Origin: Polynucleobacter ibericus
GTDB lineage: Bacteria > Pseudomonadota > Gammaproteobacteria > Burkholderiales > Burkholderiaceae
Reading direction: 5' to 3'
NCBI RefSeq assembly: GCF_018687955.1
Contig: NZ_CP061309.1
Span: 124,001-188,000, forward strand
DNA length: 64,000 bases
Below the pieces are notes generated by a model. That model had not been told where the DNA came from. It saw only the letters and a program-made list of their open reading frames with translations, and ran no database searches. Each line of letters opens with the position of its first letter. Positions within the stretch are counted from its first letter, which is position 1. This document shows, piece by piece, positions 1 through 64,000 of the stretch. The position numbers were made by a program, and so were the translations under genes.

Positions 1-1
1 T

Positions 2-208
2 AGCTTTCAGGCTAGATTTGGCGGGGTTCCTCGGAAAATTATGGTCCCAGTGACTCACGTTCTAGCCATCTACGCTAGGGAAAATGGCCAGGGCATGTCC
101 TTTCCCTTTGACCCAGCCCAAGCACGAGATTTGCACATTGCTGATGCTGCGGATGAAGTCCCAGAAAAGCCCAAATCCACAAGACCAGCCTTGAGGATTG
201 TGAAATAG
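2..208 (+). CDS. sspB: ClpXP protease specificity-enhancing factor SspB (C-terminal part)
   Basis: An open frame enters from the left edge and stops with TAG at 206-208, giving 68 residues. SspB delivers ssrA-tagged proteins to the ClpXP protease. The visible part carries the family's conserved segment VPVTHVLAIYARENGQGMSF, followed by a charged Pro/Lys-rich linker, and it ends in LRIVK. That ending matches the short C-terminal ClpX-binding tail known for SspB. The N-terminal half lies outside the window, so its start cannot be judged. The gene is 18 bases upstream of tRNA-Thr and may be co-transcribed with it, since I see no well-spaced promoter in between. The call rests on the core motif and the tail together. 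Confidence 0.88.
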   Translation, partial: SFQARFGGVPRKIMVPVTHVLAIYARENGQGMSFPFDPAQARDLHIADAADEVPEKPKSTRPALRIVK

Positions 209-226
209 GCTAAAATATATTCCGTT

Positions 227-302
227 GCCCCTTTAGCTCATCTGGTAGAGCAACTGATTTGTAATCAGTAGGTGGTCTGTTCGAGTCGGACAAGGGGCAC
301 CA
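227..302 (+). tRNA. tRNA-Thr (anticodon UGU)
   Basis: The 76-base gene folds into a full cloverleaf. The acceptor arm GCCCCTT pairs with AAGGGGC, with discriminator A at 299 and an encoded CCA at 300-302. The D-stem is GCTC/GAGC. The anticodon stem ACTGA/TCAGT encloses loop TTTGTAA, giving anticodon TGT. The T-stem GTCTG/CGGAC (one G-T pair) encloses TTCGAGT. It reads ACN threonine codons. A strong intrinsic terminator follows within 10 bases. I looked for a repeated 3' end downstream that would mark an integration site and found none. Confidence 0.97.
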
Positions 303-310
303 AAAATACA

Positions 311-340
311 AAGCTCACTGCCAAAACAGTGAGCTTTTTT
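311..340 (+). terminator. Intrinsic terminator after tRNA-Thr
   Basis: A perfect 10-bp stem, AAGCTCACTG with CAGTGAGCTT, closes a 6-base loop and runs directly into a T tract (TTTTTT at 335-340). It sits 9 bases after the tRNA CCA end and should stop the sspB/tRNA transcript. Confidence 0.9.
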
Positions 341-401
341 ATTAACCTTTAGAGATGCAAATTCGCTTTTCCTCAGGTGTTGTCTAAAGTAGTATAAAAA
401 T

Positions 402-1262
402 ATGCCAACTTTTAATGTATGCAAAATTGCGATAAACGATTTTCATCATTTATTTGATGATGTGGCCTTATCTGTTGCCGCTTCGTTGAGAGATCTGGGA
501 TATGAGTGCAGTATGACTGTCAACGACATGCGACCAGATGCAATCAATATCTTGATTGGCTCCATTATGTTTAACGACATGCTCATTTCCAGCCAGCTAA
601 CGCAGCCCTATATCGTTTATCAAATGGAAATTTTGGATGATCATCAAGGACATCTAAAAAATTACCCAAAGTATTTAGACTTTTTATCTAGAGCATTATC
701 TGTTTGGGATTATTCACCTAAGAATTTTAAATACCTCAAATCAAAAGGGCTTAAAAATTTAGCCTATGTTCCTCCTGGCTATCACGCTGTTTGTGAAAAG
801 TTTTCCTGGCGGGAGTCACCGCATGAGTTTGATTTTCTATTTATTGGGTCATTGAGTCAACGGCGATCTGAGTTTCTCACATCCCTTATCAATAAAGGGT
901 ATCGAGTGGGGGCGATCACTGAAAATAACGATGCATTTGGTGAAATGCGAGATCAAGTGATTGCAAATTCAAAAATCATTGTTAATGTACATTGCTTTGA
1001 TGATCTTGATATTCTTGAAACCGTGAGGCTTTCCTACCTTCTGACCAATCATGCAGTGGTGATTTCAGAAGCCTCAGATCATGACCCATATCAGGGGGCT
1101 GTTGGATACGCACCGTATGCTGAGTTGGTTGATTATTGTGGCAAGGTTTTGGAGGAAGGTGAAAACTTGAGGCAGCGCTCAAGCAATGGCTATGCTGCAA
1201 TGAGAGCGATAGATATGACTTCATCCATAAGGGCCGCTTTATTGCAGATTGGTATTGTTTAG
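402..1262 (+). CDS. Putative GT-B-type glycosyltransferase
   Basis: This 286-residue protein resembles the nucleotide-sugar-binding half of small GT-B (family 1-like/CgeB-like) glycosyltransferases. Support comes from PPGY at 124-127, FIGS at 148-151 followed by two arginines at 154-155 (the typical start of the second Rossmann domain), IVNVH at 193-197, and Glu206/Arg209 before VVISE at 219-223, which resembles the donor-sugar E...R...SE pattern. No membrane segment or signal peptide is visible, so it should be cytoplasmic. Donor and acceptor are unknown. It stands alone between tRNA-Thr and a convergent transporter gene, with no surface-polysaccharide genes nearby. The family call is moderately sure; the function is not. 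Confidence 0.6.
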   Translation: MPTFNVCKIAINDFHHLFDDVALSVAASLRDLGYECSMTVNDMRPDAINILIGSIMFNDMLISSQLTQPYIVYQMEILDDHQGHLKNYPKYLDFLSRALSVWDYSPKNFKYLKSKGLKNLAYVPPGYHAVCEKFSWRESPHEFDFLFIGSLSQRRSEFLTSLINKGYRVGAITENNDAFGEMRDQVIANSKIIVNVHCFDDLDILETVRLSYLLTNHAVVISEASDHDPYQGAVGYAPYAELVDYCGKVLEEGENLRQRSSNGYAAMRAIDMTSSIRAALLQIGIV

Positions 1263-1267
1263 CTAAT

Positions 1268-2590
1268 CTACTTTATAAGTGATGTGCCGCTAGTTTCTGG
1301 CAGATATTTAATGGCTATTAATGCGCTAATGGCTAAAAAGATGCTTGGATACCAGAGTCCAGCAATGCTATTCCCCCAATATTGATTTATCCAGGTAACA
1401 ATAAAAGGGAGAAGTCCACCAATCCAGCCAGCTGCTAAATTATGAGGTAGTGTGGCTGCACTGTTCCTAGATTTGGCCGGAAATAATTCTGCAATTAGTG
1501 CTGTTTGTGGCCCTACGACTAAAGCCAGTATGCCAGATAGCCCAATTAAGATGATTGCAATCACCATTACTGATGAAGGATGATTTGCTCTGGCGCCGAT
1601 GGCGGCTATCTCAAGCAAATAAAACGCCGGCAATATTAATAAAGCCCCCAGTATTAAGCCGCTAAGAACAATTTTTCTTCTCCCAAACTTATCAGAGAGC
1701 CAGCCGGAAAAAATAGTCATGGGCAAGAGACTGAGTGTGGCGTAGATATTTAATTGATCAACCAGTTTTGCGGGAACCTGCACTGTAGCTTTTAAGAAGA
1801 TGGATGTGTAAACCTGTACACAGAAAAATAAAATTGCCCCACTTGAAGAAACGCAAAGAAAAAGTAAGAACATTCTTTTTCTAATTTCGGGGTCCTTAAA
1901 ATTATTAATCAATTGGGATTCTGTCTCTTGCCCTTTTTTTATTAACTCTAAAAAAACAGGCGTCTCCTCTAAAGCCATACGCGCCTTAAAGGCGATCAAT
2001 AACAATATGAGGGAGACCCAGAACGGTACTCGCCAACCCCAGGCTAGAAATTCTTCGGGTGACAGATGGCCTCGGAGTAAAGCAATTTGTAGGGTAGAAA
2101 ACAAAATACCAAGCGGACCCATCAGCTGTAGAAAGCTAGTCTTAAATCCCCTGTAATCGCTTCCAGCATGCTCTGTAAGGTAAACGGCGCTGCCGCCAAT
2201 TTCACCGCCAGCAGAAAGTCCCTGAAGGAGTCGTAGGCTTACAAGCAGGATTGGCGCCCAAATCCCTGCCTGAGCATAAGTTGGCAAAAAGCCCACGCAA
2301 ACAGTTGCAACCCCCATCAGCGCAATGGTGATCATGAAGACAGGTTTACGACCGATGCGATCACCCATAGAGCCAAAGAGAGCGGCTCCAATGGGTCTGA
2401 CTACCATTCCAACGCCGAAAGTCGCTAGGCTCGCCAAAAGGGCTGTATTAGGGTCTGAGGAGGGAAAGAAGAGTGGGGCAAAAACTACCGCCAACGTGGC
2501 AAATGTTAGGAAGTCATACCACTCTAAAAACGTGCCAAAGCAGGCTGCAATAGCTACTTTTCGATAGGAGTGTGAATTCTGTTTTTGCAT
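1268..2590 (-). CDS. MFS transporter, metabolite:H+ symporter (MHS) type
   Basis: A 440-residue polytopic inner-membrane protein with about 12 hydrophobic segments. FLEWYDF at 21-27 in helix 1, RPIG at 65-68, and the loop 2-3 signature GDRIGRKP at 76-83 are typical of the MHS branch (ProP, KgtP, ShiA relatives). These import organic acids, betaines or similar solutes with protons. The loop between helices 6 and 7 is charged, as expected. The substrate cannot be read from sequence. It is transcribed alone, convergent with the glycosyltransferase gene and divergent from the phasin gene. Confidence 0.85.
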   Translation of the reverse strand: MQKQNSHSYRKVAIAACFGTFLEWYDFLTFATLAVVFAPLFFPSSDPNTALLASLATFGVGMVVRPIGAALFGSMGDRIGRKPVFMITIALMGVATVCVGFLPTYAQAGIWAPILLVSLRLLQGLSAGGEIGGSAVYLTEHAGSDYRGFKTSFLQLMGPLGILFSTLQIALLRGHLSPEEFLAWGWRVPFWVSLILLLIAFKARMALEETPVFLELIKKGQETESQLINNFKDPEIRKRMFLLFLCVSSSGAILFFCVQVYTSIFLKATVQVPAKLVDQLNIYATLSLLPMTIFSGWLSDKFGRRKIVLSGLILGALLILPAFYLLEIAAIGARANHPSSVMVIAIILIGLSGILALVVGPQTALIAELFPAKSRNSAATLPHNLAAGWIGGLLPFIVTWINQYWGNSIAGLWYPSIFLAISALIAIKYLPETSGTSLIK

Positions 2591-2680
2591 TAAGTTATTG
2601 ATTATATTGAACTAATTTAATTTATGAAATATATTTGTTGCATAGCAGCAAAAAAATCTTGATTTGTCATATTCCTTCAG

Positions 2681-2710
2681 TTACAGTTTGATGGTGCAGT
2701 GCAATATTTA
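2681..2710 (+). promoter_or_regulatory. Candidate phasin promoter with palindromic operator
   Basis: TTACAG (2681-2686) and TATTTA (2705-2710) are 18 bases apart and could be a sigma70 promoter for the phasin gene. In the spacer sits the palindrome TGCAGTGCA (2695-2703). TGC/GCA-type palindromes are described for PhaR, the regulator that represses phasin genes when no PHA is present. Position and sequence fit, but the motif is short and the assignment is inference. Confidence 0.4.
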
Positions 2711-2786
2711 AGGTATCTACAGTTTTCCATCTCTTAAATCGTGCGCTTAATTGACTAGTTGTACCACTTAATTTCTGGAGAAATAC

Positions 2787-3371
2787 ATGAACCAAGATCA
2801 AATCACCGCTAAATTGTCCCAAATTAACAGCAAAGGCCTCGAGGCTACATTTTCTTTAAGCGAAGCTGCTTTGGAAAATGCTCAAAAATTGGCTGAGCTG
2901 AACTACGCTGCCTCTAAGGACGTATTGGTAAATGCTCAAGACGGTATTCAACAAGTTTTGACAGCTAAGGATCCAAAGCAAGTTACCGAACTCCTCAATG
3001 CTGAAACATTGCAATCTGCTGGCAACCAAGCAGTTGCTTACCAAAAGAAAGTAAGCAAAGTATTGCGTGATGGCAATAAAGAATTTGTAAACGTAGTTGA
3101 TGCAAGTATCGACCAGTTGCAAGATGGTTTCCAAGATTGGATTAACACTGTTGCTGCTAATGCGCCTGCAGGTTCTGATGCTTTCTTATCTTCATTCAAG
3201 ACTGTATACGGTAGCGCATTGCAAGGTTTTGAACAGTTCCGTGCTGCTAGCAAAGAAGCTTTTGCTACTGCAGAAAAAACTGCTGATCAAGCAATCGAAA
3301 CTGTGCAAGGTCAAATCGCTCAAGTTAAGAAAGTTGCTACACCTGCATCACGTAGCCGTAAATCAGCTTAA
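2787..3371 (+). CDS. phaP: Phasin family protein
   Basis: A 194-residue alpha-helical protein of the phasin_2 type that coats polyhydroxyalkanoate granules. The family pattern is visible: an N-terminal amphipathic stretch, then LAELNYAASKDVL and VLTAKDPKQVTEL, a long helical middle, and a Lys/Ala/Pro/Arg-rich tail (KKVATPASRSRKSA). There is no signal peptide, as expected for a cytosolic granule protein. An upstream GGAG lies at suitable spacing from the ATG. It is monocistronic, with a candidate promoter/operator upstream and a strong terminator downstream. PHA synthase is not in this window. Confidence 0.92.
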   Translation: MNQDQITAKLSQINSKGLEATFSLSEAALENAQKLAELNYAASKDVLVNAQDGIQQVLTAKDPKQVTELLNAETLQSAGNQAVAYQKKVSKVLRDGNKEFVNVVDASIDQLQDGFQDWINTVAANAPAGSDAFLSSFKTVYGSALQGFEQFRAASKEAFATAEKTADQAIETVQGQIAQVKKVATPASRSRKSA

Positions 3372-3412
3372 TTGATTTCTGACTAAGAACTAGAGCTATT
3401 AGTAAGTATTAA

Positions 3413-3446
3413 AAAACCCCGTTCAGTAAAAACTGAGCGGGGTTTT
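3413..3446. terminator. Bidirectional intrinsic terminator (phasin / rmuC)
   Basis: AAAACCCCGTTCAGT pairs with ACTGAGCGGGGTTTT (one G-T pair) around a 4-base loop. A and T runs flank both sides, so it can end the plus-strand phasin transcript and the minus-strand hemA-to-rmuC transcript. Confidence 0.88.
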
Positions 3447-3491
3447 GTTCATTTAAATATTTAGAATCTTTGCTAATACTTCTAAATAAAA

Positions 3492-4766
3492 TTACTCAAA
3501 GTCAGATGAGGACTCAATGAGCGGTGGAGCCAGGTTCTTGGTGGGTTTCACGCCAAGCTCTCGTACTTTTTCTGCAGAGCGTATGAGATTGCCTTTACCA
3601 GTTTTGAGTTTATTGAATGCATCGTGATAGCTTGTTTGAGCTTGATCTAAGCGTTGCCCCAATTTCTCTAAGTCATCCACGAATCCAACAAACTTATCAT
3701 AGAGATTGCCACATTGTTTTGCGATCTCAAGCGCATTGCGGTTCTGATGATCCTGTCTCCACAAGTGGGCCACTGTTCTCAAGGTTGCCATTAAGGTGCT
3801 TGGGCAAACCAGCACAATATTTTTTGCAAGAGCTTCTTGATATAGATTTGGCGCAGTTTTTAATGCCAGTAAGAATGCTGGCTCGATTGGCACGAACATG
3901 AGTACAAAATCAACTGAGCCCACGCCATAAAGAGAACTGTAGTTTTTACCAGAGAGGCCTTGAATATGTTGGCGAAGCGATTGAATGTGTGCAGCCAATT
4001 CTTGCTCCGCAATCGCTGGATCGGTAGTTTCAGCATGCCGGGCATATGCAGTTATGGATACTTTGCTATCCACCACCAGGCTTCTGCCTTCCGGCAGTTT
4101 GATGACAACGTCTGGTTGCAGACGTGAACCATCGGTTTGTGTATGACTATCTTGCACAAGATACTCTTCGCCTTTGCGCAGGCCAGAAGACTCCAAAATC
4201 GACTCTAGGACCAACTCACCCCAATTGCCTTGTACCTTGGAGTCACCCTTGAGGGCTTGGGTAAGAGAGCGAGTCTCATCGGACATGCGCAGGTTGAGAT
4301 TAGCTAGACGCTCAATTTCGCTTTTGAGGGCATGACGTTCCCGCGCTTCATTACCGTAGGAAGTGCTTACCTGTTCTTTAAATTCTGTAAGCTTAGTTTG
4401 CAGCGGCTTTAAGAGAGCATCCAGACTAGCTGCATTTTGTTCGGTAAAGCGCTTGGACTTATCTTCCAGAATCTCGTTGGCTAAATTTTTGAACTGATTT
4501 GTTAAGGCCTCTTTAGCTTCATTGAGTGACTCAATTCTGCCTAGACCTTGTTTACGTTCCGAATCTAACTCTGCTTCAAGGCGGATAGCATTTTGCAAAG
4601 CTTGGTCGCGCTCGTTACGTAAGTTGAGCCCTAGAGCAAGCTCTGTTTGGGCCTGCAGTTCAACACGCGCAAGGGTAGAGCGTAAGTTGAACGCATAAAC
4701 TAAAAGGCCTGCACAAACTCCAAATGGCAGGCCAAACAGTAAAAGAGAGCCTAAATCAAAAGTCAC
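3492..4766 (-). CDS. rmuC: DNA recombination protein RmuC homologue
   Basis: A 424-residue RmuC-family protein. Residues about 5-26 form one membrane anchor, about 30-175 are coiled-coil-rich, and the C-terminal half is the RmuC nuclease-like domain, with QGNWGE (179-184), PDV (218-220) and DSKVS (233-237). Members limit inversions and rearrangements at repeats; a nuclease activity is inferred from the fold. The start is GTG at 4766, with no clear ribosome-binding site. It is the last gene of the hemA-prfA-prmC-grxD-rmuC run, 29 bases after grxD. Confidence 0.92.
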   Translation of the reverse strand: MTFDLGSLLLFGLPFGVCAGLLVYAFNLRSTLARVELQAQTELALGLNLRNERDQALQNAIRLEAELDSERKQGLGRIESLNEAKEALTNQFKNLANEILEDKSKRFTEQNAASLDALLKPLQTKLTEFKEQVSTSYGNEARERHALKSEIERLANLNLRMSDETRSLTQALKGDSKVQGNWGELVLESILESSGLRKGEEYLVQDSHTQTDGSRLQPDVVIKLPEGRSLVVDSKVSITAYARHAETTDPAIAEQELAAHIQSLRQHIQGLSGKNYSSLYGVGSVDFVLMFVPIEPAFLLALKTAPNLYQEALAKNIVLVCPSTLMATLRTVAHLWRQDHQNRNALEIAKQCGNLYDKFVGFVDDLEKLGQRLDQAQTSYHDAFNKLKTGKGNLIRSAEKVRELGVKPTKNLAPPLIESSSDFE

Positions 4767-4795
4767 GGCGTCAAAAATCAGAGCAAGACAATGAA

Positions 4796-5104
4796 TTAAG
4801 CAGTAACGAGTTTTTGAAGTTCACCAGACTGAAACATTTCAGTCATGATGTCAGAGCCACCAATAAATTCACCATTGATATAGAGCTGAGGAATGGTTGG
4901 CCAATTTGCAAACTCCTTAATGCCCTGACGAATGCCTGCATCTTCTAAAACGTTCACAGTGTGAAGATTCTCAACTCCACTCGCGCGCAAGATGTTGATG
5001 GCATTTCCAGAGAAGCCACATTGTGGAAACTGTGCAGTTCCCTTCATAAACAATACAACAGGATGACTAGTGACGATTTCTTTAATTTGAGCTTGCGTGT
5101 CCAT
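4796..5104 (-). CDS. grxD: Monothiol glutaredoxin, Grx4 family
   Basis: At 102 residues this is the usual length of single-domain monothiol glutaredoxins, which bind and hand on [2Fe-2S] clusters with glutathione and often with BolA partners. The CGFS active site is at 29-32, preceded by the conserved Lys21 in [22 protein letters not shown] provides the cis-Pro and glutathione-binding segment. It lies about 105 bases downstream of prmC in the same orientation and may have its own promoter. The hemA-prfA-prmC-grxD order is common in Burkholderiales. Confidence 0.95.
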
Positions 5105-5209
5105 ATATTCTTTCTACTAAGTTTTTGCTACAGCGATCTTATTACTAAGACGGTTTGAAATAGGGTTTGACTGATTTTAAGACTTAATGTGAAAAAGGGG
5201 TATTTCGCT

Positions 5210-6052
5210 CTATTTTCTGCCAGAGGCGACACGGTAATGGCCGCCCAAATCTAAATGAGTTTGAATATCGCGAAGACCCGCTAACTTCATCAGCGCTACA
5301 ACCGCTTCAGATTGGTCAAAACCATGCTCAAGGGCAAGCAAGCCATTTGGATTGAGGTGTAATTGAGCGCCTGTAATGATCTTTTCTAGGCAGGTGAGCC
5401 CGCTGCCGTGATCCGTAAGGGCTGAAACCGGCTCAAAACGAAGGTCACCCTGATTTAAGTGCACATCTTGGGCGGCAATATAGGGTGGATTGCTGAGGAT
5501 GATGTCAAAAGACATATCCCCATCCAATGCCTCGTACCAGCTACCCAGTAAAAACTGCACACGAGAAGTAACATTCAATTGCTCTGCATTTATTTTGGCA
5601 ATTTCTAGCGCCGCTAGAGATTGATCGGTGGCAGTTACTTTTGCATTTGGAGCTTCGTGAGCAATTGCTAAAGCAATAGCGCCAGAGCCAGTTCCTAAAT
5701 CCAAAATACTGACGTGAGTATCTAAACATTCAATTTCACGTAAACCAATCTCTACAAGCAGCTCTGTTTCTGGGCGTGGTATCAAAACTCCAGGAGCTAC
5801 ATAAAGTTCAATATTGTGAAATCCTCTTTTACCAACTAGGTAAGCAATCGGTTCACCATTGAGTCTTCGGGTTTCCAGCGCCTTCCAATCGGCCATTGCT
5901 TCGGCTTGAAGGAGCATGTCATCTCTAGATAACAGAGCAGAACGAGGTAATTGGTAATACTTTTCCAGAACATGAGCCATGAGAATTTTTGCCTCAGTCG
6001 GACTCAGTGCTGAGTCTCGTAATAGAGAGCGCAGGCTTAAATCTTCACTCAC
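5210..6052 (-). CDS. prmC: Peptide chain release factor N5-glutamine methyltransferase
   Basis: PrmC (HemK) methylates the glutamine of the GGQ motif in release factors RF1 and RF2 with S-adenosylmethionine. Visible parts are the N-terminal helical domain, LIPRPETE (90-97), the SAM-binding DLGTGSG (118-124) and catalytic NPPY (188-191). The 280-residue length is normal. The start is GTG at 6052. It follows prfA, its own substrate's gene, by 26 bases, a conserved pairing. Confidence 0.96.
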   Translation of the reverse strand: MSEDLSLRSLLRDSALSPTEAKILMAHVLEKYYQLPRSALLSRDDMLLQAEAMADWKALETRRLNGEPIAYLVGKRGFHNIELYVAPGVLIPRPETELLVEIGLREIECLDTHVSILDLGTGSGAIALAIAHEAPNAKVTATDQSLAALEIAKINAEQLNVTSRVQFLLGSWYEALDGDMSFDIILSNPPYIAAQDVHLNQGDLRFEPVSALTDHGSGLTCLEKIITGAQLHLNPNGLLALEHGFDQSEAVVALMKLAGLRDIQTHLDLGGHYRVASGRK

Positions 6053-6078
6053 AGTTTTGCTTATCGCTAAGTAATGAC

Positions 6079-7158
6079 TTAGTTATCACCAAGAGCCGCA
6101 AGTAATTCTGCCTGGTGCTCAGATGCAAGTGCATTGCAAAGATCATCGATATCACCATCCATCATCGCATCAATTTTATAGAGCGTGAGGTTGATGCGGT
6201 GGTCGGTGATGCGACCTTGGGGAAAGTTATAAGTGCGAATGCGATCACTGCGATCACCTGAGCCGATCAGAGATTTGCGAGTCTGTGCTTCAAGTTGATG
6301 CTTCTCGCGTTCGCGCGCGTCCATGATGCGAGAAACTAATACCTTCATTGCCTGCTCGCGATTACGGTGTTGGCTACGATCATCTTGACACTCCACCACT
6401 GTACCAGTAGGTAAGTGAGTGATGCGGACGGCAGAATCCGTTTTATTGATATGTTGACCGCCAGCGCCTGAGGCACGGAAGGTGTCAATACGCAATTCTG
6501 CAGGATTAATTTTGACTGCTTCAAGTTCGTCTGCTTCTGGCATAACAGCCACCGTGCAGGCAGATGTATGAATGCGTCCCTGCGTCTCTGTTTGCGGTAC
6601 ACGTTGTACGCGATGACCACCAGATTCAAACTTCAGGCGAGAGTAAACAGATTGACCTACCAGTCGCAAGACCACTTCTTTGTAACCACCTAAATCGGAT
6701 TCAGCAGAATTTACTATTTCCACTTTCCAGCCTTGACGTTCAGCAAAGCGGGTATACATTCTCAGGAGGTCGCCAGCAAAAAGAGCGCTCTCATCGCCGC
6801 CGGTACCTGCACGAATTTCTAAGAAGACATTGCGCTCATCATTTTCATCTTTAGGTAGCAAGAGCTTTTGCAATACGCCTGCTAGTTCTTCCATAGTAGC
6901 TAAAGCTTGCTTTTGCTCTTCATCAGCAAAGTCCTTCATCTCAGGATCTTTGCGCATTTCTTCTGCTGCTTGCGCATCTGCCTCAGCCTGCTTGTAAAGG
7001 CCAAACTGCTCTACAACAGTAGCAATATCAGAATGTTCGCGCGTGAGCTTCCGATAGGCATCCATATCTTTGGTTGCTTCTTCGGAAGTTAATAGGGAGT
7101 TAAGTTCGGCTAAGCGCGTGTCTAGGTGGTCTAGCTTAGCCCGCATGCTGGGCTTCAT
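6079..7158 (-). CDS. prfA: Peptide chain release factor 1
   Basis: RF1 ends translation at UAA and UAG. The 359-residue protein has the anticodon-mimic PxT motif (PQT, 188-190) and the peptidyl-hydrolysis GGQ motif (233-235), whose Gln is the PrmC target. [16 protein letters not shown] (116-131) is a class-I release-factor signature. Its ATG directly abuts the hemA stop codon (7159-7161), so translation is probably coupled. Confidence 0.98.
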
Positions 7159-8475
7159 CTAATGCTCTTCTGGCTTGGAATGCGAGGCGAATAATTTAGG
7201 TAACAACTTAATCAAGGCGTCACGCTCAGCGCCATTAGAGTGTTGCAGTGCATGGAGTGAGCCATGTAAAAATTTATTAGTTAAACCTTGTGCCATCGCA
7301 TTGAGAACTTCCTGAGGATCTTCGCCGCGCATTAAGCGTTTCATAGCGCGCTCGAGCTCAAGTTGACGCATGCGTTCACCTTGTTGCTGAATATCTTGAA
7401 TGAGTGGAACCGCATTACGACCTTGCATCCAATGCATAAAGTTACCAACGCGGTCTTCAATAATGGCTTCTGCTTGACTTACCGCTGCTTGACGTAAGTT
7501 GGCACCAGTCTGAATCATTACTCCTAAATCATCCACCGTATAGAGATAGATGTCATCCAATCTGGAGATCTCTGGCTCAAAGTCTCGGGGTACCGCTAAG
7601 TCAATCATGACCATTGGCTTATGGCGACGTTGTTTTAGGGCGCTCTCGACCATGCCAAGGCCAATGATGGGCAGGGAGGAGGCGGTACTAGACACAATAA
7701 TGTCGAACTCGTGCAAACGTCCTGGGAGCTCTGAAAGCTTGAAGGATTCAGCCTCTACATCTTGCGCAGAAATAGAGTCTGCTAACTCCTGACCACGCTC
7801 AATGGTGCGATTGGCAATGGCGACATTCTTTGGCTTACGTGCAACAAAATGGGTGGCACATAAAGTGATCATTTCACCGGCGCCAATAAACAAAATCTTT
7901 TGATCTGAAATTTTTTCAAAGATCCGTTCGGATAAGCGAACGGATGCTGCAGCCATCGAAATAGAATGAGCGCCAATTTCAGTAGAGCCACGCACTTCTT
8001 TCGCAACTGCGAAAGTTTTCTGAAAGAGCTGATTGAGATACGTTCCTAAAACCCCGGCATCATTTGCGGTGCGAACTGCATCTTTCATTTGACCCAAGAT
8101 TTGGGTCTCACCAATCACCATGGAATCTAAACCACAAGCAACTCTGAAGGCATGCCGAACTGCATCTGATTGTGGCAAGGAATATATATGGGGCTCAAGA
8201 CTGCTTGGAGCAAGCTGTTGAGTTTTAGCCAACCAATCAAAAGTAGCCTCATGCAAAAGACCTGCGGCACTCGCATCATTTGCTGCACAGTAGACTTCGG
8301 TACGGTTGCAAGTTGACAAAATCGTAGCCTCGGGCAGCCCAGCCTGATTCGCGCCAACTAAGTGCTGGCGTAAATCGTGTAACGCTTCTTGAAGAAATTC
8401 AGGGTCAAAGGCGACTTTTTCCCGAACGGCTAGCGGCGCTGTGTGATGATTGATGCCGAGTGTCAACAACTTCAT
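7159..8475 (-). CDS. hemA: Glutamyl-tRNA reductase
   Basis: This enzyme reduces glutamyl-tRNA(Glu) to glutamate-1-semialdehyde with NADPH, the first committed step of C5-pathway haem synthesis. STCNRTEVY at 54-62 carries the catalytic Cys56. A Rossmann NADPH site (LFIGAGEM) and a helical C-terminal dimerisation domain follow. The 438-residue length is standard. It heads the minus-strand operon, 43 bases from a divergent small membrane protein gene. In this family haem feedback often works by proteolysis of the enzyme; nothing in the DNA shows it here. Confidence 0.97.
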
Positions 8476-8518
8476 AATGGCGATTATAGATTTGATGGCA
8501 GCATTAATGGGGGTATGA

Positions 8519-8773
8519 ATGGGGTTTTTAGCTTTTCTGGTGATTGGGGGTATTTCTGGGGTGTCTGCCTGGATTTTTTACCCTGGAGCTTCCTATGGTC
8601 TTAGACCTGCAAAGATCCTCACTGCCTTCTTGCTCGGGTTTATTGCGGCTGCTGCCAGCTCGTATTTGGGGCAATACTCGGGTCTTTTCCAATCCGGGCA
8701 AATCCTGGAGTGGGCCAGTGCTATTTTTGCCTCTTGTGCAGTGGGTTGTGTTTTTACCGCTTTAGCTAAATAA
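8519..8773 (+). CDS. Small membrane protein, possibly GlsB/YeaQ/YmgE-like
   Basis: An 84-residue hydrophobic protein with three likely membrane helices (about 3-19, 31-50, 62-81). The early Gly-rich [14 protein letters not shown] resembles the start of transglycosylase-associated (GlsB/YeaQ/YmgE) proteins, which are small stress-related membrane proteins of unknown mechanism. The likeness is partial. The last 12 bases overlap the end of ung on the other strand. A G-rich stretch before the ATG may serve as ribosome-binding site. Confidence 0.6.
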
Positions 8774-9517
8774 ATCAGTCCAGGTACCATCCACCCACTG
8801 AATGGGTGAAGCCTGATGATCAATCAGCCATTGATTGGCTTTAGTGAAGTGACCGCAGCTTACTTTGCCTCCCGGCTCCAAAAAAGGCCTACCTGTTTTG
8901 TAAACACCCAAACCAGAGGGGTGGGAAGATTGCAAAACCAATTGACCTAAACCACTTTCAATTAATGGCAATTTAGATTGGGCGTGACCACCCCAAAGCA
9001 TCCAGACCAAATTTGGCTTTTGTTTTACCAAAGCGGTAATAAGCATATCAATCAGACTTTTCCATCCCAAATTGGTATGACTACCTGCCTCACCCAGTTT
9101 GACGCTTAAGGCGGTATTGAGAAGTAGCACGCCTTGTTTGGCCCAGTCATGAAGATCTCCATTGTGTAGAGCCCCAAATCCTTCTAGTGCAAGCGCTTTG
9201 CTGATATTTCGGAGTGAGCTTGGAAATGTGCGTGAGTTCACTGCAATCTCTGCGGGAATCGAAAAAGCCAATCCTTGTGCCAGTCCCGGTGAGTGATAAG
9301 GGTCTTGACCGAGGATGACCACTTTTACTGAGTTAACAGGGCAAAGCTTGAGGGCTTTAAAAAAGTTTCGAGGTTCAGGCCTTACAGTGTTCGGATCTAA
9401 ATCCAAAACACTTTGTAAATTTTTCTCTAGTGATTGCCAATCTGTTGAGTTGAAATAATCTCCTAGTAATTCTTGCCAATCATTTGGGATATCGTCTTTT
9501 GAAAATAGCGCTTTCAA
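8762..9517 (-). CDS. ung: Uracil-DNA glycosylase, family 1
   Basis: It excises uracil from DNA, arising from cytosine deamination or dUTP incorporation. The 251-residue protein has the catalytic water-activating loop GQDPYH at 70-75 (Asp72), LLLNTALSV (131-139) and the leucine-loop histidine His199. The leucine loop reads HPSGLG where most family-1 enzymes have HPSPLS; the wedge Leu203 is kept. The start is TTG at 9517, the only early in-frame start seen. It follows the M61 peptidase gene by 6 bases. Confidence 0.92.
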   Translation of the reverse strand: MKALFSKDDIPNDWQELLGDYFNSTDWQSLEKNLQSVLDLDPNTVRPEPRNFFKALKLCPVNSVKVVILGQDPYHSPGLAQGLAFSIPAEIAVNSRTFPSSLRNISKALALEGFGALHNGDLHDWAKQGVLLLNTALSVKLGEAGSHTNLGWKSLIDMLITALVKQKPNLVWMLWGGHAQSKLPLIESGLGQLVLQSSHPSGLGVYKTGRPFLEPGGKVSCGHFTKANQWLIDHQASPIQWVDGTWTDLFS

Positions 9518-9523
9518 TTTCGG

Positions 9524-11299
9524 TCAAGCATCTTTCTTGGGTATTAGTTCATACTGCGCCGGTACTGGACTAGATTGCAGTGAGACCATACGTTCATGCT
9601 CAAGATCATCGCGATAGAAGGTAATGCGAGTATGAGTATTTTCAGAAAGGCTGCCTAAGACCCGATCCCAGCGTGCGCTGGTGATGCGCTGCCCATCGAG
9701 ACTAGCCAGTAAATCTCCAGCTGCAAGGCCTGCGGCTTGAGCAAGCCCACCGTCAAGAACGTGGGTAACTTTTAGCCAGCCGTTGGCATCGGTATGTCGC
9801 ATGCCAAACTGCAACTTCCGCTTTTCTAAAGTGGATAGAGATTTAGGTTTTACAGAAACAAGAGTTGAGCCAAGCCATTTTTGCAGAGGAATATCTTCAA
9901 CCCCAAAAATGTAGCGCGTCTTTATTTCATGCCAAGTTTTACTAAAACCTTCACCTAGCAATTCGAAAATTAAATCATCTAAACCGTCTTCTGCAATCCC
10001 ATTGCTACCATGCTTATGCCAAAGAAGGCGCATCAGGTCGTCTAGAGATTGCTTGCCCTTAGAGAAAGTGCGAATTTGTAAATCGAGACCAAGCGCAAGT
10101 AAGGCGCCTTTGCCGTAGTAGCTCACGACTGCATTGGGAGTGTTCTCGTCAGCTTGGTAATATTTGGTCCAAGCATCAAAAGAGCTATCAGCTAAGCTTT
10201 GCTTCTGGCGTCCAGGGCTGCGCAAGATCCCATTCCAATTGTCTGCAACTAGCTTTAAATAGGTTTTGAGATCGATTCGTTTGCTACGTAATAGTTGAAG
10301 GTCATCGTAATAGCTGGTGAAGCCTTCAAACACCCATAAGAGGCGTGTGTGATTACGTTTGGCTAAATCATAAGGCTGGAAAGCTTTGGGCTGAATACGC
10401 TTCACCAGCCATGCATGAAAATACTCGTGACTACATAAACCTAGAAATTCTCTATAAGCAGTTTCTTCACAGAGAATGTTTTCTTGAGGAATTTGATCGC
10501 GTCGGCAGAGGAGTGCAGTGCTATTGCGATGCTCCAGACCGCCGTAGCCATTCAAAACGGCATTGACCAAGAACAGATATTCCCCAAATGGCGCGCGCTT
10601 AGTTTTAGGCTCAAAGAGATTGATGGTGCTGGTGCAGATAGCTTGCAGATCATCTACAAGACGCTTGGCATCAATAATGTGATTACATCCCTGAATTGCC
10701 ATCCGGTGAGCAACACCATTGGACTTCCAGTGCACAATTTGGAAGTCACCCATAGCTACAGGATGATCTATCAGATCTCCATAGTTTTGCGCCAGATAAA
10801 AACCAAACCCTCTAACATCAGTTTTCACTTCTCTTAAAGTAGTTTGTACTGTCCAGTGATCGGCAAAGGCAAGCTCTGGCGCAGTGATGGCGAGTGAGCA
10901 AGGTAAGTCCTCTTGCCCCTTAACAGCCAGACACAAGCTAGTGGCATTAAAGAATGCTCTTTCAGTGTCTAAATAGGCTGCACGTACCGATGAGTCAAAA
11001 GCATAAACAGTACTGAGGATCTCTACAGGGCCATTAACAGGGGGTAAGCGCCAATGGTCGTTGTCGATACGTTCGAGCGCAATTTTTTTCCTAGTGCCTG
11101 CGCTTGAATAAGCCTCGATGGATTCAATTTGCTTACTGAAGTCACGAATTAAATAACTGCCCGGAATCCAGGCAGGCATTTGTAGTACTTGACCCTCGGG
11201 ATCAGGGTTGGCTATAAACAGCTTTACACGAAAGTGATGACCATGAAGATCGGCAGGCCAGACCGTGTATTGAATTTCAGGTAAGTCAGCATGATTCAT
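9524..11299 (-). CDS. M61-family metallopeptidase with PDZ domain
   Basis: A 591-residue M61 (glycyl aminopeptidase-type) protein. An N-terminal beta-rich domain contains the conserved MPAWIPGSYLIRDF (41-54). GGLEH lies at 253-257, zinc-binding HEYFH at 291-295, and the downstream ligand Glu325 is in EGFTSYY. A PDZ domain occupies roughly 495-575, with AAGLAAGDLLASLDG as its core. No signal peptide is evident, so a cytosolic location is likely. Members cut N-terminal Gly/Ala peptides; the physiological substrate is unknown. It is 3 bases downstream of dsbC. Confidence 0.88.
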   Translation of the reverse strand: MNHADLPEIQYTVWPADLHGHHFRVKLFIANPDPEGQVLQMPAWIPGSYLIRDFSKQIESIEAYSSAGTRKKIALERIDNDHWRLPPVNGPVEILSTVYAFDSSVRAAYLDTERAFFNATSLCLAVKGQEDLPCSLAITAPELAFADHWTVQTTLREVKTDVRGFGFYLAQNYGDLIDHPVAMGDFQIVHWKSNGVAHRMAIQGCNHIIDAKRLVDDLQAICTSTINLFEPKTKRAPFGEYLFLVNAVLNGYGGLEHRNSTALLCRRDQIPQENILCEETAYREFLGLCSHEYFHAWLVKRIQPKAFQPYDLAKRNHTRLLWVFEGFTSYYDDLQLLRSKRIDLKTYLKLVADNWNGILRSPGRQKQSLADSSFDAWTKYYQADENTPNAVVSYYGKGALLALGLDLQIRTFSKGKQSLDDLMRLLWHKHGSNGIAEDGLDDLIFELLGEGFSKTWHEIKTRYIFGVEDIPLQKWLGSTLVSVKPKSLSTLEKRKLQFGMRHTDANGWLKVTHVLDGGLAQAAGLAAGDLLASLDGQRITSARWDRVLGSLSENTHTRITFYRDDLEHERMVSLQSSPVPAQYELIPKKDA

Positions 11300-11301
11300 G
11301 A

Positions 11302-12024
11302 TTATTTCAGTGAATTAAATTTCTTTTCGATATCGGTAATTTGTACGGCGCCAGGGAAGCGGCTGCCGTCAGTGAAGAAAAGGGTTGGAGTACCTGTAAC
11401 TCCATAGGTCTTGGCAAAAGCCATATTTTTATCAAGGGGTGTACTGCATTCGCCCTTGCCGCTTGGAGTGATGCCACTAATCATCCAATCCATATAGGCC
11501 TTATTTTGATCCGCAGAGCACCAAATTTGTTTTGATTTCTGAGCGGAGTCAGCCGACAAAATTGGGATTAAGTACGTGTAGATCGTGACGTTATCAAGCT
11601 GCTGTAGCGATTTTTCTAGACGCTTACAGTAGCCACAGTTGGGGTCGGAGAAGACTGCTAATTGACGACTACCGTTACCGCGGACATTTTTGATGGCGTT
11701 AGCAGGTATCAAGTCGCTCCACTTGATCCTGTTTAAGTCTGCTTGCCTTTGCTCGGTAATATTTTTGCCCGTAGCAAGTTCAATAATTTCTCCCTGAATG
11801 AGATATTTCCCAGAAGCATCTGTATAAAAAACATCATTGCCAACCAGAACCTCATATAAGCCGGAAACAGGAGCTGGTGAAACACTCTTCACTTTGGCAT
11901 TAGCGCCCAACTTTTTTTGGATTTCTGTTTTTATTTGCTGTTCAGGTTGGGCATGAAGCGGGCCAGAACAAATGAGAGCTACGCTAATTAATGCAATGGC
12001 TGATAAGAGTTTATTCAAAATCAA
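11302..12024 (-). CDS. dsbC: Thiol:disulfide interchange protein DsbC
   Basis: A periplasmic disulfide isomerase that reshuffles wrong disulfides in secreted proteins. Residues 1-25 are a signal peptide with likely cleavage after LHA. A DsbC/G dimerisation domain follows (about 30-95), then the thioredoxin domain with CGYC at 130-133 and the cis-Pro GTPTLFF near 214. Its electron donor DsbD is not in the window. The start is TTG at 12024: an AGGAG lies three bases upstream, and any later start would cut off the signal peptide. It overlaps the end of the Ubi-hydroxylase gene by 14 bases. Confidence 0.92.
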   Translation of the reverse strand: MILNKLLSAIALISVALICSGPLHAQPEQQIKTEIQKKLGANAKVKSVSPAPVSGLYEVLVGNDVFYTDASGKYLIQGEIIELATGKNITEQRQADLNRIKWSDLIPANAIKNVRGNGSRQLAVFSDPNCGYCKRLEKSLQQLDNVTIYTYLIPILSADSAQKSKQIWCSADQNKAYMDWMISGITPSGKGECSTPLDKNMAFAKTYGVTGTPTLFFTDGSRFPGAVQITDIEKKFNSLK

Positions 12025-13285
12025 TTTCTCCTAAGGCGCGTTCAATTAAGCGCTGTTTTATAAAGTGGCTTTTATTCACAAGACCTAGACCCCAATTGCG
12101 AAGTTGTCTTTCAGTACTGCTACTCGCAGAAAATAATTTCTTAAGTTTATCGGTTACCCATAAAAGTGCGCTCGTATCACCCTGGCGTTGTCGTTCGTAA
12201 CGGCGAAGCAGCACTAGGTCGCTTGGCGAGCGGAAAGACTCACGCTTACCTAAAATATTGAGCAATACCGCAACATCTCGCAAGCCCAGATTAAGACCTT
12301 GGCCAGCTAATGGATGCATCACATGAGCTGCATCACCAATGAGCACAACCTTGGGAAGAGCTTCGGGCCCAATAAATCGTTTGGCTCGGATTTTTCTCAA
12401 AGGGAAGGCTGCAGGGCTTGAGTTGAGGGTTAGTTCGCCTAATTGCTTAAGAATTGCGCCATTGGCGATAGCTGCAAATTGATCCAACCATTGAGATTGA
12501 TCTAGTTTTAATAACTCCTCAGCATGCTCTGGTGAGGTGGACCAAACCATGGAGACTTGCTTTCCGGGTAGGGGCAACATGGCAACGATATCGCCGCCTG
12601 GCAAGAACCACTGAAAGGCAGTTTCTAAATGTGGATGAGTGCAAAGCCAGTTAGCCACAACTGCACTTTGTGAATAACTTTCTTCACTGACGCTGATACC
12701 TAGTTCATTGCGAATCGGGGAATTAGCCCCATCAGCTGCAATTACTAGTTGCGCACGAATACTGCCACCATTTTTTAAATGTAGCGTACTGCCCTCGGCA
12801 TCAACAATAATCCGTTCTACTGCATCGTTAATGCGCTCCAATTTATTTTGAAAGCGCGAGGCTTGATCAATCGTGTGCTCAATGAGATTCGATTCTCCAA
12901 TCCAGGCAAGTTGCGGTGTGCCCGCTTCAAATGCAGAGAGATGAAGGAAATCATCTTTTTCGCCGCGATCACCATAGATCCGCATATCTCGAACTGGCTG
13001 CAAGCGACTGTGATCGAGCGCATCCCAAATTTGTAAGTGGGCTAGCAATTTTTGGGTACTCGGGGAAAAAGCATAAATTCTTTGACCCCATTGATGTCCC
13101 TGTGGGTTAGAAACGTTTTGCCCTAAATCAGGGGCAATCTCGACGGTATGAAGACCAAGCTGGGCGAGCCCTAGGGCACAGGCCTTACCGGCAATGCCTC
13201 CGCCAACCACCGCGACATCCACAGCGCGGTTTTGAGAGCTGGTGATCGAGGACTTTGAGAGGTGATTTTGGTGAACTTCTGACAT
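12011..13285 (-). CDS. UbiH/UbiF/Coq6-family FAD-dependent hydroxylase
   Basis: A 424-residue flavoprotein monooxygenase of the ubiquinone-ring hydroxylase group. The dinucleotide-binding GGGIAG is at 28-33, and the second FAD motif GDAAHVMHPLAGQGLNLG is near 316-333. The family adds hydroxyls at C1, C5 or C6 of the ring; which position this one serves cannot be told. A Coq7-type C6 hydroxylase is encoded at 28355, so this is more likely a C1 or C5 enzyme. It heads the ubi-dsbC-M61-ung run, 40 bases divergent from ychF. Confidence 0.85.
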   Translation of the reverse strand: MSEVHQNHLSKSSITSSQNRAVDVAVVGGGIAGKACALGLAQLGLHTVEIAPDLGQNVSNPQGHQWGQRIYAFSPSTQKLLAHLQIWDALDHSRLQPVRDMRIYGDRGEKDDFLHLSAFEAGTPQLAWIGESNLIEHTIDQASRFQNKLERINDAVERIIVDAEGSTLHLKNGGSIRAQLVIAADGANSPIRNELGISVSEESYSQSAVVANWLCTHPHLETAFQWFLPGGDIVAMLPLPGKQVSMVWSTSPEHAEELLKLDQSQWLDQFAAIANGAILKQLGELTLNSSPAAFPLRKIRAKRFIGPEALPKVVLIGDAAHVMHPLAGQGLNLGLRDVAVLLNILGKRESFRSPSDLVLLRRYERQRQGDTSALLWVTDKLKKLFSASSSTERQLRNWGLGLVNKSHFIKQRLIERALGEIDFE

Positions 13286-13325
13286 AACTCGATGATATCG
13301 AAACCAGCCCCTTTACAATACGGAT

Positions 13326-14420
13326 ATGTCTTTGAAATGTGGCATCGTCGGCCTGCCTAACGTCGGCAAATCTACCCTCTTTAATGCGCTTACCAAGGCT
13401 GGGATCGCAGCGGAAAACTATCCTTTCTGCACGATTGAGCCAAATGTGGGCGTTGTAGAGGTTCCTGACCCCCGTCTAGCCGCTTTGGCTGAGATCGTGA
13501 AGCCTGAGCGCATCCTACCGGCAGCTGTCGAATTTGTCGATATTGCTGGTTTGGTAGCTGGCGCCTCAAAAGGCGAAGGTCTTGGCAATCAGTTTTTAGC
13601 GAATATTCGTGAAACTGACGCCATTACCCATGTCGTGCGGTGTTTTGAGGACCCCAACGTGATTCACGTTGCAGGAAAAATCGATCCAATCGCTGATATT
13701 GGTGTAATTGATACTGAATTAGCCTTGTCTGACTTAGCAACAGTTGAAAAAACTTTGAATCGCTCCAGTAAAGCTGCTAAGTCTGGGAACGACAAAGAGG
13801 CCGCTGCCTTGGTTGCTGTTCTGACTAAAGTTCAAGCCCATTTAGATTCTGCTTTGCCGGTTCGCAGTCTCAATTTGAGCGACGATGAAAAATTATTGAT
13901 TAAACCTTTGTGTTTGATCACCGCTAAGCCTGCCATGTATGTTGCGAACGTTAAAGAAGATGGCTTCTCAAACAACCCGCATCTTGAAGCGGTAAAGCAG
14001 CATGCAGCAAAAGAGGGTGCTCCTGTTGTGGCAGTCTGCGCTGCTATTGAAGCGGAAATTGCCGACTTAGATGAAGCCGATAAGATTGAGTTCTTAGCCG
14101 ACTTAGGTATGGAGGAGCCAGGCTTAGATCGCGTAATTCGTGCCGGCTATTCATTACTCGGCTTGCAAACGTATTTCACGGCAGGGGTTAAAGAGGTGCG
14201 CGCCTGGACTATCCACGTCGGTGATACAGCACCCCAAGCTGCCGGTGTTATTCATACCGACTTTGAGCGCGGCTTTATTCGTGCCCAAACTATTTCTTAC
14301 GATGACTTCGTGCAGTTCAAAGGAGAGTCTGGTGCTAAAGAGGCAGGCAAGATGCGCGCCGAAGGCAAGGAGTATGTTGTTAAAGATGGAGATGTGCTGA
14401 ACTTCTTATTCAACGTCTAA
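13326..14420 (+). CDS. ychF: Redox-regulated ribosome-binding ATPase YchF (OLA1)
   Basis: A 364-residue Obg-family P-loop protein that hydrolyses ATP rather than GTP and associates with ribosomes. It shows GLPNVGKST (9-17), switch [11 protein letters not shown] (31-40), DIAGL (72-76), a coiled-coil insertion, and a C-terminal TGS domain with [20 protein letters not shown]. The length is typical. In other organisms it acts in stress response and translation quality control. It is monocistronic, ended by a strong terminator. Confidence 0.97.
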
Positions 14421-14440
14421 AAGCCGTATCTTTACCCAAT

Positions 14441-14466
14441 AAAAAAGCCCTTTTCAGGGCTTTTTT
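14441..14466. terminator. Intrinsic terminator after ychF
   Basis: AAAAAAGCCCT pairs with AGGGCTTTTTT around a 4-base loop. A and T runs on both sides let it work for ychF and for the convergent regulator gene at 14494. Confidence 0.88.
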
Positions 14467-14493
14467 GCTTAAATAGACGAATAGATTTGGTTT

Positions 14494-14844
14494 TTAAACC
14501 GCCTTAACTGCCTTTTCTAAGCATTTAGAAATTTCTTCATAGCGCTTGAGCGCCATCTTGGTAGGTAATACCTCTTTTTTGCGACCATCCTCATTGGCCG
14601 CCATTTTGATGTAACCCAAAGCGCTCAGATTTTTAAGGCGCCCATGTAATGTGGCTTGTGAGCCTAAATCTGCTAAAGCAATGAGGTCACCAACTAAAAT
14701 TGCTTGCTTAGTTTGGGCGCATGAAACAATCTTATCCAGCAGACTCTCTTCAATGCAATCGAGCTTCTTTCCTGGGTTGATGCGATCAATTGCATCAATC
14801 AGGTTGAGAAACTTAATGTAAGAAGAGGTTTTTATAGTAGACAT
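14494..14844 (-). CDS. Small winged-helix transcriptional regulator (uncharacterised)
   Basis: A 116-residue basic protein. Residues about 45-80 read as a helix-turn-helix, with LGSQATLHGRLKNLSALGYI as turn and recognition helix. A short wing follows, with NEDGRKKEVLPTKMAL around the hairpin. This is the MarR/PadR-like wHTH layout, but I do not recognise a named family. There is no ligand-binding domain. A perfect 24-bp palindrome lies 19 bases upstream of its start, just after a candidate -10 box, which suggests autorepression. The adjacent divergent gene encodes a MASE1-like membrane protein. Confidence 0.65.
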   Translation of the reverse strand: MSTIKTSSYIKFLNLIDAIDRINPGKKLDCIEESLLDKIVSCAQTKQAILVGDLIALADLGSQATLHGRLKNLSALGYIKMAANEDGRKKEVLPTKMALKRYEEISKCLEKAVKAV

Positions 14845-14862
14845 ATTTCTTGGTAATAATTA

Positions 14863-14886
14863 GATATTAGCTTTAAAGCTAATATC
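14863..14886. promoter_or_regulatory. Perfect 24-bp palindrome, candidate operator
   Basis: The half GATATTAGCTTT is followed directly by its exact reverse complement, with no spacer. It sits between the regulator's start codon (14844) and its predicted -10 box (14887-14892), so a bound dimer would cover the transcription start. It is the natural candidate for the binding site of the winged-helix protein encoded next to it. It is not followed by a T tract, so a terminator role is unlikely. Confidence 0.6.
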
Positions 14887-14915
14887 AGTTTATTCCCTAA
14901 TCCTAGTTTTAGCAA
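14887..14915 (-). promoter_or_regulatory. Candidate sigma70 promoter for the winged-helix regulator
   Basis: On the minus strand, TTGCTA (14910-14915) and TAAACT (14887-14892) are separated by exactly 17 bases. Transcription would start inside the 24-bp palindrome. Both boxes are close to consensus but not perfect. Confidence 0.45.
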
Positions 14916-14957
14916 TTGACCGACATCAATTAAAAGAATTAATCCATACTGAATGCA

Positions 14958-15527
14958 ATGTCAAAATTTTTAAAGATTTCTGTAGAGTTGTTTATTGGGT
15001 GCGTAATTAGTGCGATGGCGTACACATTACTTTTTTATTTAAATGGATGGTTAACCGACAGCTTAGTTTTTGGCTTGGGCGTAAATTGGATTTATCTACC
15101 TGCCGGCCTACGCTTATTTTTGACCTTGATTTTTGGTTTGCCCGGTGCCGTTGGTATTGCAATAGCTTCATTTTTAATTAGTTATTACGGCGCTTTCCCA
15201 CAAGAATTAACTCTCTGTATTGGCACTGGATTGATTTCAGGATTTGCACCTTACTTAGCCAGATATTTTGTATTTAGCAATCTTCGACTTGAGTCAGATC
15301 TCAGTAATTTGAACTTCCCAAAGTTGATTGCTTGTATTTTGATTTATTCCTTGCTCTCCGCAGGATTACATCAGTGGTGGTTTTCAACGATGGACCTAGA
15401 CGATACAGGAAGCCTTAATCACTTCGCAGTCATGTTTATTGGCGATGTACTGGGTTCGCTACTGCTAATTTCTTTGATCAAATACTGTCTTGATCTATTG
15501 AGAAAAGCTAGGAGAACAGCTCACTAA
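14958..15527 (+). CDS. MASE1-like integral membrane protein
   Basis: A 189-residue protein with about five to six membrane helices. [17 protein letters not shown] (44-60), followed by [10 protein letters not shown], and [16 protein letters not shown] near the C-terminus resemble the MASE1 sensory membrane domain. MASE1 normally sits in front of a GGDEF, EAL or histidine-kinase domain. Here it ends in a short basic tail (LRKARRTAH) with no output domain. It is divergent from the winged-helix regulator, and its 3' end overlaps trpC (opposite strand) by 20 bases. No clear ribosome-binding site is visible. Function unknown; the domain likeness is my reading only. Confidence 0.55.
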
Positions 15528-16311
15528 GGGCTGCACCTGGATCTGAAGCGCGCATGAATGCTTCTCCAACCAGGAAGGCGTTAATCTGATTGTTGCGCAT
15601 GAGCTCTACGTCAGCACGATTCAAGATGCCAGACTCTGTCACTAAGGTTTTATTGCTAGGAACCATCGACATTAAAGAGAGGGTGGTTTGTAGAGTCACA
15701 TCAAAGGTTTTGAGATTACGGTTATTAATACCTAGTAATGGGGTCTTCAGTTCAAGTGCCTGCTCTAATTCTGGGGCATTGTGCACTTCAACTAAAACAT
15801 CTAGCCCTAATTCATGAGCGCATGCTTCAAGCTCTTTCATTTGATTTAACTCTAGGCAGGCCACGATCAGCAAGATGGCATCGGCGCCAATGGCGCGAGC
15901 TTCATACACTTGATAAGGGTCTATTGTGAAGTCTTTGCGCAATACTGGTATGTTGCATGCAGCACGAGCTTGCTGTAGATACGCATTGCAACCCTGGAAA
16001 TAGTCTTGATCAGTTAGGACTGATAAACAAGCGGCACCATGTTTTTCATAGGACTGAGCAATAGCAGCTGGCAAGAAGTTTTCGCGCAAGATTCCTTTGC
16101 TAGGGCTCGCTTTTTTAATCTCGGTAATCACTCCGGCTTTGCCGGAAGAGATCTTGTTTTCAATAGCTTTGATAAAGCCCCTTGGCTTTAGAGCAGCATC
16201 TTGATTGTTAGCTTCAGCCCGTTCACGTTGGTTGGCAAGCGAGAGTTGCTGCAGGCAACTGGCCACTTCAATTTTTTTAGTAGCAATAATTTTTTCGAGA
16301 ATATCGCTCAT
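15508..16311 (-). CDS. trpC: Indole-3-glycerol phosphate synthase
   Basis: It converts 1-(2-carboxyphenylamino)-1-deoxyribulose-5-phosphate to indole-3-glycerol phosphate in tryptophan synthesis. The TIM-barrel motifs are all present: [61 protein letters not shown], and TESGI. I chose the ATG at 16311 (MSDILEKII), giving 267 residues. The frame is open to an earlier start at 16344, which would overlap trpD and add a sequence unlike the family. It is the last gene of the operon, convergent with and overlapping the MASE1-like gene. Confidence 0.95.
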
Positions 16312-16321
16312 GAATAACCAA

Positions 16322-17347
16322 TTATTTAGATTGTGTTGCTGCAATAAAAGCGTCTAATTTTTGACGTGCCGCCCCAGAGGCGATAGCGGCTTTTGCTAGC
16401 GCAATACCACTAGCAATATCTTTAGCCACGCCAGCCACATAAAGTGTTGCTCCGGCATTGAGGCAAACGATATCACTCGCTGGCCCTGATTTGCCATCGA
16501 GCACATCTAAGACAATCTTTTTGGACTCTTCAGCGTTAGCAACTTTAAAACTATGGCTAGGAGCAGTACTCAATCCAAAATCTTGTGGCTGAATTTCATA
16601 TTCACGTACCACACCATCTTTGAGTTCGCCAACCAATGTCGGACCCTCTAAAGAAATCTCATCTAGACCATCTCGCCCAAAAACTACCAGCGCATGTTCC
16701 ATTCCGAGGGCTTGTAATACCCGCGCCTGAATACCTACAAGATCTGCATGAAATACGCCCATCAAAATACGTTTCGCATCGGCAGGATTGGTGAGGGGTC
16801 CCAGGATATTAAAGATCGTACGCACACCTAACTGCTTGCGGATAGGTACTACATTCTTCATGGCTGGATGATGGTTTGGGGCAAACATAAATCCTGCGCC
16901 TACCGTTGAAATGCATGCAGCAACTTGATCGGCAGATAAGGCTAGATTGACACCTAAAGCCTCTAAAACGTCAGCGCTGCCAGACTTACTGCTGACGCTG
17001 CGATTGCCGTGTTTAGCAATCTTTGCGCCTGCGCCGGCAGCTACAAACATGGCTGCGGTTGAGATATTAAATGTGTGCGCGCCATCACCACCAGTGCCCA
17101 CTACATCGACTAAATGGCTGCGATCGTCTACTTTTACTGAAGTTGCAAATTCCCGCATTACTTGCGCTGCAGCAGCGATTTCACCAACTGTTTCTTTTTT
17201 GGTACGTAAAGCAACTAGCAATCCCGCAACTAGCTCTGGTGACATTTCACCGCTCATGATGAGCCGCATCATGGCAGTCATCTCATCATGGAATAACTCG
17301 CGATGTTCAATGCAGCGTTGTAAAGCTTCTTGCGGAGTAATTGGCAT
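16322..17347 (-). CDS. trpD: Anthranilate phosphoribosyltransferase
   Basis: It transfers phosphoribose from PRPP to anthranilate. The 341-residue protein has the PRPP-binding GTGGDG (84-89) followed by NIST, then KHGNRS (112-117), and a normal length. It is not fused to TrpG, unlike in E. coli. It lies between trpG (18 bases away) and trpC. Confidence 0.97.
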
Positions 17348-17365
17348 GGCGCTGTTAGTAGGCCC

Positions 17366-17932
17366 TTATTTATTTTGTAAAAAATTCTTGAGTAGGGCAT
17401 GACCATGCTCAGAAAGGATAGACTCTGGATGGAATTGCACGCCCTCAACAGCAAGTTCCTTGTGGCGTACACCCATGATTTCGCCATCCGATGAAGTTGC
17501 CGTCACCTCTAACATTGCCGGTAAGGTGCTCTTCTCAATAGCAAGTGAGTGATAACGGGTTACTTTAAATGGATCCGGCAGGTTTTTAAAGACGCCAACA
17601 CCAGTGTGATGAATGCTATCCGTTTTACCGTGCATGACCTTTTGAGCGCGAATGACTTTGCCGCCGAATGCTTCACCGATCGCTTGGTGTCCTAAGCAAA
17701 CACCGAGGATCGGAATTTGACCGGCATAGCGTTTGATAGTTTCGACAGAGATACCTGCCTCTGAAGGACTGCAAGGCCCAGGAGAGATGCAAATACGTGC
17801 AGGATTTAACTTCGCAATATCTTCTACCGTGATTTCATCATTGCGAAAGACTTTTACCTCTTCACCTAGTTCTGCAAAATATTGAACAAGGTTGTAAGTA
17901 AACGAATCATAGTTATCAATCATTAGGAGCAT
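17366..17932 (-). CDS. trpG: Anthranilate synthase component II (glutamine amidotransferase)
   Basis: It supplies ammonia from glutamine to TrpE. The class-I amidotransferase triad is visible: Cys79 in LGVCLGHQ, and His167 and Glu169 in FHPES. The start is the ATG at 17932, five bases after a strong AAGGAGG; a TTG one codon earlier has worse spacing. This start lies inside the last codons of trpE (17-base overlap), implying translational coupling. In many beta-proteobacteria the same subunit also serves 4-amino-4-deoxychorismate synthase in folate synthesis; that is possible here. Confidence 0.96.
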
Positions 17933-19421
17933 CAAGTCCTCCTTGTACTAAATCTGCTGCAGTTAATACTGCGCGTGCCTTGACTTCTGTTTCTTTCCAT
18001 TCAGCAGTTGGGTCAGAGTCAGCTACAACACCAGCGCCAGCTTGAGAGTGGAGCATGCCATCCCGAATCACACCAGTGCGGATCGCAATCGCGACATCCA
18101 TATCACCTGAGAATGAAAGGTAGCCCACTGCACCACCATAAACACCGCGCTTCACAATTTCCATTTCATCAATGATTTCCATTGCCCGAATTTTGGGGGC
18201 GCCTGACAGGGTGCCTGCTGGAAAAGTAGCTCGCAACACATCCATATTGCTCATATTGTCTAAAAGATCCCCCTCTACCGAGCTCACAATATGCTGAACA
18301 TGGGAGTACTTCTCGATAGACATAGAGTCAGTTACTTTGACTGAGCCAGTTTTAGCAATACGACCTACATCATTGCGGGCTAAATCAATCAACATCACGT
18401 GCTCGGCGATTTCCTTAGGGTCTGCCAAAAGCTCTTTTGCCAAGCGCTCATCTTCCTCTGGGTTGGCGCCACGCGGACGGGTACCGGCGAGCGGTCGTAT
18501 TGTGACAATCTTCTCGGCAGCCCGTTTTTCTTGGCGCACTAAGATCTCCGGAGATGAGCCCACGATTTGCATATCGCCAAAGTCGTAGAAATACATATAA
18601 GGCGATGGATTGAGTGAGCGTAACGCTCTGTAGAGTGCTAAGGGAGAATCTGTAAATGGTTTGCTAATACGCTGACCAATCACAACCTGCATGCAATCGC
18701 CAGCCAAAATATATTCTTTGGTCTTGAGAACTGCGCTCTCAAAATCAGCTGCTTTGAACTTACGAATGAGATCGGTTTTGGTGCTTGGTAAGGATGCTGG
18801 CATGTTAGCTGGTTTACCAAGACAAGTCAGCAATTCTTTCAAACGATCTTGTGCTTTTTCAAAGCTATTAGCAATACTAGGGTCCGCGTAAACAATAAAA
18901 TAAATTTTTCCAGCGACGTTATCAATGACCGCTAACTCTTCAGTCAACATGAGTTGAATATCAGGTACACCTAATTCATCGGGCAATTGATGTTTGGCCA
19001 AACGAGACTCGATATAACGAACGGTGTCGTAGCCAAAGTAACCAGCAAGACCGCCACAAAAGCGGGGCATATCAGCTTGTAAAGCCACTCTAAAGCGCTT
19101 GAAATAAGCATCAACAAAGTCGAGTGGATTATCGGTGTTGGACTCAACAACTTTTCCATTTGTTACGACTTCGTTAATTGGTGCGCTAGGTGTGCCAACC
19201 GTTCTGACGATAGTCTTGGCGGGCAGACCAATAAAGGAGAAGCGGCCGAAACGCTCGCCACCTAAAACAGACTCTAATAGGTAAGTATTAGTCTTACCAA
19301 ATGCATGACTCAGTTTGACGTAAAGCGATAGAGGAGTTTCTAGATCTGCCAACACCTCTTTGATCAGGGGAATGCGATTGAAACCCTGTTTAGCTAGGGC
19401 ATTAAATTCTTCGAGCTGCAT
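17916..19421 (-). CDS. trpE: Anthranilate synthase component I
   Basis: It makes anthranilate from chorismate with ammonia from TrpG. The 501-residue protein shows the chorismate-binding domain signatures: [40 protein letters not shown], and [18 protein letters not shown]. The N-terminal region carries the [18 protein letters not shown] segment typical of the feedback-inhibition region. Its ATG shares a base with the rpe stop codon (TAATG). No leader peptide or attenuator is visible upstream, so control must come from elsewhere or from the rpe promoter. Confidence 0.97.
17938..17944 (-). promoter_or_regulatory. Ribosome-binding site deciding the trpG start
   Basis: AAGGAGG on the minus strand lies within the 3' end of trpE, five bases before the ATG at 17932. 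Confidence 0.8.
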
Positions 19422-20146
19422 TACGCTTTTCCTGACTTTCCTAATTCAGTGCGCATTGCATTAATTACTTGTGCGTAATTTTCTTGTGCATAAATCGCTG
19501 AACCCGCAACAAAGGTATCCGCACCAGCTCGTGCTACTTCTGCAATGTTGTCGACCTTAATTCCACCATCTACTTCAAGACGAATATGTCGACCAGTTTC
19601 AGCTTGATAGCGGTCGAGACGGGTACGAACTTGTGCGATCTTTTGTAAAGTACTTGGGATGAAGGATTGACCACCAAAACCCGGGTTCACTGACATGAGT
19701 AAAACAAGATCAAGTAATTCCAAGGTGTGATCAAGATGATCAAGCGGTGTAGCCGGATTGAATACGAGACCAGCTTGGCATCCTTGATCGCGAATTAAGT
19801 TCAATGTGCGGTTGACGTGGGGACTGGCTTCAGGATGAAAGCTAATTAAATTTGCGCCCGCTTTAGCAAAGTCGGGGACGATGCGATCTACAGGCTCGAT
19901 CATCAGGTGAACATCGATCATTGCAGGCTTGCCATCTTTGTTTGCGTAAGGACGAATAGCCTCACAAACCAAGGGGCCAATGGTGAGATTGGGTACGTAG
20001 TGGTTATCCATCACATCAAAGTGAATCCAGTCAGCACCTGCCACTAAAACGTCCTGTACTTCCTTGCCTAGGCAGGCGAAGTCGGCCGACAAAATGGAGG
20101 GGGCAATAACAAATTGACTGTTTGAGGATGATTTTTGGCTTTCCAT
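19421..20146 (-). CDS. rpe: Ribulose-phosphate 3-epimerase
   Basis: It interconverts ribulose-5-phosphate and xylulose-5-phosphate in the pentose phosphate pathway. The TIM-barrel motifs are [41 protein letters not shown] and EVDGGIK. At 241 residues it has a short Ser-rich N-terminal extension. It is the first gene of the trp operon. In several Burkholderiales rpe is followed by phosphoglycolate phosphatase (gph) before trpE; gph is absent from this spot. Confidence 0.96.
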
Positions 20147-20177
20147 CCCTAGATTCTAGCTTGCAGTTGGCTTAAGG

Positions 20178-20570
20178 ATGGAGCAGAATTCGAGCATGAA
20201 TCCCCATGAAATGAGCATTACGGTCAAAGCCCAGTACCTTCCTGAGCAATCTGACCCCGATAACCGTCAATTTGCCTTTGCTTACACGGTAACCATCCGA
20301 AACACCGGAACCGCCAGTATTCAGGTGATTGCCCGCCATTGGTACATTACGGACGGGGACAACGATGTCCAGGAGGTAAAGGGCTTGGGGGTTGTTGGGC
20401 AGCAGCCTCTATTGCGCACTGGCGAGCATTTTGAGTACACCAGCTGGGCCACATTACCCACCCCTGCAGGAACTATGCGTGGCGAGTATTTCTGCGTGAC
20501 TGAGGATGCCCAGTTTTTTCAGGCCCCTATCCCAGAATTTGCCCTAGTGATGCCGCGTACCCTGCATTAA
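20178..20570 (+). CDS. apaG: ApaG domain protein (Co2+/Mg2+ efflux protein ApaG)
   Basis: A 130-residue single-domain ApaG protein with an immunoglobulin-like fold. The conserved features are FAYTVTIRNTG, ARHWYITDGDN, VKGLGVVGQQPLLRTGEHFEYTSW and GTMRGEYFCV. In enterobacteria apaG sits with ksgA and apaH and influences Co2+ resistance and Mg2+ efflux; the biochemical role is unclear. The ATG at 20196 is an alternative start six codons later. Its stop codon lies within a perfect hairpin. Confidence 0.93.
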   Translation: MEQNSSMNPHEMSITVKAQYLPEQSDPDNRQFAFAYTVTIRNTGTASIQVIARHWYITDGDNDVQEVKGLGVVGQQPLLRTGEHFEYTSWATLPTPAGTMRGEYFCVTEDAQFFQAPIPEFALVMPRTLH

Positions 20571-20580
20571 TGCAGGGTTT
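20559..20580. terminator. Hairpin at the apaG stop codon
   Basis: ACCCTGCATT is followed immediately by its complement AATGCAGGGT, then TTT. The stem has no natural loop, so a few central pairs must open. The T run is short on the plus strand and absent on the minus strand, so this is at best a weak terminator. It also lies 10 bases beyond the stop of the minus-strand microprotein candidate. Confidence 0.4.
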
Positions 20581-20589
20581 AGAAAAATG

Positions 20590-20703
20590 CTATTTTTTGC
20601 CTTTGCCGGTCCAAAGGACAATAAACAATAAAAGTCCTAAGGCAACAGCACCTTCAAAGACAAACAGCAGCATTGGGTATTCATCGAGTAAATTGGCAAT
20701 CAT
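20590..20703 (-). CDS. Candidate 37-residue single-span membrane microprotein
   Basis: A short minus-strand frame encodes one convincing membrane helix (about residues 10-31: PMLLFVFEGAVALGLLLFIV), with acidic residues before it and GKGKK after it. This is the classic layout of a one-pass small membrane protein. It fills an otherwise empty 131-base gap between apaG and mltA. Its start codon overlaps the mltA start on the opposite strand within CATG (20701-20704). No strong ribosome-binding site is visible, and an in-frame ATG at 20751 could give a longer form. Function unknown. Confidence 0.45.
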   Translation of the reverse strand: MIANLLDEYPMLLFVFEGAVALGLLLFIVLWTGKGKK

Positions 20704-21832
20704 GATTTCTAAATTTAAATTAGTTCCAGCAAGTGTATTCGCTATCTTCATTGCTAGCTTGATTTCAGGGTGCTCTGCTCCGCCTACTCGTGGCACTGGA
20801 TATCGCTCTGGTAGTTCCGGCGCTTCACCATCAAGTTATAACTCTTCTATTGCCAGCTTTAGCGCGGTTTCTTGGCAGGCATTGCCTGGGTGGCAAGAAG
20901 ATGATTTAACTCAGGCTTGGCCTGCTTGGTTAAAGAGTTGTGATGCCTTGCGCAAGAAAAGTGGCGAAGTTAATTGGCGACAGGTATGTGCTCAAGCCGG
21001 GACTATTTCTGGTCGCGATACCCAATCTATCCGCAAATACTTTGAGGGTAATTTTCAAGCTTACGAAATTCACAATAGCACTGGGAGTGATACAGGTTTA
21101 ATTACTGGCTACTACGAGCCAGTAATGAATGGATCTCAAACCCGCACTAGCACTTATAACGTGCCGCTTTACGGCTTACCTAATGCGTGGCGTAAATCAA
21201 AACCTAACCCCGGCCCAAGTCGTGCTGAGCTTATGAGTTCAGGGATTTTGCAGGGATCTGAAATTGCTTGGGTGCAAGATCCGGTAGCAGCAGCGTTTAT
21301 GCAAATTCAGGGCTCCGGAAAAATTCGCCTTGAAGATGGACGCGTCTTGCGTCTCGGCTATGCAGGGACCAATGACCAACCTTTTAAATCATTTGCTCAG
21401 TGGTTGTTGGACCGTAAAGAAATCACTCGCAGCGAAGCAACAATGCAAGGTATTTCGCAATGGGCTAAGCGCAATCCTGGTCAAGTAAATGAAATGCTCA
21501 ATGCCAATCCACGTTTTGTATTCTTCAAAGAGTTGCCCGGTAATGTAGCGGCTGACTTGGGTCCTAACGGTGCTTTGGGCGTTCCATTAACCAGCGAGCG
21601 CAGTATTGCAGTAGATTTACAAGCTATGCCCCTGGGTGCACCAGTTTTTCTGGCAACGACTAAGCCACTCAGCAGCCAGCCTTTACAGAAGCTAGTCATG
21701 GCGCAAGATACAGGTAAGGCCATTGTGGGCGGTGTCAGAGCAGACTACTATTGGGGGTCGGGAGATTCTGCTGGAGAAATGGCGGGTCGCATGAAGCAAA
21801 ACGGTAGGATGTGGTTGTTGCTTCCACGTTAA
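20702..21832 (+). CDS. mltA: Membrane-bound lytic murein transglycosylase A
   Basis: An outer-membrane lipoprotein that cleaves peptidoglycan to 1,6-anhydromuropeptides. I chose the ATG at 20702 (376 residues) because it gives a lipoprotein signal peptide ending in the lipobox LISGC; the frame is open further upstream, but that part looks non-coding. The MltA domain includes TGYYEPVMNGSQ, YGLP, AFMQIQGSGKIRLEDG and GYAGTNDQPF. The C-terminal 3D domain has VMAQDTGKAIVGGVRADYYWG with its conserved aspartates. It is followed by an enoyl-CoA hydratase gene 26 bases later. Confidence 0.93.
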   Translation: MISKFKLVPASVFAIFIASLISGCSAPPTRGTGYRSGSSGASPSSYNSSIASFSAVSWQALPGWQEDDLTQAWPAWLKSCDALRKKSGEVNWRQVCAQAGTISGRDTQSIRKYFEGNFQAYEIHNSTGSDTGLITGYYEPVMNGSQTRTSTYNVPLYGLPNAWRKSKPNPGPSRAELMSSGILQGSEIAWVQDPVAAAFMQIQGSGKIRLEDGRVLRLGYAGTNDQPFKSFAQWLLDRKEITRSEATMQGISQWAKRNPGQVNEMLNANPRFVFFKELPGNVAADLGPNGALGVPLTSERSIAVDLQAMPLGAPVFLATTKPLSSQPLQKLVMAQDTGKAIVGGVRADYYWGSGDSAGEMAGRMKQNGRMWLLLPR

Positions 21833-21858
21833 TTCAATATCAACACTGAAAGAAATTT

Positions 21859-22635
21859 ATGAGCTACAAAACCATTTTGACTGAAGTTGAAGGCAAGGTT
21901 GCCACTATCACTTTGAATCGCCCCGAAGTGTTAAACGCATTGAATGATCAGCTGATGAGTGAACTTGGGGCTGCCTTATTGGCTTTTGATGCAGATGACA
22001 ATATCGGTTGCATGATCATCACTGGCAGTGAAAAAGCATTTGCTGCTGGAGCGGATATTGCTTCAATGGCTAATTACACATTGACAGATGTTTATCGCAG
22101 TGGCTTTATTTCGCGTAACTGGGAAGAGATTAAGAAAGTCCGTAAACCAGTAATTGCTGCAGTTTCTGGTTATGCCCTTGGTGGTGGATGTGAACTGGCG
22201 ATGATGTGCGACACCATCATGGCTGCTGATAACGCTAAGTTTGCTCAGCCTGAAGTGAAGCTGGGCATCATTCCTGGGGCTGGAGGCACGCAACGCTTGC
22301 CACGCGCGGTATCGAAAGCGAAAGCAATGGATCTGGCTTTGACGGGCCGCATGATGGATGCTACCGAAGCTGAACGTTCGGGTTTAGTCGCGCGTATCTT
22401 CCCGCAAGCAGATTTATTGAAAGAGGTAAAGGCAATTGCTACAGGAATTGCAGATATGCCTTTATTGACGGCGATGATGGTGAAAGAGAGTATCAATACT
22501 GCCTATGAGACTACCTTGTCTGAAGGTATTCATTTTGAACGCCGCCTCTTCCATGCTTGCTTTGGAATGAGCGATCAAAAAGAAGGCATGGCTGCATTTA
22601 TGGAAAAACGCCCAGCTAAATTTACTAACTCTTAA
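21859..22635 (+). CDS. Enoyl-CoA hydratase
   Basis: A 258-residue crotonase-family enzyme that hydrates 2-enoyl-CoA to 3-hydroxyacyl-CoA in beta-oxidation. Both catalytic glutamates are present: Glu112 in GGGCELAM and Glu132 in QPEVKLG. The oxyanion-hole segments AAGADI (62-67) and ALGGG are also there. Overall likeness is highest to short-chain mitochondrial-type ECHS/PaaF enzymes. No other beta-oxidation gene is near. It converges on the M20 hydrolase gene. Confidence 0.92.
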   Translation: MSYKTILTEVEGKVATITLNRPEVLNALNDQLMSELGAALLAFDADDNIGCMIITGSEKAFAAGADIASMANYTLTDVYRSGFISRNWEEIKKVRKPVIAAVSGYALGGGCELAMMCDTIMAADNAKFAQPEVKLGIIPGAGGTQRLPRAVSKAKAMDLALTGRMMDATEAERSGLVARIFPQADLLKEVKAIATGIADMPLLTAMMVKESINTAYETTLSEGIHFERRLFHACFGMSDQKEGMAAFMEKRPAKFTNS

Positions 22636-22655
22636 TTAAATTCATTCAAAAGAAT

Positions 22656-23852
22656 TTAGTTTTTTTCTAAGAAGCGTTGAGCTAGTTTGACCCAATAGCT
22701 CACGCCTACTGGAATCAAGGTGTCATTGAAGTCGTAGGAAGGATTGTGCAGGTGACATGGGCCCATTCCATGACCAACAGAGCGATGATCGCCATCGCCA
22801 TTGCCAAGGAATACATAGCAGCCGGGCTTTTCTAGCAACATAAAGGCAAAGTCTTCAGCGCCCATTGTAGGATCAACAGAGTTATTTACATTCTGTTCAC
22901 CAACTAATTCATTCATGATCTCTGTAGCAAATTTCACCTCAGCCTCATGATTAATGAGTGGTGGGTAATTTCTGGAAAACGTAATTTCAGCTTGGCAATC
23001 GAATGCGCCTGCAACATTGTGGGCGATTTCTCGTAAGCGTTGCTCAATCAAATCTAAGACGTCTAATGTAAATGTGCGTACCGTACCGCCAATAAAAGCA
23101 CTATCTGGAATAACGTTACTGGTTTCTCCCGCATGAAATTGTGTGATCGATAAAACTGCGGCATCCACAGGGCGCTTATTCCGTGTGATGATGCTTTGTA
23201 GAGCAAGGACTACTTGTGCACCAGCAAATACAGGATCTGCGCTGTTATGCGGTAGGGCGGCATGACCGCCTTTGCCGGTGATGGTAATTTCAAAAGTATT
23301 GCTAGAGGCCATCATTGGGCCAGAAGTAACGCCAAAATGACCTGCAGCAAAACCGGGCCAATTGTGCAAGCCAAATACAGCATCACATGGAAACTCTTTG
23401 AAGAGTCCATCCTTGATCATTTCATTAGCGCCAGCGCCCCCTTCTTCGGCAGGCTGGAAAATAAAAATCACCGTACCTCTAAAATCACGATGATTGGATA
23501 AGTATTGTGCAGCGCCCAGCAGCATTGCAGTATGACCATCATGTCCACATGCATGCATCTTTCCAGGATTTTTAGAGGCATGGGCAAAGTTGTTGTGTTC
23601 TTGTAATGGCAGTGCATCCATATCGGCACGTAAACCAATCATCTTGCCGGGACCTAAATCCCCATCTAAGCGACCAACAACACCTGTTTTTCCCATGCCG
23701 CGGTAAACGGTAATTCCCCAGCTTGATAGTGCTTCAGCTACCAGATCGGCCGTGCGATTTTCTTCGAAGCGTAATTCAGGGTGCGCATGAATATTGCGTC
23801 GAATTTCTTGAATTGCTTCAGCAGAGTCGATAATTTCTGGAGATAAATGCAT
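22656..23852 (-). CDS. M20-family metal-dependent amidohydrolase (hippurate hydrolase-like)
   Basis: A 398-residue M20D peptidase/amidohydrolase. Metal ligands are seen in ACGHDGHTAM (Cys102, His104, His107) and in QPAEEGGAGA (Glu136, Glu137), with a dimerisation domain from about 185 to 295 (ITGKGGHAALPH). The family removes acyl groups from amino acids (hippurate, N-acetyl-amino acids, IAA conjugates); the substrate here is unknown. It lies 57 bases downstream of bioD in the same direction, perhaps in the same transcript. Confidence 0.9.
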   Translation of the reverse strand: MHLSPEIIDSAEAIQEIRRNIHAHPELRFEENRTADLVAEALSSWGITVYRGMGKTGVVGRLDGDLGPGKMIGLRADMDALPLQEHNNFAHASKNPGKMHACGHDGHTAMLLGAAQYLSNHRDFRGTVIFIFQPAEEGGAGANEMIKDGLFKEFPCDAVFGLHNWPGFAAGHFGVTSGPMMASSNTFEITITGKGGHAALPHNSADPVFAGAQVVLALQSIITRNKRPVDAAVLSITQFHAGETSNVIPDSAFIGGTVRTFTLDVLDLIEQRLREIAHNVAGAFDCQAEITFSRNYPPLINHEAEVKFATEIMNELVGEQNVNNSVDPTMGAEDFAFMLLEKPGCYVFLGNGDGDHRSVGHGMGPCHLHNPSYDFNDTLIPVGVSYWVKLAQRFLEKN

Positions 23853-23909
23853 CCCTTCATCTTATCCGAAAGTCTTTAAATATGCCTTTTGGGGGGAGAT
23901 TACCGCAAA

Positions 23910-24629
23910 TTAATTCTTGGGTAATTGAATGTGCTGTGCAGCAAAAGTGAGCGCCTCTAATGAATAGGGGCTGTTATTAGCTTTTTGGAGTGCTTTTGGT
24001 AGTACTGGAACAAGACCCAAAAAAGGTGCAGCAATTCTGGTTTTAAGGGTTTGCACATTCTCCTGAAGAAGTGACATCTCTGTAGAGAGGGTGTTGGCTA
24101 CCCAACCTGCAATTGTTAAATTACGTGCCTTGATCGCTTCATAAGTTAGGAGAGCATGATTAATGCAGCCTAATTTCATGCCAACTACAAGAATGATGGG
24201 CAAATGAATTTCTTTTGCAAAAGCACCTAAATCTTCCACTTCATTTAGTGGGATGAGGAGGCCTCCGGCACCTTCCACGACAACACAATCTGCCTGATTC
24301 TGAATATGACGAAAGGCTTTTGCCATCACATCCATTTCAAGCTTCACACCTTGGTGCGCTGCAACTAAGTGTGGAGCGGCTGGCTGATCTAAAACATAAG
24401 GGCACAAACTCAACGCATTTGAGTCCAGATTTGAGGCGGTGCGTAGCGTTTCTACATCTTCATTGAGGGTCTTGCCTCTTGCATCTTGATAAGTGCCGGC
24501 AACCACAGGCTTAAAGCCGATTGCATTCATTCCCTGCTCGCGCAATTTCAGAATAAGCGCGCCACTGACTAAGGTTTTGCCAACCTCAGTATCAGTCCCA
24601 GTAACAAAGAAGCCATTGGACTTAATCAT
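23910..24629 (-). CDS. bioD: Dethiobiotin synthetase
   Basis: It closes the ureido ring of dethiobiotin from 7,8-diaminopelargonate, CO2 and ATP. The N-terminal P-loop GTDTEVGKT and the later VVEGAGGLLIPL are diagnostic. I chose the ATG at 24629 (MIKSNGFFVTG, 239 residues). It overlaps the end of bioF by 8 bases; an earlier in-frame start at 24659 adds a non-conserved leader. Confidence 0.94.
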   Translation of the reverse strand: MIKSNGFFVTGTDTEVGKTLVSGALILKLREQGMNAIGFKPVVAGTYQDARGKTLNEDVETLRTASNLDSNALSLCPYVLDQPAAPHLVAAHQGVKLEMDVMAKAFRHIQNQADCVVVEGAGGLLIPLNEVEDLGAFAKEIHLPIILVVGMKLGCINHALLTYEAIKARNLTIAGWVANTLSTEMSLLQENVQTLKTRIAAPFLGLVPVLPKALQKANNSPYSLEALTFAAQHIQLPKN

Positions 24630-25860
24630 GGTCTGCCTTTGCGATAACTTCATTCTCAATTGTTTTCAGGGTAGCAATTAGCTGACGCAAATCGGCTTCA
24701 CTATGATTGGCGGAAAACGTAATACGTAACCGTGCGCTCCCATTGGGCACTGTTGGTGGACGAATAGCCGGAATCCAATAGCCTGCTTCATCTAATAACT
24801 TTGCTGCGAGAAGAGCGCTAGCATTACTGCCCAAGATAACGGGTTGAATTGCAGTGCAAGAGGATGCCTTTTCCCATTGAGAGAATTGCATTTCTTCTTG
24901 CCAAATTCGAATGAGTTTATTGAGTTGGGCGCGGCGATTGCTTCCCTCATTCCCCTCGATGATGTCTAAGCTCTTTAAAAGGGTATGCGCTATTGCTGGT
25001 GGTGTTGCGGTACTGTAAATAAAAGGACGTCCCTTTTGAATCAGCCATTCAATAAAAGTTTCCTGTGCGCAAACAAAAGCCCCGCTGACGCCAGCAGCCT
25101 TACCAAGCGTGCCAATATAGATAATGCGATCAGAGCAGATATTTTCTTGCTCCAAAATGCCGTGACCATGTTTACCTAGAGCTCCAAATCCATGTGCATC
25201 ATCAACTAACAACAGTGCATCATATTGTTCGGCAAGTTTTAGTAATTCTTTAATGGGAGCGAGGTCACCATCCATACTAAAGACGCCATCAGTGACGATG
25301 ATCTTCAGGGGTCGTTGATCAGCTTTTAGTAATTCACCGAATAAATCTACTTGTGTGTGATCAAACAAGGTGACACTTGCTTGTGTCTGTGCGCTAGCTA
25401 AACGAATACCATCAATGAGCGAGGCATGATTTAGCTTTGCTGAGTAAATACTGGCAGACCCCTGTGGACCAAGTCTTGCTAGAGCTGTGATAGCTGTGAG
25501 GTTGGCCAAATAGCCGGTGCTAAAAAAGAGTGCACGAGCATCTGGGATATGTTGTTTCTGAAAATCTGCCAACTTGCTTTCAAGAATCTCATGGGCAATG
25601 CTGTGGCCACTGATGAGATGAGAGGCGCCGCTACCAATGCCATACCGTGCGGCACCTTCAGCAAGGGCTTGAACAAGATAGGAATGATTTGCCAGGCCTA
25701 GATAGTCGTTGCTACAGAAGGCCTTTAATTCACGCCCGTTAACCAGCGCTTTGGTGTCGCATGGAGATTCAGTCGCTCTGAGTTTTCGCTTGAGTAGTTG
25801 CAAATCCAAATCTGCAATTTGCTCTTGTGCTAATTGAAGGGCATTAAATGCGTTCGTCAT
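24622..25860 (-). CDS. bioF: 8-amino-7-oxononanoate synthase
   Basis: A PLP enzyme that condenses pimeloyl thioester with alanine. The 412-residue fold-type-I protein has FCSNDYLGLANH near the N-terminus, DDAHGFGALGKHGHG, and the PLP lysine in YIGTLGKAAGVSG. Its ATG overlaps the bioA stop (ATGA), indicating coupling. Confidence 0.95.
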   Translation of the reverse strand: MTNAFNALQLAQEQIADLDLQLLKRKLRATESPCDTKALVNGRELKAFCSNDYLGLANHSYLVQALAEGAARYGIGSGASHLISGHSIAHEILESKLADFQKQHIPDARALFFSTGYLANLTAITALARLGPQGSASIYSAKLNHASLIDGIRLASAQTQASVTLFDHTQVDLFGELLKADQRPLKIIVTDGVFSMDGDLAPIKELLKLAEQYDALLLVDDAHGFGALGKHGHGILEQENICSDRIIYIGTLGKAAGVSGAFVCAQETFIEWLIQKGRPFIYSTATPPAIAHTLLKSLDIIEGNEGSNRRAQLNKLIRIWQEEMQFSQWEKASSCTAIQPVILGSNASALLAAKLLDEAGYWIPAIRPPTVPNGSARLRITFSANHSEADLRQLIATLKTIENEVIAKADHD

Positions 25861-27203
25861 GCCAATGTCTTCTCGAGGGCAAGCTGTACTGCTCTACCTA
25901 ATTGCATCGTTTCTTCGGATGACAAGATATAGGGAGGCATTACATAAATCGTATTAACAATTGGTCTAATTAATATGCCTTTATCTAAGCTATTTGCGAA
26001 CATCTCTCGTGCAAATGTTTTAGGATTTTTTAAGCAATCACTTTTTACATCGAATGCCAAAATCATGCCTTGCTGACGCCAGTGCTCAATTCGAGTATCA
26101 GTTTTTGCCCATGCAAATGCATTTGCTAAATCCTGAGAGCGCTCAATATTTTTTTCCAATACGTTTTCGGATTCAAAAATCGCAAGACAAGCTAGAGCGG
26201 CAGCGCATGCTAGCGGATTGCCGGTGTATGAGTGGGAGTGTAAAAACCCTTGCGACGTTTGGTCACCATAAAACGCTTGGTAAATCTGATCAGTCGTTAG
26301 GCATAGAGATAGTGGCAAGTAACCGCCACTAATTCCCTTGGAGAGTGTTAAGAAGTCTGGCCAGACACCAGCATGTTCACAGGCGAAGAACTTACCGCTC
26401 CGCCCACAGCCTACGGCAATTTCATCTGCAATCAGATGCACTTCATAGCGATTGCATAGTTCTCTGACTAGGCGTAGATATTCGGGAGAGTGCATAGCCA
26501 TTTGTCCAGCACATTGCACTAATGGTTCCACAATAAAGGCAGCTATTTGTTGATGCTCTTTTGCAAATAACTCTTCCAGTTGTTTGGCTGCATGTTTTGC
26601 CACATCTTCTGCAGTCTCGCCAACTTTTGCTTTACGTGCATCGGGGGAGCTAACTGTGTAGACATCTTGCAGCAGCGACCCGTAAGCTTTTCTGAAAATG
26701 GCTACGTCAGTTACCGCTAATGCGCCTAGCGTTTCTCCGTGATAACCATTCTCTACACAAACAAATTTTTTCTTTTGTAGTTTCCCATTGAGCTGCCAAT
26801 AGTGATGACTCATCTTCAGAGCAATTTCTACAGCAGAGGCACCATCGGATGCATAGAAGACATGGCCTAATTGGTGATTAGTCAGCGCAGAAAGTTTTTC
26901 TGATAACTCGACCACGGGCGGATGAGTAAATCCTGCGAGCATCACGTGCTCAATTTTTTCTAGCTGCTCAGTTATTGCATGATTGATGCGTGGATTAGAG
27001 TGGCCAAATAAATTGGTCCACCAAGAACTAATGGCATCGAGCAGGGCATTTCCGTTTTCATCATAGAGCCAAGCACCTTTGCCTTTGGTAATGGCAACCA
27101 ACGGAAAGGACTCATGCTGTTTCATCTGAGTGCAGGGGTGCCAAACGGCGGCTAGGCTGCGATCAACGAGTGCGACTTGATTTAAATCAGAAATAACCTT
27201 CAT
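25857..27203 (-). CDS. bioA: Adenosylmethionine--8-amino-7-oxononanoate transaminase
   Basis: It makes 7,8-diaminopelargonic acid with SAM as amino donor. The 448-residue class-III aminotransferase has WHPCTQM at the N-terminus, SSWWTNLFGHSNPRIN, IADEIAVGCGRSGKFFACE, and the PLP lysine in TLSKGISGGYLPL. It heads the minus-strand bioA-bioF-bioD operon and is divergent from bioB. I recognise no BioR or BirA operator in the short bioA-bioB gap. Confidence 0.96.
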   Translation of the reverse strand: MKVISDLNQVALVDRSLAAVWHPCTQMKQHESFPLVAITKGKGAWLYDENGNALLDAISSWWTNLFGHSNPRINHAITEQLEKIEHVMLAGFTHPPVVELSEKLSALTNHQLGHVFYASDGASAVEIALKMSHHYWQLNGKLQKKKFVCVENGYHGETLGALAVTDVAIFRKAYGSLLQDVYTVSSPDARKAKVGETAEDVAKHAAKQLEELFAKEHQQIAAFIVEPLVQCAGQMAMHSPEYLRLVRELCNRYEVHLIADEIAVGCGRSGKFFACEHAGVWPDFLTLSKGISGGYLPLSLCLTTDQIYQAFYGDQTSQGFLHSHSYTGNPLACAAALACLAIFESENVLEKNIERSQDLANAFAWAKTDTRIEHWRQQGMILAFDVKSDCLKNPKTFAREMFANSLDKGILIRPIVNTIYVMPPYILSSEETMQLGRAVQLALEKTLA

Positions 27204-27292
27204 GTTTGATATTTGACCACTAGTTTTCCCAATTTCAGGCCTGTATCTGTTATGTTTATGCCTTGAATCTACCCATTTTCTGGAATTTACCC

Positions 27293-28342
27293 ATGCAGGA
27301 CACTCAAACCGTTGAAAAACCCTTAACCCAGTTCAAATCCAAAGCCGAGTTGCACCAGGGAACAGATGCGGGGGTAGAAGCGTCTGGCCATTGGTCAGTG
27401 GCTCAAATTGAGGCTTTATTTGCTCTTCCTTTTAATGAGTTAATGCTCAAAGCCCAAGAGACGCACAAGTCATATTTTCCTGAAGGTGATGTGGAATTGG
27501 CCACCCTGCTTTCCATTAAGACCGGTGGCTGCCCTGAGGACTGCGGTTATTGCCCTCAGGCTGCTCGTTATGACACCGATGTGAAGGCTGAGAAGTTAAT
27601 GGGCTTGGAAGAGGTTTTGGAGGCTGCTAAAGCGGCTAAAGCGGCTGGTTCTAACCGTTTCTGTATGGGTGCTGCCTGGCGTGAACCTAAGGATCGCGAC
27701 ATTGAAAAAGTCACGGCCATGATTAAGGGTGTGAAAGCCCTAGGTTTAGAGACTTGCGCCACCTTAGGCATGCTGGAGGCTGACCAAGCCCAAGCACTGC
27801 AAGAGGCTGGCCTAGACTTTTATAACCATAACTTGGACACCAGCGAGGACTTTTATCGCTCTGTGATCTCGACGAGAGGTTATCAAGATCGCCTGGATAC
27901 GATTTCGAATGTACGCGCTGCTGGTATGTCAGTTTGTTGCGGTGGAATCGTTGGCATGGGTGAATCTAGAGAGCAACGCGCTGCATTTTTAGCGCGCTTA
28001 GCCAATTTGAGCCCTTACCCAGAATCAGTGCCGATTAACCATTTGGTGCCGGTTGCAGGGACTCCCATGGCGGATCAAAAACCTTTAGATCCTCTGGAGT
28101 TTGTAAGAACCATTGCTGTTGCTAGGATCACCATGCCTAAAGCCCGTGTGCGCTTATCTGCTGGCCGCCAAGAGCTAGGTAGGGCAGTTCAAGCCATGTG
28201 CTTCTTAGCGGGCGCCAACTCGATTTTCTATGGTGAGCAACTACTCACTACCGGCAATCCTGAGGCAGAACAAGACCGTGAGCTCCTAGCAGAGCTTGGC
28301 CTGAAGACCAAGCAAAGCAGCAAAGCAGAGGTTTTAATCTAA
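27293..28342 (+). CDS. bioB: Biotin synthase
   Basis: A radical-SAM enzyme that inserts sulfur into dethiobiotin. The CxxxCxxC cluster motif lies in [12 protein letters not shown] (cysteines 80, 84, 87 from this start), and the second [2Fe-2S] ligand region [10 protein letters not shown] is present. The ATG at 27293 gives 349 residues; a TTG ten codons earlier is also open. Divergent from bioA. The early pimelate genes bioC/bioH are not in the window. Confidence 0.96.
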
Positions 28343-28354
28343 CCTTTGTCGCGA

Positions 28355-28984
28355 ATGTCCCCGATAGATCGCCTTATTCTGGAGTTTGATACTGCCCTTA
28401 GGTCGGTAGTTGGTGGTGCAAATGCGCAAAGACCTACTCCAGGTTCTGATGCTGGGGGAAATACTGGACTGGATGCGTCGGAACGTAAACATGCCGCAGG
28501 CCTCATGCGTGTAAATCACGTAGGAGAAGTTTGTGCACAAGCGCTTTACCAATCGCAAAAATTAGTCGCTAGAAATTCAGAAATTCAGGAAATGCTCGAT
28601 CACTCTGGTCAAGAAGAAATGGATCATCTTGCATGGTGCGAAACTCGACTACATGAGTTGGGCTCCCACACTAGTTATCTCAATCCAATTTGGTATGCGG
28701 GATCCTTTGCAATCGGCTTGGCAGCAGGCTTAGCGGGTGATAAGTGGAGTTTAGGTTTTGTCGCTGAAACTGAAAAGCAAGTTGAGAATCATCTAGAAAG
28801 TCATCTCAAAAATTTACCCAAAGATGATCAACGTTCACGTGCAATTGTTGATCAAATGCGCCTAGATGAAATTGCTCACGGACAAGCTGCAAAAAATGCT
28901 GGTGGTGTCAATTTACCTGAACCAGTTCAAAAAATAATGCAAGCTATGTCTAGGGTGATGACCACCACTGCTTACAAAATTTAA
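28355..28984 (+). CDS. coq7: Coq7-type 2-polyprenyl-3-methyl-6-methoxy-1,4-benzoquinone monooxygenase
   Basis: A diiron carboxylate enzyme that hydroxylates the ubiquinone ring at C6, replacing UbiF in many bacteria. Diiron motifs are in [20 protein letters not shown] (ExxH), the [12 protein letters not shown] segment and DEIAHGQAA (ExxH). From the ATG at 28355 it has 209 residues; a TTG three codons earlier is open. It starts 12 bases after bioB and may share its transcript. Confidence 0.94.
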
Positions 28985-29050
28985 AACGAAAATCCGTTTT
29001 AAATTAAATAATCTCTTTCTAAATAATTTTTTGATATATTTTTTATCGAT

Positions 29051-29070
29051 TACTGTTTATAAATACAGTA
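29051..29070. promoter_or_regulatory. LexA (SOS) box
   Basis: Half-sites TACTGT and ACAGTA are exactly inverted and separated by 8 A/T bases, fitting the CTGT-N8-ACAG consensus. I count 18 of 20 identities to the classic E. coli LexA consensus. TTGATA at 29031-29036 and several TA-rich hexamers in the box could make a LexA-repressible promoter. The box is 216 bases upstream of mraZ and 66 after the coq7 stop. Confidence 0.75.
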
Positions 29071-29181
29071 TATTTAGGGATTATCTGGCCCAATAGCTAA
29101 GATCTATTCTTAAGTATATTTTCCAAGCCATTGTTTCAAGTAGCTATTTTATTATCACCATTTTCTCAACACATGACGCTA

Positions 29182-29197
29182 AGTGTTTGTAAACACT
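29182..29197. promoter_or_regulatory. 16-bp palindrome upstream of the mraZ promoter
   Basis: AGTGTTT and AAACACT are exact inverted repeats around a central GT. It lies about 33 bases upstream of the -35 box, where an activator or second repressor could bind. No T tract follows, so it is not a terminator. The binding protein is unknown. Confidence 0.35.
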
Positions 29198-29229
29198 AGA
29201 GAAATTCCTAAAAAAACTCTCAAAAACAC

Positions 29230-29258
29230 TTGACCCTCTTAGTGTGATCCTCTAAAGT
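29230..29258 (+). promoter_or_regulatory. Candidate sigma70 promoter of the dcw cluster
   Basis: TTGACC (29230-29235) and TAAAGT (29253-29258) are separated by exactly 17 bases. Transcription would start around 29265, giving a leader of about 20 bases before the mraZ ATG at 29286. Confidence 0.6.
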
Positions 29259-29282
29259 GGGAGGAAGTGTGAAAAAGTGGGG
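29258..29282 (+). promoter_or_regulatory. MraZ operator: three TGNGN boxes in 10-bp register
   Basis: TGGGA (29258), TGTGA (29268) and TGGGG (29278) start exactly 10 bases apart. Repeated TGGGN boxes with 5-base spacers are the known MraZ binding pattern in front of mraZ genes. They begin at the end of the -10 box and run over the start site, so binding should repress. The last box also supplies the GGGG that may act as ribosome-binding site. Confidence 0.75.
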
Positions 29283-29285
29283 TAA

Positions 29286-29717
29286 ATGGTGTTTCAAGGT
29301 GCGTCAGCTCTCAATTTAGATGCAAAAGGCCGCATGTCTGTGCCGGCTAAGCATCGTGACGCCTTGTTGGTACAGGGCGAGGGCCGAATCACGCTCACAA
29401 AACACCCAGATGGCTGCTTATTGCTGTTTCCAAGGCCAGAGTGGGAAACGTTCAGAGCAAGAGTTGCTCAACTTCCGATGGATGCTCACTGGTGGCGCCG
29501 CATTTTCTTAGGTAATGCAGCAGAGATGGATTTGGACAGTGCTGGTCGCGTACTGGTGGGTCCAGAATTACGTGCAGCAGCCGGAATTGAAAAAGAAGTG
29601 ATTTTGCTCGGTATGGGTAGTCACTTGGAATTGTGGGATGCGGCAACATATGCTGCAAAAGAACAGGCTGCTATTGCACAAGGCATGCCTGAAGCACTCA
29701 AGCAATTTAATTTTTGA
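29286..29717 (+). CDS. mraZ: Transcriptional regulator MraZ
   Basis: A 143-residue protein with two AbrB/SpoVT-like halves, with signatures [15 protein letters not shown] near the start and [14 protein letters not shown] in the second half. It forms rings that bind TGGGN repeats and represses the division and cell-wall cluster. It is the first gene of the dcw cluster; three matching boxes overlap its own promoter. rsmH follows after 12 bases. In other species RsmH counteracts MraZ. Confidence 0.97.
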
Positions 29718-29729
29718 TGACAGGGTGCC

Positions 29730-30680
29730 ATGAACATAACTCATCGCCCAGTGTTACTGGCCGAGGCGGTGACGGCGCTAGTTGGCGGTCCGCTGATTCA
29801 AAATCAAAATGCAACAAACAATATTTTGGTGATCGATGGAACCTTTGGGCGCGGTGGACACACGCAAGCATTGCTCAAGGAATTGAATCCTTTGGCGCGA
29901 ATGATTTCGTTCGACAAGGATTTAGATGCGATTGCAGTGGCGCAAAAAATCAACGATCCACGATTAAAGATCGTACACGACAGTTTCGCGCAGATGGACG
30001 AGTATGCGGAAGCGGAATCAGTCGATGGAATTTTGTTGGACTTGGGTATCAGCTCACCTCAGGTGGACGAAGCGCATCGGGGATTTTCTTTTCGTCGCGA
30101 AGGTCCGCTCGATATGCGTATGAATACCGATCATGGTTTGACAGCGGCAGAGTGGTTGGAGCAGGCGGCACCGGAGGAAATCACGCGCGTGATTAAGACT
30201 TACGGAGAAGAGCGCTTTGCATTTCAGATTGCGAAAGCCATTGTGGCTAAGCGCGAAGAAGGCTTGTCCCCAAAAACAACAACCGAGTTGGCAAATCTAG
30301 TGGCGAGCGTCGTGCGCACTCGTGAAGCAGGTCAAGATCCTGCAACTAGAACTTTTCAAGCATTACGTATTTTTATTAACCGAGAGTTAGAGGACTTAGA
30401 GATCGGCTTAAAAGCAGCTTTGAAATTACTAAAACCTGGCGCAAGACTTGCGGTAATTAGTTTTCATTCTTTAGAAGATCGCATTGTGAAGCAGTTTATG
30501 CAAGCACATGCAAAAGTAGAGGTGCCACGTGGCTTACCAGTGCGCGAAAAAGATTTGCCGCAAAGTGCGCTTGAACTGATTGGTCGCATCAAGCCAAGTG
30601 ATGCTGAGGTGTCTGAAAATCCCCGTGCGCGTTCTGCAATCATGCGTGTCGCTGAAAAGCGCACTGGAGTTATTGCATGA
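29730..30680 (+). CDS. rsmH: 16S rRNA (cytosine1402-N4)-methyltransferase
   Basis: RsmH (MraW) methylates N4 of C1402 in the ribosomal P site with SAM. The 316-residue protein shows HRPVLLAE at the start, the SAM loop DGTFGRGGH (36-44), [19 protein letters not shown], and [13 protein letters not shown]. Its last 4 bases overlap ftsL. Confidence 0.97.
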
Positions 30681-30943
30681 ATCGAGCCACTTTAACTCTG
30701 CTCGCATTGCTATTAATTTGCGCTTTATCTCTGGTCGCAGCGCAGCAACGTGCACGTAAGCTGTTTATTCTTCAAGAGCGTGCTCAGATTGAAGAGCGTA
30801 AGTTAAATCAAGAATGGTTACGTTTAGAGTACGAGCAGCGCAATCTTTCTAAATCTGCACGCATTCGTGATGTTGCTCGCAATCAATTACGTATGTCGCC
30901 GATTTCTCCTGAGCGTACTTTGTATTTGAGGGAGGCTAAATGA
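30677..30943 (+). CDS. ftsL: Cell division protein FtsL
   Basis: A small bitopic divisome protein that works with FtsB and FtsQ. It has 88 residues: a short cytoplasmic start, one membrane helix (about 5-22), then a leucine-zipper-like coiled coil and a periplasmic end with [17 protein letters not shown]. Identity rests on size, topology and position between rsmH and ftsI. It overlaps both neighbours by 4 bases (ATGA). Confidence 0.93.
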
Positions 30944-32712
30944 GGCCGGTTGGTTTTTCTACTACGCCAAATTTAGTATTGCGCCTGCCAATGTGGCGGT
31001 CACGCCTGATGTTGTTCCTCTTGTTCTTTGTTTTCATGATGCTATTACTGCGTGCGTTTTGGATTCAAGGCCCAGGCAACGCATTCTATGAAGCTAAAGG
31101 TGTGCGTGGTACTCAGCGTGAACTAGAGTTGCCCGCTAGCCGTGGAAAAATCTTGGATCGAAATGGTCAAGTCATTGCAACTAGCCTAGAGGCTAAATCA
31201 GTTATCGCCTATAACGACACAGTTCCAGATGATTTAGCTGCAGACAAAGTACAAAAGTTAGCAAGTCTTTTGCAAATGAGTGAAGCTGATTTGCGTAAGA
31301 AATTACGCGAAGAGCGTAAGCAGATCTTCTTAAAGCGCCAAGTAGACCCGGCGGTTGCACAGCAAATTAAGCAGTTGGAAATTCCAGGTATTGGCCTAAA
31401 TAATGAGTACCGCCGCTTCTATCCAGAAGGTGAAGCGATGGCTCACGTAGTTGGCTTCACCAACGTAAACGATAAGGGTCAAGAAGGCATGGAGCTTTCT
31501 AGAGAGAAGGATCTTGCCGGTCACCCAGGGCAGAGACGCGTAGTGGTTGATCGTCTCGGGCGCGTTGTTGATGAAATGGCTATTTTGCAGTTGCCGCAAA
31601 ACGGTAAAGATTTAAATCTGTCGATTGATAGCAAGATTCAGTTTTTAGCATACAACGCTGTGAAAGATGCAGTTGAAAAGCATCATGCTAAGGCGGGTGG
31701 TGCTGTAGTGCTTGATACCCAAACTGGTGAGATTCTGGCATTAGCAAACTATCCAAGTTACAACCCGAATGATCGAAGAGTTCTCACGGGCGAGCAATTA
31801 CGTAACCGTGTACTTACTGATACCTTTGAGCCTGGTTCAACTATGAAGCCACTCACCATTGCCATTGCTTTGGAAAAGGGCGCGGTCAAGCCCGAAACTA
31901 ATATGGTCATTGGTGCAAAGTATTTGATTGGTCCAAAACCAATTACTGATACGCACCCTTATGGAAATTTAACGATCTCTCAAATTATTCAAAAATCTAG
32001 CAATATTGGTACCGCAAAGATCGCTATGAATAATCTTTCTGCTGAAGAGATGTGGGATTTCTATACAGCAGTTGGCTTTGGTCAGGCCCCTAAGATTGGC
32101 TTTCCAGGCGCTGTTGCTGGAACGGTTCATCCATTTAAAAAATGGGTGCCCTCCGATCAAGCGCGCATTGCATTCGGCTACGGTATTTCTGCATCACTCT
32201 TTCAGGTGGCGCGTGCTTATACCGTTTTTGCACGTGATGGTGAATTAGTGCCTTTGACAATTGAGCGTAGTCCAGAATTTAAGCCAGGCACTAAAGTACT
32301 CTCTCCTAAAACGGCAATTGAAATGCGCAGCATGATGGAGTCAGTTACCGAGCCAGGCGGAACTGCAATTAAAGCGCAAGCTGAAGGCTTCCGTGTTGGC
32401 GGTAAGACTGGAACAGCTCATAAATTAGTTGGTAAAGGCTACGGTAATAAATACCGTGCTTACTTTGCAGGATTGGCGCCAATTAGCGCACCACGTATTG
32501 TGGTGGCAGTAATGATCGATGAGCCTACTGGCGGAAGCCATTATGGTGGCGATGTAGCTGCACCCGTGTTTTCAACTATTGTGAGCGAAACATTGCATAC
32601 CTTAAATGTTTTGCCAGACAGTAAGGCAAAACAAATGGTATTGCAGGATAAGAATCCACAGGAGATTCAAGCTGCTAATGCGCAGGCTCAACATGTGGTT
32701 TTGAAGCGATGA
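30940..32712 (+). CDS. ftsI: Septal peptidoglycan transpeptidase FtsI (PBP3)
   Basis: A class-B penicillin-binding protein that cross-links septal peptidoglycan with FtsW. The 590-residue protein has a membrane anchor at about 21-41, the non-catalytic domain starting with PASRGKILDRNG, and the transpeptidase with STMK (Ser300-Lys303), SSN (353-355) and KTGT (489-492). The C-terminus carries an extra about 35-residue Gln/Ala-rich tail. It overlaps ftsL and murE by 4 bases each. Confidence 0.98.
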   Translation: MRPVGFSTTPNLVLRLPMWRSRLMLFLLFFVFMMLLLRAFWIQGPGNAFYEAKGVRGTQRELELPASRGKILDRNGQVIATSLEAKSVIAYNDTVPDDLAADKVQKLASLLQMSEADLRKKLREERKQIFLKRQVDPAVAQQIKQLEIPGIGLNNEYRRFYPEGEAMAHVVGFTNVNDKGQEGMELSREKDLAGHPGQRRVVVDRLGRVVDEMAILQLPQNGKDLNLSIDSKIQFLAYNAVKDAVEKHHAKAGGAVVLDTQTGEILALANYPSYNPNDRRVLTGEQLRNRVLTDTFEPGSTMKPLTIAIALEKGAVKPETNMVIGAKYLIGPKPITDTHPYGNLTISQIIQKSSNIGTAKIAMNNLSAEEMWDFYTAVGFGQAPKIGFPGAVAGTVHPFKKWVPSDQARIAFGYGISASLFQVARAYTVFARDGELVPLTIERSPEFKPGTKVLSPKTAIEMRSMMESVTEPGGTAIKAQAEGFRVGGKTGTAHKLVGKGYGNKYRAYFAGLAPISAPRIVVAVMIDEPTGGSHYGGDVAAPVFSTIVSETLHTLNVLPDSKAKQMVLQDKNPQEIQAANAQAQHVVLKR

Positions 32713-34259
32713 GGGTGAACTTGAAAATAGACACCAATCAGCTGATTGACCACCTACACACCCTAGCGAATTCTTCCGCAAAAGTGTGCGCGGATAGTCG
32801 CCAGATTCAGCCTGGCGATATCTTTTTTGCATACCCAGTTGGTCATGGCAATGCTTTGCGTGATGGGCGTCAGTTTATTAGTACTGCTTTGAAGAGTGGT
32901 GCAGCTGCCGTGGTGTTTGATTCAGCTGGCATGGATAATCAATTCGAGGATCATCCACAATGTTTTGCAGTTGAAAATCTTGCTACAAAAGCTGGTAATT
33001 TGTGCGCGCAATGGTATGGCTACCCTAGTAAAGCATTAAAAATTATTGGCGTGACTGGCACTAATGGCAAAACCAGTATTACGCAGTGGTTGGCTCAAGC
33101 ATTAGATACAAGTAATCATCGCACTGCAGTGCTAGGAACTTTGGGCACCGGCTTTCCGGGTGCGCTAGTACAAACCGGCTATACCACCCCAGACGCCCCT
33201 AAATTGCAGACTCAGTTGGCAGAGTTGCTTAACTCCGGAGCAAAACAAGTGGCGATGGAAGTATCTTCGCATGCATTGCATCAAGATCGTGTTGCTGGAA
33301 TTGAATTTAATTGTGCGGTGTTCACCAATTTAAGCCAGGATCATTTGGATTACCACGGCAGTATGGCTGATTACGCTGAGGCAAAGGCGAGGTTGTTTCA
33401 GCAGACCAGTCTTAAGCATGCGGTTATTAATTTAGATGATGCATTTGGTCGTGAGTTAGCCATGAATTTACTGGCGAAAGAGAGTTTGAAGGTCTGGGCG
33501 TATGCATTGTCCCAATCTGCTTTTCAAGGCTTCGAAAAATTTGGAGATCGATTGCAGCGCATTTACGCAAAAGATACTGTGCTGAGTGGTTTTGGCTTCG
33601 ACTCCAACTTTGTTTGCGACGGGGTAGGTAGTAATCAATTGCATATTCCATTAGTGGGTGAATTTAATTTAAGCAATGCTCTGGCAGTCTGGGCAGTATT
33701 GCTTACCCAAGGAATTTATTCTGAAGATGCTGCCAAAAAAGTGAGTCAATTAAACCCAGTGCTTGGCCGCATGGAACTCATTCGTTTAGGTAAATCTCAA
33801 AAGACTGATGCTTTGTTAGCAGTTGTAGATTACGCACACACTCCCGATGCTTTAGAGAAAACTCTCCAGGCACTGCGTCCTATAGCCAAACAACGTGGTG
33901 GAAAAGTATGGTGTGTATTTGGTTGTGGTGGCGATCGTGATACTGGTAAACGTGCATTGATGGGTGCTGTTGCCGAACGCAATGCCGATCAAGTTCTAAT
34001 CACGAGCGATAATCCTCGCTCTGAAGATCCACAAGCCATTATGCAGATGATTCGCAGTGGTATGAAAGCGGATGCACAGAATATTCAAATAATTGCTGAC
34101 CGTGCAGCAGCCATTATGGCTGCAATTCGTCACGCCAATGTATGCGACATTGTCTTAGTTGCCGGCAAGGGTCATGAAACTACGCAAGAGATTAACGGTA
34201 AAAAGTTTGATTTCTCTGACCAAGAGCATATTCGTCTGGCTGCTGGAGGGATCGTCTGA
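32709..34259 (+). CDS. murE: UDP-MurNAc-L-Ala-D-Glu:meso-diaminopimelate ligase
   Basis: It adds the third residue to the peptidoglycan stem peptide. The 516-residue Mur ligase has GTNGKT (117-122) for ATP and DNPRSEDP, the motif that selects meso-diaminopimelate rather than lysine, as expected for a Gram-negative. The ATG overlaps the ftsI stop (ATGA). Confidence 0.97.
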   Translation: MRVNLKIDTNQLIDHLHTLANSSAKVCADSRQIQPGDIFFAYPVGHGNALRDGRQFISTALKSGAAAVVFDSAGMDNQFEDHPQCFAVENLATKAGNLCAQWYGYPSKALKIIGVTGTNGKTSITQWLAQALDTSNHRTAVLGTLGTGFPGALVQTGYTTPDAPKLQTQLAELLNSGAKQVAMEVSSHALHQDRVAGIEFNCAVFTNLSQDHLDYHGSMADYAEAKARLFQQTSLKHAVINLDDAFGRELAMNLLAKESLKVWAYALSQSAFQGFEKFGDRLQRIYAKDTVLSGFGFDSNFVCDGVGSNQLHIPLVGEFNLSNALAVWAVLLTQGIYSEDAAKKVSQLNPVLGRMELIRLGKSQKTDALLAVVDYAHTPDALEKTLQALRPIAKQRGGKVWCVFGCGGDRDTGKRALMGAVAERNADQVLITSDNPRSEDPQAIMQMIRSGMKADAQNIQIIADRAAAIMAAIRHANVCDIVLVAGKGHETTQEINGKKFDFSDQEHIRLAAGGIV

Positions 34260-35704
34260 TGACTATTATGACAAGTCTTGCGCAAGCGCAGGCTATGTTG
34301 CCTGGAAGTACATTGGTGAATACTTCCGAAGAAATTGCTCAAGAAATATTGATTTCTCGCGTTGGTACGGATAGTCGTCAGGTCGATCGTAATGAATTAT
34401 TTGTTGCGCTCGTTGGCGATCGTTTTGATGCCCATGACTTTTTATCTGATGTAGCTAGCGCTGGTGCTGGTGCCGCCTTAATAAGCAGCGAAGATAAGTG
34501 TCCTGCAGACTTACCTGCCATTTGTGTTTCAAATACTCGTGTTGGCTTGGGAAATTTAGCAAAAGCATGGCGTACAAATCATCCCATTCCTTTGGCGTTG
34601 GTTACTGGTAGTAACGGTAAAACCACTGTTAAAGAGATGATTGCCTCTATATTTAAGGCTGCAGTTGGTGAGCAGCATACCTTGGTAACCAAAGGCAATC
34701 TCAATAATGACATTGGTTTGCCATTAACGCTCTTGAAGTTGCGTTCTACCGATCGTCTTGCAGTGGTTGAGCTTGGTATGAATCATCCCGGGGAAACAGC
34801 ACAGTTAGCTGCCATTGCCCAAGCGAATATTGCATTAATTAATAATGCCCAACGCGAACATCAAGAATTTATGGCGACCGTTGCGGCTGTAGCAGAAGAG
34901 CATTCAGATGCAATTCGCGCTTTGCCAAGCGATGGAATCGCAGTATTCCCAGCAGATTCAGAGTTTGAAAACGTTTGGCGTCAGGCCGCTGCCGGACGAA
35001 AAGTTATTGATTTTGTACTGACATCCGCGCAGACCAAAGCTTCAGCCTCAGTAACGGGCAGCTTATTAAGCAATGGATTGGTAAAAATACAAACAGAACA
35101 AGGAGCTATCGAAGTCCAGTTAAATACTTTGGGTAGTCACAATGTTCGTAATGCTTTAGCGGCAAGTGCTGTAGGTATTGCAGCTGGCGTAAGCCTTGAA
35201 AAAATCAAAGAGGGTCTTGAGTCTTTTGCGCCAGTAAACGGGCGTATGCAAGCAAAGGTGATGGATTCAAATCGCACCTTAATTGACGATAGCTATAACG
35301 CTAACCCTGATTCTGTACGAGCTGCGATTGATGCACTCAAGCAATCCGGTAATTTATCGTGGTTGATCTTAGGTGATATGGGTGAAGTTGGTAATCAGGG
35401 TCCAGAATTTCATCATGAAGTCGGCGCTTATGCTGCAGAGCAGGGAATCTCAAAGCTATTTGCTTTGGGTGAGCAATGCCAATTTGCCTTGCAGGGATTT
35501 AATAAAGCGTCTTGTGATAACGCGACTGTATCTAGCGCAATACATTTTTCCGATATGGATAGCCTAATCGCAAAACTAAAAGATACATTACTCGCACAGT
35601 CTAGTAGCAGTCAGCATTTAAATATTTTGGTTAAGGGTTCGCGATTTATGCGCATGGAGCGTGTAGTACAGGCCTTATTAGAGGAGGCTAAAACATGCTC
35701 TTAA
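34259..35704 (+). CDS. murF: UDP-MurNAc-tripeptide:D-Ala-D-Ala ligase
   Basis: It adds D-Ala-D-Ala to complete the pentapeptide. The 481-residue protein has the ATP loop TGSNGKTT (about 116-123), [14 protein letters not shown] and [11 protein letters not shown], all MurF-typical. The start shares one base with the murE stop (TGATG). Confidence 0.97.
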
Positions 35705-36864
35705 TGTTGGCGCAATGGTTGCAAGATGACTTTGGATTCTTTCGAGTCTTCAACTACATCACTTTTAGAGCTGTGATGGCAACAGTTACTGCATTGTTGA
35801 TTGGTTTGGCTGCGGGTCCTTGGGTAATTCGTAAATTGACAGCTTTAAAGATGGGTCAGGCAGTTCGCACTGATGGACCACAAACCCATTTAGTGAAATC
35901 AGGCACTCCAACGATGGGTGGCGTGTTGATTTTGATTGGGATCTTTATCTCATGCATGTTGTGGGCCGATCTGAGTAACCGATTTATTTGGATTGTGATG
36001 ATTGTTACTTTTGGATTCGGCATAGTGGGCTGGGTAGATGACTACCGTAAGGTGGTTTACAAAGATCCCAAGGGAATGGCTTCAAAAGAAAAGTTCTTCT
36101 GGCAAACCTTAATTGGTTTGTTTGCCGCAATTTATCTTGCGTTCTCCGTTTCTGAAGTCAACAACCTTAAGGTGCTGCAATTATTTTATGAATGGCTCAG
36201 AAGCGGTTTTGCTTTAGATCTGCCTGCAAAAACCAACTTGCTATTGCCGTTTATGAAAGAGGTGAGCTACCCATTGGGAATCATGGGCTTCATTATTTTG
36301 AGTTACTTGGTAATAGTTGGCAGTAGCAATGCTGTCAATTTAACCGATGGTCTTGATGGCCTTGTCATCATGCCAGTGATCTTGGTGGGTGCTGCTTTAG
36401 GGGCATTTGCCTATGTGATGGGTAATGCGATTTATGCAAAGTACCTCCTCTTTCCTTATATTCCTGGCGCTGGCGAGTTAATGATTTTCTGTGGTGCCAT
36501 GGGCGGTGCTGGCTTGGCATTCCTTTGGTACAACACGCACCCAGCACAAGTATTTATGGGTGATGTAGGCGCATTAGCTTTGGGCGGAGCGCTTGGCACT
36601 ATCGCCGTTATTGTTCGCCAAGAAATTGTGTTGTTTGTGATGGGTGGCATTTTTGTTGCTGAAACGGTCTCAGTAATGCTCCAAGTGTTTTGGTTCAAAC
36701 TCACCAAAAAACATTTTGGCGAAGGCCGCCGTATTTTTCGCATGGCACCATTGCATCATCATTTTGAATTAGGTGGCTGGAAAGAAACACAAGTAGTTGT
36801 CCGTTTCTGGATCATCACTATTCTTTTAGTCTTAATTGGCTTGTCTAGCTTGAAGTTACGGTAA
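35695..36864 (+). CDS. mraY: Phospho-MurNAc-pentapeptide transferase
   Basis: MraY moves phospho-MurNAc-pentapeptide to undecaprenyl phosphate, forming lipid I at the inner membrane. The 389-residue polytopic protein has VDDYRK (Asp115, Asp116), NLTDGLDGL and HHHFELGGW, all catalytic-site signatures. I keep the ATG at 35695 because AGGAGG (35682-35687) lies seven bases upstream; it overlaps murF by 10 bases. A second ATG is at 35704. Confidence 0.97.
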
Positions 36865-36877
36865 TCCAAAAGTAAAT

Positions 36878-38500
36878 ATGTTGATCTTAGAGAACACCTT
36901 TGCAAACTCAGCTTTTATGGCTGATGAGGGCTATACCGCACCACATCGGTTCCTGATATTGGGATTGGGTGAGTCTGGTGTAGCCATGGCTAAGTGGTGT
37001 TTGCGCAATGGGGCAGAGGTTCGGATAGCCGATACGCGTGACCAGTCAACATTCTCTGAACGCCAAAATGCTTGGCTAGAAGAATTACGTATTGCAGGTC
37101 TAAAAGATAGTTGTTTTGGCCCATTGAGCGAGGATTTACTCAAAAATATTGATGTTATTGGTATCAGTCCTGGCTTATCGCCGTTGCAAGAGCCGACCCA
37201 ATCTTTCTTGGGCAAGGCAGAACAAGCCGAAATTGATGTTTGGAGCGAAATTGAATTTTTTGCTCGAGCAATTTCCGCATTAAGCCGCATGGCACAAGCG
37301 CAAGAATTAAGTTATGCCACTACAGTGTTGGCGGTTACTGGTACTAATGGAAAGACAACGACTACTGCATTAACGGGTCAATTGTGTGAACGTGCCGGAA
37401 AAAAGGTAGCTGTTGCAGGAAATATTAGCCCTGCTGCTTTAGAAAAGCTCATGAGCTGCCTAGATACGTCTGATCAAATTGTGGATATGCCTGATGTATG
37501 GGTATTGGAGTTATCGAGCTTCCAGTTGGTCTATACGCATACATTTAATGCTACAGCTGCAACTGTGTTGAATATTACTCAAGACCATTTAGATTGGCAT
37601 GGGGATATGCAGGCTTATGCGCAAGCAAAGTTAAAAATATTTGGCGACGATACAGTCTGCATTCTGAATCGGGATGATGCTCTTGTGATGGGTTTGCTTT
37701 CAGGGGCACAAAAGACAGAAAAATCTATTGTGACTTTTGGATCCAATCGTCCAGATGAGCAAGGTGCTTTTGGTATTGAGCATGACTTGCGTGCTGGTGG
37801 AATCGATTGGTTGGTATGGGCTGAAGTAGATGAAGATGTTGAGCCTCAGCCTAAGCGTCGCCGTAAGTCTGCAGCGGTTGAGGAAGATGAGCCATTGCGT
37901 CTCAAGCGCTTAATTCCAGCTGATGCTTTAAGAATACGTGGGCGACACAATGCTTTGAATGCCTTGGCTGCTCTGGCTTTAGCACGAGCTGCCAAGCTGC
38001 CAATGAATGCGCTATTGCACGGCTTGCGTGATTACCATGGCGAACCCCATCGCGTACAAAGTATTGCAATTGTTAGAGATGTTGAATACGTAGATGACAG
38101 TAAAGGTACGAATGTAGGTGCCACTGTTGCTGCGTTGAACGGCTTAGGTAGTAATGAGTCAGGTAAACGTATTTGGTTGATTGCGGGTGGTGATGGCAAG
38201 GGTCAGGATTTCAGTCCGCTACGTGAGCCAGCCTTGCGTTTTGTGAAGGGCGCTTTTTTGATTGGCAAGGATGGGGCAACAATAGGTCAGGCCTTGGGTT
38301 CTGATATTCACAGCACGAATTGTGGCGACCTGAAGTCTGCTGTTCAGGCGGCTGCAGCACAAGCAGTTTCCGGAGACTTGGTATTACTCTCTCCAGCTTG
38401 TGCAAGCCTAGATCAGTTCCGCGATTACAAGGAACGCGCTGAAGTATTTGCTGTAGAAGTAGAAGAATTGGGAATGCAATTTGAAGGGGTTCAGGTATGA
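36878..38500 (+). CDS. murD: UDP-MurNAc-L-Ala:D-Glu ligase
   Basis: It adds D-glutamate to UDP-MurNAc-L-alanine. GTNGKT is at 155-160, followed by the usual Mur-ligase central and C-terminal domains (LNITQDHLDWHGD, DDSKGTNVGAT). At 540 residues it is longer than typical MurD (about 440-450). Contributors are a long N-terminus and an insertion near 315-343, with a basic run (KRRRK, 326-330) and an acidic run (EEDE). ATG at 36917 is an alternative start. Thirteen bases separate it from mraY. Confidence 0.95.
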   Translation: MLILENTFANSAFMADEGYTAPHRFLILGLGESGVAMAKWCLRNGAEVRIADTRDQSTFSERQNAWLEELRIAGLKDSCFGPLSEDLLKNIDVIGISPGLSPLQEPTQSFLGKAEQAEIDVWSEIEFFARAISALSRMAQAQELSYATTVLAVTGTNGKTTTTALTGQLCERAGKKVAVAGNISPAALEKLMSCLDTSDQIVDMPDVWVLELSSFQLVYTHTFNATAATVLNITQDHLDWHGDMQAYAQAKLKIFGDDTVCILNRDDALVMGLLSGAQKTEKSIVTFGSNRPDEQGAFGIEHDLRAGGIDWLVWAEVDEDVEPQPKRRRKSAAVEEDEPLRLKRLIPADALRIRGRHNALNALAALALARAAKLPMNALLHGLRDYHGEPHRVQSIAIVRDVEYVDDSKGTNVGATVAALNGLGSNESGKRIWLIAGGDGKGQDFSPLREPALRFVKGAFLIGKDGATIGQALGSDIHSTNCGDLKSAVQAAAAQAVSGDLVLLSPACASLDQFRDYKERAEVFAVEVEELGMQFEGVQV

Positions 38501-39768
38501 ACTTAAAAGAGAAATTATTTCCTGAAAATCGTCTGGGATTAGATCGCTTCTGGAATTTTTCCCGAGGTGGTATTGATAATTTCCGCACTGGCTTGCGAGA
38601 TGCGGTATCCGGTGTTGAGCAAACTCGCTCACGCATGATGGACTATGACCAGTTACTCGTCTGGGCCGTCTTGTCTCTCATGTTGATTGGTTTGGTAATG
38701 GTGTACTCAGCTTCCATTACTTTGGCTGATGGGCCTAAGTACGCTAACTACAGCAGTAACTTTTTCCTTATTCGCCACATGATATCTTTAGCGATTGCGA
38801 TTGGGGTCGGGATCTGGGCTTTTAAGATCCCCACCAAGGTATGGGATCGTTACTCACCAGTCATTTTTGGATTTACGGTTTTATTGCTCATCGCCGTGTT
38901 GATTCCTGGTTTGGGTAAAGGTGTCAATGGAGCTAAACGTTGGATTCCCTTAGGCTTAATGAACTTCCAGCCATCTGAGCTAATGAAATTTGCGGCCGTC
39001 ATCTTTGCCGCAAGCTATACCGTTCAACGTCAGGAGTATCTCCATTCATTTGTTAAGGGGATGCTGCCTATGGGTATTGCTGTTGCGCTGGTTGGTGGTC
39101 TCCTGATGGCTGAGCCAGATATGGGTGCGTTTGTGGTAGTTGCCCTGATTGCATTTGGCATCCTCTTTTTAGGTGGCATCAACGCTAAATTATTTGGCGG
39201 CCTGATTGCGGTTGGTTTACTGAGTGCCGCAACCATGATTGCGCTCTCACCTTTCCGTCGTGGGCGCATGTTGGCCTTTATGGACCCATGGCAAGTAGAC
39301 AATGCTGCTAACAAGGGCTATCAGTTAACCCACTCGCTGATGGCCTTTGGTCGTGGCGAATGGTTTGGCACAGGGCTAGGTGGTAGTGTTGAAAAATTAC
39401 ATTACCTACCAGAAGCACATACCGACTTCATCATGGCTGTGATTGGCGAAGAGTTAGGCTTTGTAGGTGTAGTAGTCATGATCTTCTTGTTCTATTGGAT
39501 CGTACGTCGCGCCTTCTTAATTGGCCGTACTGCTTTACAACTAGATCGCAGCTTTGCAGGTCTTGCTGCTAAGGGTGTTGCCATTTGGATTGGTTGGCAG
39601 GCCTTCATCAATATGGGTGTGAACCTGGGACTTCTGCCAACTAAAGGTCTGACCTTGCCACTGGTAAGTTATGGCGGCTCTGGGATTCTGATGAATGTCG
39701 TTGCTGTGGCAATGTTGCTACGGATTGATTTTGAAAATCGTATTCTCATGCGTGGAGGGAAGCTTTGA
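38497..39768 (+). CDS. ftsW: Septal peptidoglycan glycosyltransferase FtsW
   Basis: A SEDS-family polymerase that works with FtsI at the septum. The 423-residue protein has about 70 cytoplasmic residues, then some ten membrane helices. Signatures include GAKRWIPLG, FQPSELMKFA, AEPDMGAFVV and the C-terminal GLLPTKGLTLPLVSYGGSG. It overlaps murD and murG by 4 bases each. Confidence 0.97.
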   Translation: MNLKEKLFPENRLGLDRFWNFSRGGIDNFRTGLRDAVSGVEQTRSRMMDYDQLLVWAVLSLMLIGLVMVYSASITLADGPKYANYSSNFFLIRHMISLAIAIGVGIWAFKIPTKVWDRYSPVIFGFTVLLLIAVLIPGLGKGVNGAKRWIPLGLMNFQPSELMKFAAVIFAASYTVQRQEYLHSFVKGMLPMGIAVALVGGLLMAEPDMGAFVVVALIAFGILFLGGINAKLFGGLIAVGLLSAATMIALSPFRRGRMLAFMDPWQVDNAANKGYQLTHSLMAFGRGEWFGTGLGGSVEKLHYLPEAHTDFIMAVIGEELGFVGVVVMIFLFYWIVRRAFLIGRTALQLDRSFAGLAAKGVAIWIGWQAFINMGVNLGLLPTKGLTLPLVSYGGSGILMNVVAVAMLLRIDFENRILMRGGKL

Positions 39769-40838
39769 CAAAACCCTCAATTTTGGTGATGGCAGGTGGT
39801 ACTGGTGGGCATATCTTCCCAGGCCTTGCTGTCGCTGAATATTTGCGGATTTGCGGTTGGAATGTCTCTTGGTTAGGTAATCAAGCAGGCATGGAATATC
39901 GTCTTGTAAAGTCTTGCGATTTTCCATTTGAAGCAGTTGACTTTGGTGGCCTAAGAGGTAAAGGATTAAAAGCAAAGTTGATGCTGCCTATTAATCTCGT
40001 ACGCGCTTGTTATCAAAGCTGGAAGATTATGCGCCGAGTAAAGCCTAATGTCATATTAGGTATGGGTGGCTATATTACTTTCCCCGGCGGTTTAGTAACT
40101 AAGTTTTTAAAGCGTCCATTAGTCTTGCATGAAGCGAATTCAGTCGCTGGTAGCGCTAATCGCGCCTTAGACAAAATTGCGATGCGAACTCTCACAGGTT
40201 TCCCTGGCACGATGGCAAATGCAGAGTGGGTAGGCAACCCTATTCGCGAAGAGTTTGACCACATGCTTGCTCCAGCAACTCGTTATGAACAGCGCCAAGG
40301 ACCGCTTTCAATCTTGGTAGTGGGCGGCAGTTTGGGGGCGGCAGCCTTAAATGAAAATATTCCTACTGCTCTGTCATTGATTCCGGAGGGGTCACGTCCT
40401 AAGGTCATTCACCAGGCTGGCGACAAGCACTTAGCAGATCTCCAAAAGCGATATGCCGATTTAGGGGTAACGGCAGATATTCGCCCCTTTATCGATGACA
40501 TGCCAGCGGCGTATTCACAGGCTGATTTGGTTATTTGCCGCTCAGGCGCGATGACAGTTTCTGAAATTGCAGCATGCGGCGTTGCATCTTGCCTGATCCC
40601 ATTTCCATTTGCGATTGATGATCATCAAACCGCTAATGCTCAGTTCTTATCTAATGCAGATGCGGCAGTTTTATTGCCGCAACCATTACTTAATCCACAA
40701 GATTTAGCAATGATGATTCAGAACTTTAATCGAGCAGACTTAAAAGAAATGGCATTACGTGCACATGCTTTAGCAAAGCCACATGCTACCCAGCGCGTGG
40801 CTGAAGTATGTGCAGATTGTGCGGGGGTGGGAATATGA
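39765..40838 (+). CDS. murG: Lipid II synthase MurG
   Basis: It transfers GlcNAc to lipid I at the inner leaflet, making lipid II. The 357-residue GT-B protein starts with [20 protein letters not shown], then has [36 protein letters not shown] and [13 protein letters not shown]. The start is TTG at 39765, overlapping the ftsW stop as TTGA, so initiation probably depends on termination of ftsW translation. Confidence 0.97.
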
Positions 40839-42271
40839 AGCATATCGTTCAGCAAATTCACTTCATCGGCATCGGCGGTGCAGGCATGAGCGGTATCGCG
40901 GAAGTGCTTCTGAATTTGGGTTATCAAGTTTCAGGATCAGATCTTGCTGATGGTGTGGTTACTAAGCGCCTTAGAGAGTTAAGTGCGGTAATCCACATCG
41001 GTCACGATCCTAAAAATATTGGTACTGCTGAGGCAGTAGTGATTTCCACTGCAGTTGCAGGTAATAACCCAGAAGTCTTAGCTGCACGTGCGGCGAAAGT
41101 TCCCGTGATTCAGCGCGCTGTGATGTTAGGTGAGTTAATGCGCCTAAAACAAGGTATTGCGATTGCTGGAACACATGGCAAAACAACTACTACCAGCTTA
41201 GTGGCATCTGTTTTGGCTGAAGGCGGTTTAGATCCTACATTTGTGATTGGCGGCAAGCTCAATTCTGCAGGTGCTAATGCGCGATTAGGTCAAGGGGATT
41301 TCATTGTTGTCGAAGCAGATGAATCTGATGCCTCTTTCCTGCAATTATTTCCGGCGATGGAAGTGGTAACCAATATTGATGCTGATCATATGGATACTTA
41401 TCAGCACGATATGGCTCGATTGAAACAAGCATTTGTTCAGTTCATTCAACGTATGCCGTTTTATGGTGTGGCAGTACTTTGTATTGATGACGCTAATGTG
41501 CGCGATATTATTCCGTTTGTATCTCAGCCCGTACTTCGCTATGGCTTATCGGAGGATGCAGATATTCGAGCCAGCAATGTTCGTGCGGATGGCACCCAAA
41601 TGCACTTTACAGTTGATCGCCGCACAGTGCGTAGGCATGGTAATAAACCAGGCCCATTAAATGTCACCCTCAATTTACCTGGCTTACATAACGTACGTAA
41701 TGCATTAGCGGCTATTGGTATAGCAACAGAGTTGGGTGTAGGTGACGAAGCTATTACTAAGGCGCTATCTGAATTTAGTGGCGTTGGTCGTCGCTTCCAG
41801 CGTTATGGAGAAATTCCATTGGCATCTGGCGGCAGCTTTACCTTGATTGATGACTATGGTCATCACCCTGTAGAAATGGCGGCCACTTTGGCTGCAGCTA
41901 GAGGTGCTTATCCAGACCGTCGTTTGGTATTGGCGTTCCAGCCACATCGTTTTACTAGAACTCGCGATTGCTTTGGAGAGTTTGTGCAGGTTCTCAGAAG
42001 TTTTGATGCTTTGGTGCTAACGGATGTTTATCCGGCGGGCGAGGCAAAAATTCTGGGGGCAGATAGTAAGAGTTTGATGAAGGCTGCGATTGCCGAAGAT
42101 AAGCATTCCAAGGTTTTATTAAATTCAGGTGCAGTTGCCTATGCTGCAAATATTGCCGAGATGCCAGAAAAATTGAGTCAAGTTTTAAAAGATGGAGATG
42201 TGTTAATTACAATGGGTGCTGGATCAATCTCTGCTTTGCCAAATACCCTATCGGAGGCAAAGCATGTCTAA
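40835..42271 (+). CDS. murC: UDP-N-acetylmuramate:L-alanine ligase
   Basis: The first Mur ligase, adding L-alanine to UDP-MurNAc. The 478-residue protein starts [21 protein letters not shown], has GTHGKTTT (112-119) for ATP and DDYGHHPVE in the C-terminal domain. I chose the ATG at 40835, which overlaps the murG stop (ATGA); nine earlier codons are open but unlike the family. Confidence 0.97.
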
Positions 42272-43277
42272 AGTAGTTGCTAATTTAAGCCTCTGGGGGG
42301 AACGCGTAAAAACTAGCTTAGCTAGCTTGGATCTCAAGTCATTGGGTCGCGTTGGTGTATTGCTGGGCGGTAAATCTGGGGAGAGAGAAATCTCTCTCTT
42401 GTCAGGTAATGGCGTACTAGAGGCCTTACGTGCTAAAGGGGTTGATGCTCATGCTTTTGATACGGGTTTGCGTTGCCCTACTGAAATAGCTAAAGAAAAT
42501 TTCGATCGTATATTTATTTCTCTTCATGGTCGCTTTGGTGAAGATGGCACTATTCAAGGCTTATTGGATTTATTGGGTTTACCTTATACCGGTAGTGGTG
42601 TATTGGCCTCTGCTTTGGCGATCGATAAGATTGTCACCAAGCAAGTCTGGATTAGTAATGGACTCGCTACTCCTGAGTTTGAAGAACTCACAGCAAGCAG
42701 TGATTGGAATGCAGTGGTTCAGCATTTGGGCTTGCCGTTGATAGTAAAGCCTGCCCACGAAGGCTCTTCTTTAGGTTTGACAAAAGTTAAATCCGTAGAG
42801 GAATTGCCAGCCGCTTACAAGCTAGCTGCTGGATTAGATAAAAAAGTGATTGCAGAGACTTGCATTATTGGTGACGAACTTACTTGCCCGTTGGTTGGTC
42901 AGGGTAGTTCAGCTGAAGCTTTGCCAGTGATCAAGATCATTCCACCACAAGCAAACTACGATTTTCATAATAAGTATTTCTCTGATGAAACTCAGTACCT
43001 ATGCCCTACAGGGCTTGCGCCGGAAGTAAATATCGCCGTTCAGGAATTGGCTTTGGCTGCATATAAAGCTCTAGGTTGTCGAACATGGGGTCGCGCAGAT
43101 GTAATGCTGGATCAAAAAACCGGTAAACCTTATTTGCTTGAGATGAATACCTCTCCTGGTATGACCTCACACTCCTTGGTACCTATGGCTGCAAAGGCTG
43201 CTGGTATTGAGTATGGGGATTTAGTGCTTTGGTTGCTAAGTCAAACATTGCAGCAAAAAGAGAGTGCTTCTGCATGA
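42264..43277 (+). CDS. ddl: D-alanine:D-alanine ligase
   Basis: It makes the D-Ala-D-Ala used by MurF. An ATP-grasp enzyme of 337 residues from the ATG at 42264, with [38 protein letters not shown] and [15 protein letters not shown]. The chosen start overlaps murC by 8 bases; the frame is open 16 codons earlier. Confidence 0.96.
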
Positions 43278-44131
43278 GCAACTTCATGGACCGATTCGGT
43301 GAAATTTTCTCGATGTTGATGTCACCGCTTTGGAATCATTCAGAGCGAATGGAGAAGCTTAGTCGTTTCTTGATGCGCTGTTTTGTAGTCATGCTGGTGA
43401 TTGGCATTTTAGTTTGGCTTAGTCAGCGCCCAGTATTTGCTTTGAAGCAAATTCAAATTGAGCCAGTTGCTGGACAAACACTGAAACATATAAAGAAACC
43501 TTTCGTGAAACAACAGGTCCTTGAAACGGTGCAGGGTAATTTCTTCAGTGTGCGGTTGGAAGATGTAAAACGCGGCTTTGAGAGCATGCCTTGGGTACGT
43601 CACGCTAATGTACGTCGTGTTTGGCCTAATGGATTAGTGGTGAGTATTGAAGAGCAAAAGCCTTTTGGTACTTGGGGTGGCGCGGATAGTCATACTCTGA
43701 TGAACACCCATGGCGAACTTTTTACTGGACGTGTTTCAGAGGTGGGTGATGAAGTGCACCTAGTTGATTTTTCTGGTCCTGCGGATGCTGGCAAGGAGGT
43801 TATGAGCCTTTATGAAAAAGCCAACAATTGGTTTAAGCCATGGGGTGCAGAAGTAACTAGTCTCGCTCTAACAGAGCGCTATGCATGGCATGTGAGACTT
43901 TCAAATGGTATGAAGGTCGAGTTTGGGCGTGATGAAGAAAGCTCTGATAAAAATTTAACGGAAGAACGTGTAGCACGTTTATTTAAATATTGGCCACAAG
44001 TACAAGAGAAGTGGGCAAATCGGGTAGATGCAGTTGATCTGCGCTATGCAAATGGATTCGCAGTGCATCTTGCTTCTGCAAGTGTGAAAAAGAACGAAGT
44101 GGATAGTAAGAAAAGTGAGCTGAAGCAATGA
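43274..44131 (+). CDS. ftsQ: Cell division protein FtsQ
   Basis: A bitopic divisome protein that binds FtsB/FtsL. From the ATG at 43274 (ATGA overlap with ddl) it has 285 residues: a cytoplasmic part, one membrane helix (about 37-56), a POTRA domain ([13 protein letters not shown]...) and the FtsQ beta domain with [31 protein letters not shown] and [12 protein letters not shown]. Confidence 0.95.
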
Positions 44132-44134
44132 GGA
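44130..44134 (+). promoter_or_regulatory. Ribosome-binding site deciding the ftsA start
   Basis: GAGGA overlaps the ftsQ stop codon. It lies six bases before the ATG at 44141 but touches the ATG at 44135, so the later start is the better choice. Confidence 0.65.
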
Positions 44135-44140
44135 ATGGTA

Positions 44141-45370
44141 ATGAGTAAAGACAATCGCGATATTTTGGTTGGTTTAGATATTGGAACTTCCAAGGTCGTT
44201 GCCTTGGTTGCTGAATTAGCTCCCGATGGTCAATTCAACGTAGTTGGTGTTGGACAAACTGCATCCAAGGGATTGAAGAAGGGTGTTGTAGTCAATATTG
44301 AGGCAACCGTTCAATCGATTCAGAAGGCACTTGAAGAAGCTGAGGTCATGGCTGATCGCCAGATCGTGCAAGTCTTTACTGGCATCGCGGGTAATCACAT
44401 TGTGAGTTTTAACTCTAGTGGCATGGTTGCCATTCGCGATAAGGAAGTTGGCTCCGGTGATGTTGAGCGAGTACTCGAGACAGCAAAAGCAATCAATATC
44501 CCGACCGATCAACAGATTCTCCACATCCTTGTCCAAGAATTCATCATTGATGGGCAGGAAGATGTGCGCGAACCTATTGGAATGAGCGGCTTACGTTTGG
44601 AAGTAAAGGTGCATATCGTTACCGGTGCTGTGAGTGCTGCTCAAAATATTGTGAAGTGTGTGCGTCGTTGTGGTCTTGAGGTCAATGACTTGATATTGCA
44701 GCCCTTAGCCTCAAGCTTGGCGGTGCTAACTGAAGATGAAAAAGAGCTTGGTGTGGTACTGGTCGATATTGGCGGTGGAACAACGGACATTGCGATTTAT
44801 TGCCAAGGTTCAATTCGTCATACTGCAGTAATTCCAATTGCGGGCGATCAAATTACCAATGACATTGCTATGGCATTGCGTACCCCAACGATTGATGCGG
44901 AAGATTTGAAGATTGCACATGGTATCGCTCGTCAAGAGATGGCTGATCCAACTGCAATGATTGATGTTCCTGGTGTCGGTGATCGTGAGCCACGCCCGAT
45001 GTCTAAACAAGCATTAGCAGCAGTGATTGAGCCGCGTGTTGAAGAGTTATTTACGCTTGTTAGAGGCGTAGTTCGCGACTCTGGTTACGAAGATATGGTC
45101 TCTTCTGGAATTGTTTTAACAGGGGGCACCGCATTAATGCCCGGCATGGTGGAATTGGCCGAACAAGTTTTCTTAAGACCAGCGCGTATTGGTACGCCTG
45201 AGTACCGTGGACACCTTCATGAAGTTTTACGAAGCCCTAGATATGCCACCAGCATTGGTTTGTTAATGGAAGGACAAGCGCAGCTATTGCGTGGCCGTCG
45301 TGTTTCTCAATCAGGCGCATTACAAGGTGTAATTTCGCGCATGAAGGAATGGTTTGCAGGAAATTTTTAA
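44141..45370 (+). CDS. ftsA: Cell division protein FtsA
   Basis: An actin-like ATPase that anchors FtsZ to the membrane. From the ATG at 44141 it has 409 residues: LVGLDIGTSKVVAL (phosphate 1), the SHS2/1C domain, VVLVDIGGGTTDIAIY (phosphate 2), GIVLTGGTALMPG (adenosine) and a C-terminal amphipathic tail ending RMKEWFAGNF. It lies between ftsQ and ftsZ, in the usual order. Confidence 0.97.
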   Translation: MSKDNRDILVGLDIGTSKVVALVAELAPDGQFNVVGVGQTASKGLKKGVVVNIEATVQSIQKALEEAEVMADRQIVQVFTGIAGNHIVSFNSSGMVAIRDKEVGSGDVERVLETAKAINIPTDQQILHILVQEFIIDGQEDVREPIGMSGLRLEVKVHIVTGAVSAAQNIVKCVRRCGLEVNDLILQPLASSLAVLTEDEKELGVVLVDIGGGTTDIAIYCQGSIRHTAVIPIAGDQITNDIAMALRTPTIDAEDLKIAHGIARQEMADPTAMIDVPGVGDREPRPMSKQALAAVIEPRVEELFTLVRGVVRDSGYEDMVSSGIVLTGGTALMPGMVELAEQVFLRPARIGTPEYRGHLHEVLRSPRYATSIGLLMEGQAQLLRGRRVSQSGALQGVISRMKEWFAGNF

Positions 45371-45420
45371 GTAATTTTTTAAGTTTTTTTCGTCGTCGTC
45401 AATGTAGTACGTATTTACCT

Positions 45421-45426
45421 AGGAGG
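45421..45426 (+). promoter_or_regulatory. Strong ribosome-binding site of ftsZ
   Basis: A full AGGAGG sits four bases before the ftsZ ATG. It fits the need for high FtsZ output compared with the coupled upstream genes. The 60-base ftsA-ftsZ gap also holds T-rich stretches and a short CGTCGTCGTC run. Confidence 0.85.
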
Positions 45427-45430
45427 GTAT

Positions 45431-46771
45431 ATGGAATTTGAAATGTTAGATCAAGAAACAGCTGGCAAGACCATTATTAAAGTGGTTGGAGTCGGTGGCG
45501 CTGGTGGTAATGCAGTCCAGCACATGATCCGTCGTGGTGTTAATGGCGTAGAGTTCATTTGCATGAACACCGATGCTGGCGCTTTACAGCGTTCTGAGGC
45601 ATCTGTGAATTTGCAACTGGGCTCTAGCGGATTAGGTGCAGGCGCTAAACCAGAAATCGGTGCAGCTTCTGCTGAAGAAGCGCGCGCACGAATTGCCGAT
45701 ACATTGCAAGGCGCGCACATGGTGTTCATCACTGCAGGTATGGGTGGTGGCACGGGAACTGGCGCAGCTCCAATCGTGGCTCAAGTAGCCAAAGAAATGG
45801 GCATCCTCACTGTTGGTGTGATCAGTAAGCCGTTTGATTTTGAAGGTGTGAAGCGTTTGAAGGTTGCTGAGAACGGTGCTGCAGAACTTGAGTCATATGT
45901 AGATTCACTCATTGTTGTACTCAATGAAAAACTCTTTGAAGTGATGGGTGAAGATGCTGAGTTCGACAAAGCTTTTGCTTGTGCAGATGATGTGTTGCAT
46001 AACGCGGTATCTGGCATCGCAGAAATCATCAATGTACAAGGTTTGATTAACGTCGACTTTGAAGATGTGAAGACAGTCATGGGTGAGCAAGGTAAAGCCA
46101 TGATGGGTACAGCAACTGTTTCCGGTATGGATCGTGCACGCTTGGCTGCTGAAGCTGCAGTTGCTTCACCATTGCTCGAGGGTGTAGATTTATCTGGTGC
46201 GCGTGGTGTATTGGTTAATATCACTGCTAGCCGTTCATTGAAGTTGTCTGAGACTCGTGAAGTGATGGCTGCGATTCGTGGCTATGCTGCTGATGATGCA
46301 ACAGTGATCTTCGGTACGGTATATGACGAGAGCTTAGGCGATGCCTTGCGTGTGACTGTTGTAGCTACTGGTTTGAATAATCCACAAGCTCGTAGAAACA
46401 ATCAGCCGGAAGTGGTTTGGAGACAAGCTACTGGTACGCATGATGCAATGCCAACGATGGCAGACCTCAATAGCTTTGCTCCTGCGAGTGCATCAGCAGC
46501 AATCAGCAAAGTGAGCTTGGATTCTGCGCTAAGTACTAGTGCCGGTTTAGCCTTAACTGGCGCAGGTAATGCTCCAGCAATGGCTGCTCAACCAGCAAGT
46601 TCTGGCGTTGACTACAGTCAATATGATTTACCGCGGGTTTTTCGTAGCTCTCGTGAAGCGACTCCTGCGCCTACATTAGGTGCTGATAGCTCTCCTCAGG
46701 CTAAATCCATGTTGGACAAAGGGGCTGATTACTATGAAATCCCAGCCTTTTTGCGTAAGCAAGCGGATTAA
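45431..46771 (+). CDS. ftsZ: Cell division protein FtsZ
   Basis: The tubulin-like GTPase of the Z ring. The 446-residue protein has [13 protein letters not shown] (17-29), the tubulin signature GGGTGTG (105-111), the T7-loop region, a flexible Ala/Ser/Pro-rich linker (about 335-420), and the conserved C-terminal peptide [12 protein letters not shown] that binds FtsA and ZapD. zapD is also in this window (54282-55034). Confidence 0.99.
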
Positions 46772-46802
46772 TTCACTGCTTAATACAATAGGTGATTGCA
46801 AA

Positions 46803-46862
46803 ATGCCAGCGCGGCGCCCCTCCGGACGACGAATCCCGCGCTTGCGTTGGCATGCTTACTAA
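46803..46862 (+). CDS. Candidate 19-residue arginine-rich ORF / GC-rich hairpin
   Basis: In the ftsZ-peroxiredoxin gap, an ATG at 46803 follows AGGTGA (46790-46795) at good spacing. It opens a 19-codon frame ending in TAA, with six arginines (MPARRPSGRR then IPRLRWHAY). The DNA is far richer in GC than its surroundings and can fold: ATGCCA with TGGCAT outside, GCGCGG with CCGCGC inside. It could be a translated leader, a small protein, or a structured RNA element; sequence alone cannot decide. Confidence 0.4.
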   Translation: MPARRPSGRRIPRLRWHAY

Positions 46863-46883
46863 CAATTATTTATTGGAGATGTC

Positions 46884-47384
46884 ATGATCGCTGTTGGACA
46901 AAAATTACCAAACGCTACTCTTTATGAATTTATGAATGAAGAGAGCGAAGGTTGCTCCTTGGGGCCAAATGCCTTTGAAGTTGAAAAAATTACAGCTGGA
47001 AAAAAGATTGTGCTGTTTGCTTTGCCTGGAGCGTTTACACCAACTTGCTCTGCAAAACACGTTCCTGGTTACGTTGAGCACTACGATGCGATTAAAGCAA
47101 AGGGCGTTGATGAAATTTGGTGCGTTTCCGTTAATGATCCATTCGTAATGGGTGCATGGGGACGTGATCAAAAGGTAGGTAATAAAATTCGCATGCTAGG
47201 TGATGGTAGTGCTGAATTTACTAAAAAGCTTGGTTTGGAATTGGACTTAACTGCTCGTGGCTTAGGAGTTCGCTCAGATCGCTACGCTATGATTATTGAA
47301 GATGGTGTTGTGAAGTCGCTAGACCGTGAAGCACCTGGCAAGTTTGAGGTGAGTGATGCCGCTTCTATCTTGAAGAAGCTGTAA
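46884..47384 (+). CDS. Peroxiredoxin, Prx5-like
   Basis: A 166-residue thiol peroxidase that reduces H2O2 and organic peroxides. The peroxidatic cysteine is Cys55 in PGAFTPTC (48-55). Further cysteines at about 24 and 107 could resolve or be glutathionylated. The Prx5 branch usually takes electrons from glutaredoxin/glutathione or thioredoxin; no fused glutaredoxin is present. A GGAG lies just upstream of the ATG. It sits between ftsZ and lpxC, an arrangement I associate with Burkholderiales. Confidence 0.9.
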   Translation: MIAVGQKLPNATLYEFMNEESEGCSLGPNAFEVEKITAGKKIVLFALPGAFTPTCSAKHVPGYVEHYDAIKAKGVDEIWCVSVNDPFVMGAWGRDQKVGNKIRMLGDGSAEFTKKLGLELDLTARGLGVRSDRYAMIIEDGVVKSLDREAPGKFEVSDAASILKKL

Positions 47385-47433
47385 TACGAATTTACTCAAT
47401 AACTAATACCCCTCTGAATTTAGATATCCAAAT

Positions 47434-48348
47434 ATGATGAAGCAACGCACTATCGCTACTCCGGTTAAGACCGTGGGGATTGGCTTGCATTCTGGTCGCA
47501 AGGTGACGATTTCTATCAAGCCTGCACCAGTTAATTCAGGGGTTCAGTTTGTTAGAGTGGATACGCCTGAACAGTCGGTTGTACCTGCAACCGCCTTGGC
47601 AGTCTGCGATACAAGACTAGCCTCGGTAATTCAAAAAGATGGTGTGCGTGTTTCGACTGTAGAGCATTTACTCTCTGCCTGCGCCGGTCTTGGTCTGGAT
47701 AATTTATTGATCGAGCTTGATGGCGAAGAAGTGCCCATCATGGATGGTAGTGCCGCCTCATTTTTATTCTTAATTGAATCAGCTGGTATTGCTGAACAAG
47801 AAGCAGCCCGTCAATTTGTCGTGATCAAAAAACTAGTTGAAGTTCGTGAAGGCGATAAGCTTGCACGCTTAGAACCCTTCTTTGGTTTTAAGTTGGATTT
47901 CACGATTGATTTCAAACATCCAGCGGTAGATAAAACTGGTCAAAGATTTGTTGTAGATTTCGCTGAGCATGCATACCGTAGTGAGATTGGTCGTGCACGT
48001 ACCTTTGGATTTGCGCACGAAGTAGAGGCTTTGCGTGAAATGGGTTTAGCACGCGGCGGTAGTTTGGATAATGCGATTGTTTTGGATGAGCACCGCATTT
48101 TGAATAACGAAGAGCTTCGTTATGAAGATGAATTTGTGCGTCACAAAATCTTGGATGCTATTGGCGACCTCTATCTCATTGGCCATCCTATTGTTGGGGC
48201 TTATGTTGCCGAGAAGTCAGGCCATGCCCTCAATAACGCACTTTTACGCAAGCTCTTGGATGATCCAAGTGCTTATGAAATTAGCTCTTTTGCCGAAAAT
48301 AAGGCTCCCGGAGCTTACTCTCAGGAAAATCAGCCCCTCTTTTTCTAA
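47434..48348 (+). CDS. lpxC: UDP-3-O-acyl-N-acetylglucosamine deacetylase
   Basis: A zinc enzyme for the committed step of lipid A synthesis. Zinc ligands His78 (VEHLLSA), His237 and Asp241 (HKILDAIGD) and catalytic His264 (SGHALNN) are in place, as is KHPA near 161. The 304-residue length is standard. In E. coli LpxC is degraded by FtsH; the C-terminus here ([12 protein letters not shown]) is hydrophobic, but control by FtsH is only a guess. Confidence 0.98.
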
Positions 48349-48369
48349 GGGCATCTGAGGCGGTCTTAA

Positions 48370-48867
48370 CTACTTTGGTTTGTTTTTGAGTAGCTTTTCG
48401 ATTGAGGATCGCAAGCCTGAATCTGGTCCCAATTTCTCCAATAGAGACTCCCAGGACTTTTTTGCGACCTCATTAAGTCCTTTTGGTTTCTCGCGGACCT
48501 CTAAACGGGGCTTTACCTCCCAGGCAGATGGAGCCGGTTTAATCCTCACTTTAATGGTTTTACAAGGTAAGCCAGATATAGCTAACTCATTGATTAAGCT
48601 AGGTAATATTTGTTGTAGGCGGGTAGCAATACTGGCGCTGTTAACAAGTAAAAAAAGCTCATCTTGGGACCCAGAGCGCCATCCAGCCTCTATTTTTGAG
48701 CTTAAGTGTCCTAAATCGAGCTTGGTCAGGGCTAAATTGATTACGACCTTGAGTTTGGCTAGGTCCTCGGTTTTTGCCAGAATTCCCCCAAGACCATCAG
48801 ATTCTCGTAAGTAATCCATCCAGTCGTGAGCTGAACGCTTGCGTGGTGGTTTGGGGTTAAAGTTCAT
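48370..48867 (-). CDS. DUF721/DciA-like protein
   Basis: A 165-residue basic protein with a DUF721-like N-terminal half (LAKTEDLAKLKVVINLALTKLDLGHLSSKIEAGWRSGSQDELFLLVNSASIATRLQ is the span from about 31 to 86, with the characteristic W and L/A pattern). It has a proline/lysine-rich tail. Members in other phyla (DciA) help load the DnaB replicative helicase. The likeness is moderate. It is a single minus-strand gene between lpxC and secA, both on the plus strand. Confidence 0.6.
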   Translation of the reverse strand: MNFNPKPPRKRSAHDWMDYLRESDGLGGILAKTEDLAKLKVVINLALTKLDLGHLSSKIEAGWRSGSQDELFLLVNSASIATRLQQILPSLINELAISGLPCKTIKVRIKPAPSAWEVKPRLEVREKPKGLNEVAKKSWESLLEKLGPDSGLRSSIEKLLKNKPK

Positions 48868-48920
48868 AAAAATGGGGTTGCGGGTGATAAACTCAAGGAC
48901 TTAATTTTCTTCAATATCCC

Positions 48921-51686
48921 ATGGTAATCGGTCTTCTTAAAACCCTGGTCGGCAGTCGTAACGACCGCCTCTTAAAACAGTATCGCAAAGTCGTTGCCAA
49001 GGTTGGCTCTTTTGAAGCTAGCCTGCAATCTTTGGATGATGCTGCTCTTGCTGCAAAAACTGCAGAGTTCAAGTCTCGTCTTGCTGCTGGAGAGTCTTTA
49101 GACGATATCTCTGCGGAAGCCTTTGCGGTAGTTCGCGAGGCAAGTACACGTGTGATGAAGATGCGTCATTTTGATGCGCAGATTCTGGGCGGCTTGGCAC
49201 TGCATCAAGGCAAGATTGCTGAGATGGGTACTGGTGAAGGAAAAACCTTAACAGCAACCCTGCCGGTCTATTTGAATGCGCTGACTGGTAACGGTGTGCA
49301 CGTTGTAACGGTCAATGATTATTTGGCGCAGCGTGATGCCGAATGGATGGCTAAGTTATATAACTTCTTGGGTATGAAGGTGGGTGTGAATTTATCCCAA
49401 ATGGATCACACCACAAAACAAGAGGCTTATGCTGCCGATATTACTTACGGCACCAATAACGAATTTGGTTTTGATTACTTGCGTGACAACATGGTTCAAG
49501 ATTTGGGCCAGCGAGTACAACGTGGTTTAGCTTACGCAATTGTTGACGAAGTTGACTCCATTCTGATTGATGAAGCTCGTACACCGTTAATCATCTCTGG
49601 TCAGGCCGAAGATCATACGGATCTGTACATCAAGATTAATGCCCTACCATCCCATTTAGAACGCCAAATTGGCGAGGAGAAGGCTGATGGTACTGGTGTA
49701 GAAAAGCCGGGTGACTATTGGGTTGATGAAAAGTCCCAGCAAGTGTATTTGACTGAACAAGGTCATGACAAGGCTGAAACTGTTTTAGTTCAGTTAGGAG
49801 CGCTCAATGATGGCGACTCTCTTTATGCACCGCAAAATATTACTTTGATGCACCACGTGTACGCAGCTCTGCGTGCACACTCTCTGTATCACCGCGATCA
49901 ACATTACGTTGTTCAAAATGGTGAAGTCATCATTGTGGATGAATTTACTGGCCGTTTGATGCAGGGCCGTCGTTGGTCCGATGGATTACATCAAGCAGTT
50001 GAGGCTAAAGAAGGTGTGCAGATTCAGAATGAGAATCAAACTCTAGCTACCATCACATTCCAAAATTATTTCCGCATGTATGGCAAGTTGGCTGGTATGA
50101 CTGGTACTGCTGATACAGAGGCTTATGAGTTTAAGGAAATTTACAACTTAGAAACCGTTGTAATTCCACCAAATCGTATTAGCCAAAGAAAAGATAAGCA
50201 AGATCAGATTTACAAGTCTTCTCGTGAGCGTTATGACGCGGTGATCAAAGATATTGAAGATTGCTATGAGCGTGGTCAGCCAGTATTGGTTGGCACTACT
50301 TCAATTGAAAATTCTGAGTTGATCGCAAACTTACTAGATCAACGTAAATTGCCGCATCAAGTCTTAAATGCAAAGCAGCATGCGCGTGAGGCGGAGATTA
50401 TTGCTCAAGCCGGTCGTCCAAAAATGATCACGATTGCTACCAATATGGCGGGTCGTGGTACTGACATTGTCTTGGGCGGTAACGTTGGTAAACAGTCATC
50501 CCTGATTGAGGCTGATAGCGCTCTTGCCGAGGCAGAAAAAGCAGCCAAGATTAAGCAATTGCAGGATGAGTGGCAAAGTATTCATGACCAAGTGCTGGCA
50601 GCTGGCGGTTTGCACATTATTGGTACTGAGCGTCACGAGAGTCGCCGTATTGATAATCAGTTAAGAGGTCGTTCAGGCCGTCAGGGTGATCCAGGTTCTT
50701 CCCGTTTTTACCTGTCATTGGATGATGCGCTTCTGCGCATTTTTGCGGGCGATCGTTTGCGTGCCGTGATGGACCGACTCAAGATGCCAGATGGTGAGCC
50801 GATTGAAGCTGGCATGGTGACCCGTTCGATTGAGTCTGCTCAACGTAAGGTTGAGGGGCGTAACTTTGATATTCGTAAACAGCTCCTGGAATATGACAAC
50901 GTTGCGAATGATCAGCGTAAAGAAACGTATCGCCTCAGAAACGAAGTGCTTGAGAGTGTTGATATTGGCGACTTGATTGCCAATTTGCGTGAAGACGTTT
51001 TGCGCTCTGTTTGCGCGGTCTATGTGCCACTGGAGTCTATGGAAGAGCAGTGGGACCTGGTTGGACTGGAGAATGTTCTCGCTAGCGAGTGGGGTCTTAC
51101 GGTTGATCTGCGGAATTGGGTTGAACGTGCCGATACCGTAGAAGATGCAGAAATTGTTGAGCGTGTATTACAGGCTGCTAAAGATGCCTACGATGCAAAG
51201 GTAGAGCTCTCTGGACGTGAATCCTTTGCTGGTTTTGAGCGCTCAGTTTTGTTGTACAGCTTGGATAGTCATTGGCGCGAGCACTTGGCCGCGTTAGATC
51301 ATTTGCGTCAAGGTATTCATTTGCGTGGTTATGCTCAGAAGGATCCGAAGCAAGAGTACCGCCGCGAAGCATTTGAGTTGTATGGTGAATTACTCAATGT
51401 CATTAAGAATGATGTTGTGAAAAATATTATGTCCGTACAGATTCGTAGCGCAAGCGAGCTGGATGAAGCCTCCGAGGCAATGAATGATGACTTGGCGAAG
51501 CTTTCCGACGTTCAGTATCAGCACGCCGATCCAGACAAGGAAGTAGCAGGCTCAACTGGTGACCGCGGCGCTGCAATTGATATTCAGCCGGCTCCTATTC
51601 GCACGGGGCCTAAAGTCGGACGCAATGATCCCTGTACTTGCGGCAGTGGTAAGAAATATAAAAACTGTTGCGGTGCACTAGGTTAA
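48921..51686 (+). CDS. secA: Preprotein translocase ATPase SecA
   Basis: The motor that pushes unfolded proteins through SecYEG. The 921-residue protein has Walker A GTGEGKT (103-109), [16 protein letters not shown], the second nucleotide-binding fold with [10 protein letters not shown], the helical scaffold, and a C-terminal SEC-C zinc motif (Cys905, Cys907, Cys916, Cys917) that binds SecB. Length and layout are standard. Confidence 0.99.
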
Positions 51687-51693
51687 CGTTTTG

Positions 51694-51722
51694 TACAGGG
51701 ATGTTGCATAAGCATCCTTGTA
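51694..51722 (+). terminator. Stable hairpin after secA
   Basis: TACAGGGATG pairs with CATCCTTGTA (10 bp, one G-T) around a 9-base loop, 8 bases after the secA stop. There is no T tract, so it may be a weak terminator, an RNA-stability element, or simply a leader structure before argJ (51748). Confidence 0.35.
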
Positions 51723-51747
51723 ACCGCTCATCTACAATTGTCAAACT

Positions 51748-52983
51748 ATGACAGTTAACTTACCCCTCCCCCAAAAAGCCGAACTCAAGCCTGTAAAAGG
51801 TTTTGAAATGGGCATCGCCGAAGCTGGTATAAAAAAGGCAAATCGTAAAGATTTATTGGTCATGACTTTAGCTCCTGGATCACAGGTGGCTGGCGTTTTT
51901 ACCTTAAATCGATTTTGCGCTGCCCCTGTACAGGTTTGCCGTGAGCACTTGGCACAAGAGGGCCGTAACGGTGAAATTCGAGCCCTGGTAGTGAATACCG
52001 GTAATGCCAACGCTGGGACAGGTGAATCAGGTATGAAGCATGCCTTAGAAACCTGCGCAGCTTTGGCAAAAGATCTGAAGATTAATCCTGAGCAAATTTT
52101 GCCTTTTTCAACTGGCGTGATTTTGGAGCCGCTCCCAATTGAAAAAATTATTAGTGCTTTACCAAAGTCGGTAGCTAACCTAGGTGAAGACAATTGGTTT
52201 GATGCCGCTGAAGCGATTATGACTACGGATACGCAGCCAAAAGCCACATCAGCGACAGTAGATACGCCTATGGGTAAGGTGACTATTACTGGCATTTGTA
52301 AAGGCGCCGGCATGATTCATCCCAATATGGCAACGATGTTGGGCTTTATCGCTACTGATGCTGGTTTTGCCCCAGGTCTCTTGAGTAACCTTACTCGTGA
52401 GATCGCCGATCTCTCATTTAATGCCATCACCATTGATGGCGATACCTCTACTAATGACTCTTTCATCATCATGGCGACGGGTCAGTCAGCGGTACAAATT
52501 AAATCAGTCAATGATCCTAGTTATGCCATCCTGCGTGAGGCATTAATTGCTCTAGCTAGAAAACTGGCACAAATGATTGTGCGCGATGGCGAGGGTGCTA
52601 CTAAATTTATGACGATTGAGGTTATTGGCGGCAAGACTTCTGAAGAGTGCCGCTTGGTTGCTAAAGCAGTTGCGCACTCACCTTTAGTAAAGACAGCGTT
52701 CTTTGCTAGCGATCCCAATTTAGGGCGCATCCTTGCTGCGATTGGTTACGCGGGTATTACTGACTTAGATGTTGGCCGTGTACAAATGTGGTTAGGTGAT
52801 GTGTGGGTTGCCAAGAATGGTGGGCGCAATCCTGACTATCAAGAGGCTGATGGCCAGCGAGTAATGCAGGCTCCAGAAATTACAGTGAAGATTGATTTGG
52901 GTCGGGGTACTGCCGCACAAACTATGTGGACTTGCGATTTATCACATGATTACGTATCTATTAATGCCGATTACCGCTCATAA
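51748..52983 (+). CDS. argJ: Ornithine acetyltransferase / N-acetylglutamate synthase
   Basis: It recycles the acetyl group in arginine synthesis, from N-acetylornithine to glutamate; bifunctional forms also use acetyl-CoA. The protein cleaves itself before Thr196 in [14 protein letters not shown], and Thr196 is the nucleophile. NTGNANAGTG (83-92) and the C-terminal [18 protein letters not shown] are family signatures. 411 residues. No other arg gene is adjacent. Confidence 0.97.
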
Positions 52984-52998
52984 AAGATTGTCAGAAAT

Positions 52999-53856
52999 AT
53001 GAATGAAAAACTAGACCGTCTTTTAGATCATCTTGATACATTTTTACCAAAGCCTTTAACTGAGGAACAGTGGAAATCCTCTACCGCATTTAGATGGCGT
53101 CGTCGCGATAGTATTTTCGGTAGCATCGGTTTTTTGCAGCCAGTAAAGCACGTATCCGATATTACCTTCGAGGATTTGCAGAATATTGACCGTCAACGTG
53201 ACGCGATACGTGACAACACTAAAAACTTTATTCAGAAAAAACCTGCCAATAATATTTTGCTTACGGGTGCCAGGGGAACTGGAAAGTCTTCCTTGATTAA
53301 GGCGAGTTTGCATGAGTTCGCGAGTCAAGGTTTACGCCTAGTTGAGGTTGAAAAAGAGTACTTGGCTGATTTAGCTGATATTACTGAGTTGTTGGCTGAG
53401 CGCCCAGAGCGCTTCATTATTTTTTGCGATGACTTGTCATTTGAGGATGGGGAATCTGGCTATAAGGCTATGAAATCCGCCTTAGATGGCTCTGTTTCTG
53501 CCCAAGTCGACAATATCTTGATTTACGCCACCTCCAATCGTCGTCATTTACTACCTGAGTACATGAAGGATAACGAGAGCTATGTGCATAGCGATGATGG
53601 GGAAATTCATCCTGGTGAGGTGGTTGAAGAGAAGATTTCTTTATCGGAGCGATTTGGTCTTTGGTTGTCTTTTTATCCACCAAAGCAAGATGAGTATCTG
53701 GCAATCGTGGCCCACTGGTTGCAGCATTTTGGTTTGAATGCTGAGCAAATTGAAGCTGCTCGTTCTGAAGCTTTAGTGTGGGCACTGGAGCGTGGCTCAC
53801 GCTCTGGCCGTGTTGCTTGGCAATTTGCTAAACACTGGGCCGGCTCAAAGTCATAA
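52999..53856 (+). CDS. DUF815-family AAA+ ATPase
   Basis: A 285-residue P-loop protein with Walker A GARGTGKSS (90-98), a Walker B-like IIFCDDLSF near 136-144, and a sensor segment with YATSNRRHLLP. These mark the DUF815 family, which is widespread in proteobacteria but has no settled function. It follows argJ by 15 bases and precedes a Nudix gene by 12, so the three are likely co-transcribed. Confidence 0.85.
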   Translation: MNEKLDRLLDHLDTFLPKPLTEEQWKSSTAFRWRRRDSIFGSIGFLQPVKHVSDITFEDLQNIDRQRDAIRDNTKNFIQKKPANNILLTGARGTGKSSLIKASLHEFASQGLRLVEVEKEYLADLADITELLAERPERFIIFCDDLSFEDGESGYKAMKSALDGSVSAQVDNILIYATSNRRHLLPEYMKDNESYVHSDDGEIHPGEVVEEKISLSERFGLWLSFYPPKQDEYLAIVAHWLQHFGLNAEQIEAARSEALVWALERGSRSGRVAWQFAKHWAGSKS

Positions 53857-53868
53857 GACTCTTTATTG

Positions 53869-54285
53869 ATGAGTGAAATACAACGCCCTATTACTGTTGT
53901 TGCTGCTGGAATATTGATTGATGCTGAGGGTCGCTATCTCTTGGGACAGAGGCCAGAAGGAAAACCTTATGCCGGATACTGGGAAGTTCCTGGTGGAAAA
54001 GTTGAGCAAGGTGAAACAGTTTTTCAGGCGCTTCAACGTGAGCTACAAGAAGAACTCGGTATCGATATTCACTCTAGTGAAGAGTTAACAGTTCTGGAAC
54101 ATGACTATCCACATGCTTATGTGCGTTTGTATGTAAGCATCATTAGGGAATGGACTGGTACCCCTAAAGGATGTGAAGGCCAGGCCTTATCTTGGGAGTT
54201 AATTAATGCAGAATCACCTAGCGTAGAACCTTTGTTACCGGCCGCATGGCCAATGCTGGAGTGCCTCCGGAGGGCTTTGGCTTAA
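53869..54285 (+). CDS. Nudix hydrolase, MutT-like (8-oxo-dGTP diphosphatase type)
   Basis: A 138-residue Nudix protein. The box GKVEQGETVFQALQRELQEELG fits G-x5-E-x7-REUxEExGU exactly; it is preceded by YWEVPGG. MutT-type enzymes remove oxidised dGTP from the nucleotide pool. In many proteobacteria mutT is near secA, which favours that role. I chose the ATG at 53869; a TTG one codon earlier is open. Its last 4 bases overlap zapD on the other strand. Confidence 0.88.
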   Translation: MSEIQRPITVVAAGILIDAEGRYLLGQRPEGKPYAGYWEVPGGKVEQGETVFQALQRELQEELGIDIHSSEELTVLEHDYPHAYVRLYVSIIREWTGTPKGCEGQALSWELINAESPSVEPLLPAAWPMLECLRRALA

Positions 54286-55034
54286 AGCTGACAGAGGGTT
54301 AATTTGAACGGTACATCGGCATTTACCAATTGTGCCTTTTTATCCCGTTCGGACTTTAAGAAGCGCACAGAGAGTAAATATTTATTAGCGCTAATTTCTG
54401 AAAATAAAGAGTCATCTTCGACGGCAATACGCATTAACTGATATATCTTCCCAGAAGGAGCTTGCTGGAAAGACCCATTGTGCGCAACGACATCCTTAGC
54501 TTCACCCGATTGGCGAAGTAAACGTAAAAATAATTGACAGGCCTCCTGCCATGGCAGGAGTGGACCAATATATTTCTCTAGTAACTCGCGACGCTCAGTA
54601 GTAGGACTATTTTTCCAGGCATGATAACTTGGTAAATCAATCGGACTAGTACCTCCTGGAATATTTAATCTAGTACGAATAGCATTTAGCCATTCACTCT
54701 CAGTAATGACTGAGTTAGGCCTACCCGCAGATTGATTGATGCTGCTAGCAACGACATCAATTTCAGTAAGAGTTTGGGTGAGCGCCTCTTGGTCAACTTT
54801 TTGTGATGACTTTAATCCATTGAGTGCATATTTTTGACGTTCAAATTCTTTGAGCAGAAGAGATTTAATATCGCCACGAGCACCAATGTCACCAAGATCG
54901 AACAAGATAGAGATTGCATTGTGGTGTAACTCAGGGTCATCCGAGCGAACAAAGTGGTTGAAGCGGGCGAACAAATACTCCAGTCGAAGCATGCTTCGAA
55001 CTAATTCATTGAAGGGGTATTCGTAGACAATCAC
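54282..55034 (-). CDS. zapD: Cell division protein ZapD
   Basis: It bundles FtsZ filaments by binding the FtsZ C-terminal peptide. The 250-residue protein matches ZapD (YacF): YEYPFNELVRSMLRLEYLF at the start, HHNAISILFDL, and a beta-rich end with RIAVEDDSLFSEISANKYLLSVRFL. The start is GTG at 55034 without a strong ribosome-binding site. It is last in the pilB-pilC-pilD-coaE-zapD run. Confidence 0.93.
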   Translation of the reverse strand: MIVYEYPFNELVRSMLRLEYLFARFNHFVRSDDPELHHNAISILFDLGDIGARGDIKSLLLKEFERQKYALNGLKSSQKVDQEALTQTLTEIDVVASSINQSAGRPNSVITESEWLNAIRTRLNIPGGTSPIDLPSYHAWKNSPTTERRELLEKYIGPLLPWQEACQLFLRLLRQSGEAKDVVAHNGSFQQAPSGKIYQLMRIAVEDDSLFSEISANKYLLSVRFLKSERDKKAQLVNADVPFKLTLCQL

Positions 55035-55069
55035 AAGCCCATATTCTATGACGAACTCGTGAGATCTTT

Positions 55070-55732
55070 CTAAATCTGTAAGATTTTTTGGTGCAATTTC
55101 AATACATCTGCTTTTAAGTCATCCAGGCTACCTTGGTTTTCGATCACCATATCCGCATGAGCAATACGCTCTTGTCTGCTGGCCTGAGCCTGAATGATTC
55201 CTTCAACTTCATTTCGGGATAAATTGCTGCGGTGCATCACGCGCTCAATTTGAGCTTCCTCCGGACAATCAACTACCACGAGGTAGTCCAAGAAAGATAA
55301 CCAGTTGCCGGACTCAATTAACAAGGGAACTACAAAAACAAGGTAAGGAACCTTTGCCTCTATTAGTCCTTTGGCCTGGCTGATGGTTTTTTCCCGAATG
55401 AGTGGGTGGGTAATTGTCTCTAAGGCTTTTCTTGCCTCTGGATTGGAAAATACTAGGCTACGCATCTTCACTCTATCCAGCGCTCCACTAGGGTCAATAA
55501 ACTCTGTGCCGAACTGTTTTTGAATGGAGGGAATTGCCGAACCATTTGGTGCGGTGATCTGATGGGCAATCAGATCAGTATCAACAACACCCGCACCCAA
55601 TTGAGCGAGCTGATCACTGACAGCGGTTTTCCCGGAGCCAATGCCACCAGTAAGGCCTACAAAGGGCGCATGCCCTTTAAGTGTGCCTAGGCTAGATTGC
55701 TCAGAAGAAGGGTTTGTAGGGTCTGTGGCCAT
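55070..55732 (-). CDS. coaE: Dephospho-CoA kinase
   Basis: The last step of coenzyme A synthesis. The 220-residue protein has a P-loop GGIGSGKT (29-36), VVDTDLIAHQ, and VVDCPEEAQIERVMHR. It has a 23-residue Ser/Thr-rich N-terminal extension, encoded where the gene overlaps pilD by 46 bases; a later start would leave the overlap, but no close alternative ATG is seen. Confidence 0.95.
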   Translation of the reverse strand: MATDPTNPSSEQSSLGTLKGHAPFVGLTGGIGSGKTAVSDQLAQLGAGVVDTDLIAHQITAPNGSAIPSIQKQFGTEFIDPSGALDRVKMRSLVFSNPEARKALETITHPLIREKTISQAKGLIEAKVPYLVFVVPLLIESGNWLSFLDYLVVVDCPEEAQIERVMHRSNLSRNEVEGIIQAQASRQERIAHADMVIENQGSLDDLKADVLKLHQKILQI

Positions 55733-56187
55733 AACAACTCAATGATGCCAGCAATAGCAAGAAAGGGGCCAAACGGAAATGCAGAACGATGATTTTGTTT
55801 ATTCCATTTCAACCAAATGAAGCCCCCAATTAGCCCAACTAAGGATGCCATCAGCAAAATGCCGGGCAAGGCAAACCAGCCAAGCCATGCTCCCAAAGCT
55901 GCCAACAGTTTGGCGTCCCCCATACCAATGCCATCCTGCTTTTTGGCTAATCGATAAAGAGAGTTTAAGAGCCAAAGGGAGGCATAGCCTAAGGTTGCCC
56001 CAATGAATGAGTCCTGAAAAGAGACAAATCCTTGGTTGGATAGGCCGCTTACCAATAGACTAGATAGGATTAAGGGCAGCGTGATGACATCTGGCAATCG
56101 GAAGGTGCGTAGATCTATATAGGCTAAATACATCAAGACTGGGATGAGGACTATTTGTATCCAGTTCAGAAAAACAATGTTGCCCAT
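55687..56187 (-). CDS. pilD: Short A24 prepilin peptidase (PilD-like)
   Basis: A 166-residue polytopic aspartic peptidase that would cleave type IV prepilin leaders. Both catalytic aspartates are visible, in YIDLRTFRLPD (first Asp about 24) and in GMGDAKLL (about residues 91-98). Classical PilD has about 290 residues; the N-terminal cytoplasmic cysteine-rich/methyltransferase part is absent. The start is fixed by its overlap with the pilC stop (TAATG). It may cleave without N-methylating. Confidence 0.85.
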   Translation of the reverse strand: MGNIVFLNWIQIVLIPVLMYLAYIDLRTFRLPDVITLPLILSSLLVSGLSNQGFVSFQDSFIGATLGYASLWLLNSLYRLAKKQDGIGMGDAKLLAALGAWLGWFALPGILLMASLVGLIGGFIWLKWNKQNHRSAFPFGPFLAIAGIIELLWPQTLQTLLLSNLA

Positions 56188-57233
56188 TAAACAATCTGTC
56201 CTAGGTTAAAGATCGGGAGATATAAGATTATGACTAGACTTCCAATAATGAGCCCAACAAAAATAATTAATAGGGGTTCCAAGCTTTGGCTTAAGGTGTT
56301 GAGTCGATTGCTTAATTGGGCGCCTAATGTTGATGCGCGTTTTTGTAGCATTTCAGCGAGGGTGCCACTTTCAGACGCTATACGCAAGAGTTGTAATGTC
56401 TCCAAATCAAATAGTAGACGTTTGGGATCTGCTCTCACCATGGCATCTCCGAGAGGCCAGCCACGGGTTACTTGCTTGAAGATTTCAGCACTCAGGTCAT
56501 GGCTAAGCCAGTGGTTAGAAGATTGCGCAGTGACTCGAAGTGCATCTGGCAGGGGTAAGCCTGATTTCAGTAAATGACCAAATGTCCGACACCAATAGGT
56601 GAGGGTTGCTAATCTCAGTAGCTGGCCAATGATGGGGATGCAAAAGCTGATTCGATCACACCGTTTTTGTAGGTTAGGAAGTTTTATCCACGCAAGACCA
56701 AAGAGACCTGCAAAGCTAGTCAGACACACTACTATCGCAATATAAAATTTTTCAAACCATGAGGATGCCTCAATTAATGCCTTGGTGGGAGTTGGCAGCT
56801 CCGCTTGAAAATGGGCAAAAACATCCTTAAAAACGGGTACAACCCAAATCATCATGACGATGATGAGCAGGCAAGAGCTCGTAAGGGTGACGATGGGATA
56901 ACTCATTGCCTGTTGAATTTTTCGACGCAATTCAATTTGAGCCTCAAGTTGCTGGCAAATCGTTTTCAAAGCTAGATTGAAGTCCCCAGTTCTCTCACTT
57001 ACACGAATGAGGTTGATAAACTCCATTGAGAATGCATTTTTTTGGGCGCGTAGGCATTGAGAAAAACTTTCTCCCTTTTTGAGTTGCGTGTAGATGCTCT
57101 TAACCCAAGAAAGCCAGGCTTTGGGAGCGCTTGAATAAATGAGTTCAATTGCGTTTAAGAGGGGTAGACCCGCCTCCAATAGCGTCACGAGTTGCTCAGC
57201 AAAATGAAGTTGATCCTGCTTGCTTAATGCCAT
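56187..57233 (-). CDS. pilC: Type IV pilus/type II secretion inner-membrane protein PilC/GspF
   Basis: The platform protein of pilus assembly. The 348-residue protein has two T2SSF domains (about 5-128 and 208-335), each with the EAGLPLLNAI / KSGLPLPDALR type start, and three hydrophobic segments near 108-133, 160-183 and 318-342. It is somewhat shorter than PilC (about 400). It overlaps pilB by 10 bases. Confidence 0.9.
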   Translation of the reverse strand: MALSKQDQLHFAEQLVTLLEAGLPLLNAIELIYSSAPKAWLSWVKSIYTQLKKGESFSQCLRAQKNAFSMEFINLIRVSERTGDFNLALKTICQQLEAQIELRRKIQQAMSYPIVTLTSSCLLIIVMMIWVVPVFKDVFAHFQAELPTPTKALIEASSWFEKFYIAIVVCLTSFAGLFGLAWIKLPNLQKRCDRISFCIPIIGQLLRLATLTYWCRTFGHLLKSGLPLPDALRVTAQSSNHWLSHDLSAEIFKQVTRGWPLGDAMVRADPKRLLFDLETLQLLRIASESGTLAEMLQKRASTLGAQLSNRLNTLSQSLEPLLIIFVGLIIGSLVIILYLPIFNLGQIV

Positions 57234-58303
57234 GTACCCACTTCTGCATCCAAGGCTGCTTGATTAATGAGGCCTGCATGCATTTGAATGAGCCCAGCGT
57301 CTCGCATACTGAGGTGCGAAGCAGATGGGTTAAATAAATTATTCTTACTCAATACTTCATGAATACCAATACGCCCAAAGTAACCGCTACCTTTACAGGC
57401 TTGGCATTGAGTCTTGAATGCTTCATTTTGCTTGAGACATTCCAAACAAGTCTTACGTACTAAACGCTGTGAACTTACGCTTAAGAGACAGGACTCGATA
57501 GACTCCTGATCAACCCCAAGATTTTTGAGTCTGGGAACTGCGCCAGAGGCATTGCGAGTATGTAATGTGCTCAGTACGAGATGTCCAGTCTGCGCTGCCT
57601 GAATAGCTAAATGGGCAGTGGCGGTATCCCGTATTTCTCCAATCATGATGACATCAGGATCTTGCCTCAATAGGGCGCGAATAATAGTTGGAAAATCTAA
57701 ACCCGCCTTTGGGTGGTAGGCCACCTGGTTCACTCCCGCAAGACGAATTTCAACAGGATCTTCTATAGAGCAAAGATTGCGATGATCTTGATTGAGTTGA
57801 CGAAGGCAGCTATAGAGCGTTCGTGTCTTGCCGCTACCAGTTGGTCCTGTAACTAAGATGAGTCCATTAGATTGGACGAGCGCTTGCTGAAATATCTCTA
57901 GCTGGTCTGAAAGAAGTCCAATTTCTTCAAGATTTAGATCGTCTACGCAACTTGGCAAAATTCGTATAACTGCCTTTTCTCCATGAAGCGTTGGCAAAAT
58001 CGAGACACGGCAATCAATATTGGGCTTGGAGAAGTCATGACCAATACATAGGCGCCCATCTTGCGGAAGACGTTTTTCTGCAATATCTAGGCGGGCAAGA
58101 ACCTTGATGCGTGTAATGAGACGGTCATGAAACTCAATGGGATAGTGCGACTGAATTTGCAGTAAACCATCTACCCTAATACGAATCAGGGTAGCCAGTG
58201 TTCCTGCCTCTATATGAATATCACTTGCTCTAGCATCCAGGGCATGTGCAGCAATTTCATACCAAGTGCGAATGATTAGTGAGTCATCAGCAACAATGCT
58301 CAA
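57224..58303 (-). CDS. pilB: Short PilB/GspE-type assembly ATPase
   Basis: The hexameric ATPase that powers pilus extension. The 359-residue protein has ASDIHIEAG (26-34), RLPQDGR (78-84), Walker A GPTGSGKT (153-160), the Asp box and Walker B near RQDPDVIMIGEIRD, and a tetracysteine zinc motif (CLEC...CQAC). Usual PilB/GspE has about 500-570 residues; the N-terminal N1 domain is missing. The cysteine motif separates it from PilT. The start is TTG at 58303, overlapping the upstream stop (TTGA), so truncation by misannotation is unlikely. Confidence 0.87.
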   Translation of the reverse strand: MSIVADDSLIIRTWYEIAAHALDARASDIHIEAGTLATLIRIRVDGLLQIQSHYPIEFHDRLITRIKVLARLDIAEKRLPQDGRLCIGHDFSKPNIDCRVSILPTLHGEKAVIRILPSCVDDLNLEEIGLLSDQLEIFQQALVQSNGLILVTGPTGSGKTRTLYSCLRQLNQDHRNLCSIEDPVEIRLAGVNQVAYHPKAGLDFPTIIRALLRQDPDVIMIGEIRDTATAHLAIQAAQTGHLVLSTLHTRNASGAVPRLKNLGVDQESIESCLLSVSSQRLVRKTCLECLKQNEAFKTQCQACKGSGYFGRIGIHEVLSKNNLFNPSASHLSMRDAGLIQMHAGLINQAALDAEVGTWH

Positions 58304-59595
58304 TCTTGCGCTGGAGTTAGATTGCTGTTGGGACGATAAAGCTTCACTGTTTTGACACCATGCTCATCAAACTGCACGATTTCCATAACGATTCCAGCAA
58401 TACGAATACTGACATCATGATCTGGAATGGCCTCAAGTTTTTCGAGAATGAGCCCATTCAATGTGCGCGGCCCATCCAGGGGAAGATTCAGATTTAGGAG
58501 TCGATTAAGGTCCCTGAGAGAAGCACTTCCAGTTGCCAGGTAGGTGCCATCAGAAAGCCAACGGGGATCGGTTGAAAGATTAGAAAAAGAGGTGGTGAAC
58601 TCACCAATGAGTTCTTCCACAATATCTTCAAATGTCACCAAACCTAGAACCTCGCCATACTCATTTACTACCAGGCTTAAACGCTGTTGGTTATCTTGGA
58701 AAAATTGCATTTGCTGTAAGACAGGCGTACCGCTGGGGATAAAGTAGGGCTCATTCAATAGGGATCTAAAGTCTTCATGTTTTAGATCGGTATCACCCAA
58801 TAAGGACAATGCCTTTTTGACAGAGAGGATGCCAACAATACGTTCAGAATCTCCATCGCAGACTGGTAATTTATTGTGATAGCAGGTTTCTAGCTGCTGA
58901 ATGACTTCATCAATCGGTCTTGAAAGATCCAAAACTTCAATCTTGGCTCTCGGTGTCATCACATCATCAACAGTAATGTTTTCGAGGTTAAACAGATTCA
59001 GCAAAATATTGCGGTGATGATTGGAAACAAAGCGATTTGATTCCAACACAAGACTGCGTAACTCTTCTTTGCTCATCGCCCTACTATCCGAAGAGGATTG
59101 CAATCCAGAAACCCTCATCAGGCCGGAGACAAAGCTATTAATAAACCAAAGCAAAGGTTTAAGAACAAAAGTAAGCGGCAAAATAAACCAGCCGACACTG
59201 GAGGCGATCTTTTCGGGGAATGCAGCACCAATCACTTTGGGAGTAATTTCACTAAAGATGATGATGAGCAAGGCAACTACTAAAGTCGCAATCGAGAGAA
59301 CGAGGCCACTGTCACCAAAAATATGCAGGGCAATGCCCGTTACTAGAATGGGTAAAACGGTATTAATCAGATTATTGGAAATCAGTAGTACTGATAGCAG
59401 GGAATCAATGCGCTTTAAGAGTCTTTCGGCGAGCGCTGCACCTGCATTGCCACCATTGGCCATGGCGCGCAGGCGATGGCGATTGGAGGATAGCATGCTG
59501 GTTTCTGCCATAGAGAAAAAACCAGAGAGTGCAAGTAAAAATAGGACTAGAGCAACTTGACCATAAAAGGGCCAATCGTCAAAAAAGTTGTCCAT
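58300..59595 (-). CDS. CNNM/CorC-family membrane protein with CBS pair
   Basis: A 431-residue protein with a DUF21/CNNM membrane domain (about 10-190; FFSMAETSMLSSNRHRL is diagnostic), two CBS domains (about 205-325; DVMTPRAKIEVLD and VVNEYGEVLGLVTFEDIVEELIGE) and a C-terminal CorC_HlyC domain. Relatives affect Mg2+/Co2+ efflux. I chose the ATG at 59595; a TTG 11 codons earlier is open. It directly precedes the short pilB gene. Confidence 0.88.
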   Translation of the reverse strand: MDNFFDDWPFYGQVALVLFLLALSGFFSMAETSMLSSNRHRLRAMANGGNAGAALAERLLKRIDSLLSVLLISNNLINTVLPILVTGIALHIFGDSGLVLSIATLVVALLIIIFSEITPKVIGAAFPEKIASSVGWFILPLTFVLKPLLWFINSFVSGLMRVSGLQSSSDSRAMSKEELRSLVLESNRFVSNHHRNILLNLFNLENITVDDVMTPRAKIEVLDLSRPIDEVIQQLETCYHNKLPVCDGDSERIVGILSVKKALSLLGDTDLKHEDFRSLLNEPYFIPSGTPVLQQMQFFQDNQQRLSLVVNEYGEVLGLVTFEDIVEELIGEFTTSFSNLSTDPRWLSDGTYLATGSASLRDLNRLLNLNLPLDGPRTLNGLILEKLEAIPDHDVSIRIAGIVMEIVQFDEHGVKTVKLYRPNSNLTPAQD

Positions 59596-59713
59596 GGAGT
59601 CTGCCTGAAAAAAGTAAGGATGAGTCAATATAGCAAAGTGGCATATGACAGGCTATAGCTATAGAGTAAAGGACTGTCATCTGTCTTGTTTAATTGTGTC
59701 AGAATCAATCGCT

Positions 59714-60226
59714 ATGGCTAGATCATTCCCTTTAAAGCTCGCTGAAGGCGCTAGCTATTGCGTCGTGGAGGCACCTTTTGGGTGTCTTGGAATTTTGACG
59801 GAATTGGTTGAGGGCAGTTTGATGATTTCTAGGATTGATTATTTGCCCGCCAATACGGCTTTGATCTCTCCGCAGAACCAATTAGCCAAGGAGGTTGTGC
59901 GGCAGTGTAAGGCCTACTTTAAGACCCCTCATTGGCAATTCGATTTACCCACTAAACCAGCCGGGACTGTCCATCAGAGAAAAGTTTGGGCCAACATTCA
60001 AGAGATGCCTGCAGGTAAGACGAAAACTTATGGTGAGTTAGCTAAGGAAATTAAAAGTGGGGCAAGAGCGGTAGGTACGGCATGCGGCGCGAATCCTTAC
60101 CCCATAATTACACCGTGTCATAGAGTGGTGTCAGCCCAGGGAATTGGTGGCTTTATGAAAGAAAACTCCCCTGGTCTTTATCGCCAAATTAAGCTTTGGC
60201 TTCTTAAGCACGAAGGTGCTTTATAG
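59714..60226 (+). CDS. ogt: Methylated-DNA--protein-cysteine methyltransferase
   Basis: A suicide repair protein that takes methyl groups off O6-methylguanine. The active-site PCHRV carries Cys135 (counted from the ATG at 59714), with GTACGANPYPIITPCHRVV around it and the helix-turn-helix region KTYGELAKEI before it. From this start it has 170 residues, like E. coli Ogt. An earlier ATG at 59645 would add 23 residues unlike the family. Confidence 0.9.
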   Translation: MARSFPLKLAEGASYCVVEAPFGCLGILTELVEGSLMISRIDYLPANTALISPQNQLAKEVVRQCKAYFKTPHWQFDLPTKPAGTVHQRKVWANIQEMPAGKTKTYGELAKEIKSGARAVGTACGANPYPIITPCHRVVSAQGIGGFMKENSPGLYRQIKLWLLKHEGAL

Positions 60227-60232
60227 GCTTGC

Positions 60233-61207
60233 TTATTTAGCGAGTGATCTGCTGGTGAAATAGAAAAAACTTTTCATCAGTAAATCACTTCTGACAGCCC
60301 ACCGTGTGAAGCTATAGAAGCTCATAACAGAGCTTCTTGAGAGCTTTACCTCATCCTTGTTATCAAATTGCTTTTGATTGGCAATCTTCGACAGCGTCAT
60401 TACCGCTAAGCCAAAGGCTAAAAAACAAAAGCGTCTCATACCCTGTTCTTGTTTGGGGATCAACAGAATGTAATCTAGCGAGTCTTGTAGTTTTTGATAA
60501 GCAATGTTCAGGAGGTCTGCCTGACTTACATTCACTGGCTTCCAGGATACGCCGCGCGCTTTATCCTCAGGAGAGTCTTTGAGAATATTGGTCATTTGAA
60601 GTGCTTGACCAAATGCGATTGCCAGGTTTTCATGCCCCGCTATTCGGGCTTTAAAGTCAGGGGAGTGATTGCTAAAGATTGTGGTTAGTAGTTCTCCAAC
60701 GACGCCTGCAACTACATAACAATATTGTTCAAACTCAGCGAGGTCTTGAAGGCCGGTTTGATTCTGTTTTCCATGAAAGTAGGACATACCTTCAGACATG
60801 ATGGAAACGCAGCGACTCACTGCTTCCTGGTCATGGTTAGAGCAGGTATGCAAAATACGCAAAACAGTTGGCGTATGGGCAATTAAATCTAACTCATCTC
60901 GGTTACTGTAATTCTCTAACGCTTCTAAACAAGGCTGAACAAACGTTTCTACAGGGACCTTTTCTAGCACCGCATCCAGAAAGAGCGCCGATAGTGATTG
61001 CTTAGCCTGCGCACTTAAGTCTGCCGCATCCTCAATAGTGTCAACAATACGGCAGAGCAAATAGGTATTGCCGACGACCTTTTCGATGTTTGGCGGCAGT
61101 AACGGGATAGTAAGGGCAAAAGTGCGTGATACGGAACCTAGAATGGCTTTTTGATAAGCCACGTCGGCGGATTGGCCTGATATCAGGGGTTTTTTAGGGG
61201 CTCTCAC
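60233..61207 (-). CDS. Squalene/phytoene synthase family protein
   Basis: A 324-residue head-to-head prenyltransferase. Both aspartate-rich motifs are present: DTIED at 56-60 and DSPED at 211-215, with SRTFALTIPLLP before the first and a YCYVVAGVVGELLT helix between. Bacterial relatives join two farnesyl or geranylgeranyl diphosphates to squalene or phytoene. No hopanoid or carotenoid gene is adjacent. A C-terminal hydrophobic stretch may touch the membrane. The start is GTG at 61207. Confidence 0.85.
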   Translation of the reverse strand: MRAPKKPLISGQSADVAYQKAILGSVSRTFALTIPLLPPNIEKVVGNTYLLCRIVDTIEDAADLSAQAKQSLSALFLDAVLEKVPVETFVQPCLEALENYSNRDELDLIAHTPTVLRILHTCSNHDQEAVSRCVSIMSEGMSYFHGKQNQTGLQDLAEFEQYCYVVAGVVGELLTTIFSNHSPDFKARIAGHENLAIAFGQALQMTNILKDSPEDKARGVSWKPVNVSQADLLNIAYQKLQDSLDYILLIPKQEQGMRRFCFLAFGLAVMTLSKIANQKQFDNKDEVKLSRSSVMSFYSFTRWAVRSDLLMKSFFYFTSRSLAK

Positions 61208-61289
61208 TCTTGAATTATGTCAGACCGGCGTCTTTTATGGGGTGCTCCAACGAGATGCTTTTTGTTATCTACTAAAAGTGACAAAGCCA

Positions 61290-61295
61290 TATAAT
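61290..61295 (+). promoter_or_regulatory. Consensus -10 box before the sodium:solute symporter gene
   Basis: A perfect TATAAT lies 30 bases before the GTG start. The -35 region at 17-18 base spacing is poor, so an activator may be needed. An AAGGAG follows at 61311-61316, suited to the GTG at 61326. Confidence 0.4.
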
Positions 61296-61325
61296 TTCAT
61301 CAAATTTCAGAAGGAGTAATTAGGC

Positions 61326-62741
61326 GTGCTCATTTGGTTCGTCGTTATTTACTGGGTTATCTCAGTTGGCATTGGCTTGTGGGCTGCCCTTAGAGTCAAA
61401 AATACTGCTGACTTTGCTGCAGCTGGGCACAGCCTTCCTTTGCCGATTGTCACTGCCACTGTTTTTGCCACTTGGTTTGGCTCTGAAACTGTTCTTGGAA
61501 TTCCAGCTACTTTTCTAAAAGAGGGACTAGGGGGCGTAGTCTCCGATCCATTTGGATCTTCCTTATGCTTGATTTTAGTTGGCCTCTTTTTTGCCCGTCA
61601 TTTATACAACCGCCGCATGCTCACTATTGGCGACTTTTTCCGTGAGAAGTATGGCCGCACTGTAGAAGTTTTAGTAACGCTCTGTATTGTGGTTTCTTAT
61701 CTGGGTTGGGTGGCTGCACAAATTAAAGCACTTGGGCTCGTATTTAACGTGGTGTCAGACGGTAGTATTTCTCAAACAGGCGGCATGTTGATTGGTGCAG
61801 GTAGCGTATTGATTTACACCCTCTTCGGTGGGATGTGGTCAGTTGCTATTACTGACTTTATTCAAATGATCATTATTGTGATTGGCATGCTTTACATCGG
61901 CGGCGAGATGACCATGCAGACTGGCGGCGTCGGCGTAGTGATTGAGCATGCGGCGGCTGCTGGTCAATTTAGTAACTTCTGGCCGGATATGAATTTAGCT
62001 TCGATCTTGGGCTTTGTAGCTGCTTTGTGCACCATGATGTTGGGATCTATTCCTCAGCAAGACGTCTTCCAGCGGATTACTTCATCCAAAAACGTCAATA
62101 TTGCAGTGCAAGCAGCCTTACTCGGTGGCGTACTCTATTTTATTTTTGCTTTTGTACCAATGTACTTGGCCTATTCAGCAACCTTGATTGATCCGGATTT
62201 GGTGAAGACGTATCTCAACACAGATCCTCAAATGATCTTACCTAAACTGATTCTTAATCACGCTCCACTGATTGCGCAGGTGATGTTCTTTGGCGCGCTT
62301 CTATCGGCTATCAAAAGTTGTGCCAGTGCCACCTTATTAGCGCCATCAGTTACTTTCGCCGAAAACATTGTGCGGGGATTTTTTAAGCATTTGTCCGATC
62401 ATGATTTGCTAAAAGTCATGCGAATTACAGTCTTATGTTTTGCAGTGGTAGTAACTTTCTTTGCTGTGAACTCCGAGCTTTCTATTTTTAAAATGGTGGA
62501 GAGTGCCTACAAAGTAACCTTAGTTGCCGCTTTTGTACCCTTAGCGTTTGGGGTGTATTGGTCGCGAGCCAACTCCTTAGGTGGATTGCTAGCAGTGGTG
62601 GGGGGATTAAGTATTTGGATTAGCTGTGAAATTTTGGCTCCAAATGCTATTTTGCCGCCCCAATTAGCCGGTTTATTAGCAAGTATTGCCGGAATGATTT
62701 TGGGTAGTTTGGTGCCAAAAGATTCATTAAAGGGCATTTGA
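61326..62741 (+). CDS. Sodium:solute symporter (SSS family)
   Basis: A 471-residue inner-membrane protein with about 13 helices. Family marks include FAAAGHSLPLPIVTATVFATWFGSETVLGIPA near the start, TIGDFFREKYG, YTLFGGMWSVAITDFIQM and GSIPQQDVFQRI. It couples Na+ entry to uptake of an organic solute; the substrate is not readable. The start is GTG at 61326 with AAGGAG nine bases upstream. Confidence 0.9.
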   Translation: MLIWFVVIYWVISVGIGLWAALRVKNTADFAAAGHSLPLPIVTATVFATWFGSETVLGIPATFLKEGLGGVVSDPFGSSLCLILVGLFFARHLYNRRMLTIGDFFREKYGRTVEVLVTLCIVVSYLGWVAAQIKALGLVFNVVSDGSISQTGGMLIGAGSVLIYTLFGGMWSVAITDFIQMIIIVIGMLYIGGEMTMQTGGVGVVIEHAAAAGQFSNFWPDMNLASILGFVAALCTMMLGSIPQQDVFQRITSSKNVNIAVQAALLGGVLYFIFAFVPMYLAYSATLIDPDLVKTYLNTDPQMILPKLILNHAPLIAQVMFFGALLSAIKSCASATLLAPSVTFAENIVRGFFKHLSDHDLLKVMRITVLCFAVVVTFFAVNSELSIFKMVESAYKVTLVAAFVPLAFGVYWSRANSLGGLLAVVGGLSIWISCEILAPNAILPPQLAGLLASIAGMILGSLVPKDSLKGI

Positions 62742-62841
62742 GGTATTAATTGCTTAAAAATTAGGCAATTAAAATTGCTGCAGCGCAAAATCCCAATTAA
62801 AATAGATCTAATTCAAAATTTTTAGTTCTTATGGAGTTCCT

Positions 62842-63861
62842 ATGAAAATCTGTGTGATCGGTGGGGGTGGCGCTATTGGCGGCTACTTAGCTGTCATGTT
62901 GGCGCGAGCAGGTAATGATGTAACGGTTGTTGCACGTGGTGCCACTTTGGCTGCAATCAAAGAGCGTGGCCTCGCCTTGATTATGGACGACCAACCAGAA
63001 CCTTTGGTTGCTCAAGTGAAAGCTGTAGAAAAAATTCGCGATGCGGAAACTCCAGATGTTGTCATTCTGGCAGTGAAGGCCCATCAAGTTGAGCCGATCA
63101 TCGATGATTTGGCTGCCATCATGGGTCCTGAAACAATTTTGATCCCAATGCAAAACGGAATCCCTTGGTGGTATTTCCAGAAGTTGGGTGGCGAGTATCA
63201 AGATCACTCAGTTGAAACAGTGGATGTTGGTGGTGTAGCTAAGAGCTCCATTAATCCAAACAACATCATTGGTTGTGTGGTGTATCCAGCAACGTTTACT
63301 CAAGCTCCTGGCGTCATCCGTCACGTTGAAGGTAATCGTTTCCCATTGGGTGAATTGGATGGTAAAACTACCGATCGTATTCAAAAGATGTCTGAGATGA
63401 TGGGTGCAGCTGGATTCAAATCTCCTATTTTGGAAGACATCCGTTCTGAGATCTGGCTCAAGCTTTGGGGCAACATGACTTTCAACCCAATCAGCTCGCT
63501 GACACATGGTACCTTGGAGGGCATCTGCCAATATCCATTGACCAAAGAGTTAGCGCGCAACATGATGGCTGAAGCTCAAACTATCGCAGAGAAGTTGGGC
63601 GTGACCTTCCGCGTTGACATTGAGCGTCGTATCGCTGGCGCAGAAAAAGTCGGTAAACATAAAACTTCTATGTTGCAAGACTTAGAGGCTGGTCGCAGCT
63701 TAGAGATTGACGCTTTGTTGGGCTCAGTAATCGAGCTTGGTAAGATTACTCAAACTCCAACACCTTGCTTAAACACCGTATTTGCTTTGACTAAATATTT
63801 GGATGAAAATGTCCAAGCCTCCAAAGGCAGCCTTGCATTGCCTTCTGTATCCGGTTATTAA
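62842..63861 (+). CDS. Ketopantoate reductase-like (ApbA/PanE family) oxidoreductase
   Basis: A 339-residue NADPH enzyme with the Rossmann loop GGGGAIGGYLAVML (7-20), VVARG, VKAHQ, MQNGIPWWYF and a C-terminal helical domain starting near 185 (KLWGNMTFNPISSLTHG). PanE reduces 2-ketopantoate in pantothenate synthesis; relatives act on other 2-oxo acids. The WWYF segment is unusual for canonical PanE, so I leave the substrate open. A GGAG lies upstream. Confidence 0.85.
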   Translation: MKICVIGGGGAIGGYLAVMLARAGNDVTVVARGATLAAIKERGLALIMDDQPEPLVAQVKAVEKIRDAETPDVVILAVKAHQVEPIIDDLAAIMGPETILIPMQNGIPWWYFQKLGGEYQDHSVETVDVGGVAKSSINPNNIIGCVVYPATFTQAPGVIRHVEGNRFPLGELDGKTTDRIQKMSEMMGAAGFKSPILEDIRSEIWLKLWGNMTFNPISSLTHGTLEGICQYPLTKELARNMMAEAQTIAEKLGVTFRVDIERRIAGAEKVGKHKTSMLQDLEAGRSLEIDALLGSVIELGKITQTPTPCLNTVFALTKYLDENVQASKGSLALPSVSGY

Positions 63862-63881
63862 ACAGTAAATTTAAAGCAACA

Positions 63882-63920
63882 AAAAACCCTTGCTACTTAA
63901 CATAGCAAGGGTTTTTGTTT
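63882..63920. terminator. Bidirectional intrinsic terminator
   Basis: AAAAACCCTTGCTA pairs with TAGCAAGGGTTTTT around a 7-base loop, then TGTTTT. It can serve the ketopantoate-reductase-like gene and the convergent gene at the right edge. Confidence 0.92.
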
Positions 63921-63945
63921 TAAAAGCCGTCAGTTATTGAAGGTG

Positions 63946-64000
63946 TTATTCGAAGCGATTATCAAGACGGCCTACACCATCAATGATGATGCTCACGTTG
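63946..64000 (-). CDS. C-terminal end of a protein, possibly FAH family
   Basis: Only 17 residues and a TAA are inside the window (ending IIIDGVGRLDNRFE). The pattern, beta strand then G-V/I-G-x-L-x-N, resembles the C-terminus of fumarylacetoacetate hydrolase-family enzymes. The fragment is too short for more than a hint. Confidence 0.4.
   Translation of the reverse strand, partial: NVSIIIDGVGRLDNRFE

Follow-up and report, generated by a model that had tools for sequence, protein, structure and literature searches.

A perfect LexA box at the head of the division and cell-wall gene cluster in a clade of Polynucleobacter

RESULTS

A perfect LexA box lies between coq7 and mraZ

The stretch of DNA analyzed here (64,000 nucleotides, hereafter the window) belongs to a 1.90-Mb single contig, which was the genome searched, and it contains a standard dcw cluster with mraZ at its head and the downstream genes following on the same strand (Table 1). 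In the region between mraZ and coq7, the identities of which were both confirmed by Pfam, we found the sequence TACTGTTTATAAATACAGTA, in which both the TACTGT and the ACAGTA half-site are perfect. The box is located 66 bp 3′ of the coq7 stop codon and 215 bp 5′ of the mraZ ATG. An earlier note on this DNA had described a near-perfect LexA box at this position; the sequence is exactly as it was given there, and the wording understated the match. Downstream of the box, the normal promoter of the cluster and the MraZ repeats are intact.

Table 1. Positions of genes and of observed or predicted elements around the box, numbered from the first nucleotide of the window.
Feature	Positions	Strand	Evidence or remark
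coq7	28346..28984	+	Pfam
Two T-tracts, possible UP-element-like contacts	29029..29031 and ~29039..29043	+	Fewer changes than surroundings
Putative LexA operator, TACTGT-TTATAAAT-ACAGTA	29051..29070	.	Perfect; common to recA and umuDC; kept in 104/104 clade members
Inferred -10 element TATATT, overlapping right end of box	29069..29074	+	81/106 sequences
Inferred transcription start region, A29080, ATTAT	29080..29084	+	ATTAT conserved 6 nt after -10
Leader block A (AATAGCTAAGATCTATTCTTAAGTATATTTTCCAAGCCATTGTTTC...), dcw control DNA that probably predates the box	29092..29150	+	107-species alignment; recognizable in box-less congeners
Family-wide upstream motif CGCTAAGTgtTTGTaa	29178..29199	.	Alignment; counterpart in other Burkholderiaceae
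Main mraZ/dcw promoter, TTGACC-N17-TAAAGT	29230..29258	+	Promoter scan; near-invariant in alignment
MraZ operator repeats, 10-bp period (GTGGG/GTGTG/GTGGG)	29257..29282	+	Invariant in genus
mraZ, first dcw gene	29286..29717	+	Pfam PF02381
rsmH/mraW, ftsL, ftsI, murE, murF (next dcw genes)	29730..35704	+	Pfam, ORF positions

The mraZ site is one of few strong LexA sites

Within the window, the mraZ site is the only perfect match to the box, and the 24 matches with up to three mismatches compare with 19.3 expected, so that the weaker matches carry no meaning. Across the whole genome, the perfect pattern TACTGT-N8-ACAGTA occurred three times, the other two sites being those of umuDC and recA, while the reversed control pattern did not occur at all. 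When up to two mismatches were allowed, the real pattern gave 52 matches, below the 71 of the control; only the perfect sites thus stand out, and the weak boxes were set aside for want of enrichment. The lexA gene itself carries a weaker box, TACTGGGATTGTATACAGCA, directly before its start. The host LexA, which is 53% identical to the E. coli protein, has an AG cleavage site and an E. coli-type recognition helix, SxNAAEEHL (SANAAEEHLRAL). Genomes of congeners (n = 61) held about three perfect boxes each, and the reversed control was nearly absent from them. Together, the genus-wide box counts, the recognition helix, and the sites at core SOS genes identify the motif as the LexA motif of the genus. 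As judged from sequence, the mraZ site is one of the few strong LexA sites of the genus, and the box appears to be a functional operator to which LexA is predicted to bind.

The box was gained once and its contact bases are invariant

We compared the intergenic region across more than 130 congeners, assigning them to clades with a tree of MraZ and Coq7. All carriers of the box grouped in a single 104-member clade (local support 0.94), where the box was perfect in 78 members, had one mismatch in 22 and two in 4, and was lost in none; it lay 224 to 245 bp from mraZ on the upstream side. The same intergenic region lacked the box in 29 other congeners, belonging to two Polynucleobacter groups, and in 19 relatives of other genera. 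Such a distribution, complete within one clade and absent outside it, indicates that the box was gained once and then retained. Conservation in relatives, which the earlier note had proposed as a check, was accordingly found at the same place in every member of this clade. Loss of LexA as the cause of the box-less state was rejected, given that every near-complete genome of the genus yielded LexA-family matches. We also searched the genomes of 84,980 species for the exact box with MraZ repeats 185 to 215 bp after it; this returned 65 contigs, all of them labelled Polynucleobacter or Burkholderiaceae/betaproteobacterial metagenome-assembled genomes (MAGs), and the named relatives with this arrangement were Polynucleobacter species.

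The spacing between the start of the box and the mraZ ATG was exactly 235 bp in 73 of 106 sequences and ranged from 219 to 245 bp, with the lowest value coming from a genome in which mraZ is broken. On the clade tree, the number of parsimony changes per site was 0 at ACTG and ACAG, 1.6 in the half-sites, 7.5 in the core, and 24 across the upstream 20 bp (core versus half-sites, permutation p = 0.002). The lack of any change at ACTG/ACAG within DNA that otherwise changes fast is the signature of protein contact, and not of general conservation.

In a separate observation, a congener with a 1.6-Mb genome (G032, locus L185) has mraZ split in two frames and a degraded box, TATTGGACATAAATACAGTA, and a pattern search of its genome found no perfect LexA box. 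This state is as expected for a decaying genome of the endosymbiont type.

Promoter-like elements are conserved on one side of the box

The TATATT element corresponds to positions 19 to 24 counted from the start of the box and thus runs into its right flank. Its sites changed 1 to 6 times each on the clade tree (1 to 3 times for the right-flank positions alone), compared to 17 to 33 times at the mirrored positions on the left. Because TATATT is conserved on the right without a similarly conserved mirror image on the left, the predicted promoter would point rightward, facing mraZ. The umuDC site displays the identical geometry of box and TATATT, and the E. coli recA box likewise ends in a -10 element. 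Upstream, the two T-tracts underwent 10 to 18 changes per site, versus an average of 24 in this DNA. At a spacing of 16 to 18 bp, matches to a -35 hexamer were no better than in shuffled sequence. Overall, we infer that the box overlaps a rightward promoter that LexA would keep shut, with a start near 29080.

The L109-L114 subclade departs from this pattern: its box is degraded at the outer bases, and so is its -10 element (TATATT to GCTTTT or TCTTTT), while ACTG/ACAG was kept. Control there may be weaker or altered.

The leader predates the box

Between the box and mraZ, we found no intrinsic terminator and no match to an Rfam family, and consensus folding of the leader gave almost no covariation on either strand. 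The earlier note had seen no protein-coding ORF in this interval, and indeed none of note is present: No small ORF was conserved among 106 species, and the commonest ATG ORF after the box, 8 amino acids long and found in 46 of the 106, lacks a ribosome-binding site here. An SOS-induced small peptide of the SidA/YneA kind was rejected as a candidate product, since no conserved short ORF with a ribosome-binding site follows the box. The conserved blocks of the leader also occur in box-less congeners, so their conservation predates the box. This speaks against a small RNA of its own; the blocks are most readily taken as pre-existing dcw control DNA. With an older leader that holds no terminator, Rfam family, covarying fold, or small ORF, the simplest product of the predicted promoter would be a long-leader mraZ/dcw mRNA.

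Part of this control DNA is shared more widely: other Burkholderiaceae (including L199-L226) have [CT]AAGTC(A/T)TTGTTCT at the corresponding position upstream of the mraZ promoter. In the present genome, the family-wide motif holds a perfect palindrome, AGTGTTTGTAAACACT, at 29182-29197; throughout the clade, the motif is now a perfect palindrome that varies symmetrically, as AGTGTTTGTAAACACT or AGTGATTGTAATCACT. A sequence resembling it, CCAAGCCATTGTTTC, is located at ~29123-29137.

DISCUSSION

A probable LexA-controlled second promoter for the cluster

We consider it probable that the box is a LexA operator on a second, rightward promoter (P-SOS) that feeds mraZ and the dcw cluster, with its start site and its induction by damage predicted from sequence features. 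The earlier note had suggested a LexA-controlled second dcw promoter as one role of the box, and this suggestion has gained from the conservation in 104 species, the invariant contact bases, and the -10-like element facing rightward. Counting against P-SOS are the absence of a clear -35 element and the degradation of both the box edge and the -10 element in the L109-L114 subclade. In the undamaged cell, LexA would sit on the operator and keep P-SOS shut, while dcw would be transcribed from its usual MraZ-controlled promoter. Upon damage, RecA would trigger the self-cleavage of LexA and P-SOS would fire, yielding a transcript that would cross a terminator-free leader of ~206 nt into mraZ and the subsequent division and cell-wall genes. 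DNA damage would then probably alter the output of division genes directly in this clade.

What such a transcript would do to division depends on MraZ, which is a near-universal but poorly understood regulator. In E. coli, MraZ represses its own cluster, as related in PMC7761207, and in B. cenocepacia it binds the dcw promoter (PMC7761207); overproduction of MraZ in E. coli leads to severe cell elongation, as summarized in PMC4446571, which cites Eraso 2014. Given this self-repression and elongation, an SOS-driven pulse of MraZ would fit a delay of division, and the most likely result would be that the pulse damps the normal dcw promoter and delays division, along with some extra read-through dcw mRNA. 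The transcript would, however, also carry the downstream division genes, so the sign of the effect could go either way. Provided that the promoter works as proposed, we give division delay an even chance, while a maintained supply of division gene products for recovery is a possible outcome that we rate somewhat lower. More doubtful is a full damage checkpoint acting via MraZ, in which the LexA-shut promoter would raise the repressor of the cluster, stall dcw, and so replace an inhibitor of the SulA type. Although no match to sulA (PF03846) exceeded the cut-off in 61 congeners, this model has hardly any hits elsewhere in the family either, which makes the absence weak evidence of replacement. 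Induction of mraZ by damage is not general, since ciprofloxacin lowered mraZ mRNA in C. glutamicum (PMC5055667).

Alternative readings of the box

One alternative, in our view an unlikely one, is that the LexA-controlled promoter makes a regulatory RNA of ~100 to 190 nt from the leader, and that mraZ is not an SOS gene. The high conservation of the leader and the 200 nt separating the box from mraZ would agree with this, and SOS small RNAs occur in other bacteria. The interval offers neither an intrinsic terminator nor an Rfam match, however, and almost no covariation on either strand, and the occurrence of the same leader blocks in box-less congeners is explained by an older dcw control region. 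The unannotated small RNA that the earlier note had raised as a second role is thus not supported.

Rather improbable, too, is transcriptional interference, whereby SOS firing through the activator motif and the usual promoter would lower net dcw expression. The predicted transcript would indeed cross the 29178-29199 motif, the main promoter, and the MraZ repeats, but it would itself carry mraZ and the cluster. We regard as very improbable that LexA has a structural role or influences the normal dcw promoter remotely, with no promoter at the box. The nearly fixed spacing between box and mraZ and the missing good -35 hexamer would suit such a role, whereas the one-sided conservation of TATATT and ATTAT is not needed by a site that acts from afar, and LexA nearly always represses locally. 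Lastly, while a single site could arise randomly, a functionless chance or relic palindrome is refuted by conservation in 104 of 104 species, with contact bases invariant amid rapidly changing DNA. Compared to these alternatives, the second promoter feeding mraZ and dcw is the reading that we retain.

Relation to known systems

The SOS response usually halts division through a dedicated inhibitor protein. SulA in E. coli, YneA in B. subtilis, and DivS in C. glutamicum resemble the proposed system in that LexA couples damage to division, but they are encoded by inhibitor genes of their own at other places in the genome, whereas here the target would be MraZ together with the division cluster. 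A close likeness is a LexA operator upstream of a mraZ homologue in DNA of a human gut Gram-positive SOS meta-regulon, which was bound by LexA in vitro; its authors propose an SOS-division link and suggest that such links arose repeatedly in that gut Gram-positive clade (PMC3998124). That work used gel shifts with B. subtilis LexA on a metagenomic fragment with the Gram-positive LexA and motif, and without promoter or conservation analysis of the present kind, while our case concerns a betaproteobacterial genus with an E. coli-type motif. In the literature searched, we found no report of a LexA site before mraZ in Proteobacteria or Polynucleobacter, and the statement in the earlier note that SOS control at the head of a dcw cluster has no standard description is thus nearly right, save for this one report of in vitro binding.

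Two other systems share parts of the arrangement. PdhR at the E. coli mraZ/dcw promoter is likewise a global regulator that ties the head of the cluster to physiology, but it senses pyruvate instead of DNA damage, acts at another site, and belongs to another protein family (PMC3265435). PmraBc of Burkholderia cenocepacia, from the same family of bacteria, has MraZ-bound repeats and a strong promoter that yields a polycistronic dcw mRNA, with a longer 5′ UTR and one promoter reported (PMC7761207). Unlike the Polynucleobacter clade, the Burkholderiaceae relatives that we examined have no LexA box.

The SOS response seems to be tied directly to the start of the division cluster in common freshwater bacteria, through a site that shares its perfect LexA sequence with just two others in a small genome. 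Should this hold, it would provide a natural test of the role of MraZ in cells; taken with the Gram-positive example (PMC3998124), it would point to more than one origin of LexA control of mraZ.

Other LexA boxes and their neighbors

Several further LexA boxes were observed next to genes outside the dcw cluster. In two congeners without the mraZ box (G051 and G068), a perfect LexA box precedes the gene for a short Cys-rich protein of ~60 amino acids with one apparent membrane segment (L233, ~1245-1430, minus strand; L236, ~1657-1845, plus strand). The G068 copy had no Pfam match, and the protein could be an SOS effector of that lineage’s own. In G013 and G008 (L239 and L242), a perfect box is found ~100 bp upstream of a gene whose product, a multi-pass membrane protein, appears DUF4407-like by eye; its first 126 amino acids gave no Pfam match over the cut-off. 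In the present genome, a brnT-brnA toxin-antitoxin pair (PF04365, PF14384; L002, 552-1173, minus strand) is divergent from umuDC, and in G065 (L234) the ORF immediately after a LexA box is BrnT-like.
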